DNA of 64,000 nucleotides from an uncultured SAR116 cluster alpha proteobacterium (GTDB lineage Bacteria; Pseudomonadota; Alphaproteobacteria; Puniceispirillales; GCA-002684695), in contig CACAIE010000004.1 of NCBI GenBank assembly GCA_902532475.1, positions 1 to 64,000 of the forward strand. Direction: 5' to 3'. The notes beneath the pieces are model-generated. The model was not told the origin of the DNA. It saw nothing but the letters and a program-made list of their open reading frames with translations, and ran no database searches. A program made the position numbers and the translations under genes. Positions 1-64,000 of the stretch are shown one piece after another (within the stretch, counting starts at the first letter, position 1; the number at the start of each line of letters is the position of its first letter).

Positions 1-1
1 T

Positions 2-391
2 TGGCCATCAAATTTAAATTCTCTTCAAATGGCTTTTGGGGAATGTTTAACATCATTGATTTTTGTATTATTTTTAAATCTTTTAGTTAAAGGCAACTTA
101 ACTAATAGCATAATTGAATATGCTGAATGGCTTATCAGACCAAATTTTTGGATTTTAACATTTATAACTTTCCTTGAAGTTTCTTTATATTTCTTCTTAC
201 TAAATAGAATTGGTGCTGTTTTCATTAATATAGGGTCTTATTTAGTAATGCCTGCTGGTTTTTTATGGGGCTTTATGATTTTCGGAGAATTATTTACACT
301 TCTAAAGTTTATATGTACATTGTTAATTATAAATGCCGTTTTCCTTATAGGAAGCCAAAAATATAAAATTAATAATACTCCAATTGAATAA
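2..391 (+). CDS. DMT/EamA-family transporter, C-terminal part (5' truncated by window edge)
   Basis: Reading frame is open to the window start (WPSNLNSLQMAFGE...); hydrophobic TM helices and EamA-like C-terminus. Confidence 0.65.
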   Translation, partial: WPSNLNSLQMAFGECLTSLIFVLFLNLLVKGNLTNSIIEYAEWLIRPNFWILTFITFLEVSLYFFLLNRIGAVFINIGSYLVMPAGFLWGFMIFGELFTLLKFICTLLIINAVFLIGSQKYKINNTPIE

Positions 392-397
392 ATCTAA

Positions 398-1432
398 ATG
401 ATAACAATTTACTCATCAAAACACTCACTTAGGAACTCAAAAACAGAGTTATACGGCGGGGAACTCGTAAGGCCATTTGAACGTCCAGAAAGAATGAACT
501 ATATTCTTGACGAAATTAAAAATCAAAAATTAGGTGAAATAAAAAACCCAAAAGAAATTGATTTTGGCATTATTAATAAAATTCATGACGAAGATTATAT
601 TAACTTTTTAAATGTTGCTTGGAATGAATGGATAGAAGAAGGGTTCAAAGGTGAAGCTATACCAAATATTTGGCCAAGTAGATCAATGGATTCAAAAATA
701 ATTCCAAATTTTATAGAAGGAAAACTTGGCTATTATTCGCTTGCAGGTGAAACATCGATAAGTGAAGGCTCCATTGAAGCTGCATATGAATCAGTAAAAG
801 TAGTAATTACTGCATCAGAAATGCTACAAAATAATAATATTTTAAATATATTCTCTTTATGTAGACCCCCTGGTCATCACGCTTCACAAAATCAATTTGG
901 AGGCTATTGTTTTTTTAATAACGTAGCTATAGCTGCCGAACATTTTAAAACAAAAGGTGCAAAAAAAATTTTTATTTTAGACGTAGATTTCCATCATGGT
1001 AATGGAACTCAATCTATATTTTACGATAGATCAGATGTATTTTATGCTTCTCTTCATGGTGATCCAATGTATGCTTTTCCTTATTTTCTTGGACATGCAG
1101 ATGAAGAAGGTATCGGGACAGGTCAAGGTTATAATAAAAATTATCCAATGCTGCCGGGAACTACCTATGACATTTGGTCTGAAGCTTTGGATGATAGCAT
1201 TAAAAAAATTTCAACCTTTAATCCTGAAATTCTAATTATTTCACTTGGCGTTGATGCTTATGAAAATGATCCAATAAGTTTTTTTAAATTAAAGAGTGAA
1301 GATTTCATTGATTTGGGTAAAAGACTATCTAAATTAAAAATACCTACTTTATTTGTTATGGAGGGCGGGTATGCAATTAAAGATATAGGCGTCAATACTG
1401 TTAATACACTTAAAGGATTTGAGAATAGGTAA
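398..1432 (+). CDS. Histone deacetylase superfamily protein / acetylpolyamine amidohydrolase
   Basis: Motifs RPPGHHA, GGYCFFNNVAIAA, DVDFHHGNGTQ and MEGGYA typical of class II HDAC/APAH. Confidence 0.9.
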   Translation: MITIYSSKHSLRNSKTELYGGELVRPFERPERMNYILDEIKNQKLGEIKNPKEIDFGIINKIHDEDYINFLNVAWNEWIEEGFKGEAIPNIWPSRSMDSKIIPNFIEGKLGYYSLAGETSISEGSIEAAYESVKVVITASEMLQNNNILNIFSLCRPPGHHASQNQFGGYCFFNNVAIAAEHFKTKGAKKIFILDVDFHHGNGTQSIFYDRSDVFYASLHGDPMYAFPYFLGHADEEGIGTGQGYNKNYPMLPGTTYDIWSEALDDSIKKISTFNPEILIISLGVDAYENDPISFFKLKSEDFIDLGKRLSKLKIPTLFVMEGGYAIKDIGVNTVNTLKGFENR

Positions 1433-1441
1433 ACTAATTTT

Positions 1442-2830
1442 ATGAAAAATAATTCAAATACATCTAATATGCGAGAAAATGCTAAAAAGCACTTAATCCA
1501 GCCATGGCCATATGCTAGTTCGATTGGGAGTGAGTATCGTGAGTTTGTTAGCAATGGAAATGGTATATATATCGAGGATACAAAAGGTAATAAGCTAATT
1601 GATGGGCCTGCTGGAATGTGGTGTTCAAATATAGGACATAGAAATGAAGAAATAGCAAAAGTTATGTATAATCAAGCAATGGATTTATCATATAATTCTC
1701 CATGGTATACATCAAATGAGCCATCCGCTAAACTTTCAAAACTAATTTCAGATTATGCACCTGGTGATTTAGAGCATGTTTTCTTTACTACTGGCGGCTC
1801 AACTGCCGTCGAAAGCGCCTTAAGATTTATACATTACTATAACAATGTAAAAGGCAGGCCTGAAAAAAAATTAATTTTATGCCGTGAAGATGGTTACCAT
1901 GGAAGCACTTATTTGTCCGCTTCCTTAAATGGAAAATCAAGAACAAGTGATTGGATGAATTATGAAAATAAAAATATTATTAAGCTATCTAGCCCTAAGT
2001 CATTTAGAATAATAGAAAATAAAAGCATTCAAGAATTTGAAGATGATTTAATTGATGAATTTGAAGATAAAATTTCAGAATATGGGCCAGAAAATATAGC
2101 GGCATTTATTGGTGAGCCCATTCAAGCTTCTGGCGGAGTAATTGTTCCTCCAAAAAACTATTTTAAAAGAATGAGTAAAATATGCAAACAAAATGGTATC
2201 CTATTTATAGCTGATGAAGTTGTTACTGGATTTGGTAGATTGGGTCATATTTTCTCTTCTGAAAAAGTCTTTGAAGTAATTCCTGATATTATTTGTTTTG
2301 CGAAAGGAGTTACCTCTGGATACTTCCCTCTTGGAGGAATTGTTATATCAAAAAAGCTAATTGATGAACTAAGAAGTTCTAACCACTCTGATGCCATGTT
2401 TGGCCACGGCTTAACTTACTCAAGTCATCCCATAGGTTGTGCAGTAGCATTAAAAAATATTGAATTAATGGAAAATGGAATTTTAGATAATGTTTTAGAA
2501 TTAAGCCCAATATTTCAAAGTAAATTAAAAACTTTACTCGATTTACCAATTATTGGAGATGTAAGAGGTGAGGGGTTAATGGCTTGCATAGAGTGTATAG
2601 CAGATTATGATGATACAAATCCTTTGTCACTTGATATAAAAGTTGGTGAAATTATTGATAAACACTGCCAAAAACTAGGTCTTTTACTTAGACCCGCAAT
2701 TAATATGTGCATATTATCTCCTCCATTAATACTTAATAAAAATGATATTGAAAAAATAGTAAACATACTAAGAGAGGGAATTACTCTTGCAATGGATGAA
2801 TTAAAATCAAAAGGCATTTGGAGCAATTAA
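1442..2830 (+). CDS. Class III (omega) PLP-dependent aminotransferase, putative polyamine/putrescine:pyruvate type
   Basis: Motifs DGPAGMWCSNIGH, FFTTGGSTAVESALR, DEVVTGFGRLG, CFAKGVTSGYFPLGG. Confidence 0.88.
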   Translation: MKNNSNTSNMRENAKKHLIQPWPYASSIGSEYREFVSNGNGIYIEDTKGNKLIDGPAGMWCSNIGHRNEEIAKVMYNQAMDLSYNSPWYTSNEPSAKLSKLISDYAPGDLEHVFFTTGGSTAVESALRFIHYYNNVKGRPEKKLILCREDGYHGSTYLSASLNGKSRTSDWMNYENKNIIKLSSPKSFRIIENKSIQEFEDDLIDEFEDKISEYGPENIAAFIGEPIQASGGVIVPPKNYFKRMSKICKQNGILFIADEVVTGFGRLGHIFSSEKVFEVIPDIICFAKGVTSGYFPLGGIVISKKLIDELRSSNHSDAMFGHGLTYSSHPIGCAVALKNIELMENGILDNVLELSPIFQSKLKTLLDLPIIGDVRGEGLMACIECIADYDDTNPLSLDIKVGEIIDKHCQKLGLLLRPAINMCILSPPLILNKNDIEKIVNILREGITLAMDELKSKGIWSN

Positions 2831-2862
2831 ATTTAATTTTGACAACCAATATCAGTTAAACT

Positions 2863-3954
2863 ATGAACAAAACAAATATGATTCCTGCTCAAATGATGGC
2901 AGTCGTTACTACCGGAAATGGAAGCTTTGATAAATTAGAATATAAAAAAGTTAATACGCCAAATCCAAATAAAAATGAAGTTTTAGTTAAAGTATTGGCT
3001 GCAGGAATTAATAATACTGAAATCAATACACGATTAGGTTGGTATTCTTCATCTGTTAAGACCGGTACTGATGATCTGAATAATGAAATAGAGAAGGGGT
3101 CTAGCGATTCCTTAAATGCAGGCTGGAATGGATCCACTCAATTTCCATTAATCCAAGGTACAGATTGCTGTGGTGAAGTAGTGTCTTTAGGAAATAAAAG
3201 AGATAATTCATTATTAGGTAAAAGAGTAATCATAAGATCATGCATGCGAACAAAAGGGTTTAAATCGAAACAAAAAATTTGGATGGCTTCCAATTTTGAT
3301 GGTGCTTTTGCCGAATATGTTAAAGTTCCAAGTACTGAGGTTTTTCCTGTTAATTGCAATTGGTCAGATGAAGAATTAGCAACAATACCATGCTCTTATG
3401 GTACTGCTGAAAATATGCTTCACATTTCAAAATGTAATAAAAATGATACCGTATTGATAACGGGTGCGTCTGGAGGTGTGGGATCTGCAGTTATTCAACT
3501 CGCTAAGGTTCGTGGTTCAAAAGTAATTGCAATAGTTAATAAAACTAAATTTGACGCTGCGTTAAAACTTGGTGCTGACCGGGTAATAGAAAGAAATGAT
3601 AAGATTATTGATATTTTAGGTCATAACTCAGTCAATTTGGTAGTAGATGTTGTTGGTGGAGAACAATTTACTGATTTCTTTAAGATTATCAAACCTGGTG
3701 GTAGATACGTTTCTTCTGGAGCAATTGCTAATCCTATTGTAAATTTTGATCTAAGGGATCTATATTTAAAGGATATATCAATGTTGGGTTGCACAACTTG
3801 GGAAGAGCCCATATTTTCTAATTTAGTAAACTATATTGAGAGATCTCTTATATCACCATTGTTGGCTAAAACTTTTTCCCTATCTGATATTGAAAATGCA
3901 CAAAGGGAGTTTTTGATGAAAAATCATTTTGGTAATTTTGTATTGATCCCTTAA
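2863..3954 (+). CDS. MDR-family zinc-type alcohol dehydrogenase / quinone oxidoreductase-like protein
   Basis: GroES-like N-terminus, TGASGGVGSAVIQLAK Rossmann motif, DVVGGEQF. Confidence 0.85.
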   Translation: MNKTNMIPAQMMAVVTTGNGSFDKLEYKKVNTPNPNKNEVLVKVLAAGINNTEINTRLGWYSSSVKTGTDDLNNEIEKGSSDSLNAGWNGSTQFPLIQGTDCCGEVVSLGNKRDNSLLGKRVIIRSCMRTKGFKSKQKIWMASNFDGAFAEYVKVPSTEVFPVNCNWSDEELATIPCSYGTAENMLHISKCNKNDTVLITGASGGVGSAVIQLAKVRGSKVIAIVNKTKFDAALKLGADRVIERNDKIIDILGHNSVNLVVDVVGGEQFTDFFKIIKPGGRYVSSGAIANPIVNFDLRDLYLKDISMLGCTTWEEPIFSNLVNYIERSLISPLLAKTFSLSDIENAQREFLMKNHFGNFVLIP

Positions 3955-4017
3955 TAATTAAAATAAAATTTTTATATATTTATCACAATTATTCATTGTT
4001 TATGAAAATATTAAAAA

Positions 4018-4830
4018 ATGAAACATTCAACGCTAAAAACTTCTAATGTCGCTATCCATTATGTTCAGCAGTCATCTGGCCCAGACTTGGTATGGTGTCC
4101 TGGAGGTGATCAAACAGGTGAAGAATGGGAAGAACAGTTTAACTTATTTCCTGACTTTCGTTGTACTAGCTTTGATCCTCGTGGGGCAGGGAAGACTATA
4201 AGTTATCAAAATCCACCATGGTCAATTAATACTTATGCCAATGACTTAGCTAATTTAATACAAAATGTATGTAATCCTCCAGTTGTTGTTATAGGGCTCT
4301 CGATGGGAGCTCTTATAGTCCAAGAAATGTTAATCAAATACCCTGAACTTTGTAAAATTGGCATTGCCATGGGGACCTCTGGTAAAAAAACTGGTTTTAT
4401 TCATGAATGGGAAGAGGCTGAAATCAATTTTCGTAATAATGGTCATCAATTGCCATCTGACTTTTCTCTTGTTCATTATGCTCTCCTTATGTATCCTTCT
4501 GAAGTTTTGGGCGACGATAAATTATGGGATAAATGTAAACCAATTGTTTCAAAAGCTTATTCAAACAGAGATAGTGATATGCTTTCTGCTCAATGGCAGG
4601 CATGTCTTGAATACTCTGCTTTAGATGAGTTGTCTGATTGTAAACGCCCTTTGCATGTAATTGCATTTGATCAAGACATGCAAACACCACCTGCTAAAGC
4701 TAAATTAGTTTCAGATGCTTCTGCTGATGGCCACTTTCATTTACTTACTGGCATGGGTCATTGTTCTTTATTTCGTCATAAGCCTAAATTAGTTTCTAAT
4801 AAAATCAGAGAAATTATTTCAATTTATTAA
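4018..4830 (+). CDS. Alpha/beta fold hydrolase
   Basis: DPRGAGKT, VIGLSMGALIVQEM nucleophile elbow, C-terminal GMGHCS histidine. Confidence 0.83.
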   Translation: MKHSTLKTSNVAIHYVQQSSGPDLVWCPGGDQTGEEWEEQFNLFPDFRCTSFDPRGAGKTISYQNPPWSINTYANDLANLIQNVCNPPVVVIGLSMGALIVQEMLIKYPELCKIGIAMGTSGKKTGFIHEWEEAEINFRNNGHQLPSDFSLVHYALLMYPSEVLGDDKLWDKCKPIVSKAYSNRDSDMLSAQWQACLEYSALDELSDCKRPLHVIAFDQDMQTPPAKAKLVSDASADGHFHLLTGMGHCSLFRHKPKLVSNKIREIISIY

Positions 4831-4961
4831 TTTTATTTAATTACTATTGTCGCATAATATATATTATGACAAATAATGTTACATTCAGTTTAATTGTATA
4901 TTTTCAAAATTTTATTACACACAATTAATATATAAGTTTAATTAATAATAATAAAATTTAA

Positions 4962-5735
4962 CTATACTTTAACAACCATACCATCATAACCAGGGTAAAC
5001 ATTGTCAGGGCAAATAGAAACAATGTAATCATAATCTGATTCCCAACCTAAATGAGTTAAAACTGCTTTTTTGGGATTTGCTCTTTTGATCCAATGAAAG
5101 GTTTGATTAAAATGTGCATGTGCTTCATGTGGTTCATCCCTAAGAGCCTCGACAATCCATAGATCTAAATTATTTAATTTATCAAAATTAACTTCGGGCA
5201 TTTCTACTACATCTGTACTGTATGCAAATTTCTTATTAAAAATAAATCCTAAGCTATCGATATTGCCGTGGTTTTGTTTTATAACCTCAATACTACAATT
5301 CCCAATTTCTAGTATACCTAATCCAATTTTATTGAGTGTCATTGGTGGAACAAAATAACTAGGTGAGCCAGATTGTTTTGTAAAAAGAAAATCAAATTGC
5401 CTTTCCACTACATTAAGAGTCTCTATATTAGAAAATATCGGAACTTTAGACTTATGTGCAAAATAAAATGGTCTTAATTCAGCTAAACCGGATGTGTGAT
5501 CTGAGTGAGCATGAGTTAACAAAACTGCATCAATCTTGTTTACCTTTGCATCAAGAAGTTGGTTACGAATATCTGGTCCAGCATCAACTAATATGGTGAC
5601 ATGATTAGTTTCTATTAAAACGGAAGATCTTTGACGTCTATTTTTTGGGTTTTTTGGATTGCACCTACCCCACCCTAAACCACCTAAAGCCGGCACTCCA
5701 ACAGATGTACCACATCCAAGTAATGTTATTTTCAT
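4962..5735 (-). CDS. MBL-fold metallo-hydrolase (PhnP/RNase Z-like)
   Basis: LLTHAHSDHTSGL metal motif; LGCGTSVGVPALG N-terminus. Confidence 0.9.
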   Translation of the reverse strand: MKITLLGCGTSVGVPALGGLGWGRCNPKNPKNRRQRSSVLIETNHVTILVDAGPDIRNQLLDAKVNKIDAVLLTHAHSDHTSGLAELRPFYFAHKSKVPIFSNIETLNVVERQFDFLFTKQSGSPSYFVPPMTLNKIGLGILEIGNCSIEVIKQNHGNIDSLGFIFNKKFAYSTDVVEMPEVNFDKLNNLDLWIVEALRDEPHEAHAHFNQTFHWIKRANPKKAVLTHLGWESDYDYIVSICPDNVYPGYDGMVVKV

Positions 5736-6541
5736 AAATTAGCACTCAAATTGTTAAAAAGCTTAAGAGTGTTGCCCCTGCTTTGTTGAGCAATTGTTTC
5801 AAATGAAACACCTCTTAATTTTGAAATAAATTCTGCAATATAAAATGTATTTTTCGGCTCATTAGTTTTTCCTCTAAAAGGAACAGGCGAGAGATATGGA
5901 GAATCCGTTTCAATTAAAAAGCGGTCAGATGGGATATATGATGCTATTTCTTGCAACAAAGTTGAATTTTTAAAAGTGAGTATACCACTAAAGGAAATAT
6001 AAAAACCTATGTCCAGTGCAGCTCTCGCTAACTCTTTTGAACCAGTGAAACAATGAAGAACTCCCCTAAATTTAGAGAGTTTATAATTTGAAACAATAAT
6101 ATCTTCCATATCTTTGTCAGCATCTCTTGAATGGATGACAATTGGTTTGTCTACTGATTGAGAAGCATTTATTTGCATCTCAAAGCATTTCAATTGATCC
6201 CTTTTAGTAGAAAAGTCATAATAATAATCTAACCCAGCCTCTCCTATTCCTACACATTTTTTATTTGAACAAACACTTAAGAGTTTTTGATCATTAGTTG
6301 CAAATGGATCTCTGCTCGCTTCATGAGGATGTATTCCTGCTGTGTGCCATATATATTTATATTTATTAGTAATTTTTTCTATTTTATCTATATTTGTTAA
6401 AGTTGTGCAAATTGTAATTATTTCACTAATACCCTGATTATTAGCCCTCTCAAGAACTTGATCTAAATCATTAGAAAGTTGTTCAAAATCTAAGTGACAA
6501 TGAGAATCAATTAAATTAAAATTTTTAGATTTTATAGCCAT
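5732..6541 (-). CDS. tatD: TatD family metal-dependent hydrolase
   Basis: LIDSHCHLDF, GEAGLDYYYD, VIHSRDAD, LIETDSPYLSPVPFRGKTNEP. Confidence 0.92.
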   Translation of the reverse strand: MAIKSKNFNLIDSHCHLDFEQLSNDLDQVLERANNQGISEIITICTTLTNIDKIEKITNKYKYIWHTAGIHPHEASRDPFATNDQKLLSVCSNKKCVGIGEAGLDYYYDFSTKRDQLKCFEMQINASQSVDKPIVIHSRDADKDMEDIIVSNYKLSKFRGVLHCFTGSKELARAALDIGFYISFSGILTFKNSTLLQEIASYIPSDRFLIETDSPYLSPVPFRGKTNEPKNTFYIAEFISKLRGVSFETIAQQSRGNTLKLFNNLSANL

Positions 6542-6544
6542 ATA

Positions 6545-8065
6545 TCAATCCGTTATTCTTGGAAATATTGGGCTTGGATTCTCAATTAAATTTGACTTGA
6601 TAAATACATTAGGTTTTAAGAATTCAAATGTTCTTTCTTCTTCTAAAACTGAAAGTTGATTTAATATTTTATTTGAAGAACTTGGCATAAATGGTTGAAT
6701 TAAAATAGAAATAGTTCTTATACTTTCAGCCAAAATCCACAAAACATCATTCATTCTACTGATATTAGTGTTTTTTAACTTCCATGGAGCTTGCAGGTCA
6801 ACAAATTTGTTTGCATTCGAGATTACATTCCAAATCATCTTTAAAGCCTGATGAAACGACTGATTATTCATTTCAATACTGACTTTAGAATATAAGTTTT
6901 GAAATTCTTTAATAAAGATTTTATCTTCATCAGAATAATTTTGACATTTATTAGGTATTTTCCTTTCACAATTCTTATAAATCATTGAGATAACCCTTTG
7001 GCAAAGGTTGCCTAAATCATTTGATAAATCACCATTAATTCTAGCTAGTAATGCACTTTTAGAAAAATCACCATCACTTCCGAATGGAACTTCCCTTAAT
7101 AAAAAATACCGTATTTGATCTAGCCCATAATTATTAATGATTTCTAATGGATCAATAATATTCCCATCAGATTTAGATATTTTTCTACCTTCATTGGTCC
7201 ACCACCCATGTGCAAAAATTCTTTTTGGCAAAGGCAAACCGGCCGCCATAAGAAATGCTGGCCAATAAACTGCATGGAATCTTAATATATCCTTTCCAAC
7301 CATATGTAAATCAGCGGGCCAAAAGTTGACATAGCTTAGGTTTTTAGTGTTAGGATAACCTAAAGCTGAAAGGTAATTAGTAAGAGCATCTAACCATACA
7401 TACATTATATGGTTATTATCATTTGGAACTTTAATTCCCCACTGAAAACTTGTGCGACTGACCGATAAGTCTCTTAACCCTCCCCTAACAAAACTTTTTA
7501 CTTCGTTCATTCTGCTTAATGGTGAAATAAATTCCGGGTTTTCCTCATAAAAATCAAGGAGTTTTTCTTCCCAAGTTGATAGGTCAAAAAAATAACTTGG
7601 CTCTTCAACCCATTGAACATCTGCCCCAGTTGGAGCTTTCCCGTTGGTTATTTCTTTTTCTGAGTAAAATGCTTCATCTTTCAACGCATACCAACCTGCG
7701 TATTTATCTAAGTAAATATGATTATTATCAATTAACTTTTTCCAAATATTTTCTGAAGCTACTTTGTGCCTTTTTTCAGTTGTTCTAATAAAGTCATCGT
7801 TAGAAAGATTTAGCAAATCAGTTAAAGATTTGAAATTCTCACTAATTTCATCGGCAAATTCAATAGGTGTTCGATTTTGTGAAATTGCTGCCTTTTCTAC
7901 TTTTTGTCCATGCTCATCAGTGCCAGTTAAAAATTTCACATTATACCCATCTAATCTTTTAAAACGAGCTAAAACGTCGCAAGCAATACTAGTGTATGCA
8001 TGACCTATGTGAGGCTTATCATTTACATAATAAATAGGTGTTGTTATATAATAATAGTTCTTCAT
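6545..8065 (-). CDS. metG: Methionyl-tRNA synthetase
   Basis: TTPIYYVNDKPHIGHAYT (HIGH), KISKSDGN (KMSKS-like), tRNA-synthetase architecture. Confidence 0.96.
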   Translation of the reverse strand: MKNYYYITTPIYYVNDKPHIGHAYTSIACDVLARFKRLDGYNVKFLTGTDEHGQKVEKAAISQNRTPIEFADEISENFKSLTDLLNLSNDDFIRTTEKRHKVASENIWKKLIDNNHIYLDKYAGWYALKDEAFYSEKEITNGKAPTGADVQWVEEPSYFFDLSTWEEKLLDFYEENPEFISPLSRMNEVKSFVRGGLRDLSVSRTSFQWGIKVPNDNNHIMYVWLDALTNYLSALGYPNTKNLSYVNFWPADLHMVGKDILRFHAVYWPAFLMAAGLPLPKRIFAHGWWTNEGRKISKSDGNIIDPLEIINNYGLDQIRYFLLREVPFGSDGDFSKSALLARINGDLSNDLGNLCQRVISMIYKNCERKIPNKCQNYSDEDKIFIKEFQNLYSKVSIEMNNQSFHQALKMIWNVISNANKFVDLQAPWKLKNTNISRMNDVLWILAESIRTISILIQPFMPSSSNKILNQLSVLEEERTFEFLKPNVFIKSNLIENPSPIFPRITD

Positions 8066-8080
8066 GCTTAATCCAATTTA

Positions 8081-9073
8081 CTAATGAAATTTATTTAAAA
8101 ATTGAAAGATTTCTAACTCAAGACCTAAATTATATTTCTTTACTCTATCTAATCTAGAATTTAAATTATCTATAACTTCTAATAAATCATTTTTGTCATT
8201 ATTTTTATTTATAGTTTTTAAAACTTCAACCTCATTAAATATCAAGTTTTTTTCAACTAACCTTTGATCTATGGAATATTTAATACCTAAAATTAATAGT
8301 CTTTTAAGAAAAAACTCTGCTAACCATATATTAGATAACAAATTTTTTGAAGAAGTTGCTAGCTTTTTAGAAAGAACTTGAATTTTATTTTTTTTTAAAA
8401 AAGCATTTAATAACTCTTGGTATAAATTGGTTGCTGATAACGAGATCAATTCTAAAGCTATACCTGGTGAAAAATCTGATAAATTAGCAATTTCATTTAA
8501 TTTATCGTCATTTTCTTTGCAATTATTTTGCTTTAGTATTTCTATGCAATCTTCTTTGTTTAATTTATTAATCAATAGTTTTTGAGACCTTGACTGAATA
8601 GTATTCAATACATTCTTCAATTCATCAACAATTAAAAAGAAATAAAGTCCATTTGGAGGTTCTTCAAGCATTTTTAGCATTGAATTCATAGCACTACTTG
8701 TTAGCAAATTAAGCTTATCAATTATAACAACTCGTTTATTAAAATTATTCGAAAAAAATTTAAAATTAGACAATAATACATCAATTTGAACTTTTGTAAT
8801 TTGTCCTGATTTATTTTCATCTATAGGAGCAATATAAAATAAATTGTCATTTTCCTTATTAAAGATCTCATTTGTTAATTGAGAACTTTCCCAACCATCA
8901 GAGAAATTATTAATGATATACGCTGAAAGCCTCATAGATAATGTTCGTTTTCCAACCCCCCTTTTCCCGATCAGCATCCAGATTTGATTATTTCTTGAGA
9001 AAATATTTTTTTTAAAGTCTATTATCACATGATCTAAACCAATGACCTTTTTAAAAATTATATTTTCGTTCAT
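8081..9073 (-). CDS. holB: DNA polymerase III subunit delta'
   Basis: GKRGVGKRTL P-loop, NSMLKMLEEPPNGLYFFLI motif, position next to tmk and metG. Confidence 0.88.
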   Translation of the reverse strand: MNENIIFKKVIGLDHVIIDFKKNIFSRNNQIWMLIGKRGVGKRTLSMRLSAYIINNFSDGWESSQLTNEIFNKENDNLFYIAPIDENKSGQITKVQIDVLLSNFKFFSNNFNKRVVIIDKLNLLTSSAMNSMLKMLEEPPNGLYFFLIVDELKNVLNTIQSRSQKLLINKLNKEDCIEILKQNNCKENDDKLNEIANLSDFSPGIALELISLSATNLYQELLNAFLKKNKIQVLSKKLATSSKNLLSNIWLAEFFLKRLLILGIKYSIDQRLVEKNLIFNEVEVLKTINKNNDKNDLLEVIDNLNSRLDRVKKYNLGLELEIFQFLNKFH

Positions 9074-9714
9074 TATATGTTTTTGATTTTTTCAATATAT
9101 TTATCAATTATTTTAAATATATTTAATTTTATTTGATTTTTTGATAGTGACGCATCAATAACATGAACCCTACTAGGGTTTTCAGAAGCTAATTTTAAGT
9201 AGGCTTTTCTAATTAATTTATGAAATTTATCGCCTTTTGATTCAAATCTATTTTCATTTGAAATTCTTGAGTTAGCTCGTGATAAACCATCTTGATAGTC
9301 AATATCTAATAAAAACGTTAAATCAGGTTCGATTTCTTCAAGGCAAAAAAAGTGCAAAGTATTTATTTTATTTTCTGGAATTCCACCTACTAGGCCTTGG
9401 TATACTCTAGTTGAATCTGAAAATCTATCACTGATAACTATTTTTCCTTCATTCAAAGAAGGTTTAATCAGCCTAATAAAATTATCTCTTCTCGCGGCAT
9501 ACATTAAAAGCGCTTCTGTTTCAACATCCCACCTATTAGGAGTTCCAGTAACCAAAAGTTTACGGATACTTTCTGCTCCCTCAGAGCCTCCAGGTTCCCT
9601 TGTTATCAAAACTTTAAATGATTTTGATATTAAATATTTTGAAAGAAAATTTATTTGGGTAGTTTTTCCAGATCCTTCACCACCTTCAAATGTAATAAAT
9701 AATGATTTATTCAC
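9073..9714 (-). CDS. tmk: Thymidylate kinase
   Basis: FITFEGGEGSGKTTQI, REPGGSEGAE, DRFSDSTRVYQG. Confidence 0.96.
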   Translation of the reverse strand: MNKSLFITFEGGEGSGKTTQINFLSKYLISKSFKVLITREPGGSEGAESIRKLLVTGTPNRWDVETEALLMYAARRDNFIRLIKPSLNEGKIVISDRFSDSTRVYQGLVGGIPENKINTLHFFCLEEIEPDLTFLLDIDYQDGLSRANSRISNENRFESKGDKFHKLIRKAYLKLASENPSRVHVIDASLSKNQIKLNIFKIIDKYIEKIKNI

Positions 9715-9729
9715 GAATGAAACCTAAAA

Positions 9730-10863
9730 TCATTTCACTGCTCCCCATATGATGTAGTCAACAGTTGAACCTATTCTTTTTAATACACCTTGTTTTTTAA
9801 CTTCTTCTCCAGAGAACATTGGAAAAGAAAGCACCTTTTCATCTGAAATTTCGATAATCAGTTTCCCAAGTTCTATATCTTTATGAATTGGAGCAGAAAT
9901 TGGTTCGTTCCATTTAGCTTTAATATTCATTTCTCTTTTTTCAACAGAGTTCAATAACAAATTTATATCTTCTTTTACTATTAATGGAACAGAATTATTT
10001 TCACCCAAAAAAACTTTTGCATCAATAACCTTTTGATTAGCTTTATAAAAATTTACTTTTTTAAATTCTCTAAATGCAGAGTTTAATAACCTTGCAGACT
10101 CCTGTTTCCTCTGTCGCATTGAAGTCATTCCATTTAATACTAAAACAAATCTTAAGTTGCCCCGCAAAGCAGAAGCGACTAAGCCGTAACCAGATTCTTG
10201 TGTGTGACCAGTTTTTAAACCATCAGAACCATAAACTAAATTATTATATAATATAGGGTTTCTATTGTCTTGTTTTATCCCATTAAAAGTAAAAGATTTT
10301 TCAGCAAACATTTTGTATAATTCAGGAAAATTTTTTATTAGACTAGAAGTCAATATTGATAAATCTCTTGCAGTTGTATTCTGATCAGGGTCTGGCCAAC
10401 CGGTAGAGTTTTTAAAAACGGTATTTTTCATGTTTAATTCTTTTGCGACAGAGTTCATCAGGTCTGAAAAAATATCTTCTGTACCTGAAATACCCTCAGC
10501 TAAAACGATAGCAGCATCATTTCCTGATTGGACAATAACACCCCTTAATAGGTCAGACACAGAAACATTTTGCCCCGGTTCTAAAAATGTCCTTGAACCT
10601 CGTTTTTTCCAAGCTCTTTCACTAACGATAAATTTATCATTCATTGATATACTTTTATTTTTAATTTTTTCAAAGGTTATATATATCGTCATTAATTTAG
10701 CCATTGAAGCAGGCTTCATTAGCTGATCAGAATTTTTTTCTAAAATAATATGACTTGAGTCAAAATCAATCATTATCGCTTGTTGTGCAATTGTATCCAT
10801 AGAATAGGAATATTTAGTTAAAAGGATAAAAAACAAACAATATAAAAATTTATAAAACTTCAT
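9730..10863 (-). CDS. D-alanyl-D-alanine carboxypeptidase (PBP5/6 family)
   Basis: Signal peptide, PASMAKLMT (SxxK), SGNDAA (SxN), DGLKTGHT (KTG). Confidence 0.94.
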   Translation of the reverse strand: MKFYKFLYCLFFILLTKYSYSMDTIAQQAIMIDFDSSHIILEKNSDQLMKPASMAKLMTIYITFEKIKNKSISMNDKFIVSERAWKKRGSRTFLEPGQNVSVSDLLRGVIVQSGNDAAIVLAEGISGTEDIFSDLMNSVAKELNMKNTVFKNSTGWPDPDQNTTARDLSILTSSLIKNFPELYKMFAEKSFTFNGIKQDNRNPILYNNLVYGSDGLKTGHTQESGYGLVASALRGNLRFVLVLNGMTSMRQRKQESARLLNSAFREFKKVNFYKANQKVIDAKVFLGENNSVPLIVKEDINLLLNSVEKREMNIKAKWNEPISAPIHKDIELGKLIIEISDEKVLSFPMFSGEEVKKQGVLKRIGSTVDYIIWGAVK

Positions 10864-10884
10864 GACATATTCCTCATTTAAAAA

Positions 10885-11967
10885 TCAATCTACAACTATT
10901 TTTGAGCCTTTATAGCCCAATTCAAAAACTTTTTTAAGAATTTCATCAGCTTTTTCTATTTCTTGTGTAGGTCCAAGCCTAACTCTATGCAAGATTCTTC
11001 CCTGATAATCAATAGTAGTTATTTTTGTTTTAGATAAATGCGCAACTTTAGCAACTACATTATTTGCATTAATAGTTGAGGAAAAAGCTCCAACCTGAAT
11101 CCAAATTTTGGTTTCTGTTGGATTAACTTTTCTTAAATTGCCTTGTCGAGAAGAAGCAAGTATTTCAGTAAAGCTTTTTTGTATATTAATTTTTGTGTCA
11201 TCCAAAACCTTAACTCCTTCAGATGTGTTCTTTATAGAAACCTTGGGTCTAGAAACTGAATTAATAGATGGCAAAATTAATGGTTGATTTTTAGGAATAT
11301 AAATACCTGGAAAATTTCCTTCTTTAGCAGACCTTTCCAACCATAATGATTTCTCTAATAAAATATTTACTTTAACTCTTGAAACTCCTACATCTTTAAA
11401 ACCTAATAGTTCTGCTGCTTTTTCTGACAAATCAATAATCCTGCCATGCACATAAGGTCCCCTATCATTGATTCTTACGTTTAAAACATTTCCATTGTCT
11501 AAATTAGTTACCCTAACCATACTTGGCATAGGCAATGTTTTATGTGCAGCGCTAATAATATTTTTATTAAAAATTTCTCCATTTGCTGTCATTCTTCCAT
11601 GAAACTTATCTCCATACCATGAAGCAATTCCTGTTTCTTCATAAGTCAAATCTCTTTTTGGATAATACCATATATTATTAATTTCATATGGGTCTCCAAC
11701 TTTATAAATAGGATTTGGAGTATTTTTAGTATCACTAGATTCAATTGTTTCAACAATTTCTTCTGATGTTTTGATATCATCTTTTAATATATCAGGTTGT
11801 ATTGATGGATAGACTTTATTCTGCTCTTTTAGTGATATTTTTTCTGCATTATTTATATTTTCTTTAACTGCTAATTCAACCAAACCACCTACATCAGAAC
11901 ATGAAGAAAACAATAAAATTATAAATAAAGTATTAGTTATATTTATTAGTTTTGATTTTAAAGCCAT
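10885..11967 (-). CDS. rlpA: Septal ring lytic transglycosylase RlpA family lipoprotein with SPOR domain
   Basis: ETGIASWYGDKFHGRMTANGE, RVTNLDNGN, DRGPY motifs; C-terminal SPOR-like repeat. Confidence 0.92.
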   Translation of the reverse strand: MALKSKLINITNTLFIILLFSSCSDVGGLVELAVKENINNAEKISLKEQNKVYPSIQPDILKDDIKTSEEIVETIESSDTKNTPNPIYKVGDPYEINNIWYYPKRDLTYEETGIASWYGDKFHGRMTANGEIFNKNIISAAHKTLPMPSMVRVTNLDNGNVLNVRINDRGPYVHGRIIDLSEKAAELLGFKDVGVSRVKVNILLEKSLWLERSAKEGNFPGIYIPKNQPLILPSINSVSRPKVSIKNTSEGVKVLDDTKINIQKSFTEILASSRQGNLRKVNPTETKIWIQVGAFSSTINANNVVAKVAHLSKTKITTIDYQGRILHRVRLGPTQEIEKADEILKKVFELGYKGSKIVVD

Positions 11968-11981
11968 TGTAAATTATTTAA

Positions 11982-12959
11982 TTAATTAATTATTTTATCT
12001 GAAAGCAACCCAACTGATAAAGCAAAATAATTTGATCTATTCCATTTTAAAAGAGTTTCAAAATTATTATAAACGAGAAACGAATTCTTCCTCATTTTAT
12101 CAACAATTAATAATCTCGCATTAATATTAACTAAAGGTAAATTAGTGCCATCAATTTTTTTAATTCCTATTTTAGACCAATCTTTAATTTTTTTATTTTT
12201 CTTATTATAATTTAATATGTTTTTAACTTCTTTAGTGGAAACATTCCGACCCCATATTAAATTACCCTTCCAACCGTTTTTACTTAAATAGTTAGCTATC
12301 GAACCAAACACATCTTCCTTAGTATTCCATATGTCTATTTTACCATCCATATTTTCATCTACTGCATATTTTAAATAAGAACTAGGCATTAACTGACACT
12401 GGCCAAGTGCACCAGCCCAACCACTTTTAATATTTTGGAAATCAACCATTTCATTCTCAATTATTTTTAATGCTGAAATTAATTCTGATCGAAAGTATTT
12501 ACTTCTTCTTCCATCATAAGCTAAACTAGATAAAGTATGAAATAAGTTAAAGTTTCCCATATTGTTTCCAAAATTAGACTCTATTGCCCATAATGAAATT
12601 ATATACCTGCTTTGAACATTATATTTTTTTGATATTTTATCTAATAAATCTTTATTTTTTAAAAATTCTTTTTTAGCTTTATTAATTCGATAATCAGAAA
12701 CTATTCTCTTTTTATACTCTTCAAAAGTTAACTTAAATTCTGGTTGATTTCTATCCAATTTAATCGTTTTTTTTATGGGTTTAGCATCATTTAAAACTTC
12801 AAGAGTTGATTGTGAAATCCCTTTAGTAATTGCCTCCCTCTTGAAGTCCTCCAGCCATTTGTCAAATGTTATGTCAGCAAATGAATTAAATGAGATACAA
12901 GATACAATTATTGACATAAATAAAATATTAACTTTATTTTTTGTTATCATTACAAACAA
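11982..12959 (-). CDS. Lytic murein transglycosylase (MltB family)
   Basis: IISLWAIESNFGNNMG, GALGQCQLMPSSYLKYAVD. Confidence 0.9.
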   Translation of the reverse strand: MFVMITKNKVNILFMSIIVSCISFNSFADITFDKWLEDFKREAITKGISQSTLEVLNDAKPIKKTIKLDRNQPEFKLTFEEYKKRIVSDYRINKAKKEFLKNKDLLDKISKKYNVQSRYIISLWAIESNFGNNMGNFNLFHTLSSLAYDGRRSKYFRSELISALKIIENEMVDFQNIKSGWAGALGQCQLMPSSYLKYAVDENMDGKIDIWNTKEDVFGSIANYLSKNGWKGNLIWGRNVSTKEVKNILNYNKKNKKIKDWSKIGIKKIDGTNLPLVNINARLLIVDKMRKNSFLVYNNFETLLKWNRSNYFALSVGLLSDKIIN

Positions 12960-13042
12960 CTATTGAAATTAATTAAAAAGTTATTTAAACAATGCATTGA
13001 TTTATATTTAGCTTCAAGTTATTTGATTATAAATATAAAGTA

Positions 13043-13132
13043 GGGCGTTTGGCAGAGTGGTTGAATGCGACGGTCTTGAAAACCGTTAAGGGTGAAAGCC
13101 CTTCCAGGGTTCGAATCCCTGAGCGCCCGCCA
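13043..13132 (+). tRNA. tRNA-Ser(UGA), CCA encoded
   Basis: GGGCGTT/AGCGCCC acceptor stem pairing, ACGGT-CTTGAAA-ACCGT anticodon arm (TGA), long variable arm, GGTTCGAATCC T-loop, 3' GCCA. Confidence 0.95.
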
Positions 13133-13217
13133 CTTAAATACAATATACAAAATCATATAGAACCTAAAAGTTAGGACTTGATACTTTATACGATCACAAG
13201 TTGGAGTTAGGCTGCTA

Positions 13218-14009
13218 TTAAGTTAATGACTTTAAAAAACCAATCATTTTCTGAGCTATCTGCTCACCGGCTTCAACCAGGATTGAGTGTTTTAGCCCAG
13301 GTAGTATGATCAACTGTGAATGAGGTAAAGCATCATCTATCAGCTTGTTTAAACGATAATTACAACCACCATCAAACTCACCAGTAATAATTAGTGAGGG
13401 TTGGTTAACCTCATGCAGCCAAGGCATCATCTCGGTACTTGCATAAATACGAAATACATTCAAAAACACTTCAGCATCCGTGGAAAGCACCTGTTGCAAA
13501 CGCCTCTCTACCAGGTCGGGTCGTTGCTCTAGGAAAGAATTGCTAAACCACCGGTTGGTCAGTGTGCAAAGAATTTTTTCAATCCCATGTTCTTCCATAG
13601 CTTTGACTACGTCCCATACTTTAGCGCTGTCATCTTTGGATCTGCCAGCAGCTGTGGAAAATAGGCCTAAGGAAATAACTCGCTCGGGGAAACACAATGC
13701 GTAGCGTGGCCCAATCATCCCTCCCAGAGAATGTCCTGCAAGATGCACTTTCTCATAACCCAAGGTTTGACGTAGTTTTTCCAAGTCAACCACCAGTTCA
13801 TCCAGGCCAAATTCACCAAAATGCAAAGGCGATTCACCATGACCACGTAAATCATAAGTAACCACGGTAAAATGTTGTTCCAAGACTGGCGTCAAAAAGC
13901 GCCAAGCATCACGCGCTGCGCCTATCCCATGTATCAAGATTAAGGGTTCGCCATTGCCTTCAACCTTATATACACAATCAATAGCCGACGATAAGTCAAC
14001 AGATAACAT
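13218..14009 (-). CDS. Alpha/beta fold hydrolase (enol-lactonase/epoxide-hydrolase-like)
   Basis: LIHGIGAARDAW, YDLRGHGES, LAGHSLGGMIGP, GLKHSILVEA. Confidence 0.88.
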   Translation of the reverse strand: MLSVDLSSAIDCVYKVEGNGEPLILIHGIGAARDAWRFLTPVLEQHFTVVTYDLRGHGESPLHFGEFGLDELVVDLEKLRQTLGYEKVHLAGHSLGGMIGPRYALCFPERVISLGLFSTAAGRSKDDSAKVWDVVKAMEEHGIEKILCTLTNRWFSNSFLEQRPDLVERRLQQVLSTDAEVFLNVFRIYASTEMMPWLHEVNQPSLIITGEFDGGCNYRLNKLIDDALPHSQLIILPGLKHSILVEAGEQIAQKMIGFLKSLT

Positions 14010-14019
14010 TTCAATGCTC

Positions 14020-15042
14020 CTATCTAATTACGTTGCATTGGCTAAAGTTGGGAATTACATCTGTGACCATGCGTTCCATAGCGGCCATAGCTTCCTTCTG
14101 TGGCAACCCAAAATTTAAATTGCAAATCAATTCATCAATACCTAGATTAGAGTAAACCTGAATCTTTTCATTCACCTCATCGGCGGTACCTATTAGAACA
14201 TTTGCAGCTAGTTCTTCAATGGTTTGTTTGCGGGGTAAAGCTTCTAGACAACCATTCTTTACACTCCCCGGGCCACCAAAAGCGTTGTCAAAACGCTCGA
14301 AATAACTATAATTAAATTCTAAAGCTCGACGGGCATCGTCCTTGTCTTTAGCTACATAACATGCTCGCAACAAAGAGAGTTTTTGCTGGCCATCTGCGCT
14401 CTTTCCTTCATGAAAAGCCTGCACCTGATCCATCATCATTTGGTGATCACCCGCCAACGCTGTAGTCTGTACTTGGAATCCTTGCTTGGCGGCATTATAG
14501 ATTTTCTCTGGTGCCATGACCGCCACCATAAGGCGAGGCATGGGCTTGGTATAAGGCCTCGGCATAATGGTAATGGGCTCAAACTGATAATACTTTCCCT
14601 CATAGCCTACTTCTTCTTGACTAAGTAACAAATTAAGCACTTCTAAAGATTCTGTAAATCGCTCCTGAGTCTCGGCCATAGGCACACCAAGACGTTCCAT
14701 CTCATAGCCAAAGGCACCCTTACCTACTCCCAATACTAGGCGTCCGTTAGTAAGAATATCGGCCATAGCCACTTCACCTGCATAAGAGCGCATATCATGA
14801 ATAGGCAAAACAACAATGGATGTTACTATATCCAAATTCATAGTGTGATCTGCCACCTTTACGGCAAAAGTCAGGGGTGCAGGATTTAGAAGTATATTTA
14901 CCAAATGGTGTTCAGGAATGGACACACCGGAATAGCCCCCCTGATCAGCAAAGATAGCCTGTTCGAGCATATCGTCATAAAGTTTTTTACCACCTATACT
15001 GGGGTCAGGGTAATAGCTCGACAAAAAATGATTAAATTCCAT
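14020..15042 (-). CDS. LLM class flavin-dependent oxidoreductase (luciferase-like monooxygenase)
   Basis: GGYSGVSIPEHHLVNI, LTNGRLVLGVGKGAFGYEMERLG, LNLLLSQEEVGYEGKYYQF. Confidence 0.9.
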   Translation of the reverse strand: MEFNHFLSSYYPDPSIGGKKLYDDMLEQAIFADQGGYSGVSIPEHHLVNILLNPAPLTFAVKVADHTMNLDIVTSIVVLPIHDMRSYAGEVAMADILTNGRLVLGVGKGAFGYEMERLGVPMAETQERFTESLEVLNLLLSQEEVGYEGKYYQFEPITIMPRPYTKPMPRLMVAVMAPEKIYNAAKQGFQVQTTALAGDHQMMMDQVQAFHEGKSADGQQKLSLLRACYVAKDKDDARRALEFNYSYFERFDNAFGGPGSVKNGCLEALPRKQTIEELAANVLIGTADEVNEKIQVYSNLGIDELICNLNFGLPQKEAMAAMERMVTDVIPNFSQCNVIR

Positions 15043-15480
15043 GGACTACTCCAATCAATTGCTGAAAAGTATTTCTACGACCATTAAATAAGTCAAACAT
15101 TATTAATTATGATATAAATTCATATTTATCGAATTAATCTTCAAACATTAAAAACACTCTAACAGTTGCAGAACTTAGGAACATCAAAAAGACTGTTCCT
15201 GATAGATTAATCTTTAACATATGACTCTATTTAATGAGCTATATCCTTAACTAGAATCTTTTATGTAATTGATTTTATTAATTTTTTATTTACAGTCCCT
15301 TATCATTTTATAACAACAATTCCTGGATTAACCCTAATTATCAAAGTTTATCCCTAGGACATAATTTTGGATATTTTTGATTGATGCTTATTACTATAAT
15401 TAGAGTCATAATAAAAATATTTATTGATTTAAATTATTAATGTAACAAATTATAAATAAATATTATTTAGGAGAGAGTAT

Positions 15481-16206
15481 TTGTCTAATTCTGGATATTT
15501 GTTAATTGCTGATATAAGTGGCTACACTAATTTTGTGAAACTACATAATTTACGAAATAAACCTGTCGTTGGAAAATTTCTTGCAGATAATTTTGAATTC
15601 CACGCTGAGGCAATTATATCCGACTTACTTGAGGTTGTAATAGAAATGATTGAACCCGTTTTGAAATTAAATAAACTTGAGGGTGATGCAGCATTTTTCT
15701 ATTGTGATGACAATGCTATTAAAAATCAAGCTGATCAAATTTTAGAAGCAATGGATAATGCGAATAAAGCTTTCAATGAAAAAGCTTCAAAACTTGTTTT
15801 TGTTCAGGCATGCGGTTGTGAGCCTTGCTTACAATCAAAAAATCTTAAATTGAAAATAGTTGCACATAAAGGGGTCTTCGCTATTAAAAAAATTAGAACC
15901 TTTGAAGAATTGGCTGGTGAAGATGTAATTCTAACCCATAGAATGCTAAAAAACAATATTGAAAGTAATGAGTACTGGATGGTTACAGACAACTTTTTAA
16001 AATTTCTTAGCCCTGAAAATAAAAATAAGTTTTCTCCAATTATACAAAACCTTGAAAGTTTTGGTCAAATAAAATTTAATTATTTGCTATTAAGTTCACC
16101 AGAACCTAAAAATAGTAAAATAGAAAAAAGATCTAGAATGTACAATTGGTTTGTTCAAGCTGCTTATTTTAGTTCTGCAAAATTTAGAAAAAAATCAGTT
16201 TCATAA
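15481..16206 (+). CDS. DUF2652-like, class III nucleotide-cyclase-homology protein
   Basis: LLIADISGYTNFV and KLEGDAAFFY motifs; TTG start preceded by AGGAGAGA. Confidence 0.7.
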   Translation: MSNSGYLLIADISGYTNFVKLHNLRNKPVVGKFLADNFEFHAEAIISDLLEVVIEMIEPVLKLNKLEGDAAFFYCDDNAIKNQADQILEAMDNANKAFNEKASKLVFVQACGCEPCLQSKNLKLKIVAHKGVFAIKKIRTFEELAGEDVILTHRMLKNNIESNEYWMVTDNFLKFLSPENKNKFSPIIQNLESFGQIKFNYLLLSSPEPKNSKIEKRSRMYNWFVQAAYFSSAKFRKKSVS

Positions 16207-16220
16207 TCAATAATGTCAAA

Positions 16221-16748
16221 CTAAAATTTGTAATGCACTTTAAAAAATATCTCATCTTGATAAAAATTATAAATATTATCTTGTTTGTAATCAGTCCAAG
16301 GCAAACCTGTTCCACAATGAAATTCTCTATTAAATTTATCGATACATGGCTTTTCTTTAATTTTTCCCCCCTTAACAAGAGCATTATCAATGCCCAATAA
16401 AAATTTAAAATTATTAAATTTTTTACCTATGATTAAACCTATTGAATACATTTGAGTAGCATTCAACAAATCGCTTTTATACCCATTATCAAAGCTTAAA
16501 GGTATTATTAAAATATTTTCATTAAATTCAAATAATATTTTAGTCTTTAAATTTAATTGAATGCTTGTTGATTTGTAAAAATTTCCAAACATGAATTTTT
16601 GACCATTAGGCGCAATAAAATTTCCACTCCATAATTGAGATTGTGAATAAGAATTGGAACCATAAGTGTCCATTAACTGAAACTTGGTATTCCCAAATAC
16701 AGGACTATAAATTAGAATTAAAAATATTAAAATTATTATTTTTTTCAT
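16221..16748 (-). CDS. Small exported protein of unknown function, possibly a mini beta-barrel
   Basis: Signal peptide MKKIIILIFLILIYSPVFG (start taken at the second Met of the ORF ending 16775), amphipathic strand pattern, terminal ...FFKVHYKF. Confidence 0.5.
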   Translation of the reverse strand: MKKIIILIFLILIYSPVFGNTKFQLMDTYGSNSYSQSQLWSGNFIAPNGQKFMFGNFYKSTSIQLNLKTKILFEFNENILIIPLSFDNGYKSDLLNATQMYSIGLIIGKKFNNFKFLLGIDNALVKGGKIKEKPCIDKFNREFHCGTGLPWTDYKQDNIYNFYQDEIFFKVHYKF

Positions 16749-16899
16749 TTTTGCAACTTGAATAATTATCATCATTAAAACAATCTGTTGGATAAATAGG
16801 CATTGGAACTAAAATATTCTTACCAATTATTTCGTTATTTACAGAACAACCAAATATAAAATTAAGAGAAAATAGAATTAAAAATATTTTATATTTCAT
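16705..16899 (-). CDS. Small (64 aa) predicted lipoprotein
   Basis: Signal peptide with lipobox-like FIFGC; overlaps the stop of the upstream subtilase gene (ATGA) and the start of the downstream ORF. Confidence 0.5.
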   Translation of the reverse strand: MKYKIFLILFSLNFIFGCSVNNEIIGKNILVPMPIYPTDCFNDDNYSSCKNEKNNNFNIFNSNL

Positions 16900-18032
16900 T
16901 TTGCTGTTACTTGACCTTGAGGACTCATTGCATTTTCTATATTTAATACTCCATATCCATAAACTCTATCAGGTCCTGAATCACCAAAATCAGTGGCTGT
17001 CTGAAGTAATACTTGCTTTAAAGCTGGTCCATCTAAATTAGGAAACTTTTGTCTTAATAAAGCAGCAGCGCCTGCTACGCGAGGTGCAGAAAATGATGTT
17101 CCAGAAGCATCTCCAGTAAACAAAACGTCATCATGGGCGACTATATAATCATACAACATGTCGCCTGCTTGATAACTATATGGAGCAATAGAACTTCCCG
17201 AATCATTTATTGATCCAACAAATATTTTGTCTTTAGTAATTTGATGTCCTTGATCTTGCACTCTATCATATAATGAAGCAAAATAGTCACAATCAGTTAT
17301 TGAAACTGACCCACATTGAAGAGCACCATTACCTGCAGCATATATAAAAAGCATTTTTTCATTGTAAATTGGTTCTGAGTTTGAATTTATAGATGATATT
17401 TTTGATGAAACTGCATTTGAAACAATAGTTTCCCAATTGGGATTATTGATACCTGTATAAATTCCAGAATCGTTTTTTAATGGTTTTTCAAAACCCCATG
17501 AATTATTTACAATGTAATACTCATTAGAATTATAATATGCATAAACATTATTTGCGTTTTGAATAGTTGTCTCTAAACCGGAAACAGAAAGATTTGATAA
17601 TATTACATTAGTTTCAGGCGCGACACTATTAATAACCAACGAGACCCAATCTCCATGACTGTCAATTCTTCCATTAGAATTAAAGCTATCCAAAAGGCCA
17701 ATTTTTACATCTTTTCCAGTCCATCCATTTGACCAAGCACTATTGGCATTAGTATCGCGTGTTGCAATTGGATAAACATAACCGGGATTTAAAACGCTGT
17801 TTGCTTCTTCCAAAGTAGAAAATGTGTTTCCACTTGGACCATCATATGGCAACCCTCTCTCACTTCCAAGTAAAGTATTTTCTATAGCTGAAGAGAGTGA
17901 AGATATATTGCCTACAGTATAATTATATGACGTTAATTCTGGTGAACTAGAAACACCTCCTCCACCTCCTCCACAAGAAGAAGTAATTAATGTAATTTTC
18001 AACAAAAGATATAATCTAATATAAAGTTTCAT
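16896..18032 (-). CDS. S8 (subtilisin) family serine peptidase, predicted lipoprotein
   Basis: Lipobox TSSC followed by Gly6; catalytic D (KIGLLDSF), H (DSHGDWV), N (AAGNG), S (SGTSFSAPRVAGAAALL). Confidence 0.87.
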   Translation of the reverse strand: MKLYIRLYLLLKITLITSSCGGGGGGVSSSPELTSYNYTVGNISSLSSAIENTLLGSERGLPYDGPSGNTFSTLEEANSVLNPGYVYPIATRDTNANSAWSNGWTGKDVKIGLLDSFNSNGRIDSHGDWVSLVINSVAPETNVILSNLSVSGLETTIQNANNVYAYYNSNEYYIVNNSWGFEKPLKNDSGIYTGINNPNWETIVSNAVSSKISSINSNSEPIYNEKMLFIYAAGNGALQCGSVSITDCDYFASLYDRVQDQGHQITKDKIFVGSINDSGSSIAPYSYQAGDMLYDYIVAHDDVLFTGDASGTSFSAPRVAGAAALLRQKFPNLDGPALKQVLLQTATDFGDSGPDRVYGYGVLNIENAMSPQGQVTAK

Positions 18033-18149
18033 TTATGATTATATGATAATTTATAGATTTATATAATAATAGTTTAAATAAGGATGAGTAAATTTTGTTA
18101 ATCATTTTGAAAAATTTAAAATATAAATATAATTTTATTTAAGGTTATT

Positions 18150-18773
18150 ATGAAAAATAAAATTAATATAAAAGTTGTTGCTGATCTTGTCTGTCCTTGG
18201 TGTTTTATAGGATGCAACCATTTGAACAAAGCAATTACATCACGGAAAGATTTAACATTTGAGATTGACTGGCAATCTTTTTATTTAAATCCAACAATAC
18301 CAACCATAGGCTCAGAAAGAAAGAAATACTTAAAAAACAAATTTGGTGCCCAATTAAATATGGTAGAAAGTAAAATAATAAATATTGCTAATTCTTACGG
18401 TATTGAAATTAACTTAAATAAAATTGAATTTACTCCCAATACTAGAAAAATTCATCAGGTTATTAATTTCTTTAAACAAAAAGATTTTAATAAATCATAC
18501 GATTTAGCTTTTGAATTTATGGAAGACTATTTTGTTAAGGGTGAAGATTTAAGAAATGATAAATATATAATGAAAAAGTATAAAAAATATGACATGTCAC
18601 AAGATAATGAAGCATATAGATCTTCAAAATATTTTGAAGAATACCAACCTTTTATAAATTTTAATTTTATGAATGGTGTGCCAGTGTTTATTTTTAACAA
18701 CAAATGGACTTTAACTGGTGCACAAGCTCCAAAAATCATAGAAACAACTATTGATATTGCCTCAAAAGATTAA
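18150..18773 (+). CDS. DsbA/FrnE family oxidoreductase
   Basis: VVADLVCPWCFIG (CPWC), GVPVFIFNNKWTLTGAQ cis-Pro loop. Confidence 0.9.
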   Translation: MKNKINIKVVADLVCPWCFIGCNHLNKAITSRKDLTFEIDWQSFYLNPTIPTIGSERKKYLKNKFGAQLNMVESKIINIANSYGIEINLNKIEFTPNTRKIHQVINFFKQKDFNKSYDLAFEFMEDYFVKGEDLRNDKYIMKKYKKYDMSQDNEAYRSSKYFEEYQPFINFNFMNGVPVFIFNNKWTLTGAQAPKIIETTIDIASKD

Positions 18774-21700
18774 TGCACAAGTCTCCCTATAGTTTTTAAT
18801 TCTTCTTTTACACTTTCAACTCTATTTTCTTTATTAGATAAATCTTTAAATATCACAATTGATTGATCAGGTTTAATGTTAATTTTTGTTGGATTTAATG
18901 AAATAAACTCAATAAGTTTTTCTGGGTTAGAAAATTTATTTTGGAAAAAACATAAAGTAATACCATTATTTCCTACATCAACTTTGTTTATATTGGAAAT
19001 TTTACATAATTGTTTGATTTTAATTATCTCTAAAAGAGAGGCTACTTCTTTTGGAATTAAGCCAAATCTATCATTAAGCTCAAATTTAAAATCCTCTATT
19101 TCTTCATCAGTTTTTAAATAAGCTATTCTCCTGTAAATTGACAACCTTACAGATATATCATTGATATAGGTTTCTGGAATTTTTGAGGTTATGCCTATCT
19201 GTATCTGTGGTGACCATTCGATATCATCTTGAGCACTTCCAATTGTTTCTATTTCCACAGCACTCTTTAATAATGACTGATACAATTCAATGCCTACTTC
19301 CTTTATATGACCTGACTGTTCCTCGCCTAATAAATTACCAGCACCTCTGATGTCCATATCATATGAAGCTAAAGAAAATCCAGCACCTAAATTATCCAAA
19401 GTTTGCATAACTTCCAATCTCTTTCTTGCATCTGATGATATAAGCTTATTTTCTGCAGTGGTTAAATATGCATATGCTCTCACTCTGCCCCTTCCTACCC
19501 TCCCTCTCATTTGGTAAAGTTGCGAAAGTCCAAATTTTTCTGAACCGTATATTATAAGAGTGTTCGCAGATGGAATATCTAATCCAGATTCTATTATATT
19601 AGTAGAAAGTAGAACATTTACTTTACCTTCAGAAAAACTAATCATAGATTCATCAATGTCTTCAGCTTTCATTTTTCCATGTGCAGTTGCAATTTTAATT
19701 TCAGGAATCAAAGATTTAATCATATCATATAGCCTGGGCAAATCTTTGATCCTTGGCACAACACAAAAAGTAACACCACCCCTATGAATTTCTCTCTTAA
19801 ATGCATCTTTAATGGTCACTCCATCCCAAGTAGAGACAAAAGTTCTTACAGACAACCTATCCACTGGAGGGGTAGTAATCAGACTCATGCTTCTTACTCC
19901 AGTTAAAGACATCTGCAATGTTCTAGGAATTGGAGTAGCGGTCAACGTCAAAACATGAATAGTGCCCCTCAAGGATTTTAAGTATTCTTTCTGTGAAACT
20001 CCAAAATGTTGCTCCTCGTCGATTATTAATAGAGTTAAATTATTGAACTTTATTTTTTTTGAAAGCAATGAATGTGTTCCAATGATTATCTGAGTTTCTC
20101 CACTTTGAATTTCATCTTTAACTATTTTACCTTGTTTTGGTTTAATAAATCTTGATAACTCATTGACTTTTATAGGAAATCCCTTAAATCTTTCTTTAAA
20201 ATTTTCAAAATGTTGTTTGACTAAAAGAGTGGTTGGAGCAATTAAAGCTACTTGGAATCCAGACATAGACGCCATAAAAGATGCCCTTAAAGCAACTTCG
20301 GTTTTGCCATAACCTACATCACCACATATTAATCTATCCATTAATTTTCCTGATTTTAAATCATTTTCAACATCTTGAATTGCTATTAATTGATCTTCTG
20401 TTGGTGAATATGGAAATCTTGAACAAAATCTCCCATATTCATCATCCGCAAAATCTAACGGTTTTACTTTTGAAGTTTTACGAATTGCAGCAATTTTAAT
20501 TAATTGATCTGCTATTTCTTTAATTCTTTTTTTAGCATTGGCTTTTCTTGCTTGCCAATTACTACTTCCTAATTTATCTAAATTGGCATCACTTCCTGAA
20601 CCATATCTTGATACTAACTCTATGTTTTCAGCAGGCAAGTATAACTTATCACCACCACTATATATTAACTTTAAACAATCCCGTTCAACGTCTGAAGATT
20701 GCAAGGTTTCCAATCCTTCATACCGTCCTATACCATGCTCTACATGAACGAGGAAATCTCCAGTTGAAAGACTTGTAATGTCTCTTAAAAATTCATCGGC
20801 TTTTTTAGATTTTGGTGGCGGTCTTCTAAATTTTACTCCAAACAAGTCCTCTTCTGTAACAAACAATTTATCATTTAGTTTAAATCCTTTTTCTAAGGGA
20901 TAAACCATACAACTAAAATTAAACTCTGAGTTCAAAGGATTAGAAACAATAGGAAGTCTTAATTCATTTTCATCTGAATCATTAATTAACTTAACTATTC
21001 TTTTCAATGAACTTTTGCTATTGCAAGTAATTAAAATTTTGCTATGAACTTTTAATAAATTCATTAATTCTTTTATGGGATTTTCACCCTTTACTCTTGA
21101 TGATGAAAAATTTATTCCTGGTTTAGCCTTTATATTAAAATAATTGTTGTTAAATTCCAACGGGCTTGAGTCTGAGTTCAGTTCAATTATTTTTCTAGTT
21201 TTAAAAAAAGAATTTAAGTCATCAAAGTTAAAATATAACTGATTAATAGGTAATAAGTTATACCTAATTGATTTGGAATTTTTATTTTCTTTTCTTGAAT
21301 TATGAAAATCCTGAATGTCTTCAAGTTTAGACTCCAAAGTTAATTGAAAATCTTTATCAAGAACAATTGAGCAATCATCAATATAATCAAATATTGATGC
21401 TAATTCATCATGAAACAATGGTAATAAATGCTCCATCCCATTAAATATTTTTTTCTCAGATATTTTTTGGTATGAATAGTCATCAAAATTCAGGTTTGAA
21501 AAGTTTTCTCTAAATCTACGCCTGAATAAATTGATACTTTTTTCATTTAAGATTAACTCATTTCCCGGATAGAATTCTACTGCCTTTACATTATTTAAAC
21601 TTAATTGATTCAAAGGATCAAAAGTTCGTATTGTTTCAATTTCATTCCCAAAAAAATCAATTCTAATTGGAAATTCATCCCCTGGTGGGTATACGTCTAC

Positions 21701-22201
21701 AATGCTACCACGAACCGAATATTCAGTATCTTCTCTTACAGTATTAGCTCTCATGTAACCATTACTTTCGAAAAATAAAATTAATTGTTGTTGAGATATA
21801 TTTTTCCCAATTTCTATTTTTAATGATGAGTCAATTACAAAAGATTTAGGCGGAACTTTTTGAATAACAGAGCTAATTGTTGTCAAGATTATTGTTTTAG
21901 AACTTTCTAAATTAATTAAATTAAAGAGCGTATTAACTCTCTTACCTATTAACTTCTGATTTGGAGAGTTTCTGTCAAATGGCAAACAATCCCAAGCAGG
22001 AAATTCAAGAATATTTAAATCATTATTTATAATTTTAAGACTATTAGAAAACCTAGAAAGACGAATATCATCTCTTAAAATAATTAATATTTTATCAAAA
22101 TATTTAATAACTTCATTTACAACGAAGCAGTCTACTCCATCATAAGAGTTGTATATAATATTTTTTTTTTGAAAATTTAAATTTCTAGAATATAAATCCA
22201 T
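18770..22201 (-). CDS. mfd: Transcription-repair coupling factor
   Basis: 1143 aa; CarD-like RID region (GDFLVHVEHGIGRYEGL), helicase motifs GDVGYGKTEVALR, DEEQHFG, QMRGRVGR. Confidence 0.96.
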   Translation of the reverse strand: MDLYSRNLNFQKKNIIYNSYDGVDCFVVNEVIKYFDKILIILRDDIRLSRFSNSLKIINNDLNILEFPAWDCLPFDRNSPNQKLIGKRVNTLFNLINLESSKTIILTTISSVIQKVPPKSFVIDSSLKIEIGKNISQQQLILFFESNGYMRANTVREDTEYSVRGSIVDVYPPGDEFPIRIDFFGNEIETIRTFDPLNQLSLNNVKAVEFYPGNELILNEKSINLFRRRFRENFSNLNFDDYSYQKISEKKIFNGMEHLLPLFHDELASIFDYIDDCSIVLDKDFQLTLESKLEDIQDFHNSRKENKNSKSIRYNLLPINQLYFNFDDLNSFFKTRKIIELNSDSSPLEFNNNYFNIKAKPGINFSSSRVKGENPIKELMNLLKVHSKILITCNSKSSLKRIVKLINDSDENELRLPIVSNPLNSEFNFSCMVYPLEKGFKLNDKLFVTEEDLFGVKFRRPPPKSKKADEFLRDITSLSTGDFLVHVEHGIGRYEGLETLQSSDVERDCLKLIYSGGDKLYLPAENIELVSRYGSGSDANLDKLGSSNWQARKANAKKRIKEIADQLIKIAAIRKTSKVKPLDFADDEYGRFCSRFPYSPTEDQLIAIQDVENDLKSGKLMDRLICGDVGYGKTEVALRASFMASMSGFQVALIAPTTLLVKQHFENFKERFKGFPIKVNELSRFIKPKQGKIVKDEIQSGETQIIIGTHSLLSKKIKFNNLTLLIIDEEQHFGVSQKEYLKSLRGTIHVLTLTATPIPRTLQMSLTGVRSMSLITTPPVDRLSVRTFVSTWDGVTIKDAFKREIHRGGVTFCVVPRIKDLPRLYDMIKSLIPEIKIATAHGKMKAEDIDESMISFSEGKVNVLLSTNIIESGLDIPSANTLIIYGSEKFGLSQLYQMRGRVGRGRVRAYAYLTTAENKLISSDARKRLEVMQTLDNLGAGFSLASYDMDIRGAGNLLGEEQSGHIKEVGIELYQSLLKSAVEIETIGSAQDDIEWSPQIQIGITSKIPETYINDISVRLSIYRRIAYLKTDEEIEDFKFELNDRFGLIPKEVASLLEIIKIKQLCKISNINKVDVGNNGITLCFFQNKFSNPEKLIEFISLNPTKINIKPDQSIVIFKDLSNKENRVESVKEELKTIGRLVH

Positions 22202-22464
22202 TAGTAATTTCTTAACATTATTATAAACTTATTATACATTTTATCTTTAATATTTGGAGGTGCTTGATTTTTAGTAACCCAGTTCCAGATAATTAAATCG
22301 CCTAATTCTAAAAACTTTTCATATGATCTAAGTTCCTCAAGATTCAAAAATTCCAATTGTTCAATAGCAAATTTTCTTAAAATACTATTACTCTCTTTTA
22401 AACCTGAGTATATAGATCTGTATTTAAGTTTTTTTATTAAATTTTGTTTGTTTTCAATTTTCAT
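22201..22464 (-). CDS. sdhE: Succinate dehydrogenase assembly factor 2 (SdhE/DUF339)
   Basis: RSIYSGLKESNSILRKFA (usually R(S)xRRGxxExDxxL), position beside mfd/recG. Confidence 0.8.
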   Translation of the reverse strand: MKIENKQNLIKKLKYRSIYSGLKESNSILRKFAIEQLEFLNLEELRSYEKFLELGDLIIWNWVTKNQAPPNIKDKMYNKFIIMLRNY

Positions 22465-22517
22465 TAATTAAATGTATTTGAAGTTATATAATTAAAGTTT
22501 AATATGATTGTAAAATT

Positions 22518-24605
22518 ATGAAAATTACTAGACCAAGTATTTTGTTTCCACTATTTTCTAATCTCACCTCTCTTCCAGGCATTGGTCCAAAGATAGCAGA
22601 AAAACTATCAAAAAAAATTGGAAATAATATAATTGATCTTTTATTTCACCTTCCACATTCTGTCATTCAAAGACTAGATACTTTAGAATTAAATAATTGT
22701 CCATCGCATTCAATTATAACAAAAAGAATTAAAATAAATAAGCATTTACCTGGTTATTATAACACCACAAAACCATATAAAATATTAGGTGTTTGTGAGA
22801 ATATAGAGATCGAAATTATTTTTTTTAATTTTAGAAATGATTATTTAAAGTCAAAGTTCCCGATTTCTTCTGAGGTTATTGTTAGTGGCATAATAAATTG
22901 GTATAATGGAAAACCTCAAATCACACACCCCGATTATATTGTTAAACCAGAAGATATAAATGAAATACCCAAATTTGAAACAGTATATCCCTTAACTAAT
23001 GGCTTAAGTAATAAAATTTTACGAAAGTCAATTCATTACGCTTTAGATAAAATACCCTATTCTCTTCCTGAATGGCTTCCATCAAATATTGTGAAAAAAA
23101 ATAAATGGCTGTCATTTAAAGAATCACTAAAATATATCCACTCTCCTAAAAGTATGTACGAGTTAAATCTAAGTGAAACATGTAAAGAAAGACTAAGTTT
23201 TGATGAACTGCTAGCCAATCAAATTGGGCTATCTCTTTACAAAAAGAATAGAAAAATTAAAAATTTAACTGCAGTAAATCAAAATGGAAAGTTGTTTAAA
23301 GAAATTATAAAAAATTTAAATTTTGATTTAACTAACTCCCAAAATCAATGCCTGAAAGAAATTAATTTTGACTTAAATAATAATACTCAGATGATGCGAA
23401 TGCTTCAGGGTGATGTAGGAAGTGGGAAAACCTTGGTAGCAGTTTCAGCAATATTAAATATAATTGAAAGAAAAAAACAAGCAGCTTTAATGGTTCCAAC
23501 GGATTTACTGTCAGTTCAGCATTATAAATATATAAAAAAAATTTTGCATAAAATAAACATCAAAATTGGTCTACTGACCGGAAAAATAAAACAAACTGAA
23601 AAATTAAAGATCTTAAAAGATATAAAAATTGGAAAACTAGATCTTGTGATTGGAACACATTCACTAATTTCTAATGATGTTTACTTTAAAAATTTAGGTA
23701 TTGTAGTCATAGATGAACAGCATAAATTTGGTGTGGAACAGAGAAATAAAATTATTTTAAAAGGAAATAATGTACATTTATTACTTATGACAGCAACCCC
23801 AATTCCCAGAAGTCTTTCAATGACAATGTATGGTGATCTTGATATTAGCATTATCAATGAGGCACCTAAAAATCGAAAACCTGTCATTACTAAAGCATTA
23901 CCTATTAATAGATATAATGAAATTATTGAAGCGATAGATAGAGCATTAAAAAAAGGAGAGAAAGTATATTGGATTTGTCCCTTGCTAGAGTTATCAGAAA
24001 AATTAGATGTAGTGGCTTTAAAAAATAGATACAAAAAATTGAATACAATCTTTAATAAATATAATCCAGTACTAGCTCATGGTAAAATGCTAAAAGCCGA
24101 AAGAGAAAACTCTATTAACGATTTTCTTTCAAGTAAATCAAAAATTTTAGTAGCATCAACAGTTATTGAAGTTGGCATCGATATACCTGACGCAACTATT
24201 ATTATTATTGAGAATGCTGAAAGATTTGGTCTAGCTCAACTTCATCAACTTAGAGGAAGGGTTGGCAGAAGTGCTCTTCAGTCTTATTGTATATTAATGT
24301 ACGATAAGAATATAAACGATTTAGGAAAATTTAGATTAGAAACACTAAAAAACAGTAATGACGGATTTTATGTTGCTGAAAAGGATTTAGAATTAAGGGG
24401 ACCTGGAGAGGTTTTAGGCACAAGGCAGTCAGGAGAAGAAAAATTTAGATTGTCTTCATTAAAAGATATAAGACTATTGTATAAAGCAAAAAAATCTGCT
24501 GATGAAATTGTTTCGAATAAGCCATCCATCAAAGAAAAAAATCTTAATATATTGCTAAGTATTTTTAATAAAGATGAGTATATAAAACTAATAAATAAAG
24601 TATAA
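22518..24605 (+). CDS. recG: ATP-dependent DNA helicase RecG
   Basis: LPGIGPKIAEKL, GDVGSGKTLVA, DEQHKFGVEQR, MTATPIPRSL, QLRGRVGRS. Confidence 0.95.
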   Translation: MKITRPSILFPLFSNLTSLPGIGPKIAEKLSKKIGNNIIDLLFHLPHSVIQRLDTLELNNCPSHSIITKRIKINKHLPGYYNTTKPYKILGVCENIEIEIIFFNFRNDYLKSKFPISSEVIVSGIINWYNGKPQITHPDYIVKPEDINEIPKFETVYPLTNGLSNKILRKSIHYALDKIPYSLPEWLPSNIVKKNKWLSFKESLKYIHSPKSMYELNLSETCKERLSFDELLANQIGLSLYKKNRKIKNLTAVNQNGKLFKEIIKNLNFDLTNSQNQCLKEINFDLNNNTQMMRMLQGDVGSGKTLVAVSAILNIIERKKQAALMVPTDLLSVQHYKYIKKILHKINIKIGLLTGKIKQTEKLKILKDIKIGKLDLVIGTHSLISNDVYFKNLGIVVIDEQHKFGVEQRNKIILKGNNVHLLLMTATPIPRSLSMTMYGDLDISIINEAPKNRKPVITKALPINRYNEIIEAIDRALKKGEKVYWICPLLELSEKLDVVALKNRYKKLNTIFNKYNPVLAHGKMLKAERENSINDFLSSKSKILVASTVIEVGIDIPDATIIIIENAERFGLAQLHQLRGRVGRSALQSYCILMYDKNINDLGKFRLETLKNSNDGFYVAEKDLELRGPGEVLGTRQSGEEKFRLSSLKDIRLLYKAKKSADEIVSNKPSIKEKNLNILLSIFNKDEYIKLINKV

Positions 24606-25226
24606 CTATTTATTTTTAGGTATTACCATCCCACCAGAGACAACTAATTTTAAAGCATCCTCAACGGACATTTTTAGATAAATTAAATCTTTTTCAGGAA
24701 AGAATAAAAGAAAACCACTAGTTGGGTTCGGAGTAGTAGGCATAAAGACATTAATCATTTTTTCACTAACATATTTACCCACTTCACCTTTGGTTGAACC
24801 AGTTACAAAACCTATAGCCCATATATCTTTTCTCGGATACTGAACAAGAACAGCTTGTCGAAAAGCATCTGATTGTGCAGCCATAACTGTTTCAAGAATT
24901 TGCTTAATTGCACTATAAACAGACCTAACTACTGGCATCCTGTTTAATATGTTTTCCCAAATTCGGATTAAGGTTCTTCCAAATAAGCCAGTAGCAAGAC
25001 TTCCTACTAACGTAGTAAAAGTAAAAACTATTATTAAACCTAATCCAGGAATAGAGAAAGGTAAATAATTTGAAGGTCTATAATAAATAGGAACAATAGG
25101 TACAACTAAATTATCTACAAAAGTAATAAAAGCCCAAGCCACATAAACAGTGAGGATGATAGGTGTAAGAACCAATATTCCTGTTATAAACCAAGATCTT
25201 ATCTTAAACATTATTAGACCTTTCAA
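24606..25226 (-). CDS. DUF502 family membrane protein
   Basis: RSWFITGILVLTPIILT, IPGLGLI, MPTTPNPTSGFLLFFP. Confidence 0.9.
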   Translation of the reverse strand: MKGLIMFKIRSWFITGILVLTPIILTVYVAWAFITFVDNLVVPIVPIYYRPSNYLPFSIPGLGLIIVFTFTTLVGSLATGLFGRTLIRIWENILNRMPVVRSVYSAIKQILETVMAAQSDAFRQAVLVQYPRKDIWAIGFVTGSTKGEVGKYVSEKMINVFMPTTPNPTSGFLLFFPEKDLIYLKMSVEDALKLVVSGGMVIPKNK

Positions 25227-25286
25227 ATAATAAAAAATTAAATTACAAACATAGCTTATAACAGTTTAAAATCATATAAGTAAGTC

Positions 25287-26150
25287 ATGAATTCATATTT
25301 ACAACAAAAAATCAAATTTATAGATGATCAAAAATTAAATGATTTAAATAAACTTATCAAAATCATGGAGTTATTGAGAGATCCTGAAGATGGATGCGCA
25401 TGGGACTTAAAACAAACATTTTCTTCTATTGCACCTTTTACAATTGAAGAAGCTTATGAAGTTTCGCAAGCAATTCAAGATGAAAATTTTGATGAGTTAA
25501 AAGAAGAACTAGGCGATTTGTTATTGCAGGTAATATTTCATTCTCAGTTGGCAAATGAAAAAAATTACTTTGATTTTAATGATGTCGTAAATTCTATAAA
25601 AAATAAACTGATTAGAAGACACCCTCATATTTTTAATAAAACTTCAGAAATCAAAACTGAAGAGGAAGTAAAGCGACAATGGAATAAAATAAAAAATATA
25701 GAAAAAAGGAATAAGAAAAATAACTTAATTAAAAATCAAATTAATGAAGTAACAAAAAATTTACCATCAATAATAAAAGCTCAAAAACTTCAGGAAACTG
25801 CAAGTAACGATGGTTTTGACTTCAAAAACGTAGAACAATGCATTCAAAAATTACTTGAAGAACTAGACGAATTTAATGAAGCACAAATTTTAAACAATAA
25901 CGAAAGACTCCTAGATGAAAGTGGGGATTTGATATTTTCAGTAATAAACATATTAAGAAAATCTGGAATCAATTCAGAAGAAGCATTAAATCATGCAAAT
26001 AGAAAATTTATTAAAAGGTATAATAAATCTGAAGAATTAGCAAAAAAAGATAGTATTGATTTTTTAAACGCTCCCATAAAGATAAAAAATAATTATTGGT
26101 TAAAAAGTAAAAAGTTTTTTAATAAAACTAGACCTTCTTCAAAAGAGTAA
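25287..26150 (+). CDS. mazG: Nucleoside triphosphate pyrophosphohydrolase
   Basis: LRDPEDGCAWDLKQTFSSIAPFTIEEAYEV, EELGDLLLQVIFHSQ, HIF. Confidence 0.95.
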   Translation: MNSYLQQKIKFIDDQKLNDLNKLIKIMELLRDPEDGCAWDLKQTFSSIAPFTIEEAYEVSQAIQDENFDELKEELGDLLLQVIFHSQLANEKNYFDFNDVVNSIKNKLIRRHPHIFNKTSEIKTEEEVKRQWNKIKNIEKRNKKNNLIKNQINEVTKNLPSIIKAQKLQETASNDGFDFKNVEQCIQKLLEELDEFNEAQILNNNERLLDESGDLIFSVINILRKSGINSEEALNHANRKFIKRYNKSEELAKKDSIDFLNAPIKIKNNYWLKSKKFFNKTRPSSKE

Positions 26151-26997
26151 TAAGACTTGAAGTATCCATTCGACCTCCATTATTTTCCTGTATTTGAGAA
26201 TAAAATTGGTCAATTATAGATGTTATAGGCAGCCTAGCTTTATTTTTCCTTGCTTCATCTAAGCAAATTTTAAGATCTTTTCTCATCCAATCTACAGCAA
26301 ACCCAAAATTAAATTTATTTTCTAACATTGTCTCACCTCTATTAACCATTTGCCAGCTTCCCGCAGCTCCACCTTGAATAACATCTAAAACTTTTTTCAT
26401 ATCTAAGTTGGAATTCACTCCAAAATTAATCCCTTCAGAAAGACCTTGAACTAAACCTGCAATACAAATTTGATTAACCATTTTTGCTAGTTGCCCACTT
26501 CCTGCACTCCCTATAAGGGAAATATTTTTTCCATATGCTTGCATTATTTTAGTTGTTTTCTTAAAAATATTTCTATCTCCTCCACACATAATTGAAAGTG
26601 CTCCATTTTCTGCTCCTGCTTGCCCTCCTGAAACTGGAGCATCTATAAAATCAGCTCCTTTATTCTTAGCTAAATTATATAAATTTTTAGCCAAATCAGC
26701 ACTTGCTGTAGTGTGATCTATCAATATATTCCCTTTATTTAACCCTGCAAGAATACCATTATCTCCATTAATAACTGATAATACATCTTCATCATTACCA
26801 ACACATAAAAAAATAAAGTCTGAGTTAATTGCAGCCTCTTTGGGAGAGTGGGATAAGTTTCCATTAAATTCTTTTATCCATTTTTTAGATTTTTCAATTG
26901 TCCTATTATAAACAGTGACTTGATGGCCAGCTTTTGATAAATGGCCTGCCATTGGGTACCCCATCACTCCTAATCCCATAAAACTTACTTTTTCCAT
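26128..26997 (-). CDS. NAD(P)-dependent beta-hydroxyacid dehydrogenase (GarR/3-hydroxyisobutyrate dehydrogenase family)
   Basis: GLGVMGYPMAGHL, DAPVSGGQAGAENGALSIMCGG, GSGQLAKMVNQ. Confidence 0.92.
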   Translation of the reverse strand: MEKVSFMGLGVMGYPMAGHLSKAGHQVTVYNRTIEKSKKWIKEFNGNLSHSPKEAAINSDFIFLCVGNDEDVLSVINGDNGILAGLNKGNILIDHTTASADLAKNLYNLAKNKGADFIDAPVSGGQAGAENGALSIMCGGDRNIFKKTTKIMQAYGKNISLIGSAGSGQLAKMVNQICIAGLVQGLSEGINFGVNSNLDMKKVLDVIQGGAAGSWQMVNRGETMLENKFNFGFAVDWMRKDLKICLDEARKNKARLPITSIIDQFYSQIQENNGGRMDTSSLITLLKKV

Positions 26998-27016
26998 TTT
27001 TACAAACCTATAAATG

Positions 27017-27844
27017 TTAGAAAATTTCTTTTTTTAATTTATTATAAACTAAATCAGAAGATACACACAATAATTGTCCTTTGAAATCAAATTTCAAATT
27101 ATTTTCTTTGGGGCGCAAATGCACTTTGCATCCAGAGGATTTAGCTAAAATATAAACAGGAGAATGATCCCATGGCGTTATGTGAGTATGATACAAATAA
27201 TCAATTTTCCCACATACAAGGCAAACAATCTCATACCCTGCACAATGTAAATTCTTAGCTGATAGATACCCAAATTTATCAATTTTTGGTTGATAATCTC
27301 TAAACAAACTATCAATTATAGTTACCGATCCTTTTAGAACATCAAATTTTATCATCTTTTTATCTCGATATACTCTGACTTTATTATTATCATTCAGGAA
27401 AATAACTGATTTCATTGATTCAGAAAAAACAAAAATTTTGTAACTTGGAAAATATAGCCAACAAGTAATTGGCATTTTGTCTCTGCAAAGAGATACCATT
27501 ATGCAGAATTGATCTAAACTATTAACATAATTAAAAGTGCCATCTATTGGATCACAAGTCCAAGTCAATTCACTGTATGGATTAAACATTTTATTGTTAT
27601 CCAGATAAAACCCTTCTTCACCTATAAAATTTGATCCATTAATTAATTTTAAAAGTTTAGACTTCAAAAAAGCTTCGGTCTTTTGGTCGGCTTCCGTAAC
27701 ATAATCATCGTACCTAAATTTAGATGAGATTTGACTACCTTTTAACTTTCCATAAAGAGGCATTATAATTTCGTTAGAAGCTTGTTCAAAGATTTTCTTT
27801 ATATAATTTGTATCTATTTTTTTATTTACAGATGTTTTATTCAT
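27017..27844 (-). CDS. Inositol monophosphatase family protein
   Basis: IGEEGFYLD, DPIDGTFNYVN, TPWDHSPVYILAKSSG. Confidence 0.9.
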   Translation of the reverse strand: MNKTSVNKKIDTNYIKKIFEQASNEIIMPLYGKLKGSQISSKFRYDDYVTEADQKTEAFLKSKLLKLINGSNFIGEEGFYLDNNKMFNPYSELTWTCDPIDGTFNYVNSLDQFCIMVSLCRDKMPITCWLYFPSYKIFVFSESMKSVIFLNDNNKVRVYRDKKMIKFDVLKGSVTIIDSLFRDYQPKIDKFGYLSAKNLHCAGYEIVCLVCGKIDYLYHTHITPWDHSPVYILAKSSGCKVHLRPKENNLKFDFKGQLLCVSSDLVYNKLKKEIF

Positions 27845-29128
27845 TTAATTTTCAATAACTATAGTTGGGTATTTAGACTTTAGTTTGTTATAATTTATTT
27901 TTGATATTTTAATAAAAAATTTATACTGACCAAGTTTGTTCAACTCTTTATTGATAATTTGACTATTTTCATGAAGCCAATTAATTAAAGAACCCAAATT
28001 ATTATTTATTATTAAGTTTATATTAAGGTGATTTTTGCTAAGTTTTTTATTAATTGCACTATAAATTTTATCAAAACCTATACCAAACTTAGCTGAAATA
28101 AATATTGAATTTTTCGGCAGTTTAATATTCAATTCATCTAATTTGATTTCATCTACTTTATTAAAAATTTCAATAACTTTACCCTCAATATTCTTATTTA
28201 ATTTATTAAGAACAGCATAAACATTCTTTGAATCATCTTCAAAAAAAGGCGAAGTAAGGTCTCTAACGTGAAAAATTAAATCAGAAGAAGTGATTTCTTC
28301 AAGTGTGGATTTAAATGAATCTATTAGTTCAGTTGGTAAATCAGAAATGAAACCAACTGTATCAGAAACTATAATTTTATCTTGAGTATAATTTTTAAAT
28401 ATTCTCCTTGTTGGATCTAATGTAGAAAATAGCATATTTTTTGAAATTACACTCTCACCTAATAGTTTATTAAATAATGTTGATTTTCCTGCATTAGTAT
28501 ATCCAATTATTGAAATTATGACTATCTGATTATCAGTTCTGTTTTTTTGCTGAAGTCGCCTTGTGATCTCAACTTTTTTTAAAAGTGATTTAATTTTCTT
28601 TATTCTCTGGTTCAATAGTCTTTTGTCTATTTCTAACTGAGTTTCACCTGGACCTCCTAAAAATCCATACCCCCCTCTTTGTCTTTCCAAATGTGTCCAA
28701 GTCCTAACTAATCTACTTTTCTGATATAACAAATGGGCTAGTTCTACTTGTAATTTTCCTTCATGAGATTTAGCTCTTTCTCCAAAAATTTCTAAAATTA
28801 ATTGCGTTCTATCTATAACCTTTAATTTATAAAATTTTTCTAAATTTCTTTGTTGAATAGGTGTAATTGAATTATTAAAAATTATTAATTCAAGGTCTTT
28901 TTCTTCAATTATAATTTTTATCTTAGAAAGCAATCCTTTAGATAAAAGGTGACCAGATGAAGGATTTCTTAATCTTAAAAACTTAGAAACAGCTACATTT
29001 AGATTTAATGATTTTACTAAATTGCAAGCTTCTTGCAATTTATACTGAATAATATCTAAATTATTATTATCTAATCCAACATGTAATACCAAACAATTTA
29101 AAGATTTAATTTTATTCAGTTTTTTCAA
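27845..29128 (-). CDS. hflX: GTPase HflX
   Basis: [37 protein letters not shown], downstream of hfq. Confidence 0.95.
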
Positions 29129-29351
29129 TCCCCAAGGAGACTGGAACAGAAGGCATAATTGTAGATACCGAGTGTTTATAAACTAATTGAATATGAGTAT
29201 CTCTTTTTAAAAGAATTGAGAAATTATCAAACCAAGTAATAATGCCTTGTAGTTTAACTCCATTAACTAAAAATAATGTTACAGAAACTTTTTCTTTTCT
29301 AATTTGATTTAAAAATACTTCCTGTAAATTTTCATTTTTAATTGAACTCAT
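29112..29351 (-). CDS. hfq: RNA chaperone Hfq
   Basis: [40 protein letters not shown] and [10 protein letters not shown]; start assigned to the internal Met (ORF opens at 29363). Confidence 0.95.
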
Positions 29352-29415
29352 AAGATAACACACCTATATGAACTATATAATATAAAACCTTAAAGGCAAA
29401 TATTTAAATACAAAA

Positions 29416-30795
29416 TTACATTAAATCCATTCTAATTGATAAAATGGACTCTAGTTTTTTTATTGCATCTTTTTTGACAAAGACAATCAATGTATCATCC
29501 ACGTCAATTACAGTTTCTCCAACTGGAATAACTAATTGCTTGCCTTTATACACAGCTCCTATGCAGATTGATTTTGGTAATTTTAAACTTTTAAGAGGTT
29601 TCCCAACAATTTTAGAAGATTCTAAAGCACGAGCTTCAATGACCTCACCCTTTTCTTCAATAATTGAATGTATTGATTTAATGCTTCCGCTTCTAATTTT
29701 TGATAAAATAGAAGAAACAGTAATTTGAGCAGGGCTTATAACTGAATTTACACCTAAAGTATTAATCAAAGGTATATAACTCGGTTTATTTATTAGTGTG
29801 ACTGCTCTAACAGCGCCACTTCTTCTTGCAAGAAGTGCCGAAAGAATATTTACCTCGTCATTATTAGTTAAAGAAACAAATGTTTCTGCATTTAAAATAC
29901 CAGATTCAGTTAAAATTTCAGGATCAAGCGCGTCTCCATTTATAACAGAAACATTAGGGAAAATCTCCGCTAAAAAATTTGCTTGATCTCGATTATTTTC
30001 TATGATTGAAATTTTAATATCTTGCATCTTATCTTGAAGTATTTCAACAGTCTTTTTCCCAATCTCACCACCCCCAGCAATAATAATAGAATTTGCAGTT
30101 TTTTCTTCATGACCAAATGCATCCATACTTCTTTTGATTTGATTGACATCACAAACAAAATATACCCTGTCCAAAGGTTCCATTTTATGGGTTCCGTCTC
30201 TAGGAATTATTATTTCACCTGATCGAATAATAGCAATGATATTCATTTTTAAATCAGGGAAAAGATCTTTTAAATGTCTAGTAGAAACATCAAGCAATGG
30301 GCAATTTTCATGACATAAAACACCTATCAATTGTAAATTACCAGCAGCTAAATTAGCAACATCAAATGCTCCTGGTATTTGCAATCTTTTTGAAACTGCA
30401 ATTGAAACCTCATGTTCCGGAGAAATCTTATAATCAATAGGTAAGTTTTCTGAATTATAAATTTCTTCAATTCTTGGATCTAAATATGACTGGGATCTAA
30501 TTCTTGCAATTTTTAGTGGCGTAGAAAACATTGAATGTGCTATTTGACAAACAATCATATTAACCTCATCAGATTGAGTTACAGCAATAACCATATCAGC
30601 TTCTTCAACTCCTGCTTTTTGAAGCACCTCTGGATAAGAAGCTAATCCTTCTACGCCACTAACATCACTATGATCCAAAACTCTTCTAAGTCTTTCTTGA
30701 TTTTGATCAATAATTGTTACATCATTATCCTCTTCTGCTAAATGAGAAGCTATACTCTCTCCAACTTGACCTGCACCACAAATAATTATTTTCAT
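29416..30795 (-). CDS. trkA: Trk system potassium uptake protein TrkA
   Basis: MKIIICGAGQVGESIASHLA, duplicated TrkA-N/TrkA-C architecture. Confidence 0.95.
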   Translation of the reverse strand: MKIIICGAGQVGESIASHLAEEDNDVTIIDQNQERLRRVLDHSDVSGVEGLASYPEVLQKAGVEEADMVIAVTQSDEVNMIVCQIAHSMFSTPLKIARIRSQSYLDPRIEEIYNSENLPIDYKISPEHEVSIAVSKRLQIPGAFDVANLAAGNLQLIGVLCHENCPLLDVSTRHLKDLFPDLKMNIIAIIRSGEIIIPRDGTHKMEPLDRVYFVCDVNQIKRSMDAFGHEEKTANSIIIAGGGEIGKKTVEILQDKMQDIKISIIENNRDQANFLAEIFPNVSVINGDALDPEILTESGILNAETFVSLTNNDEVNILSALLARRSGAVRAVTLINKPSYIPLINTLGVNSVISPAQITVSSILSKIRSGSIKSIHSIIEEKGEVIEARALESSKIVGKPLKSLKLPKSICIGAVYKGKQLVIPVGETVIDVDDTLIVFVKKDAIKKLESILSIRMDLM

Positions 30796-30813
30796 AATTT
30801 TCCAACAATATAA

Positions 30814-32181
30814 CTAGTGTCTATTACTTTCTATATCTAAAGTTTTTATTTTTCTATGCAATGCAGACCTTTCCATCTTAACAAAAGAAGAAGTTCGAGA
30901 AATGTTGCCTCCAAACCTCTCAATTTGTGCCTGCAAATATTCTTTTTCAAATTTTTCTCTAGCTTCTTTTAAGTTAAATGATAAAAATTCACTCAAAGAA
31001 TCTAGTTTCTTTTCTTTAGAGATAAAATTAATTTCTGGGGGTAGCATGTTAGAAGTTATTATACCATCATTATTATTTGGTGTCATAATTAATAGCCAGT
31101 CAACTACATTTCTAAGTTCGTTTAAATTTCCAGGCCAATCATAAAGTTGCAACGAAGCAATAGCATCATCGCTTAAAATTCTTTCAGGTTTGTTTAAGAT
31201 TGCTGAAGCAGAGGACATATAATACTTCACTAAATCTGGAATGTCCTGTGAATGATTTTTCAAATCTGGCATCTCTATAGGCACAACTCCTAGTCTATAA
31301 TATAAATCCTCCCTTAAGAGGCCCTGCTCAATTTGAAGTTTTATTTTTTTTGAAGATGATGAAATAACCCTTACATCAACACTAATTTCATAACTTCCAC
31401 CAATTCTTTTAAACCTTTGTTGCTGAACCGAATGAATGATCTTTCCTTGCATATCTAATGATAAATCACAAATTTCATCAAGATATAAAGTTCCTCTATT
31501 TGCTTTTTCAAACAGTCCAATTCTTTTTTTCCCATTGTTAGTTTTTTTCTCTTGGCCAAATAGTTCTTCTTCAGTTAGAATAGAGCAATTAGCGTGAATA
31601 AAGCTTGAATTTCTTCTTGGAGATTCCTGGTGAATAGTTCTAGCACATGCTTCCTTACCTGATCCAGATGATCCAGTAATTAATACTCTACTATTAGTTT
31701 GGGAAACCTTTCCTATGGTTTGTCTGATTGAATTTATTAAAGATGATTTTCCAACTATCATATCAGTTCTTCTTATCCGCCTCTTTAATTGTTCATTTTC
31801 TTTTTTTAGACCTGAAGTTTCTAATGCTCTTTTAATCATAAAAGTTAATTTTTCAGATTTAAAGGGCTTCTCTATAAAATCATAAGCACCTGCTTTAATA
31901 GAATTCACAGCAATTTCAACTGTTCCGTGACCAGAAATCATTACTACTGGAATTTCTGGATAACTATCTTTGACCCAATTCAATAAAGAGAGCCCATCCA
32001 TTGTACTATCTCTCATCCAAATATCTAAAATTGCCAATGATGGTAACTCCATATTCATTTTTGCTTGAGCTTCTTGTGCGTTTGACACACAAATAGTTTC
32101 ATAACCTTCATCACTCAGAACTGCTGATATCATGTCTCGTATATCAGGTTCATCATCAACTATGAGTATGTTTTCTTTCAT
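30814..32181 (-). CDS. ntrX: Response regulator NtrX
   Basis: Receiver domain (LAILDIWMRDSTMDGL), AAA+ Walker A GSSGSGKEACA, Walker B LYLDEICDL, Fis-type HTH. Confidence 0.93.
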   Translation of the reverse strand: MKENILIVDDEPDIRDMISAVLSDEGYETICVSNAQEAQAKMNMELPSLAILDIWMRDSTMDGLSLLNWVKDSYPEIPVVMISGHGTVEIAVNSIKAGAYDFIEKPFKSEKLTFMIKRALETSGLKKENEQLKRRIRRTDMIVGKSSLINSIRQTIGKVSQTNSRVLITGSSGSGKEACARTIHQESPRRNSSFIHANCSILTEEELFGQEKKTNNGKKRIGLFEKANRGTLYLDEICDLSLDMQGKIIHSVQQQRFKRIGGSYEISVDVRVISSSSKKIKLQIEQGLLREDLYYRLGVVPIEMPDLKNHSQDIPDLVKYYMSSASAILNKPERILSDDAIASLQLYDWPGNLNELRNVVDWLLIMTPNNNDGIITSNMLPPEINFISKEKKLDSLSEFLSFNLKEAREKFEKEYLQAQIERFGGNISRTSSFVKMERSALHRKIKTLDIESNRH

Positions 32182-32213
32182 TGCAAATAACCTTAAATCT
32201 AAACAATCAAAAT

Positions 32214-34376
32214 TTATATCAAAAATTCTATCATGATTTCTGCACCACCCAGCTTTGAATCTCTCAATATTAATTTTCCATTATGCTCTTCTACAATTCT
32301 TTTTACAATTGACAACCCTAAACCAGTTCCTTTTTTCCTCAAGGTAATGTATGGATTTGTAAGGTTTTCTCTGTCTTCAGGAAATCCAGAACCATTGTCT
32401 TCTATAATCAATAAAACTTTTTCATTTTTTAACTTTGTATAAATATTTATAATTCCTTTAGAAATTCTAGGGTTTTCATTAATAGAATCAACTGAATTTT
32501 GAAAAATATTTGTTAAGCCTTGCCTTATCTGTTGAGAGTCAATTAACATTTTAAACTCATTCGGCAATTCATTCCTATAACTCCATTTAATATTGCCATT
32601 ACTGATTTTAAATAAAGACAATTGAGTTGAAATAACTTTATCTAAATCCCCAAGATAAAGGCTTACAGAAGGCATCCTTGCAAAAGAACTAAACTCTCCA
32701 ACTAATTTTCCTATGTCGTCAACCTGCCTCTGAATAGTTTCAAGATAGTTATTAAATAATTTTAATGCATTAGGATCTTTTGGTTTAAATTTTTTATAAA
32801 TTTTTTCAACTGATAATTGAAGTGGTGTCAATGGGTTTCTTATTTCATGAGCAATTCTTTGGGCTATATCAGACCAAGCAGCTTTCTTTTGAGCTGATAA
32901 TAGTTCTGTAATATCATCAAAGGTTATTACATAACCAGAAATATTTCCTTCGCTAATCTGCACTGAAACTCTAGATAAAAAAGTACAATTTTCATTATTA
33001 ATCTTTAAATTAATTTGCTCTTCATTATTTATGATTTTACCTTTTTGCACCCCAGAAAATAAATTTTTAAACTCAGGATAAAGTTTGATGAACTTTTTTC
33101 CATAAAAATTTTTAACAGAGATTTTAAGTAATTCTAATGATTTAGAGTTTGGCAAATTAACTTTACCGTTGGCATCTAACCCAATAACACCAGATGAAAC
33201 TCCTGATAAAATCGCTTCAGTAAACTCTCTTCTTTGATTAATTTGATAGTTAGCTGCAATTAATTCTTTTCTATTTCTAGAAATTTCATCTAACATCTTA
33301 TTAAAACTAAGACCTAATCTGGATATTTCCTCTATACCCAAATTATTGTCAACCCTTACTTCTAAATTGCCAGATCTAGCAATATTTGCAACCCTGATTA
33401 CAGAACTTAAAGGTTCAATGATTGAATTAGCTATAATTAACCCTATCCATAAAGCTAGTAGCAATAAAAATAATGCCACAAGAAAAAAGAGAACACCAAG
33501 TGAGATTTGTATATTTGTACTCTCAATATTTAACAATTGATACTGATCTGAAGCTAATTTAGTTCTACCAATCGCATCTAAAACTGAGGGTTCTAAAAAC
33601 CTTCCGGCATAAAGATAAACGTCAACAAGTCTATTTATCTTAACTAGCCCCCTAATTTTGTTATGAGAATCTGACCTTAAAATAACTAAATCACCGTTTT
33701 TTGCCTTATTAAAGGCCTGGTTATCTAAATCATTTAATGCAATTGAAAAAGCAAACTGTGAACGAGCTAAAATCATTTTAGAACTATTAAGTAAAATAGC
33801 TTCTGAAAGATTTCTTACTGCTGCTTGTGTAGATAAATAATTATCCAAATTCTTTGGTTTTGAAACTAATTTTGGAGCTTCTCGATTTATATCATTAACC
33901 ATCTCAAGGATAGATCCTTTAACACTTCTGGTATGTTCGTCAAGATAGTCTTCCGCAACTTTTACAGATTCGTTCACTGCTGTTGATATTCGATCTGAAA
34001 ACCAACCTCTAAAACTATAATCAATAATAAAAAATCCAAAAGCAGCCAAAAATATTGACGGTAAAGTTGATATAACACCAAACAAAAATGCTATCCGCCA
34101 ATGCAATTGAGATCCAGCATGTTTTTTGTTATGATCTAAAATAATCTTGTTAATTTGATAAGCAACCAATACAGAAAGAATTATTAAACAAAATGCAAAC
34201 AAGCCGACAATAAATAAAAAAAAGAGCTCTATATCAGAATTAAAAAATAACTGTATAGGTAAAAGGTATAAAGATAGTGTAAAAATAATTAATACTATAG
34301 AAGATATAATTAAAAATATTCTAAATTGAGAGATCATAAAATATAAAAATTCAAAAAGTTTAGTATTAAATTTCAA
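32214..34376 (-). CDS. ntrY: Sensor histidine kinase NtrY
   Basis: N-terminal TM segments, HAMP, PAS, HEIRNPLTPLQLSVEKIYKK, GTGLGLSIVKRI. Confidence 0.95.
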   Translation of the reverse strand: MKFNTKLFEFLYFMISQFRIFLIISSIVLIIFTLSLYLLPIQLFFNSDIELFFLFIVGLFAFCLIILSVLVAYQINKIILDHNKKHAGSQLHWRIAFLFGVISTLPSIFLAAFGFFIIDYSFRGWFSDRISTAVNESVKVAEDYLDEHTRSVKGSILEMVNDINREAPKLVSKPKNLDNYLSTQAAVRNLSEAILLNSSKMILARSQFAFSIALNDLDNQAFNKAKNGDLVILRSDSHNKIRGLVKINRLVDVYLYAGRFLEPSVLDAIGRTKLASDQYQLLNIESTNIQISLGVLFFLVALFLLLLALWIGLIIANSIIEPLSSVIRVANIARSGNLEVRVDNNLGIEEISRLGLSFNKMLDEISRNRKELIAANYQINQRREFTEAILSGVSSGVIGLDANGKVNLPNSKSLELLKISVKNFYGKKFIKLYPEFKNLFSGVQKGKIINNEEQINLKINNENCTFLSRVSVQISEGNISGYVITFDDITELLSAQKKAAWSDIAQRIAHEIRNPLTPLQLSVEKIYKKFKPKDPNALKLFNNYLETIQRQVDDIGKLVGEFSSFARMPSVSLYLGDLDKVISTQLSLFKISNGNIKWSYRNELPNEFKMLIDSQQIRQGLTNIFQNSVDSINENPRISKGIINIYTKLKNEKVLLIIEDNGSGFPEDRENLTNPYITLRKKGTGLGLSIVKRIVEEHNGKLILRDSKLGGAEIMIEFLI

Positions 34377-35797
34377 TTTTTAATCCTCTTTATAATTTCA
34401 ATATTAAGTTCAATAATTTTTTTTCTCAGTGTGTTTCTGTTGATCCCTAGTAATCTTGACGCCTTGATTTGATTGCCATTAACGGAGTTGAGTGTTCTCT
34501 TAATTAAAGATTTTTCATATTTTTTTATAAAATAATCATATAGTTTTTCTGAAAATTGTGATATATTTTCTTTGTTAAAAAATTTCTCAAATTCCAAATC
34601 TAATATCTCAGTAAATTCATTTAAATCATTTTTTATAGTTTCCCTTGATTTATTCAACTCATTTTTAATTGAAGAATCTCTTATAATTGTTTCAGGATAC
34701 AAGACTGAAATCCTCTTAATAAAATTTTCTAATTCCCTTATATTTCCTGGCCAGTTATAGTTCATTAATTCTTCAAAAGACTTTTCATCAAATTTTTTAA
34801 TAGGTAAATTGTTAAGACTATTTTTATTCAAAAAATTAATTGCTAATTCTTTAATATCTTCCTTTCTTTCTTTTAACGGTGGCATAAACAAAGGAACAAT
34901 ATTTAAATAATAAAATAAATCCTCTCTATACAAACCCTTTAAAATTAATTTTGATAAATTTTTTCTAGATGAAACAATTATTCTTATATCATTAACAACT
35001 TTGTTTTTATTGTTGGAGTAAAATAACCTTAACAAATCTAATAATTTCAGTTGGTTCTCAATACTCATTTCATCTATTGCATCTAAATATATTGTGGATT
35101 TTTCATCATTAACCGCTAAAATTAATTTTTCAATTTCACTGAAGTTTGAAATACCCATATTTATTTTAAAAAATTTATTATTTTTATTGCAGAGATTGTG
35201 AATGGTGTTTGCAACTAAATCTTTACCTGTTCCAGTTTCTCCTGTGATTAATACAGTTAAATTATTTCCAATGAGCTTTGAAATTAATTGGAAAATATTT
35301 TGCATAGATTTACTTTTCCCAATTAAAGAATTATTAGATTTCAAATTATCTAAATTTTCTTTTTTCAATAATTTTCCTTTTATTTGACTAGTTGACCTTA
35401 AAGCAGATCTTGAAACTTCTAAGACCTCATCGATATTAAATGGCTTTGAAATATATTCAAAGGCACCAAGCTTAACAGCATTTACAGCTGTAGATAGAGT
35501 AGATAACGCACTAATAACTATTATAGGCATTTTAGGGTTTTTACCCTTAATCTTAAAAAGATCGTCGAGAACGTTACCATCTGGCAATTTTACATCTGTA
35601 ATTAACAAATTAGGAGACAACTCTTTAATTAATCTCAACAACCCAGAATAGTTCCCAGAGGTTTCAACAATATAACCATGTTTTTTAAATAATGTTTTTA
35701 ATACAAACCTTACATTTTTATCGTCATCAACAACTAAAATAACTTCTTTAGCTTGATTAAAATTATATGATTTTGAGAAAGAGTAACTATTATTCAT
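34373..35797 (-). CDS. ntrC: NtrC-family response regulator with degenerate AAA+ domain
   Basis: Position between ntrB and ntrY; receiver (LLITDVKLPDGN), Walker A GETGTGKDLVA, Fis HTH NQIKASRLLGINRNTLRKK. Confidence 0.9.
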   Translation of the reverse strand: MNNSYSFSKSYNFNQAKEVILVVDDDKNVRFVLKTLFKKHGYIVETSGNYSGLLRLIKELSPNLLITDVKLPDGNVLDDLFKIKGKNPKMPIIVISALSTLSTAVNAVKLGAFEYISKPFNIDEVLEVSRSALRSTSQIKGKLLKKENLDNLKSNNSLIGKSKSMQNIFQLISKLIGNNLTVLITGETGTGKDLVANTIHNLCNKNNKFFKINMGISNFSEIEKLILAVNDEKSTIYLDAIDEMSIENQLKLLDLLRLFYSNNKNKVVNDIRIIVSSRKNLSKLILKGLYREDLFYYLNIVPLFMPPLKERKEDIKELAINFLNKNSLNNLPIKKFDEKSFEELMNYNWPGNIRELENFIKRISVLYPETIIRDSSIKNELNKSRETIKNDLNEFTEILDLEFEKFFNKENISQFSEKLYDYFIKKYEKSLIKRTLNSVNGNQIKASRLLGINRNTLRKKIIELNIEIIKRIKN

Positions 35798-36845
35798 TTT
35801 TCTTTATCATTTCTGGAAAACTTAGTCTAAACGTTGTGTTAGATTTTGACTGAATGTACTCAGCCTTTCCTCCATGAGAATTCATTGCCCCAATTACTTG
35901 GGTAAGGCCAAGTCCAGATCCATTATTTTTGCTTGTAATAAATGGATTAAATAAGGTTTCTTTAAGAAAATCTGATATGCCTTCTCCGTTGTCGGATATT
36001 TCAACATGTATAGGTGTAATTCGTTTTTCTTTGCCTAGGTATTTTTCTTTAGGCTCCCACAATGAAAAATAAGTTGAAAAAACTATTTTACCATCCTTTA
36101 CTATGGCTTCAGAAGAATTTTTAATTAAATTTAGAATTGTTTGAATTAGTATATTTTTGTCACCTGAAATTAAAGGCAGTGAAGGATCATATTTTTTTTC
36201 AAACATTATATTTTTTGCATAACTCGCTTGTGAAATTTTGATCGACTGATCTATTATTTCGTGAATATTTATTTTTTCAGACTCTATTAGTTCATTAGAA
36301 AACAAATATTCTATTTTATTGACAATATTATTTATTCTGTCTGTTTCTTGAATAATTATATCAGTTAATTCCTTTTTATCCTTATCAGCCTCTATTGACA
36401 GTAATTGTGCGGAGCCTTTTATTCCAGATAATGGGTTCTTAATTTCATGCGCTAACATTTTAGATAGCCCAAGAAAAGATACATTGTTATTAGAAAAAAA
36501 GTTTTGAGTTTCTAATCTCTTCATAAAAGATGTTTTATTAATTGTAACAATAAATTTTTCTACCCCTGCATCTTCAATGATTGAAATACTGGCATTTATA
36601 CTTGGATATGAGAAATAAGGACTTGATAAATTAAAATTTTCAATTGACATGGGTTTTTTTTCTTTTTTAGTTCTTAATATTGTGTCAATTAAAATTGAGT
36701 CAGGATGAAAAATATCTGCAAGGTTTTTAAATTGCAATTTGTCTTTATTTAACTTAAAAAATTCCTGAGCAGCGAGGTTGGAATATTCAATATTTAAATT
36801 AGTATCTATAAGAAGAATAACTAATGGAACATAATTTAAAATCAA
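35790..36845 (-). CDS. ntrB: Nitrogen regulation histidine kinase NtrB
   Basis: PAS-like N-terminus, HEIKNPLSGIKGSAQLL, GSGLGLTQVIGAMNSHGG. Confidence 0.93.
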   Translation of the reverse strand: MILNYVPLVILLIDTNLNIEYSNLAAQEFFKLNKDKLQFKNLADIFHPDSILIDTILRTKKEKKPMSIENFNLSSPYFSYPSINASISIIEDAGVEKFIVTINKTSFMKRLETQNFFSNNNVSFLGLSKMLAHEIKNPLSGIKGSAQLLSIEADKDKKELTDIIIQETDRINNIVNKIEYLFSNELIESEKINIHEIIDQSIKISQASYAKNIMFEKKYDPSLPLISGDKNILIQTILNLIKNSSEAIVKDGKIVFSTYFSLWEPKEKYLGKEKRITPIHVEISDNGEGISDFLKETLFNPFITSKNNGSGLGLTQVIGAMNSHGGKAEYIQSKSNTTFRLSFPEMIKKNE

Positions 36846-36994
36846 TTGAAAATCTTTTCCTGACAGATGATCATCACTAAAGTTTTTAATATTGTTTTTT
36901 ATAATTTAACTCTTTAAAAAATTTATATTATCATTTATTTAATTTAGTTTATTTTTACTAAATATTAAATATCTATCTTTCAAAGAAAAATGAC

Positions 36995-38146
36995 ATGAAA
37001 TTAAATAAATTTAACACAATTATTGTGGCCGCTGGGAGAGGAATAAGATTTAGACACAGCACTCCTAAACAATTTATAAAAATAGGTAAAGATAAAATTT
37101 TAGATATTAACATTAATCAAATTTTAAGTCATAGGTTATGCGATTCAGTAATAGTAGTTTTAAACAAGGATTTTCAAAAATATTATGACTGTAATAAAAT
37201 AAAAAATAGAAAATTAAAGTTTGTTATTGGAAGAAATTCCAGGCAAGGATCAGTTTTAGAAGGATTAAAGGAAATTCCAAAAAATAATAATAGTTTAATA
37301 ATTCATGATGCAGCTAGACCAGGTATAGATCACGAGATCATTGATAATTTAATTAAAGGTTTAACCAAAAATGTATCATGTGTAATACCCATATTGCCAT
37401 TGTATGACAGTATAATAAAAAAAAATAAAAGTGATTTAGACTCTATTAAAAGAAAAGGTTTATATAGAATTCAAACCCCTCAAATATTTAGGAATAATGC
37501 TTTATCTATAAAAAATTTAAATATAAATGATGAGATAACTGATGAATCTGAAATAATTAGAAAAGAAAAGAAAAATATAAAAACTATAGATGGGAATGAA
37601 AAACTATTAAAAATTACTACATTATGGGATTATAAAATTTTGAAAAACATTTTGGAAAAAGAGAAAATATATAAAGTCGGAAATGGTTTTGATGTTCACA
37701 AATTTTCAAAAAAACCAGGCAAGCAATTATTTTTGGGTGGAGTTCCAATTGAACATCCTTATGGGTTAATAGGTCATTCAGATGCCGATGTTGTATTACA
37801 TTCAATTACAGATGCAATACTTGGTTCAATTTCCAATGGTGATATAGGTTCACATTTTCCACCTAACAACCCAAAATGGAAAGATGTAGACAGTTCAATT
37901 TTTTTAAAAAAATCAATGGAAATACTTAAAAAGAAAAAGGCTAAATTAATCAATGTTGATGTAACAGTTATTTGTGAAACACCTAAAATTTTAAATTATC
38001 AAGATAAGATCATTAAAAATATTTCTAATATAACAAAACTTAGTATCGATGATATATCAATAAAAGCAACTACAACAGAAGGCCTGGGTTTTATTGGCAG
38101 GAATGAAGGAATAGCTGTAATGTCAAATGTTATGATATTTATTTAA
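36995..38146 (+). CDS. ispDF: Bifunctional IspD/IspF (MEP-CT / MECDP synthase)
   Basis: IspD: AAGRGIRFRHSTPKQF, HDAARPG; IspF: GNGFDVHKF, GHSDADVVLHSITDAILG. Confidence 0.95.
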   Translation: MKLNKFNTIIVAAGRGIRFRHSTPKQFIKIGKDKILDININQILSHRLCDSVIVVLNKDFQKYYDCNKIKNRKLKFVIGRNSRQGSVLEGLKEIPKNNNSLIIHDAARPGIDHEIIDNLIKGLTKNVSCVIPILPLYDSIIKKNKSDLDSIKRKGLYRIQTPQIFRNNALSIKNLNINDEITDESEIIRKEKKNIKTIDGNEKLLKITTLWDYKILKNILEKEKIYKVGNGFDVHKFSKKPGKQLFLGGVPIEHPYGLIGHSDADVVLHSITDAILGSISNGDIGSHFPPNNPKWKDVDSSIFLKKSMEILKKKKAKLINVDVTVICETPKILNYQDKIIKNISNITKLSIDDISIKATTTEGLGFIGRNEGIAVMSNVMIFI

Positions 38147-38148
38147 CT

Positions 38149-38586
38149 TTAATCATCATATAAGTATATAGCTCTTTTTTCGAATGCAGTGACCATTTTT
38201 TTCACAGCTTCAGAAAATAGTCTTTCCATTAAAGTTTGAAAAAAGATATTATTAAATTCAAAATCTAAATAAAATTTAATTTCACAACCATCTTTGAATT
38301 TTTTAAATTCCCATTTGTTGCTGAGAAATTTAAATGGACCCTCCTCATAATTTACTTCAATCTTCATCTTTTTTTTATCAAGACTTACATTGCTTCTAAA
38401 TTTTTCCCTAAAGAACTGAAACCCTATCATTAAGTCTGCAATGATTTTAGAGTTTTCTTTTTCGATCACTCTAGAAGCAATGCACCACGGAAGAAACTCA
38501 GGGTATTTCTCAACATCAGCAACCAATTCAAACATTTTTTCTGGTGAATAAAAAACATATCTAATTTCACTATGTTTAGTCATCAA
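38149..38586 (-). CDS. RatA/COQ10 family START-like protein
   Basis: [41 protein letters not shown]; next to lipA. Confidence 0.9.
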
Positions 38587-39530
38587 AAATAGTCACTATC
38601 AAAAGAAGAGTATTTTTGATCCCTAATTTTTTTTAATTTCTGAAAATCTTCACTTGCATGATATGAAGATCTTGTTAATGGTGATGCTGAAACCATTAAA
38701 AATCCCTTCCCTAAAGCATGCTTTTTATAAAAATTAAATTCTTCTGGAGTAATAAAGTTTTTAATTGGATAATGCTTTGGTGTAGGTTGCAAGTATTGCC
38801 CTATAGTAAGAAAATCAACATCAGCAGCTCTGAGGTCATCCATTAATTGTAGAACTTCTTTTTTAATTTCACCAAGTCCAACCATAATTCCAGATTTTGT
38901 AAAAATCTTTGGCATAAGTTGCTTTGCATCATTTAAAAGCTTTAAAGAACTGAAATACCTAGCTCCCGGCCTAACCTCATTATAAAGGCTAGGCACAGTT
39001 TCTAAATTATGATTAAACACATCGGGTTCCGATGAAATAATTGGATCTAAAGAGTTTGATTTATTTCTAAAATCTGGAGTGAGTATTTCGATAGTTGTAG
39101 AAGGACATTTTTTTCTAATTTCTTTAATAGTATTAGCAAACTGTGTTGCTCCACCATCATCGAGATCATCTCTATCTACTGATGTGATTACAACATGCTC
39201 TAAGCTCATTTCAAATACAGCTTCTGCTACTCTAATAGGTTCAAATATATCTACGGGAAAAGGATTCCCAGTTTTTATATTACAAAAAGCACACGCTCTG
39301 GTGCAAATATCACCAAGTATCATCATTGTTGCATGTTTTTTGGACCAACATTCTCCAATATTAGGGCAAACGGCTTCTTCACAGACCGTAATCAAATTCT
39401 TTGAATTCATTAATTTTTTAACATTTTTCCAATTATCAGATGATGGAGCTTTTACTTTTAGCCAATCAGGTTTTTTTATAGAATAAGTTGGAATATTTTT
39501 ATGTTTTTCTGGGTGTCTTGAAGAGTTCAT
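38583..39530 (-). CDS. lipA: Lipoyl synthase
   Basis: [21 protein letters not shown] radical-SAM motif, [10 protein letters not shown]. Confidence 0.97.
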
Positions 39531-39545
39531 TGAGTATTTTACATG

Positions 39546-40958
39546 TTAAAAATGAATGGCACGATTATACGCACTAAGTACAGATTCGTGTAAAGCTTCA
39601 GAAAGAGTTGGATGAGCAAAAACAGTATTCATAATATCTATTTCAGTTGTTTCCAGTGATTTAGCAACACTGTAAAGATTAATTAGCTCAGTTACTTCAG
39701 ATCCGATCATATGTGCACCAATTAATTCACCTGAAACTTCATTAAAGATTGTTTTAACTAAACCCTCCTCTTCTCCCATTGCGACTGCCTTTCCATTGCC
39801 TAAAAATGGAAACCTGCCTACTTTAATTTTAAGTCCTTGATCAATAGCTTTTTTTTCAGTTAGACCAATTGAAGCTATCTGAGGATATGAGTAGGTGCAT
39901 CCAGGGATTTTACCAACGTTTATTTTATGAACATAATCTAGTCCTGCTATCTTTTCAGCAGCTATGATGCCCTCATGTGAAGCTTTGTGTGCTAACCAGG
40001 GAGAAGATGTAACATCGCCTATAGCGTAAATATTTTTCTCTTTTGTTTCCATATATTCATCTGTCACTATATGACCATTTTCAACCTCAACATTTGTGTT
40101 ATCTAAACCTATGTTTTCAGTATTCCCAGTAATGCCAATTGCTATTAATGTTTTTTCAGATTTTAATTTTACTTCTTGATTACCAATCTTAATATTTGAA
40201 GTAACATCATTTTCTGAATTATTAATAGAAACAACTGAAGCATTATTTAAAAACTTTATGCCCCTCTTTATAAATATAGATTTTGCCATTTCCGAAATTT
40301 CTTCATCTTCATTAGGTAAAATTCGATTTTCCAATTCAACGACAGTTACTTTTGAACCCATATCATTATAAAAACTTGCAAACTCCATCCCTATTGCTCC
40401 TGAACCAACTATGCTAATGGATTTTGGAATAGATTTTGGGGTCATGGCTTCTTTGGATGTCCAAATATTTTCATGGACTAAATCTATATTTGGCAGTAAT
40501 TTTGGTTTTGAGCCGGTAGCGAGAATTAAATTATTAGTATTAACTGTTATATATTTATTTTTAGAGTTCAAAATATTAATCTCTATATTTTTATCATAAA
40601 GTTTATTTATTGATCCAAATCCTTTAATTACTTGAACTTTATTTTTCTTTAATAGATGGCTTACTCCTGAAGATAATGTTTTTGATACAACTCGAGATCT
40701 TTGAATAATTTCACTTATGTCAAATGAAATCTTACCTTCTATATTGATACCAAAATCCTTAAACTTGCTAATATTATTTTTAAATTCACTAACTTTTAAC
40801 AAGGCTTTTGTTGGTATGCATCCCCAATTTAAACATACTCCACCTAGCTCATTTGCTTCAACCAAAAGAACATTTAATCCTAATTGACTACCTCTAATAG
40901 CAGAAACATACCCTCCTGGACCGCCTCCAAATACAATTAAATCATAGTTATCGTTCAT
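39546..40958 (-). CDS. lpdA: Dihydrolipoyl dehydrogenase
   Basis: GGGPGGYVSAIR, GGVCLNWGCIPTKALL, HAHPTLSE-like AHPTLSEALHE. Confidence 0.96.
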   Translation of the reverse strand: MNDNYDLIVFGGGPGGYVSAIRGSQLGLNVLLVEANELGGVCLNWGCIPTKALLKVSEFKNNISKFKDFGINIEGKISFDISEIIQRSRVVSKTLSSGVSHLLKKNKVQVIKGFGSINKLYDKNIEINILNSKNKYITVNTNNLILATGSKPKLLPNIDLVHENIWTSKEAMTPKSIPKSISIVGSGAIGMEFASFYNDMGSKVTVVELENRILPNEDEEISEMAKSIFIKRGIKFLNNASVVSINNSENDVTSNIKIGNQEVKLKSEKTLIAIGITGNTENIGLDNTNVEVENGHIVTDEYMETKEKNIYAIGDVTSSPWLAHKASHEGIIAAEKIAGLDYVHKINVGKIPGCTYSYPQIASIGLTEKKAIDQGLKIKVGRFPFLGNGKAVAMGEEEGLVKTIFNEVSGELIGAHMIGSEVTELINLYSVAKSLETTEIDIMNTVFAHPTLSEALHESVLSAYNRAIHF

Positions 40959-40970
40959 AGATAGAATAAC

Positions 40971-42236
40971 CTATAGCAACATTAAAGATGGATTTTCAAT
41001 CAAGCTTTTAAAGACCTTCAACCATTTTGCGCCTAAAGCTCCATCTACAACTCTGTGATCACAAGACAATGTAACTGTCATAATTTCAGAAATTATTACT
41101 TCTTCATTAACGATTATAGGTCTTTTTTCGGCCATTCCTACAGCCAAAATCATACTTTGGGGTGGGTTAATAACTGCTGTAAAGTTTTTAACTCCAAACA
41201 TCCCTAAATTTGATATAGTAAAATTACCTCCTTGGTATTCCTCTGGAGACAATTTGTTTGCTTTTGCTCTTATTGCTAAGTCTTTTACTTCACTAGATAA
41301 TTCTTCTAATCCTTTAATTTCAACGTTTTTGATTATTGGGGTAATTAATCCATCATCTATAGCAACAGCAACTGCTATATCATAGTTTTGATAATATCTA
41401 ATGAATGAATCATTCCAACTACAATTGGCCTTTGGAACAATTTTTAAGGCTTTAGAGGATGCCTTTATTACAAAATCATTTACTGAAATTTTTAAATTAT
41501 TTTTATCATTTATTATTTTCCTAACTTCATTCAATTTTGAAATATCGCAGTCTACAGTAAGAAAAAAGTGAGGAGTTTCCTGCAAAGAAGTAGTTAATCT
41601 TTGCGCTATAGTTTTACGCATATTCGTATTTGGTACATCATTAAATTTAGCATCACTATTAGAAGTCCCTGAAAGGGAACTTTCTTTAACAATATTGCCT
41701 TCAGATAAATTCTCTAATTTGAGATCATCTTTAACTATTCTGCCTTTTGGTCCAGAACCAATAATTTTTGAAAGATCAATATTATTTTGTTCCGCCAATC
41801 TCTTCGCAAGAGGAGATGCAATAACCCTTGAATAATTATCTATATTATTTGATTTTGTGACTACCTTGGTTTGAGTTTCGTTGTCTTGATTTTCATCTCT
41901 TTTATCAAATTTACCATCACTATCGCTTGAAATAGTTTTAGCCTTTTTAATACCAGATGATTCCGAAAAAGTATTAAGTTCTTCCTCTGTGTCACCATCT
42001 TCTTTTATTATAGCTATAGGAGAATTGACAGAAACATTTTCCTCCCCCTCTTGGACTATTATCTCAAATAAAACTCCATTATCTGATGATTCAATTTCCA
42101 TTGTAGCTTTATCTGTCTCAATTTCTGCTATCACATCTCCAGAGGTAATTTTATCGCCCAAATTTTTTAACCATTTAGCTAGCTTTCCTTCTTTCATAGT
42201 CGGCGATAGAGATGGCATGTTAATTAAAACTGGCAT
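40971..42236 (-). CDS. pdhC: Pyruvate dehydrogenase E2 (dihydrolipoamide acetyltransferase)
   Basis: Lipoyl domain [13 protein letters not shown]3-binding region, catalytic LSCDHRVVDGALGAKWL. Confidence 0.95.
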   Translation of the reverse strand: MPVLINMPSLSPTMKEGKLAKWLKNLGDKITSGDVIAEIETDKATMEIESSDNGVLFEIIVQEGEENVSVNSPIAIIKEDGDTEEELNTFSESSGIKKAKTISSDSDGKFDKRDENQDNETQTKVVTKSNNIDNYSRVIASPLAKRLAEQNNIDLSKIIGSGPKGRIVKDDLKLENLSEGNIVKESSLSGTSNSDAKFNDVPNTNMRKTIAQRLTTSLQETPHFFLTVDCDISKLNEVRKIINDKNNLKISVNDFVIKASSKALKIVPKANCSWNDSFIRYYQNYDIAVAVAIDDGLITPIIKNVEIKGLEELSSEVKDLAIRAKANKLSPEEYQGGNFTISNLGMFGVKNFTAVINPPQSMILAVGMAEKRPIIVNEEVIISEIMTVTLSCDHRVVDGALGAKWLKVFKSLIENPSLMLL

Positions 42237-42238
42237 TA

Positions 42239-43546
42239 TTAATTTCCCAAACGATTACAAATAGATAAAGCTGCTTCAACTATATCCTCTACTTGAGGCA
42301 ATGCCATTTTTTCGAGATTCTCAGCATATGGAAGAGGCACATCAAGTCCAGTAACTCTTGAAATTGGAGCGTCCAACCAATCAAATGCTTTTTCTTGAAC
42401 TTGCGAAATTATTTCTGAACTTATCCCTGAAAAAGGGAACCCTTCCTCACATATAATTAGTTTATTCGTTTTTTTGACACTATCTATTATTAAGTTTATA
42501 TCCAAAGGTTTTATTGTTCTTAAATCTATAATCTCTGAATCAATGTTTTGGCCTAACAATACCTTTGAAGCGCTTAAAGCTTTTCCAACCATTATTGAAA
42601 AAGCAACTATAGTAACATCATTACCAGACTTTATTAAATTTCCCTGCCCTAAAGGAATAGTTTCATTATCAATAGTTGTTTCAAAACTTTGACCATATAA
42701 AAGTTCATTTTCTAAAAATATTACTGGATTAGGATTTCTTATAGAAGATTTCAGTAACCCTTTGGCATCTGATGCAGACCATGGTGCTACAACTTTCAGG
42801 CCAGGACAATGCGCATACCAACTAGCAAAACATTGAGAGTGTTGGGCAGCCACCCTTGAAGCAGCTCCATTTGGACCTCTAAAAACAATTGGGCATCCCA
42901 TTTGACCTCCTGACATATATAATGTCTTAGCGGCTGAATTAATTATTTGATCAATGGCCTGCATCGCAAAGTTAAAAGTCATAAACTCAATTATTGGCTT
43001 TAATCCTCCAAAAGCAGCTCCAACTCCTAAACCAGCAAAACCTTGTTCAGTTATGGGCGTATCAATCACTCTCTTATCTCCAAATTCTTCTAATAAACCT
43101 TGCGTTACCTTATATGCTCCCTGATATTCAGCCACTTCTTCACCCATGATAAAAATAGTATCATCTAATCTCATTTCTTCAGCCATAGCATCTCTAATTG
43201 CTTCTCTAACTGTAATATTATTGTCAGAAGTTTTAATATCTTGCATCAACTTAATATCTATATTTTCTGTAAAAGATTTGTTAGTTTCTATTTTTTTATT
43301 AATGAAATTACCATCATCTACAACCGCTAAAACGGTACCAACTGGAATATCTTTTTCACCTTCTTTAATTAGAATGTTTTTAACTTTACCTTCCTCAATG
43401 CTTTCCAATTCCATCGTAGCTTTATCTGTTTCAATTTCAGCAAGTACATCTCCAGTCAAAACGCTATCTCCCTCCTTAACAAACCATTTAACTATTGAGC
43501 CAGAAGTCATCGTTGGAGATAAAGAAGGCATTTTAATTTCTATCAT
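42239..43546 (-). CDS. pdhB: Pyruvate dehydrogenase E1 beta with N-terminal lipoyl domain
   Basis: Lipoyl [43 protein letters not shown]. Confidence 0.95.
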
Positions 43547-43561
43547 TTCAACTCTCCTGTG

Positions 43562-44605
43562 CTAAAGGTAAATATCAGTCATCAATTCCTCTTTATCGGG
43601 CAAACTACTTTGCTCAGCAAATTCTGATGCTTCTGATACTATTAATTTAATTTTACCGTCGATATCTTTAAGATGATCATCTTTAATATTATTTTCTTGT
43701 AAAATTTCCTTTAAACTTTCTATAGAATCCTTTTGCTTTCTAACTGCATCAACCTCTGATCGAGTGCGATATTTTGCAGGATCAGACATTGAATGTCCTC
43801 TATATCTATAAGTTTTCATTTCTAATATATAAGGACCTTTGCCTTTTCTAGTATAATCTAAGGCCTCTTTTCCAGCTTGCCTGACAGAAAGCACATTCAT
43901 TCCATCAACCTCCGTTCCAGGTATGCCGTAAGCTTTACCTCTTTCTGCAAGTGATCTCCCTGCTGAAGCTCTTGTAACTGATGTCCCCATTCCATATTTA
44001 TTGTTTTCAATTATAAATACTACTGGCAATTTCCACAATGCAGACATATTAAAGCTTTCATAAACCTGGCCTTGATTAACAGCCCCATCACCTAAATATG
44101 TCATACACACAAAACCATCTTCTTTATATCTATGGGAAAAAGCTAAACCAACTCCTATAGGAACTTGAGCTCCAACTATTCCATGACCTCCATAGAAGTT
44201 TTTTTCTCTGCTAAACATGTGCATTGAACCACCTTTTCCTTTAGAATAACCTCCTTCTCTGCCAGTTAACTCTGCCATTACACCCTTTGGGTCCATTCCG
44301 CATGCAAGCATATGCCCGTGATCTCTATATGAAGTAATAACACTATCTCCAGGTTCGCAGACTGATTGCATACCTACAACTACAGCTTCTTGGCCAATGT
44401 ATAAGTGACAAAACCCAGCTATAGTTCCCATTCCATAAAGTTGACCTGCCTTTTCCTCAAATCGTCTAATTAAAAGCATTTGTTTATAAAGTTCAATTAA
44501 TTGATTTTTATTTAATAGATTATTATTTAGCTTTTTTATTGGCCGACCTGGAGATTTCCTCTTTAAAGGAACTTTTGTTTTTTCTTTTGAAAATGGTTTT
44601 CTCAT
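43562..44605 (-). CDS. pdhA: Pyruvate dehydrogenase E1 alpha
   Basis: MLLIRRFEEKAGQLYGMG, GDGAVNQGQVYESFNM, RYRGHSMSDPAKYR. Confidence 0.96.
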   Translation of the reverse strand: MRKPFSKEKTKVPLKRKSPGRPIKKLNNNLLNKNQLIELYKQMLLIRRFEEKAGQLYGMGTIAGFCHLYIGQEAVVVGMQSVCEPGDSVITSYRDHGHMLACGMDPKGVMAELTGREGGYSKGKGGSMHMFSREKNFYGGHGIVGAQVPIGVGLAFSHRYKEDGFVCMTYLGDGAVNQGQVYESFNMSALWKLPVVFIIENNKYGMGTSVTRASAGRSLAERGKAYGIPGTEVDGMNVLSVRQAGKEALDYTRKGKGPYILEMKTYRYRGHSMSDPAKYRTRSEVDAVRKQKDSIESLKEILQENNIKDDHLKDIDGKIKLIVSEASEFAEQSSLPDKEELMTDIYL

Positions 44606-44725
44606 ATATAAATTATTTAAAAAGTTTGCATCCCATAATAATTATAATATATATTTTAAAAATTTCAATATTTTATAACTATTTGTTTTTATGTAATTTA
44701 TTTAATTTTAACTAAAATAAGTTAA

Positions 44726-45037
44726 TTATTTAAATGGCATAAATAAGTTATCCTTATAAGTGTAACCTAGATATTGATAAGCAAGTTCTTCTAATAAGTC
44801 TTTATCTATTTCTGGCCCTTTGATAAGATTAACTCTATTCCTTGTAATAAATATTTCTTTATCAATGATTTTTAACTTTTGTTCTGTTAAAAATATTTGA
44901 GATTTTAAATAAAAATATTTAGGCAAACCGCCATTATTTCCAAAGGCGTTTAAGATCAATAGCACTGAAATCAAAATAGGAATAATAGCATATATTATTT
45001 TGATTGATTCAGAACTAAATGTCTTAAGGTTGAACAT
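44726..45037 (-). CDS. FtsB/DivIC septum formation initiator family protein
   Basis: Single TM plus short coiled-coil, KGPEIDKDLLEELAYQYLGY; between eno and pdhA. Confidence 0.75.
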   Translation of the reverse strand: MFNLKTFSSESIKIIYAIIPILISVLLILNAFGNNGGLPKYFYLKSQIFLTEQKLKIIDKEIFITRNRVNLIKGPEIDKDLLEELAYQYLGYTYKDNLFMPFK

Positions 45038-45084
45038 AAATATATTGAATCAAAATAAAACAAATCGGTCAATAAAATAAATAA

Positions 45085-46359
45085 TTATTTTAAAATATTT
45101 GAACCATTGTATATTGCTTTGCTTCCAAGTTCCTCTTCAATTCTAAGAAGCTGGTTATACTTACAAAGTCTTTCAGAGCGGGATAATGATCCTGCTTTAA
45201 TTTGTCCAGCTTTTAATGCTACTGATAAATCAGCAATATATGTATCTTCTGTTTCACCAGACCTATGAGAAATTATTGTTCCATAATTACTGTTCTTTGC
45301 GAGGTTAATAGTATCTATAGTTTCAGTTAAAGTTCCAATTTGATTTAATTTAATTAATATTGAGTTTGCTGAATTATTTTTTATACCTTTTTCAAGCCTT
45401 TTATTGTTTGTAGCGAATAAGTCATCACCAACAATTTGCACTTTTTTACCAATAGAACTCGTTAACTCTTGATATCCTTCAAAATCATTTTCTTCAAGTG
45501 GATCTTCAATTGAAATTAACGGATAGTCAGAAACTAACTTTTCCCACATTTTTATCATTTGATCAGTATTTAATATTGTTGAACCTTGATCGATTTGATA
45601 ATTATTATTATTAAAAAATTCTGAAGAAGCAGCGTCAACAGCAATTTTAATTTCGTTATCTAAATTTCTTCCAGAAATTTCTATTGATTTTAACACCAAA
45701 CCAAGAGCTTCATCTAAATTTTTAACTTCTGGAGAAAATCCACCCTCATCACCGACAGCAGTTGAAAAGCTTCTATCAGACAATATTTTTTTTAAATGAT
45801 GAAATACTTCTGCACCCCATCTTAATGCTTCTGAAAATGAACAAGCACCAACAGGCATAATCATTATTTCTTGGAAGTCTAAATTGTTATTCGCATGAGC
45901 TCCACCGTTAATAATATTCATCAATGGTGTAGGCATTAAAAAATCATCGTCCTCGCTTAAATATCTAAATAAGCTTTCTCGATTATTTAATGAAACTGCC
46001 CTAGAAACAGCTAGACTAACACCTAAAATTCCATTAGCTCCTAGTCTAGTTTTGTTTATTGTCCCGTCTAATTCTATTAATCTTTGATCTATTTTTCTTT
46101 GATCTAAGGGAGAAACCCCTTTTAAGTATTCATTTATTTCTGAATTAATACTTTTAACAACATTTTTCACCCCTTTTCCAAGGTATCTCATTAAATCTTG
46201 GTCTCTTTTTTCAACTGCCTCATGTTCTCCTGTTGATGCGCCAGAAGGAACTGAAGCTCTGCCAATTACTCCATTACTTAATTTAACATCAACTTCTATA
46301 GATGGATTGCCTCTAGAATCTAAAATCTCTCTTCCAAAGATATTCATTATTTCAATCAT
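45085..46359 (-). CDS. eno: Enolase
   Basis: GREILDSRGNPSIEVDV, SGASTGEHEAVE, ISHRSGETEDTYIADL; start assigned to MIEIMN (ORF opens 46374). Confidence 0.97.
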   Translation of the reverse strand: MIEIMNIFGREILDSRGNPSIEVDVKLSNGVIGRASVPSGASTGEHEAVEKRDQDLMRYLGKGVKNVVKSINSEINEYLKGVSPLDQRKIDQRLIELDGTINKTRLGANGILGVSLAVSRAVSLNNRESLFRYLSEDDDFLMPTPLMNIINGGAHANNNLDFQEIMIMPVGACSFSEALRWGAEVFHHLKKILSDRSFSTAVGDEGGFSPEVKNLDEALGLVLKSIEISGRNLDNEIKIAVDAASSEFFNNNNYQIDQGSTILNTDQMIKMWEKLVSDYPLISIEDPLEENDFEGYQELTSSIGKKVQIVGDDLFATNNKRLEKGIKNNSANSILIKLNQIGTLTETIDTINLAKNSNYGTIISHRSGETEDTYIADLSVALKAGQIKAGSLSRSERLCKYNQLLRIEEELGSKAIYNGSNILK

Positions 46360-46386
46360 AAAAAACAATCTCAAAAAAGAATTTTA

Positions 46387-47202
46387 TCATACATTACTTT
46401 TTGAAAGTTCATCAAAACTTTTAAGTAACTTTAGTATTTTTCTTAAATCATTTAATGGTATCATATTAGGGCCATCTGAGGGAGCGGTATCTGGATTGTT
46501 ATGAGTTTCCATAAATAAGCCTGCAACCCCAACAGCTATTGCTGCACGTGCAAGTACCGGAACATACTTTCTTTCTCCTCCTGAACTTGAGCCCTTGCCT
46601 CCAGGTTGTTGAACGCTATGTGTAGCATCAAAAATAACTGGACAATTCGTATTTTTCAACTCAGGCAAAGACCTCATATCTGAAACTAAAGTGTTATAAC
46701 CAAAAGATACCCCCCTCTCTGTTACCATTACATTGTTATTTCCAGAACTTTTAACTTTATTTACAACTTCATGCATATCCCATGGAGCTAAAAATTGGCC
46801 TTTTTTAATATTAACAACGCAATTGGTATTAGCCGCAGAAATTAATAAATCAGTTTGTCTGCATAAAAATGCAGGTATCTGAAGCACATCAACTACGGAT
46901 CCCACTTTCTTACAATGAGAAGCTTCATGAACGTCAGTCAATATTGTTAATCCAAATTCCTGTTTAACTTTGGACAGGATCTCCAAACCTTCATCTATTC
47001 CAACTCCTCTATTTGATGAGAGTGAAGTTCTATTAGCTTTATCAAAAGATGATTTGTAAATTAAAGGTATATTTAATTCACTACAAATTTGTTTAATTTT
47101 TTCTGCATGAAACAGCGTATGATCAAGATTTTCAATCACACATGGCCCAGCAATCAAAACAAACGGCAAAGTATTTCCTATTTTAATTTCATTAATTTCC
47201 AT
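46387..47202 (-). CDS. kdsA: 3-deoxy-8-phosphooctulonate synthase
   Basis: [31 protein letters not shown]. Confidence 0.97.
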
Positions 47203-47220
47203 TCACAACACTTTTTCCAA

Positions 47221-48849
47221 TTAAACTAATCTTGAGTATTTAAATGCAGCACCAATAAAACCACTAAACAAAGGATGAGGATCAAAAGGTTTTGATTTTA
47301 ATTCCGGATGAAATTGAACCCCAATAAACCAAGGATGATTATTATATTCAACAATTTCAGGCAATATTCCATCTGGGGACATACCAGAAAACTGTAATCC
47401 AATATTCTGAAGGTCTTCTTTGTATTCTATATTAACCTCATATCTATGTCTGTGTCTTTCAAAAATAATACCTTTGTTGTAAATACTTTCTACAAGGCTC
47501 CCTGATGACAAATGACACTCATAGGCCCCTAACCTCATTGAGCCCCCCAAATCATCTTCAGAAGATCTTTTAATAATATTATCATCCTTAATCCATTCAG
47601 TTAAAAGTCCAACTACAGGAGAAGAGCATTGTCCAAATTCAGTTGAGCCTGCATTAAGAATCAATGCAACATTTCTGGCTGCCTCAATGACAGCCATCTG
47701 CATTCCAAAGCATATGCCTAAAAAAGGAATTTTATGTTCTCTTGCAAATTTTATTGCTAAAATTTTTCCTTCAGATCCACGTTCACCAAAACCTCCTGGA
47801 ACTAAAATTCCATGAATATTCTCAAATTTTGCTTTTAAAGATTCATCATTGAGTAATTCAGAAGAATCTATCCAAGTTAAATCAACTTTAGTGTTATTAG
47901 CTATTCCTCCATGAACTAAAGCCTCTGCTAAAGATTTATAACTGTCAATTAAAGAAGTATATTTTCCAACAACAGCAATTTTAACTTGTCCTTCTGGATT
48001 TTTTATCGCAGAAGTAATTTCATGCCAAATCTTTAGTTTTGGTTCTCTTGGTTTTAACCCAAAATGATCGCAGATAACAGAATCTAAACCTGTTTTATGG
48101 TAGGCTAGGGGAACATCATATATACTTTCAGCATCTAATGCTTCAATAACAGCATTTTGAGGAATGTTACAAAAAAGGGCAATTTTGTTTCTTTGTTCAT
48201 CCGGTATTGTTGCTTCAGTTCTGCATAAAACTATATCAGGACGGATTCCTACTGATTGAAGTTCTTTTACAGAATGTTGTGTTGGTTTTGTTTTTAATTC
48301 ACCTGCTGCAGCTATAAAAGGCACTAAAGTTAAATGCAAAAAACATGTGTTTTGTTTTCCTAACTCGTTACCCAATTGTCTTATGGCTTCAAGAAAAGGC
48401 AGTGACTCAATATCACCAACTGTACCGCCAATTTCACATAAAACAAAGTCTTCTTTTCCGAGATCAGAAACAATAAAATCTTTTATGGCATTTGTAACAT
48501 GAGGTATTACCTGTATTGTTGCTCCTAGATAATCTCCTTTTCTTTCTTTTGCTATCACGTCAGAATAAATCTGACCAGAAGTAACATTGTCAGTTTTTCT
48601 AGCAGCAACGCCAGTAAATCTTTCATAATGACCAAGGTCTAAATCGGTTTCCGCTCCATCATCAGTAACAAAGACTTCTCCATGCTGAGTAGGACTCATC
48701 GTCCCTGGGTCAACATTTAAATATGGGTCTAGTTTTCGCAGTCTTACAGTATAACCTCTACTTTGAAGAATTGCCCCTAAAGCTGCAGAAGCCAAGCCTT
48801 TTCCTAAGGACGAAACCACACCACCTGTTATAAAAATAAAATTTGGCAT
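47221..48849 (-). CDS. pyrG: CTP synthase
   Basis: [20 protein letters not shown], amidotransferase [14 protein letters not shown]. Confidence 0.98.
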
Positions 48850-48917
48850 GGTTTATTTTTATACTACGTGAATTTTGTTTTTACTAGTCTTATTGTTGAT
48901 TGAGAGAAATAAAAAAT

Positions 48918-49235
48918 TTAATTATCAGTAGGGACTGAGGGCTGCAAATCTTTTAAATTATTTACCTCTGAAGTACTTTCTTGTGAAACCTCATCAATAA
49001 TTGATACAGTTTTTTTACCATATCCAGCCAACATTGCCAATAATATTGATGTACAAAAAAAAGCAACTGCTAGAACAGTTGTTGCCCTTGTCAACAAGTC
49101 TGCTGTACCCCTTGCAGACATAAAATTGTTTCCACCACCAATACCTAAACCACCACCTTCACTCCTTTGCATTAAAACTAAACCAACAATGGCAATGGAT
49201 ATAAGTATATGTATTGTTAACAATACTGTTGTCAT
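48918..49235 (-). CDS. secG: Preprotein translocase subunit SecG
   Basis: VGLVLMQRSEGGGLGIGGG, SARGTADLLTRAT. Confidence 0.94.
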   Translation of the reverse strand: MTTVLLTIHILISIAIVGLVLMQRSEGGGLGIGGGNNFMSARGTADLLTRATTVLAVAFFCTSILLAMLAGYGKKTVSIIDEVSQESTSEVNNLKDLQPSVPTDN

Positions 49236-49311
49236 AATTAATCCTTCTAAAAGGCTATATATTCATTTTAAATTTATATTACAAGTTTTAATTAATTTAA
49301 CCTTCATTTAA

Positions 49312-50064
49312 TTATAAAGAGTTTTTAGCAATTTTTATGAAATCATCAGACTTCAAACTTGCTCCTCCAACTAAAACTCCGTCAACGCTATTTAACTTTA
49401 ATATTTGAGAAGAGTTATTAGCATTTACAGACCCTCCATAAATTACTGGTATCTTAATTGAATTTTCAAAATAATCATTTAAACAATTTTTTATAAATTT
49501 GTGAACTTCCTCAATATTTTCATTTGTTGCCACCTTCCCAGATCCTATTGCCCAAATCGGCTCATATGCAATTGTAATCTGAAAGTCACTTACCTCAATT
49601 TGACTGCCTATTGATTGTGGTAAACTTGAGCTTAATTGAGTTTCCAAAATAGATAAAAACGAATTATCTTCACGTTCTTTCAAACTTTCGCCAATACAAA
49701 TTATTACATTTAATCCTTTTGAAATTGCTTTAAATGACTTTAGCGAAACATCACTTGATGTCTCTTTGCACATTGACCTCCTTTCAGAATGACCTAAAAT
49801 TACATATTCACATCCAGCATCTAGAATCATATCAGATGATATTTGACCTGTATACGCTCCATTATCATTTAAAGAACAGTCCTGTGCACCCAATTTAATT
49901 TTTGTGTTTTTAATTAATGGAAAAATAACTGGGATTAAAATCGAAGGTGGGAAAATCATAATATTGGCTTCAATTGGAATGTCATTTGATTTTATAATTT
50001 CATTTACCAACTTAATAGCTTGCCTACTATCACAATTCATCTTCCAATTTCCAGCAATTATCAT
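49312..50064 (-). CDS. tpiA: Triosephosphate isomerase
   Basis: IAGNWKMN, GHSERR, AYEPIWAIGSGKVAT, VGGASL. Confidence 0.97.
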   Translation of the reverse strand: MIIAGNWKMNCDSRQAIKLVNEIIKSNDIPIEANIMIFPPSILIPVIFPLIKNTKIKLGAQDCSLNDNGAYTGQISSDMILDAGCEYVILGHSERRSMCKETSSDVSLKSFKAISKGLNVIICIGESLKEREDNSFLSILETQLSSSLPQSIGSQIEVSDFQITIAYEPIWAIGSGKVATNENIEEVHKFIKNCLNDYFENSIKIPVIYGGSVNANNSSQILKLNSVDGVLVGGASLKSDDFIKIAKNSL

Positions 50065-50172
50065 TATAAAATACCATTTTATTTAAATTTAATTATTTTT
50101 AATCATTTTTGAATTGCAGTACAACCTCCAGAGTATTAAATTGCATTAATAATTTTTAAAAGGTTATAAATC

Positions 50173-52038
50173 ATGCTTCAGTCTTTAAGAGTTTATTCAC
50201 GACATCCTATTGCAAAAATTTTTCTAGGCCTTGTGCTTATTGCCTTTGCTGGCCTTGGTTTAGGAAGCTTTGTTCCTTCTTTGCAATTTAATAGAGACTA
50301 TATATCTGCTGGAAAAACATCTATTGGAATTCAAGAAATAGCCAATCAATTTAATAAACTTAGAGCGGAAGTAGCCCCTAATTTAACTATTAACGAAGCC
50401 ATACAAAGTGGCTACTTAGATTTATTGATAACTTTTCTATCTAATGAAGCCATTTTGTTAGAAGAAGCAAACACTTGGGGAATAAAAGTTACTCGTGAAC
50501 AACTCAAAAAATCCTTATTAGAGAATAAATTATTTTTAGATGATAATGGGAAATTTAGTTCCTCAAAATTTCAAACCTCGTTATTGAGGGGAGGAGTTTC
50601 TGAAGAAAAGTATCTTGAACTATTAGGCAGAAGTTTAATTAAGCAACAACTTACAGAAACAATTTCAGAATCTGCGAAAATATCAAATGAAGTAATTAAT
50701 TTAATAGCTTCACACAATTTGGAAAAAAGAGATGGTACTATAATAAATATTAATTTATTTCCTACCTCAGAAATAGAAAGCCCTTCTGATGAAGAACTAA
50801 GGGTTTTCTTTGATAACACTAGCTCATCTTGGATTGAACCTTCAAAGAGGATAGGAAAATATATAATCTTAGATCCAAAAGACTTTTTAAACGAAATTGA
50901 AATTAGTGAACAAGAATTAATAGATGAATTTGATATAAGAAGGTCAGATTACATTAAAGAGGAGACCCGATCCATTAACCAAATGGTATTTGATAGTAAA
51001 CTAGACGCAGAAAAAGTGTTGTCTGAAATTTCTCAAGGTAATGAATTCGACAAATTAGCAAGAAACAAATTTAATGAAAAAGAAACAATAATTAAGGACA
51101 TAAAAAAATCTGAACTAATTAAAGAAATTTCTAATGTTGTTTTTGATTTGAAATTAAATGACATAAGTCAAATCATTGAAACTGACTTTGGATATCATAT
51201 TATAAAACTTCAAGAAATTAATAAATCAATTGCACCAAAATTTGAAGAAATTAAAAATAAATTAAAAAATGATATAAAAATAGAAAGATCAACTGATCTC
51301 ATTTACGATTTAGCAAATTTTGCTGACGATGCATTTGCTTCTGGCTCAAGCATTGAAGATGTTGCAAAACAAAAGAAGTTAAAAGTCTATTTTTCTGAAC
51401 CTCTTGACGAAAATGGCTTTAATGACATTAAACAAATTCCAAAAAATAAACTTTTCAAGGACAAAATGTTTTTAGAGATTTTATGGTCTGATTTAAATAA
51501 CGACCAGCTTTCTATTAATGAAACTGAAGATGGACTTTTTTTCGCTTTAGAAGTAGATAAAGAAATTAAAGAGTTTTTACCAAAATTTGATGATATTTTT
51601 TTAGATATCAAAAAGTCTTGGGTGCAAACAAAAGCAGTTGAAAAAACCTTAAACCAAGCTGGTGAATTGTCTGCTTCTAATGACCTAATTAAATTTGCAA
51701 AAAATAATAACATGCAAATTTCAGAAGTTAAGGGTGTAGCTGTAAATGATACTGCTTATAGTAGACCACAAATCATCAAAGCTCTTTTTAATATTAAAAA
51801 ATTGGGGGAAAATCAAATATCTGCAGATGAAAAAGGAATTTCAGTCGTTAGGTTTGATAAATCCATACCTGCCAGCAAAGAAGAAGTGGATAATCTTTCT
51901 AAAATTCTTGCTGAGCCTTTTAATCAGTCTATTCAAAGTGATATTACTTTTGCATTAATATCTAAATTAGGTGAAAAGCATAAACTAGAAGTTAATAAAA
52001 GTTTGATATTACAAGCTTTGGGCTTAACTTCCCCTTAA
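50173..52038 (+). CDS. PpiD-like SurA N-domain peptidyl-prolyl isomerase
   Basis: N-terminal TM, SurA_N_3-like region, single PPIC domain (DFGYHIIKLQEI). Confidence 0.88.
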   Translation: MLQSLRVYSRHPIAKIFLGLVLIAFAGLGLGSFVPSLQFNRDYISAGKTSIGIQEIANQFNKLRAEVAPNLTINEAIQSGYLDLLITFLSNEAILLEEANTWGIKVTREQLKKSLLENKLFLDDNGKFSSSKFQTSLLRGGVSEEKYLELLGRSLIKQQLTETISESAKISNEVINLIASHNLEKRDGTIININLFPTSEIESPSDEELRVFFDNTSSSWIEPSKRIGKYIILDPKDFLNEIEISEQELIDEFDIRRSDYIKEETRSINQMVFDSKLDAEKVLSEISQGNEFDKLARNKFNEKETIIKDIKKSELIKEISNVVFDLKLNDISQIIETDFGYHIIKLQEINKSIAPKFEEIKNKLKNDIKIERSTDLIYDLANFADDAFASGSSIEDVAKQKKLKVYFSEPLDENGFNDIKQIPKNKLFKDKMFLEILWSDLNNDQLSINETEDGLFFALEVDKEIKEFLPKFDDIFLDIKKSWVQTKAVEKTLNQAGELSASNDLIKFAKNNNMQISEVKGVAVNDTAYSRPQIIKALFNIKKLGENQISADEKGISVVRFDKSIPASKEEVDNLSKILAEPFNQSIQSDITFALISKLGEKHKLEVNKSLILQALGLTSP

Positions 52039-53520
52039 ATGAAAAAACCATCAGATAAATTTATTAATTTATATAATTCAGGTAAACCACAATTATTATG
52101 GGAATATATAGTAGCAGATTTAGAAACACCTGTTTCCGCTCTGATTAAATTAACCAAAGACAAAGACTATAACTTTCTTCTAGAGTCTGTAGAAGGAGGT
52201 GAGAACAGAGGAAGATACTCTGCCATAGGGATATCTCCAGACCTCATATGGAAAAGTAAAAATGGGATTTCTGAAACTGCTATCTTGAAGGAAAAACAAT
52301 ATAAATTCAGGAAAGATAATGACACTCCCTTACAGTCATTAAAAAACTTAGTTATTGAATCTAAAATTGAAATTCCTGAAAACTTACCTCCACTATCAGC
52401 TGGTTTATTCGGCTATATTGGCTATGACATGGTTACTTATTTTGAACAAATTAAAATAGAAAACAATGACACCCTTAATTTGCCTGAATCAATTTTAATG
52501 AGGCCTTCACTTATTTGTATTTTTGATAGACTGAAAGATGAATTTATTTTAATTACACCAATTAGACAGAAAAAAGGTATAACTGCAGAACTTGCGTGGA
52601 AAGAAGGCAATAATAGAATCAAAAATGCTGTGAAAGAGTTGAATGTTGGATTGAAACATTCAAATTTGCCCGTGCAAAAAAACCCTAAAAGTAAAAATAA
52701 TGCACCAAGCAATCTAAAAAAATCAGAATATTTTAATTCGGTTGAAAAAGCGAAAGAGTATATTAAGGCTGGTGATGTTTACCAAGTTGTTCTTTCACAA
52801 AAATTTGAAATACCATTTCAAAAATCCCCAATATCATTTTATAGATCTCTTAGAAGACTTAATCCCTCCCCTTTTCTTTTTTATTTTAACTTTAAAAAAT
52901 TTTTTGTCGTTGGCTCCTCCCCAGAAATTCTAGTCAGGCTTAGAGGTAAGGATTTGACTATTAGACCAATTGCAGGAACAAGGCCTAGAGGTCAAAATAA
53001 AGATGAAGATTTAAAATTAAAAAATGAACTTCTCAATGATCCAAAAGAAAGAGCCGAACATTTAATGCTCTTAGATTTAGGTCGAAATGACGTAGGAAGG
53101 GTATCTAAGCCTGGCTCAGTGGAAGTAACTGAAAGCTTTAATGTTGAGATGTATTCTCATGTAATGCATATAGAATCTGAAGTAAAAGGTGAATTACGTG
53201 ATGAAATGGATAGTGTTGATGCATTGATATCTGGGTTTCCTGCAGGTACAGTCACCGGTGCACCAAAAATAAGGGCAATGGAAATCATTGAAGAGCTAGA
53301 AATGGAGAGAAGAGGTGTCTATTCTGGTGCTGTTGGTTATTTTAGTGGATCTGGAGATTTAGATACTTGTATCGCTTTAAGGACAGGGATAATCAAAGAT
53401 GGGAAATTATATGTTCAAGCCGGTGGAGGAGTGGTTCATGATAGCACAAAAGAAGGTGAAGAATTAGAAACAAGAAACAAAGCTAATGCATTAATAAGAG
53501 CAGCTGAATTAGTAGAATAA
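52039..53520 (+). CDS. trpE: Anthranilate synthase component I
   Basis: FLLESVEGGENRGRYSAIG, PIAGTRPRG, GFPAGTVTGAPKIRAMEII. Confidence 0.95.
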   Translation: MKKPSDKFINLYNSGKPQLLWEYIVADLETPVSALIKLTKDKDYNFLLESVEGGENRGRYSAIGISPDLIWKSKNGISETAILKEKQYKFRKDNDTPLQSLKNLVIESKIEIPENLPPLSAGLFGYIGYDMVTYFEQIKIENNDTLNLPESILMRPSLICIFDRLKDEFILITPIRQKKGITAELAWKEGNNRIKNAVKELNVGLKHSNLPVQKNPKSKNNAPSNLKKSEYFNSVEKAKEYIKAGDVYQVVLSQKFEIPFQKSPISFYRSLRRLNPSPFLFYFNFKKFFVVGSSPEILVRLRGKDLTIRPIAGTRPRGQNKDEDLKLKNELLNDPKERAEHLMLLDLGRNDVGRVSKPGSVEVTESFNVEMYSHVMHIESEVKGELRDEMDSVDALISGFPAGTVTGAPKIRAMEIIEELEMERRGVYSGAVGYFSGSGDLDTCIALRTGIIKDGKLYVQAGGGVVHDSTKEGEELETRNKANALIRAAELVE

Positions 53521-54417
53521 TTAATTTTTTAATTCAGTTGAACTCTGAGCATAGATTATTCCAAATAGGATAATTACACCTCCAATAAACTGCATATTTG
53601 ATAAATACTCACCTAAAACAAACCATGCTAGAAATGAGGCTGTAACTGGTTCACTCATTAATGTTAAAGAAGCAAGTCCTGTTTTTACTTTGCCTAATGC
53701 CCAAGTTATTAATCCTATACCTACAAATTGACTGATGAAAGCAAGACTTATAATAACAACCCACCCATTAAAAGAAATTGGTAAAAACATTTCATTTGAA
53801 AAAATTACTATAATTAACAGCGTAAGCGCGCTAAAAAGAGTCCCAAAGAAAAATATAATATACAAATTTAATTTTTTATCTCTCAAAATACCTGTAGACA
53901 TTAAATAAGCGGCGTAAAATGCACCAGCCGTCAAAGACCAAAAATCACCATAAATATTTTTAATACTTAATTCTAAAGAACTATACATCAATAAAATCGC
54001 ACCAATAATTGATGCTATTAAACCCAGTAAAAACTTCTTGGAAACTATAATAGAAAAAAGTAAGTAACTGTATATTACTACAAAAACAGGTGCCATAGAA
54101 GCAAACAAAGTGGAATTTGCAATTGTTGTAAGCATTATCCCATGATGCCAAGCAGCGTGATCAATTCCTAAAAAAATACCAGGCAAAGCTAAATAAATAT
54201 AATTGAAGTTATTGGTCTTAAAATTAATTTTGATATTTAAACTTTGGATTAATATTATAATAAAAGGAAGAGCCAAAAAGGATCTCCAAAATGCGGAAGA
54301 TACTGGCCCCACTTCACTTATTCTCACCAATAACGGACTAACCCCCAAGCACGCTGCGCCCAAGATTAATGAAAATGCCACTAACCAAATAGGAGGATTT
54401 TTAATAAAATTATTCAA
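53521..54417 (-). CDS. DMT/EamA family transporter
   Basis: Ten hydrophobic segments, two EamA repeats, PVTASFLAWFVLGE. Confidence 0.87.
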   Translation of the reverse strand: MNNFIKNPPIWLVAFSLILGAACLGVSPLLVRISEVGPVSSAFWRSFLALPFIIILIQSLNIKINFKTNNFNYIYLALPGIFLGIDHAAWHHGIMLTTIANSTLFASMAPVFVVIYSYLLFSIIVSKKFLLGLIASIIGAILLMYSSLELSIKNIYGDFWSLTAGAFYAAYLMSTGILRDKKLNLYIIFFFGTLFSALTLLIIVIFSNEMFLPISFNGWVVIISLAFISQFVGIGLITWALGKVKTGLASLTLMSEPVTASFLAWFVLGEYLSNMQFIGGVIILFGIIYAQSSTELKN

Positions 54418-54491
54418 TCTGATAAAAACTTTAGTGAAAACAGTTAATTAAAAAACTATTTAAAATAATATCTTATTTAGAAATTAAATCG

Positions 54492-54528
54492 TAATTAAGT
54501 GATCACAATTTTTGAGATCACTTAATTA
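54492..54528. terminator. Perfect 13-bp inverted repeat with 11-nt loop, candidate terminator
   Basis: TAATTAAGTGATC-acaatttttga-GATCACTTAATTA, immediately 3' of the minus-strand gene at 54532-54900. Confidence 0.5.
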
Positions 54529-54531
54529 ACA

Positions 54532-54900
54532 CTAACTATAAATTGTGAACAATAAAACAATTGCACTAATTAAAAACAAACCAGAAAATAAAACACCTAA
54601 AATATGTACAGGAATAGCTTTAGTTTCTCTTCCAAAATTAGTATTGGACATTTTTTCATCCATATCACTTAAAATCAATCTTAAATTTAGCATCATACGT
54701 ACCATTCCAAATGAGCTAATTAGAGTGATTACTATTAAAGGGACAGCTACTGCATGTTCTTTTCCTGCTATATCTCCAAAAATAATTGTTAAAACTGTAA
54801 CCAACTGTGTCACTATTGCAAATGATACGGCTATAAGAAAATAGTAAAAAGTATTGATTTGAATTGAGGCTCGAATATTTGGATCCATTATAATCTCCAC
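54532..54900 (-). CDS. Small integral membrane protein of unknown function
   Basis: About 3-4 predicted TM segments; good ORF with intergenic context on both sides. Confidence 0.6.
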   Translation of the reverse strand: MEIIMDPNIRASIQINTFYYFLIAVSFAIVTQLVTVLTIIFGDIAGKEHAVAVPLIVITLISSFGMVRMMLNLRLILSDMDEKMSNTNFGRETKAIPVHILGVLFSGLFLISAIVLLFTIYS

Positions 54901-54977
54901 AGAAATTTTTTATTTATTTTAATTTAATAGTGATTAGTTTAAAATAAAACATCAAAGTTTTAATTTAAGGATAAAAG

Positions 54978-55883
54978 TTGGTAGAAGAAAAGTTTCCAGA
55001 TGGTTCCGCTTGGATGGGTGGTGAATTTATTAATCTGTCTGAAGCAAAAATTTCAGTACTAGATTGGGGTTTTTTAAGATCAGACGCAACATACGATGTA
55101 GTTCATGTCTGGAATAATCGTTTCTTTAGATTAGATCATCATATTGATAGATTTTATTCTTCAACAAAAAAACTTCGCATGCCATGTAAGATAGAAAGAA
55201 CAGAGCTAAAGAGAATTTTAGCTGGATGTGTTAAGAGGTCTAATTTGAAAAACTCTTACGTAGAAATGATACAAACTAGGGGAATGTCACCGACTTTTGA
55301 TAGAGACCCAAGAAAATCAACGCCAAGATTTATAGCTTTTGCAATTCCTTTTGGATGGATACTTAAACCAGAAAATTTTAACAAAGGACTTGATTTAGCT
55401 ATTAGCACTGTCAAAAGAATTTCACCTGAATCGGTTGATCCTAAGATAAAGAATTATCATTGGTTAGACTTGGTTATAGGCATGTATGAAGCTTATGATA
55501 AGGGCCATTATACTACAGTTTTGGTTGACAATAATAATAATGTTCTTGAAGGCCCAGGGTTTAATATCTTTTCAGTTGATGACCAAGGTTTAAACACACC
55601 ACTTTCTGGTGTTTTGGAGGGCATTACAAGACAAACCGCTATTGACTTGGCAAAGGAACTAAAAATACCTACAAAAGAGATTTCAATAACTTCAGAAAAA
55701 TTTAAAAATTCTAAAGAAGCTTTTGCTACATCAACTGCTGGCGGTATTATCCCAATTACAAAAATTGACGGAAAAGTTATTGGTAACGGAACGATGGGCA
55801 CAATAACGAGTAAAATTAAAGACCTTTATTGGGCAAAACATACAGATCCTGATTGGAGTGAATGTGTAGAGGATCTATTATAG
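54978..55883 (+). CDS. Class IV PLP aminotransferase (BCAT/D-amino acid aminotransferase family)
   Basis: KNYHWLDLV PLP-Lys region, LEGPGFNIF, TPLSGVLEGITRQTA; TTG start. Confidence 0.9.
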   Translation: MVEEKFPDGSAWMGGEFINLSEAKISVLDWGFLRSDATYDVVHVWNNRFFRLDHHIDRFYSSTKKLRMPCKIERTELKRILAGCVKRSNLKNSYVEMIQTRGMSPTFDRDPRKSTPRFIAFAIPFGWILKPENFNKGLDLAISTVKRISPESVDPKIKNYHWLDLVIGMYEAYDKGHYTTVLVDNNNNVLEGPGFNIFSVDDQGLNTPLSGVLEGITRQTAIDLAKELKIPTKEISITSEKFKNSKEAFATSTAGGIIPITKIDGKVIGNGTMGTITSKIKDLYWAKHTDPDWSECVEDLL

Positions 55884-55921
55884 GCTTCCTCTATATTAAG
55901 TAAATAAATTAAGTACAACTA

Positions 55922-58285
55922 TTAACTTTTTGTTTTAATATATTTTTTTTGTGAATAAAATACTAAAATTAAAAGAAACAAACCTATAAAATATATATAT
56001 TCTTTATCAGGTCTGTTCAATGAACTAATACTTACTTTTGTAACTTCATCATAAAATTGAATTCCTTTTTTTTCAGCTACACCCATAAATTCCATATTAA
56101 CGACATCGGCATATCCATTGTTATTGCTTTCTAACTCTAGACCGGTAACATCTTTTAAAGAAACTAATGAACCTTTCTCAACACTGAAAACATATAACTT
56201 ATATCTCTCACCATAGTCAGTATAACGGGTAATATGGACCCTTATTTTTCTATTATGTTCAAACTCAATTTCATCTTCATAATTATAACTGAAAGGAGCA
56301 TATTCAGGATAAATTGAATTCATTATAAAATCAGGCCTGAACATACAAATAGTTACAAATAACAACGCAATAATTTCATACCACCGAAGTTTGGTTATAA
56401 GCCAACCTTGAGTTGCAGAAGTAAATGACAAAATCGCAATTAATGATACGATAAATACTAAACAGCCGTGCCAAATATTCTTAATACCTATTAACAGAAG
56501 TTCAGGATTAAAGATAAAAACGATAGGTAAAATGGCAGTTCTTATTTCATAATAAAAAGCTTGAATGCCTGTTTTAATTGGGTCTGCTCTTGAAATTGCT
56601 GATGCTGCGTAAGCAGCCAAACCAACAGGAGGAGTTACATCAGCCATTAAACCAAAATAAAAAACATATAAATGGACAGCAATTAATGGGAGAACAATAC
56701 CTGAGGCTCCTCCAATTTCGACTATCACATTGGACATTAATGCTGCTACAACTAAATAGTTTGCCGTAGTAGGCAACCCAAGGCCAAGTATCAAACATAA
56801 TACCATCACCAATAACAATAGAATTACAATATTCCCACCAGATATTACTTCTACTACTTCTATCATTGCATTACTAAGTCCAGTAGAACCAACTGCACCT
56901 ACAATTATCCCTGCGGTAGCAATAGCTATAGCAATGTTAACCATATTCATGGCACCGCGTATCATACCTCTGCAAATATCACTTAATCCAACAAAAATAG
57001 CATTTAATAAAGACTTAGGATTACTGATACATTTCTTATCAATTTTTTGAATGACCATTATTATCATTAAAGTAAGAATGCTATAAAAGACTGAGCTTCC
57101 AGCCGTCCATCTTTTTACAATAAGGAAATAAATTAATAATGCTATTGGGATTATATAATGAAGTCCTGAAAAAAAAGTTGACTTTAAATCTGGTATGTCC
57201 TTTTCGTCCATTCCCTTCAATCCTAGTTTACTAGCTTCTAGGTCTGAAATCCAGAAGAGAGATAGATAAACTATTACAGCTGGAATAAATGCATGTTTTA
57301 TTACCTGGAAATATGTAATGCCAAGCATTTCAGCAATTATAAACGCAGCTGCACCCATGATAGGTGGCATTATTTGACCATTTACGGAAGCTGCAACTTC
57401 TATTGCTCCAGCCTTAACTGCTGAAAACCCAGTTTTTTTCATTATAGGAATAGTAAAAGTTCCTGTTGTAACAACATTAGCTATAGATGATCCTGAAACC
57501 ATCCCAGTTAATCCTGACGCTAAAATTGATGCCTTCGCTGGACCTCCTCTAAACTTTCCCACCAAAGCTATTGCTAAATTTAAGAAATACCTCCCGCCTC
57601 CTGCGTAGTCTAGCATTGAACCAAACAAAACGAACAAAAATACAAAGCTAACCGAAACAGATATTGGGATACCAAATATTGCTTCTCCACCAAACCAGTG
57701 GTAACCGACTAATCTATTTAATGATAAACCTTGATGAGAAATTATTTCAGGCATACTTTGCCCAAAATAAGAGTAGAGGTAAAATATAGAAGCAACTATT
57801 ACCAATGGAAGACCAATGGACCTTCTAGTTGCTTCTAAAAGCATAGTTATCCCTATTAACCCTAATATCAGTTCTACAGGAATAATAATATTTCTTCCGA
57901 ACATAGAGGCTTCATATTTTAATAATATTCCATTTCTATCCACTAAACCTTCATAATCTAAAAATAAATACAGCGTGATACAAAAGGCTATCACTGACAT
58001 TGACAATGAAATTAAATTAAACTTTTGATTTCTATGTCTAGATAAAAAAGGATATGAAATAAAAACTAAAAACAGAGCAAAGCCTAAATGCAAAGCTCTT
58101 GCTGGCACATCAATAAAAACTCCAAACCCCAACATAAAAGGCAGAGGTGAAGCATACCATAATTGAAATAATGACCATATAAATGCAACTAAAGCTACAA
58201 ATTTTAATTGCCACCCTGAAAGAAGTCTTGTTTTTCCTTCAGTTTCATTAATTTTATTTTCTAAATCTACGGAGGAATTTTTCAT
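55922..58285 (-). CDS. TRAP transporter fused permease (4TM/12TM), TAXI type, with C-terminal DUF3394-like domain
   Basis: 787 aa; MPPIMGAAAFIIAEMLG, LGLGLPTTANYLV, ADVTPPVGLAAYAA. Confidence 0.93.
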   Translation of the reverse strand: MKNSSVDLENKINETEGKTRLLSGWQLKFVALVAFIWSLFQLWYASPLPFMLGFGVFIDVPARALHLGFALFLVFISYPFLSRHRNQKFNLISLSMSVIAFCITLYLFLDYEGLVDRNGILLKYEASMFGRNIIIPVELILGLIGITMLLEATRRSIGLPLVIVASIFYLYSYFGQSMPEIISHQGLSLNRLVGYHWFGGEAIFGIPISVSVSFVFLFVLFGSMLDYAGGGRYFLNLAIALVGKFRGGPAKASILASGLTGMVSGSSIANVVTTGTFTIPIMKKTGFSAVKAGAIEVAASVNGQIMPPIMGAAAFIIAEMLGITYFQVIKHAFIPAVIVYLSLFWISDLEASKLGLKGMDEKDIPDLKSTFFSGLHYIIPIALLIYFLIVKRWTAGSSVFYSILTLMIIMVIQKIDKKCISNPKSLLNAIFVGLSDICRGMIRGAMNMVNIAIAIATAGIIVGAVGSTGLSNAMIEVVEVISGGNIVILLLLVMVLCLILGLGLPTTANYLVVAALMSNVIVEIGGASGIVLPLIAVHLYVFYFGLMADVTPPVGLAAYAASAISRADPIKTGIQAFYYEIRTAILPIVFIFNPELLLIGIKNIWHGCLVFIVSLIAILSFTSATQGWLITKLRWYEIIALLFVTICMFRPDFIMNSIYPEYAPFSYNYEDEIEFEHNRKIRVHITRYTDYGERYKLYVFSVEKGSLVSLKDVTGLELESNNNGYADVVNMEFMGVAEKKGIQFYDEVTKVSISSLNRPDKEYIYFIGLFLLILVFYSQKKYIKTKS

Positions 58286-58296
58286 AAAGATTGAAT

Positions 58297-58327
58297 AGTA
58301 TCCGCCAATATAATGTTGGCGGATACT
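58297..58327. promoter_or_regulatory. Intercistronic 12-bp perfect stem-loop between TAXI binding protein and TRAP permease genes
   Basis: AGTATCCGCCAA-tataatg-TTGGCGGATACT. Confidence 0.75.
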
Positions 58328-58341
58328 TTATACTTTATTAA

Positions 58342-59337
58342 TTACATCCAGCCTTGTTCTTTATAATATTTTACAGCCCCTTTATGAAGTGGCGCTGAAA
58401 GTCCATTTGAAATCATTTGCTTTGGATCTAAGTTTGCAAATGCAGGATGAAGTTTTTTAAAATCATCTAGATTTTCAAAAACTGCTCTGACAACTTCATA
58501 AACTATATCTTCACTAACTTCTGCACTTGAAACAAAAGTCGCCATAACTCCAAAGGTTACAGCATCTTTTTTCTGAGACTTATAAAATGTCCCCGCAGGT
58601 ATGTTAGCAAATGCATAAAAAGGATTGTCATTAACAAGTTTCTTTTCTGCATCGGAATTCAAGTCAACAAAATGTGCACCACATCCGTCAATTGCCTGAC
58701 CAATGGCACCGTTTGGAACGCCAACAGTATAAGCTATAGCATCTACTTTGCCATCACAAAGAGCCCCTACCTGCTCAGAAGAAGTAAGTTCTGTAGCCTG
58801 TTTAAAATCACCCATGCTCATTCCTTTTGCCTTCATCAAAACTTCCATGGTTCCTCTTTGTCCAGATCCAGGATTTCCAACATTGACAACCTTTCCCTTT
58901 AGATCACCAAAGGAATTTATTCCACTTGACCCACTTGCAATTAGTTGAAAAGGTTCTGGATGAACAGAAAAAACCGCCCTTAGGTTAGCAAATTTTTTGC
59001 CTTCCCATTTAGATGATCCATTAACCGCGTGATATTGCCAATCTGATTGAGCAACTCCAAATTGAAGCTCACCTTCTTTTATTTGGCCTATATTATAGTT
59101 AGATCCACCAGTCGAAGGTGCAGCACATCTTAAGCCATGCTTTCTTCCACTTTTTCGGCCCTCTGCAGCCTCTTTATGAACCATTCTACACACTGAATTT
59201 CCTACAACAAAGTAAACACCAGTTGGGCCACCTGTTCCAATAGAAATAAATTCAGCAGCAATTATTGAAGAATTAAATCCCATAAATGAAACGACAAACA
59301 ACAAAAAAGATGCAAATGTAATAATAATTTTTTTCAT
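58342..59337 (-). CDS. TAXI family TRAP transporter solute-binding protein
   Basis: Signal peptide, ISIGTGGPTGVYFVVGNSVCRMV, GVAQSDWQYHAVNG; strong SD AGAAGGAGGAG. Confidence 0.95.
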   Translation of the reverse strand: MKKIIITFASFLLFVVSFMGFNSSIIAAEFISIGTGGPTGVYFVVGNSVCRMVHKEAAEGRKSGRKHGLRCAAPSTGGSNYNIGQIKEGELQFGVAQSDWQYHAVNGSSKWEGKKFANLRAVFSVHPEPFQLIASGSSGINSFGDLKGKVVNVGNPGSGQRGTMEVLMKAKGMSMGDFKQATELTSSEQVGALCDGKVDAIAYTVGVPNGAIGQAIDGCGAHFVDLNSDAEKKLVNDNPFYAFANIPAGTFYKSQKKDAVTFGVMATFVSSAEVSEDIVYEVVRAVFENLDDFKKLHPAFANLDPKQMISNGLSAPLHKGAVKYYKEQGWM

Positions 59338-59841
59338 TTTCTCCTCCTTCTATATGTTATATATTTTTTTATAATTATTCTAAATTAGCACTTAAATATA
59401 AATTTGTATAGATTAATTTGTTAATATAAACTTTATTTGAAAACTTAAAATAAAAGAAAAGCCTTATTAAATTTTAATTAATTAATTGTATTATTTTATT
59501 ATGTATATTTTTTTAAGTATCTTGGTTTATCAGGATCCATACCCTTTAAACTGTATATTTAATAATCCAAGGATAAAATTTTGCCATTATTAATAACATG
59601 TTAATTTCTGAAAAATTTGTAGAATGATAATTTAGGTTATACTGACTAAAATGATTAGAATTAATTGAGAAAATATTTAAATAGAAATCCTCATATTTAA
59701 TTTCTTGATGTTTTGATAATTGACACAAATCTAAATTAAATAAATAATAATTAATGCCTCCAGCTAGTTTTAAGATAACTAAAAAAATAGAGTTTTGACT
59801 GCTTCTGTGCTTATGCTTATCGTTATTATTAGAATTTAAGC

Positions 59842-60594
59842 TTAATTTGCTTTTTGGTCTATCTTAGCAACGGCTGGAGCCCAATCAACGAGTGAAGATG
59901 TATTTCTTCCGATTGATCTAAAGGCGCCCCATAATGTAAGGACAACACTATCCAGTACGGGAACACCTGTTCTTTCTTCAATTAATCCAGAAATACCAGC
60001 TCCCGCTAAATTAGTGCAGAGAATAATTACAGCTTCTGCTCCCTCGGCTATAACCTCTTCGGCTGCATCTTCTATTGCTGCTTCAGAAACTTCTCCAAAA
60101 CTAAAGTTGTCTGTCATATCAAAATGTCTCTCAGAAACACATTCAAAATCTTCCAACTTAAAATTCTTAATTATCTTTTTTTGAATTGATCCCACATAAG
60201 GTGTTACTAGGCCAATATTTGTAATTCGTAATGCTCGAAGCGCTTCGATAATCGACAACGTAGATGTGACAGCGCGGCAGCCTGTTCGTTTAGTAATTTC
60301 GGCAACCAAAGCTCGATCTCGATCTAAACCTAGCCAAGATGCAGAAGTGCCATTCCACCCAATCACAGCAGGCCTCACATGTGATAATAAATCAAATCCT
60401 TTAAGCATAGTTTCATCATGAAATTGCGATAGGCTTGCCGTTTCATCATCAATCCAGAGAACTTCAATTCTGCCAAAATGTATAGAAGTATTATCTAACG
60501 AACCGATGATCTTATAACACCAAGGCTCAACTACGGAGTTGGAAGACGGGGTAAGCATTGCAATACGTGTTTTTTTCTGGTTGTTACTATTCAT
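59842..60594 (-). CDS. Asp/Glu/hydantoin racemase superfamily (maleate isomerase / arylmalonate decarboxylase-like)
   Basis: IAMLTPSSNSVVEPWC, GWNGTSASWLG, VTSTLSIIEALRAL, IILCTNLAGAG. Confidence 0.85.
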   Translation of the reverse strand: MNSNNQKKTRIAMLTPSSNSVVEPWCYKIIGSLDNTSIHFGRIEVLWIDDETASLSQFHDETMLKGFDLLSHVRPAVIGWNGTSASWLGLDRDRALVAEITKRTGCRAVTSTLSIIEALRALRITNIGLVTPYVGSIQKKIIKNFKLEDFECVSERHFDMTDNFSFGEVSEAAIEDAAEEVIAEGAEAVIILCTNLAGAGISGLIEERTGVPVLDSVVLTLWGAFRSIGRNTSSLVDWAPAVAKIDQKAN

Positions 60595-60763
60595 ATCTCT
60601 TAAAAAGAATTACTTTTTCATGTGAAAAATCTAGAATCATTATTTTTGTTTTACAGTTTTTTACTACAACATTTGTCGAAAAAGAGCTAGCCAAACATTA
60701 AATTAAAAGATTAAATATAATACAAGATTTAGAATTTTGTATAATTTAGTGGGGAATTGTATT

Positions 60764-61543
60764 ATGGATTTGCAGCTAAAAGGTAAAACTGCTTTAATTA
60801 CAGGTGCATCAAAGGGAATAGGTGCAGGATTGGCAAAGGTTTTGGCCGCCGAAGGTTGTAACTTGCATCTAGCGGCACGTGATGGAAAGGCGATGCGGAC
60901 TTTAAGTACCGAACTGACAAGTAGGTTTGATATTTCTGTAAAAGTACATGAGGCAGATCTAAGCTGTAGCAAAGCGATGAATGAACTCGATATTGCAGCT
61001 AATGACTACGACATGCTATTTAATAATGCTGGAGATATCCCAGCAGGGGACATTGAAGAGGTGTCAGACGAAGCTATCCGCAAGGGTTTTGATTTAAAAG
61101 TATTCGGCTATATATCCTTGTCGCGAGCTTTTTGGCGAAGGCGAAAAGACCAAGATGGAGTAATCATAAATATTATAGGCAATTCCGGAGAAAATTGGGA
61201 TGCAGCATATTTTGCTGGCTCTACTGGAAATGCAGCGCTGATGTCTTTTACCAAAGCTTTGGGAGGACGGAGTCTAAACCACGGCATTAGAATAATTGGG
61301 GTAAATCCTGGACCTGTTGCAACAGATAGAATGTTAAAAATTATGAGAAGAAAAGCCATTGACATACTTGGCGATGAAACACGCTGGGAAGAGCTTTACG
61401 ATCATTACCCTGGTAAACGACCTGCAACTGTTAAAGAAGTTGCAGACCTATGTGCTTTTCTTGCTTCTCCTCTTGCTGGCTATATAACGGGAACAATCGT
61501 CACCATAGATGGGGGGATTTCTGCTCGTGGATCAGTAATATAA
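60764..61543 (+). CDS. Short-chain dehydrogenase/reductase
   Basis: GKTALITGASKGIGAGLAK, NNAGDIPAG, ITGTIVTIDGGI; start at ATG 60764 rather than upstream TTG 60737. The usual YxxxK appears as FAGSTGNAAL. Confidence 0.88.
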   Translation: MDLQLKGKTALITGASKGIGAGLAKVLAAEGCNLHLAARDGKAMRTLSTELTSRFDISVKVHEADLSCSKAMNELDIAANDYDMLFNNAGDIPAGDIEEVSDEAIRKGFDLKVFGYISLSRAFWRRRKDQDGVIINIIGNSGENWDAAYFAGSTGNAALMSFTKALGGRSLNHGIRIIGVNPGPVATDRMLKIMRRKAIDILGDETRWEELYDHYPGKRPATVKEVADLCAFLASPLAGYITGTIVTIDGGISARGSVI

Positions 61544-61716
61544 CTTTAATTCAAATAAGTTATAAGAATTATTTTTAGATAGCATATAAGTAACTTGGGC
61601 TTATGGAGAATCAAATTCTGAGCTGTTAAAGAATTATGAGAAAAGACCTTAAAAAGGCCTCCCAGAATTTTCCAGAAAGTCCCTAAAACAATTAATTTTT
61701 ATTGAAAATTAGTTTT

Positions 61717-61763
61717 GAGATTGACTAGACTTGAACTCGCGACCTCTGGCGTGACAGTCGGTC
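61717..61763 (-). pseudogene. tRNA-Asp(GUC) 3'-half relic
   Basis: Minus strand reads GACCGACTGTCACGCCAGAGGTCGCGAGTTCAAGTCTAGTCAATCTC: CTGTCAC anticodon loop, variable loop and T arm like tRNA-Asp, but no 5' half and mispaired T stem. Confidence 0.6.
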
Positions 61764-61952
61764 TTTTCTTCTAAATACAGAATATAGATTAAACAAAAAT
61801 GTTAGAAAACCAATGCTTATTGAGTTTTTATTATAATAGATAAAATGTAGTTTAATAGATTTTTGTAAAATATTTTGTAAAACGAAATTAGTCTTATTAG
61901 ATAGAGAAAAGATATTTTTGATGATGAGAGATTTGACGATGATTGCAAAACC

Positions 61953-62753
61953 TCATCTTGTGTTAGCGTAGAAAGCAATTCGCCTTTCCAATAACTCAAC
62001 CAACCCTATTATGGTAAATGACATAATGAATACGACTATTATAAGTGCCCAAAATCGCTCCATTAAAAAATAGGATAGATAGGTGTTAAAAAGACCACCA
62101 AATCCAATAAGCGCAATGACAATCTGTCCCACAATAACACCTTTAACAGCCCTTACAACTGAAAGGCGGACACCGGTTATAATTTCTGGCATTGCTGCTG
62201 GGATCACAATCCAGAAAATAATGTTTAATCGCGAGCAACCAAAGATTCGGCCCATTTCTACCAAGGAATCTTTAACATGTGTCACTCCTGCCTGAGTATC
62301 AATAATTACCACCCATATTGAAAATAAAATTACTGTTGCGATTACTGTTGCATCACCAATACCTAATATTGGCATTAATGCAGGAATAACAGCCGTAATT
62401 GGCGCAGATAGAAAAAGGTTTACCCATATAGATAAAATCTTATCTGCTCGCTTGCTAATTCCGATCAAAATACCGATTGGTATACCTACTACAATAGATA
62501 GGCCAAGACCAATTGAAAAAGTTCTTGCAGTCATTGCAAATGCATCCCAAAAGGCAGATTGCTCAAGAAGTTCAGCAAAGGCAAACCAAATGCCTGATAA
62601 GGGTGGAAGGAGATCCATCCAACCCATTTGCCCAATTAGCTCCCAAACCCCTGCCCAAAAAATTAGTGACCAAAAAGGCGATGTCCGCATAAGTTTACCA
62701 AACGCAAACAATTGAATTAAAGTTTTAAATTTGCTAAGATCACTATTCAACAT
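61953..62753 (-). CDS. ABC transporter permease (SsuC/TauC family)
   Basis: BPD_transp_1-like: AFAMTARTFSIGLGLSIVVGIPIGILIG, GRIFGCSRLNIIFWIVIPAAMPEIITGVRLSV. Confidence 0.92.
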   Translation of the reverse strand: MLNSDLSKFKTLIQLFAFGKLMRTSPFWSLIFWAGVWELIGQMGWMDLLPPLSGIWFAFAELLEQSAFWDAFAMTARTFSIGLGLSIVVGIPIGILIGISKRADKILSIWVNLFLSAPITAVIPALMPILGIGDATVIATVILFSIWVVIIDTQAGVTHVKDSLVEMGRIFGCSRLNIIFWIVIPAAMPEIITGVRLSVVRAVKGVIVGQIVIALIGFGGLFNTYLSYFLMERFWALIIVVFIMSFTIIGLVELLERRIAFYANTR

Positions 62754-63522
62754 AACGTTTTAAACTGCTCCAAATCTCATCAACAAGCTCAATATAACCA
62801 GGTTGACGTCTTATTAAATCAACTTCACCAAGGCGATCAATTTCGGGATATACAATGTCGGCAATAGAGCCGGGTCGGCCCGAAAGAATAACGACCTGAT
62901 CTGCAAGGTAGACAGCTTCTTCAATTGAGTGCGTAACAAAAATGACAGTCTTGCTCTCTATTTTTAACAGCTTAAGTAAATCTTCTTGAAGTTTTCTTCT
63001 CATCTGCTCATCAACCGCGGAGAATGGCTCGTCCATTAAAAGTATATCGGAATTAATTGTGAGTGCACGAGCGAGCCCAGTTCTTTGTCGCATACCACCA
63101 GATAACTGGTGGGGATACTTATCTTCAAACCCCAAAAGTCCTACTTGTCTGATATAGTGTAACGACGTTTCTTCTCTTTCTTTTTTTGGGACACCACGAG
63201 CACGGAGGCCAAACGCAACATTTTGCAATACCGTAGCCCAAGGAAGCAAAGCAAAGTCTTGAAATACTAGAGCTCGATCTGGGCCAGGACCAATAATTTC
63301 TTTTCCTCCCACTATGACCTTGCCTTTGGTAGGTTCAATGAGCCCAGCAATAACTTTAAGCAAAGTAGTTTTTCCACACCCACTTGGACCTAAAATGGCT
63401 GTCAGTTTAGCAGTTGGTACATTTAGTGAAACATTTTTTAGCGCAACGATAGATTCCTGGTATGTTACACCAACACCTTCCGTTTTTAAAATTATGTCAG
63501 ACAAACCGCCTACCTTTTTCAT
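62743..63522 (-). CDS. ABC transporter ATP-binding protein (SsuB/TauB family)
   Basis: LGPSGCGKTTLLK, LSGGMRQRTGLARAL, DILLMDEPFSAVDE. Confidence 0.95.
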   Translation of the reverse strand: MKKVGGLSDIILKTEGVGVTYQESIVALKNVSLNVPTAKLTAILGPSGCGKTTLLKVIAGLIEPTKGKVIVGGKEIIGPGPDRALVFQDFALLPWATVLQNVAFGLRARGVPKKEREETSLHYIRQVGLLGFEDKYPHQLSGGMRQRTGLARALTINSDILLMDEPFSAVDEQMRRKLQEDLLKLLKIESKTVIFVTHSIEEAVYLADQVVILSGRPGSIADIVYPEIDRLGEVDLIRRQPGYIELVDEIWSSLKRYVE

Positions 63523-63544
63523 AATCGTATCTCCAAATTAATAT

Positions 63545-64000
63545 TCATTTATGCTTCTCTGATGGAAAGAGCCAGTCTTCGAAAATACTCATTAGGCTTA
63601 GAGTCAAACCAGCAATAGCAAGTATTGAAACAATCGTCGCAAACATTTTGTCGTAACGTGCAATAAATCTGTTGTAAGTTATCAGATCGCCAATACCCGT
63701 CGGTGTTATCAGCAATTCAGCCAGGACAATGCCAATAAAGGCCCCTGAAACACCAAGTCTCAGTCCAGCAAAAATCATTTTTTGAGCCGAAGGAAGTATA
63801 ACAAAAAGTATTGTATCAACTCGCGAAGCTAGAAAACTTTTTGACATTTCTAATAGCGATGGGTTTGTAGCTTGAATACCCTTGTATGAATTGAGCGCAA
63901 CAAGTGGCATACCTAAAATCACTATAGCCACTACTTTTGCAGTATCACTTATTCCATAAATATAAGTTAACATAGGAATGAGGGCAGAAACAGGAGCCGT
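63545..64000 (-). CDS. ABC transporter permease (SsuC/TauC family), 5' truncated by window edge
   Basis: KSFLASRVDTILFVILPSAQKMIFAGLRLGVSGAFIGIVLAELL EAA-loop region; frame appears open to the window end. Confidence 0.88.
   Translation of the reverse strand, partial: TAPVSALIPMLTYIYGISDTAKVVAIVILGMPLVALNSYKGIQATNPSLLEMSKSFLASRVDTILFVILPSAQKMIFAGLRLGVSGAFIGIVLAELLITPTGIGDLITYNRFIARYDKMFATIVSILAIAGLTLSLMSIFEDWLFPSEKHK

Follow-up and report, generated by a model that had tools for sequence, protein, structure and literature searches.

The window analysed here, a stretch of 64,000 nucleotides from an uncultured SAR116 alphaproteobacterium (1.94-Mb genome, 65% complete), carries an ntrC gene whose product combines intact receiver and DNA-binding domains with a heavily altered AAA+ domain. 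This raises the question of which sigma factor such a protein works with, and what use it still makes of ATP. We propose, with somewhat more confidence than doubt, that the window NtrC acts on glnBA as a sigma-70 regulator controlled by phosphorylation, and that it binds ATP without hydrolysing it. What is new here is that NtrC proteins have repeatedly lost the catalytic site in nature; a regulator working without ATP hydrolysis is not new.

The altered AAA+ domain of an NtrC ortholog

The gene is second in the conserved alphaproteobacterial cluster ntrB-ntrC-ntrY-ntrX, which is adjoined by ispDF (Table 1). It is the NtrC ortholog of an NtrB-NtrC system, as indicated by its architecture (REC, Sigma54-activator AAA+ and Fis HTH) and by the ntr gene order, although its top NCBIfam match, TIGR01818 (ntrC), scores 361 bits, under the curated cut-off of 558.6.

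Table 1. Positions in the window of the ntr genes and of the domains and motifs of NtrC
Feature	Positions	Strand	Remarks
ntrX	30814..32181	minus	paralog; internal control
ntrY	32214..34376	minus	sensor kinase
ntrC (P0001)	34373..35797	minus	474 aa, ATG start; REC, AAA+, lid, Fis HTH
ntrB	35790..36845	minus	cognate sensor kinase; H-box HEIKNP, N and G boxes present
ntrB/ispDF divergent intergenic region	36846..36994		lacks the NtrC operator and the dus gene of f2 and f3 relatives
Receiver domain, residues 18-132	35402..35746	minus	Response_reg 3.5e-24
Phospho-acceptor D68	35594-35596	minus	codon
Walker A GETGTGKD, residues 186-193	35219..35242	minus	intact
L1/GAFTGA deletion site, IEKLILAVNDE, residues 222-232	35102..35134	minus	
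Degenerate Walker B IYLDAIDE, residues 236-243	35069..35092	minus	Ala240 in place of the catalytic Glu
Arg-finger segment YREDLFYYL, residues 290-298	34904..34930	minus	second Arg is Tyr297
Fis-type helix-turn-helix, residues 420-467	34397..34540	minus	HTH_8 6.7e-11

The match of the protein to the Pfam Sigma54_activat profile is split (profile positions 1-61 and 93-167), and the approximately 31 unmatched positions cover the L1 loop. In an intact ortholog of this order the segment has 28 residues, including GAFTGA, against the 11 of the window NtrC, so that about 17 residues are missing; the pre-sensor I loop, which follows Walker B, is also 3 residues shorter than in that ortholog. Within Walker B, D239 is kept while the glutamate is lost (E240 to A), and R291 is the sole Arg finger left. 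Accordingly, of the features of a sigma-54-dependent bEBP, Walker A is present, while GAFTGA/L1, the Walker B Asp-Glu pair and the pair of Arg fingers are not. Of the features of Rhodobacter capsulatus NtrC (RcNtrC), the absence of GAFTGA is found, together with a retained phospho-acceptor and Walker A. The receiver has its acidic pocket (D24-D26), D68, S96 and K118, and D25, D26, D68 and K118 are invariant in 16 aligned orthologs; the HTH recognition region (GNQIKAS.LLG.NRNTLRKK) is likewise conserved in the ortholog alignment. NtrX from the same locus is also a REC-AAA+-Fis regulator without GAFTGA, but its Walker B (LYLDEICD) and its two Arg fingers are retained, which is not so in the window NtrC.

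These observations bear out what the earlier note had read from the single sequence: a deleted GAFTGA region, the loss of the Walker B glutamate and of one Arg finger, and an intact Walker A, receiver and Fis-type HTH. A search of the whole protein found no GAFTGA-like stretch elsewhere. The same defects were present in three further independently assembled genomes of the genus (four in all), which excludes a deletion introduced by assembly. An AlphaFold model built on a three-sequence alignment (the window NtrC, the window NtrX and one distant relative) was too poor for use (mean pLDDT 58.5, pTM 0.32). The ntrC copy of one congener (L059, G003:C75, 3686-5099) is split into two overlapping frames of 340 aa and 146 aa, through either a frameshift or an assembly error.

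Recurrence of the losses and selection on NtrC

We then surveyed the same residues in related genomes of the order (Puniceispirillales, SAR116), in which f1 denotes the window's own family and f2, f3 and f4 other families. All eight f2 proteins carry GAFTGA and LDEIGD. In genera g6, g7, g9 and g15 of f3, GAFTGA was found in 0/10 proteins and the Walker B DE in 10/10; the loop reads GAFVGA or GSFVGA in four of the ten and is eroded in the others. The GAFVGA forms with an intact DE suggest that the sigma-54 loop goes first. Among f1 (n=4) and f4 (n=19), none of the 23 proteins has GAFTGA or a canonical DE, while 22 keep the Walker A GK; their Walker B reads LDA, VES, IES, LDN, IDQ, IKD, INE, IEE and others. 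The IDQ form, in g13, is a natural Glu-to-Gln change, as in PspF E108Q. Walker A reads GR in G058, where REC and HTH are intact. All f1 proteins (4/4) have lost the second Arg finger, while most f4 proteins have both. Genera g3, g10, g12 and g16 of f3 (f3-low) scored 0/11 for GAFTGA and 0/11 for DE, and their Walker A is eroding too (AEAGAEK, ADMGSGK), again with REC and HTH intact. In the NtrX tree, f1 and f4 join (0.955), and the other Walker B losers sit inside f3, beside DE keepers, indicating that Walker B was lost at least twice in the order. The defects first noted in one protein therefore extend to four genomes of the genus and, for Walker B, to two or more lineages. In a separate observation, the NtrX proteins of f4 g13 and g17 (L069, L070) have lost the Walker B Asp (IYFNEICD and IYFNEVCD).

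Across the class, 70 NtrC proteins of other alphaproteobacterial families were readable (the sampling favoured low scores); nine of them lack L1, of which eight retain DE. The exception (L224; G176, family f80) shows an independent loss of both L1 and Walker B (LYLPDVAEA). Whereas L1 has been lost recurrently, the hydrolysis site has rarely been lost outside the order.

The segments of NtrC differ in how well they are kept. L1-Walker B ranks first in conservation in f2 (amino-acid identity 0.83) and last in f4 (0.39), f1 (0.43) and f3-low (0.42). Identity is high elsewhere, at 0.63-0.83 for REC and 0.72-0.78 for HTH, and the Walker A half (0.67-0.74 in f1 and f4) is among the better conserved segments of those two families; REC of f1 is given as protein identity without the frameshifted G003 copy, which spoils its nonsynonymous value. 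Approximate dN/dS in f4, calculated over non-independent pairs, was 0.10 for REC, 0.15 for the Walker A half, 0.44 for L1-Walker B and 0.14 for HTH. These values indicate that ntrC is under selection, with relaxation mainly in the catalytic core, where it appears to be confined to the L1-Walker B segment.

The glnB operator and sigma-54

Upstream of glnB lies the palindrome TGCCTA-N5-TAGGCA; in G004 of f1, glnA follows glnB. It beat dinucleotide shuffles (p <= 0.05) in 36 of 44 genomes, with 2/2 in f1, 9/9 in f2, 6/7 in f3-high, 10/10 in f3-low and 9/16 in f4, and the corresponding position of the remaining seven f4 genomes holds a sequence that resembles it (p 0.06-0.08). Given that the consensus was drawn from the first sequence set, the held-out genomes are the fair test, and 19 of 25 had the palindrome. 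In f1 and f4 it lies approximately 95-120 bp upstream of glnB. The same palindrome precedes dus-ntrB-ntrC in f2 and f3, with tandem copies in two of the three genomes inspected, which supports its assignment to NtrC; by position and conservation we regard it as a putative NtrC operator. Genome-wide it showed no clear enrichment over a reversed control, the signal being its position at glnB and dus-ntrBC, and no operator was found at glnK promoters. In the genus of the window, the glnB operator is kept in G003 and G004, while dus has left the operon and the ntrBC operator is gone; glnB of the window genome starts at a contig end, which removes its promoter and operator site from view.

A strong -24/-12 element lies beside the glnB operator in 4/9 f2 genomes versus 0/35 others, the latter including the glnB promoters of f1 (0/2) and f4 (0/16). 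A consensus scan for sigma-70 promoters at f1 glnB gave chance level (2 found, 1.1 expected). The operator thus persists where the sigma-54 element is absent, and together with the missing L1/GAFTGA this supports the earlier proposal that the window NtrC works without sigma-54 contact.

Sigma-54 itself has not disappeared. We found rpoN in three congeners (G001, G003 and G004; 88, 86 and 83% complete), and did not find it in the window genome or G002 (65 and 61% complete); its absence from the window genome is most likely due to incompleteness. Within one mismatch, the -24/-12 pattern occurs at 80 sites in the window genome versus 13 in a reversed control, with exact sites upstream of flgG and of a gene that probably encodes a lytic transglycosylase (these gene names were assigned by eye). 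In addition, fliS is adjoined by two activators that carry FTGA loops. Judged from these sequences, sigma-54 is still used in the organism, for flagella, and it is NtrC that has left sigma-54. On this point the reading in the earlier note has to be amended, in that the organism retains sigma-54. Loss of rpoN as the cause of the change in NtrC was rejected, because rpoN is kept in most genomes with an altered NtrC. Four f3 genomes that are 89-99% complete (G030, G051 and G061 of g10, G006 of g3) had no detectable rpoN, which are apparent sigma-54 losses within the order. In contrast to the window genus, the two other L1-deleted families tested yielded no rpoN (G120 of f24, G124 of f28).

In most f2 genomes the context mrdA-rodA-rpoN-sbmA-hldE (names by eye; L300, L302, L305, L310, L311) holds a further, divergent RpoN (type B) that shares 26-33% identity with the first; the first (RpoN-A) lies beside motAB in all four families. 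Type B is restricted to f2, as are GAFTGA and -24/-12 at glnB. In g5, the RpoN box of type B reads TARAVAKRR or TPRAIAKHR instead of ARRTVAKYR (G008 and G011 read), and in five genomes (L120, L123, L130, L287, L294) the glnB element (A/C)AGAACC...ATTGCT replaces TGGCAC...TTGC at the same place; the altered box and the altered -24 half possibly reflect sigma-promoter co-evolution. Further occurrences of AGAACC...ATTGCT in g5 genomes seemed to be due to chance and were set aside. The distribution fits a type B that was a nitrogen-dedicated sigma-54 whose absence elsewhere freed NtrC, which is a correlation only. We therefore put forward only tentatively, as a scenario that we think has less than an even chance, that RpoN-B served NtrC and RpoN-A the flagella, and that without B first the loop, then the hydrolysis site and locally ATP binding decayed. 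If true, the order would hold a natural series from an ATP motor to an ATP-clamped or ATP-free phospho-switch with the operator unchanged.

ATP and sigma-factor use by the window NtrC

In the mechanism we favour, NtrB would phosphorylate NtrC at D68, and phosphorylated NtrC would assemble on the conserved palindrome upstream of glnBA, where it would regulate, and most likely activate, a sigma-70 promoter. ATP at the intact Walker A would probably stabilise the assembled protein, with little or no hydrolysis. Because Walker A is kept in nearly all f1 and f4 orthologs, ATP binding is probably still used, and the best reading is of a protein that binds ATP and does not hydrolyse it, or is indifferent to it.

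The nearest precedents are themselves NtrC proteins. According to PMC10274813, citing Bowman and Kranz 1998, RcNtrC activates sigma-70 RNA polymerase and needs ATP binding rather than hydrolysis; it shares with the window NtrC the NtrB partner and the L1/GAFTGA deletion. In the L1-deleted family f24, probably Rhodobacteraceae, 3/3 proteins have a complete DE in Walker B and the full pair of Arg fingers, whereas the window NtrC has lost them. Caulobacter crescentus NtrC also lacks GAFTGA, through an 8-residue deletion that differs from the one described here; it acts at sigma-70 promoters and activates glnBA (PMC10274813), and it resembles the window NtrC further in that sigma-54 is kept for other genes. 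Its Walker A Lys and Walker B Asp are both required in vivo, for growth on ammonium (PMC10274813), and by analogy this may count against our reading. Loss of Walker B alone is no proof of inactivity, since PspF E108Q, which has less than 1% ATPase, binds ATP 30-fold more tightly and forms hexamers constitutively, still remodels RNAP-sigma54 (PMC4132715); GAFTGA is kept in that variant. TyrR, DhaR, HupR and VpsR are bEBP homologs without a working GAFTGA that act on sigma-70 promoters (PMC3162934), but they belong to other families and are not the glnBA nitrogen switch. Our literature search found no paper on SAR116 NtrC or on natural Walker B loss in NtrC. The earlier suggestion of a regulator without ATP hydrolysis is probable, given the repeated loss of the Walker B Glu and one Arg finger. 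The claim that this goes beyond the Rhodobacter precedent holds in that catalytic residues are actually lost; it does not hold for the principle, as RcNtrC is already described as depending on binding, and VpsR, in the same account, as needing no ATP.

The VpsR report is also the precedent for the main alternative, in which Walker A would persist only as a structural remnant and the window NtrC would be a DNA-binding regulator, dimeric or oligomeric, controlled simply by phosphorylation and free of ATP. The eroding Walker A of f3-low and the GR of G058, each beside an intact REC and HTH, point the same way, but the GK of 22/23 f1 and f4 proteins and the good conservation of their Walker A half make this unlikely for the window. 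We give still less weight to an NtrC that mainly represses, or antagonises other regulators. Caulobacter NtrC does both repress and activate (PMC10274813), but the operator in f1 and f4 occupies the usual place of an activator and retains the glnBA association of the intact NtrC. Sigma-54 activation through a non-canonical contact, with hydrolysis by other residues, is highly improbable: some sigma-54 flagellar genes are raised in Caulobacter NtrC HTH mutants that lack GAFTGA (PMC12421884), and sigma-54 is still present in the genus, but the strong -24/-12 is absent beside the operator in all 35 genomes with altered NtrC, and no compensating acidic residue was found, the D/E at position 243 occurring also in canonical proteins. 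A decaying pseudogene or an assembly artefact, which the split G003 copy might suggest, has hardly any probability left and is already contradicted by open frames in more than 30 altered orthologs, by the strong constraint on REC and HTH and by the identical deletion in independent assemblies.

Taken together, the NtrC of the window's family most likely works as a sigma-70 regulator and adds to the exceptions already known, among them those of Rhodobacter and Caulobacter. These two precedents are at present in conflict over what is needed of the AAA+ domain, which is ATP binding alone in Rhodobacter and both Walker motifs in Caulobacter. Within the SAR116 order, operator and target operon stay the same while the NtrC proteins form a natural gradation, from a complete sigma-54 ATPase activator through proteins without GAFTGA and without the catalytic Glu to some without a proper P-loop. 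It thereby becomes possible to test which of the AAA+ functions, from sigma contact and hydrolysis to ATP binding and assembly, are needed after the switch to sigma-70. There is also a warning here for annotation, as 'sigma-54-dependent' is probably an incorrect label for NtrC in many marine bacteria of the SAR116 order.
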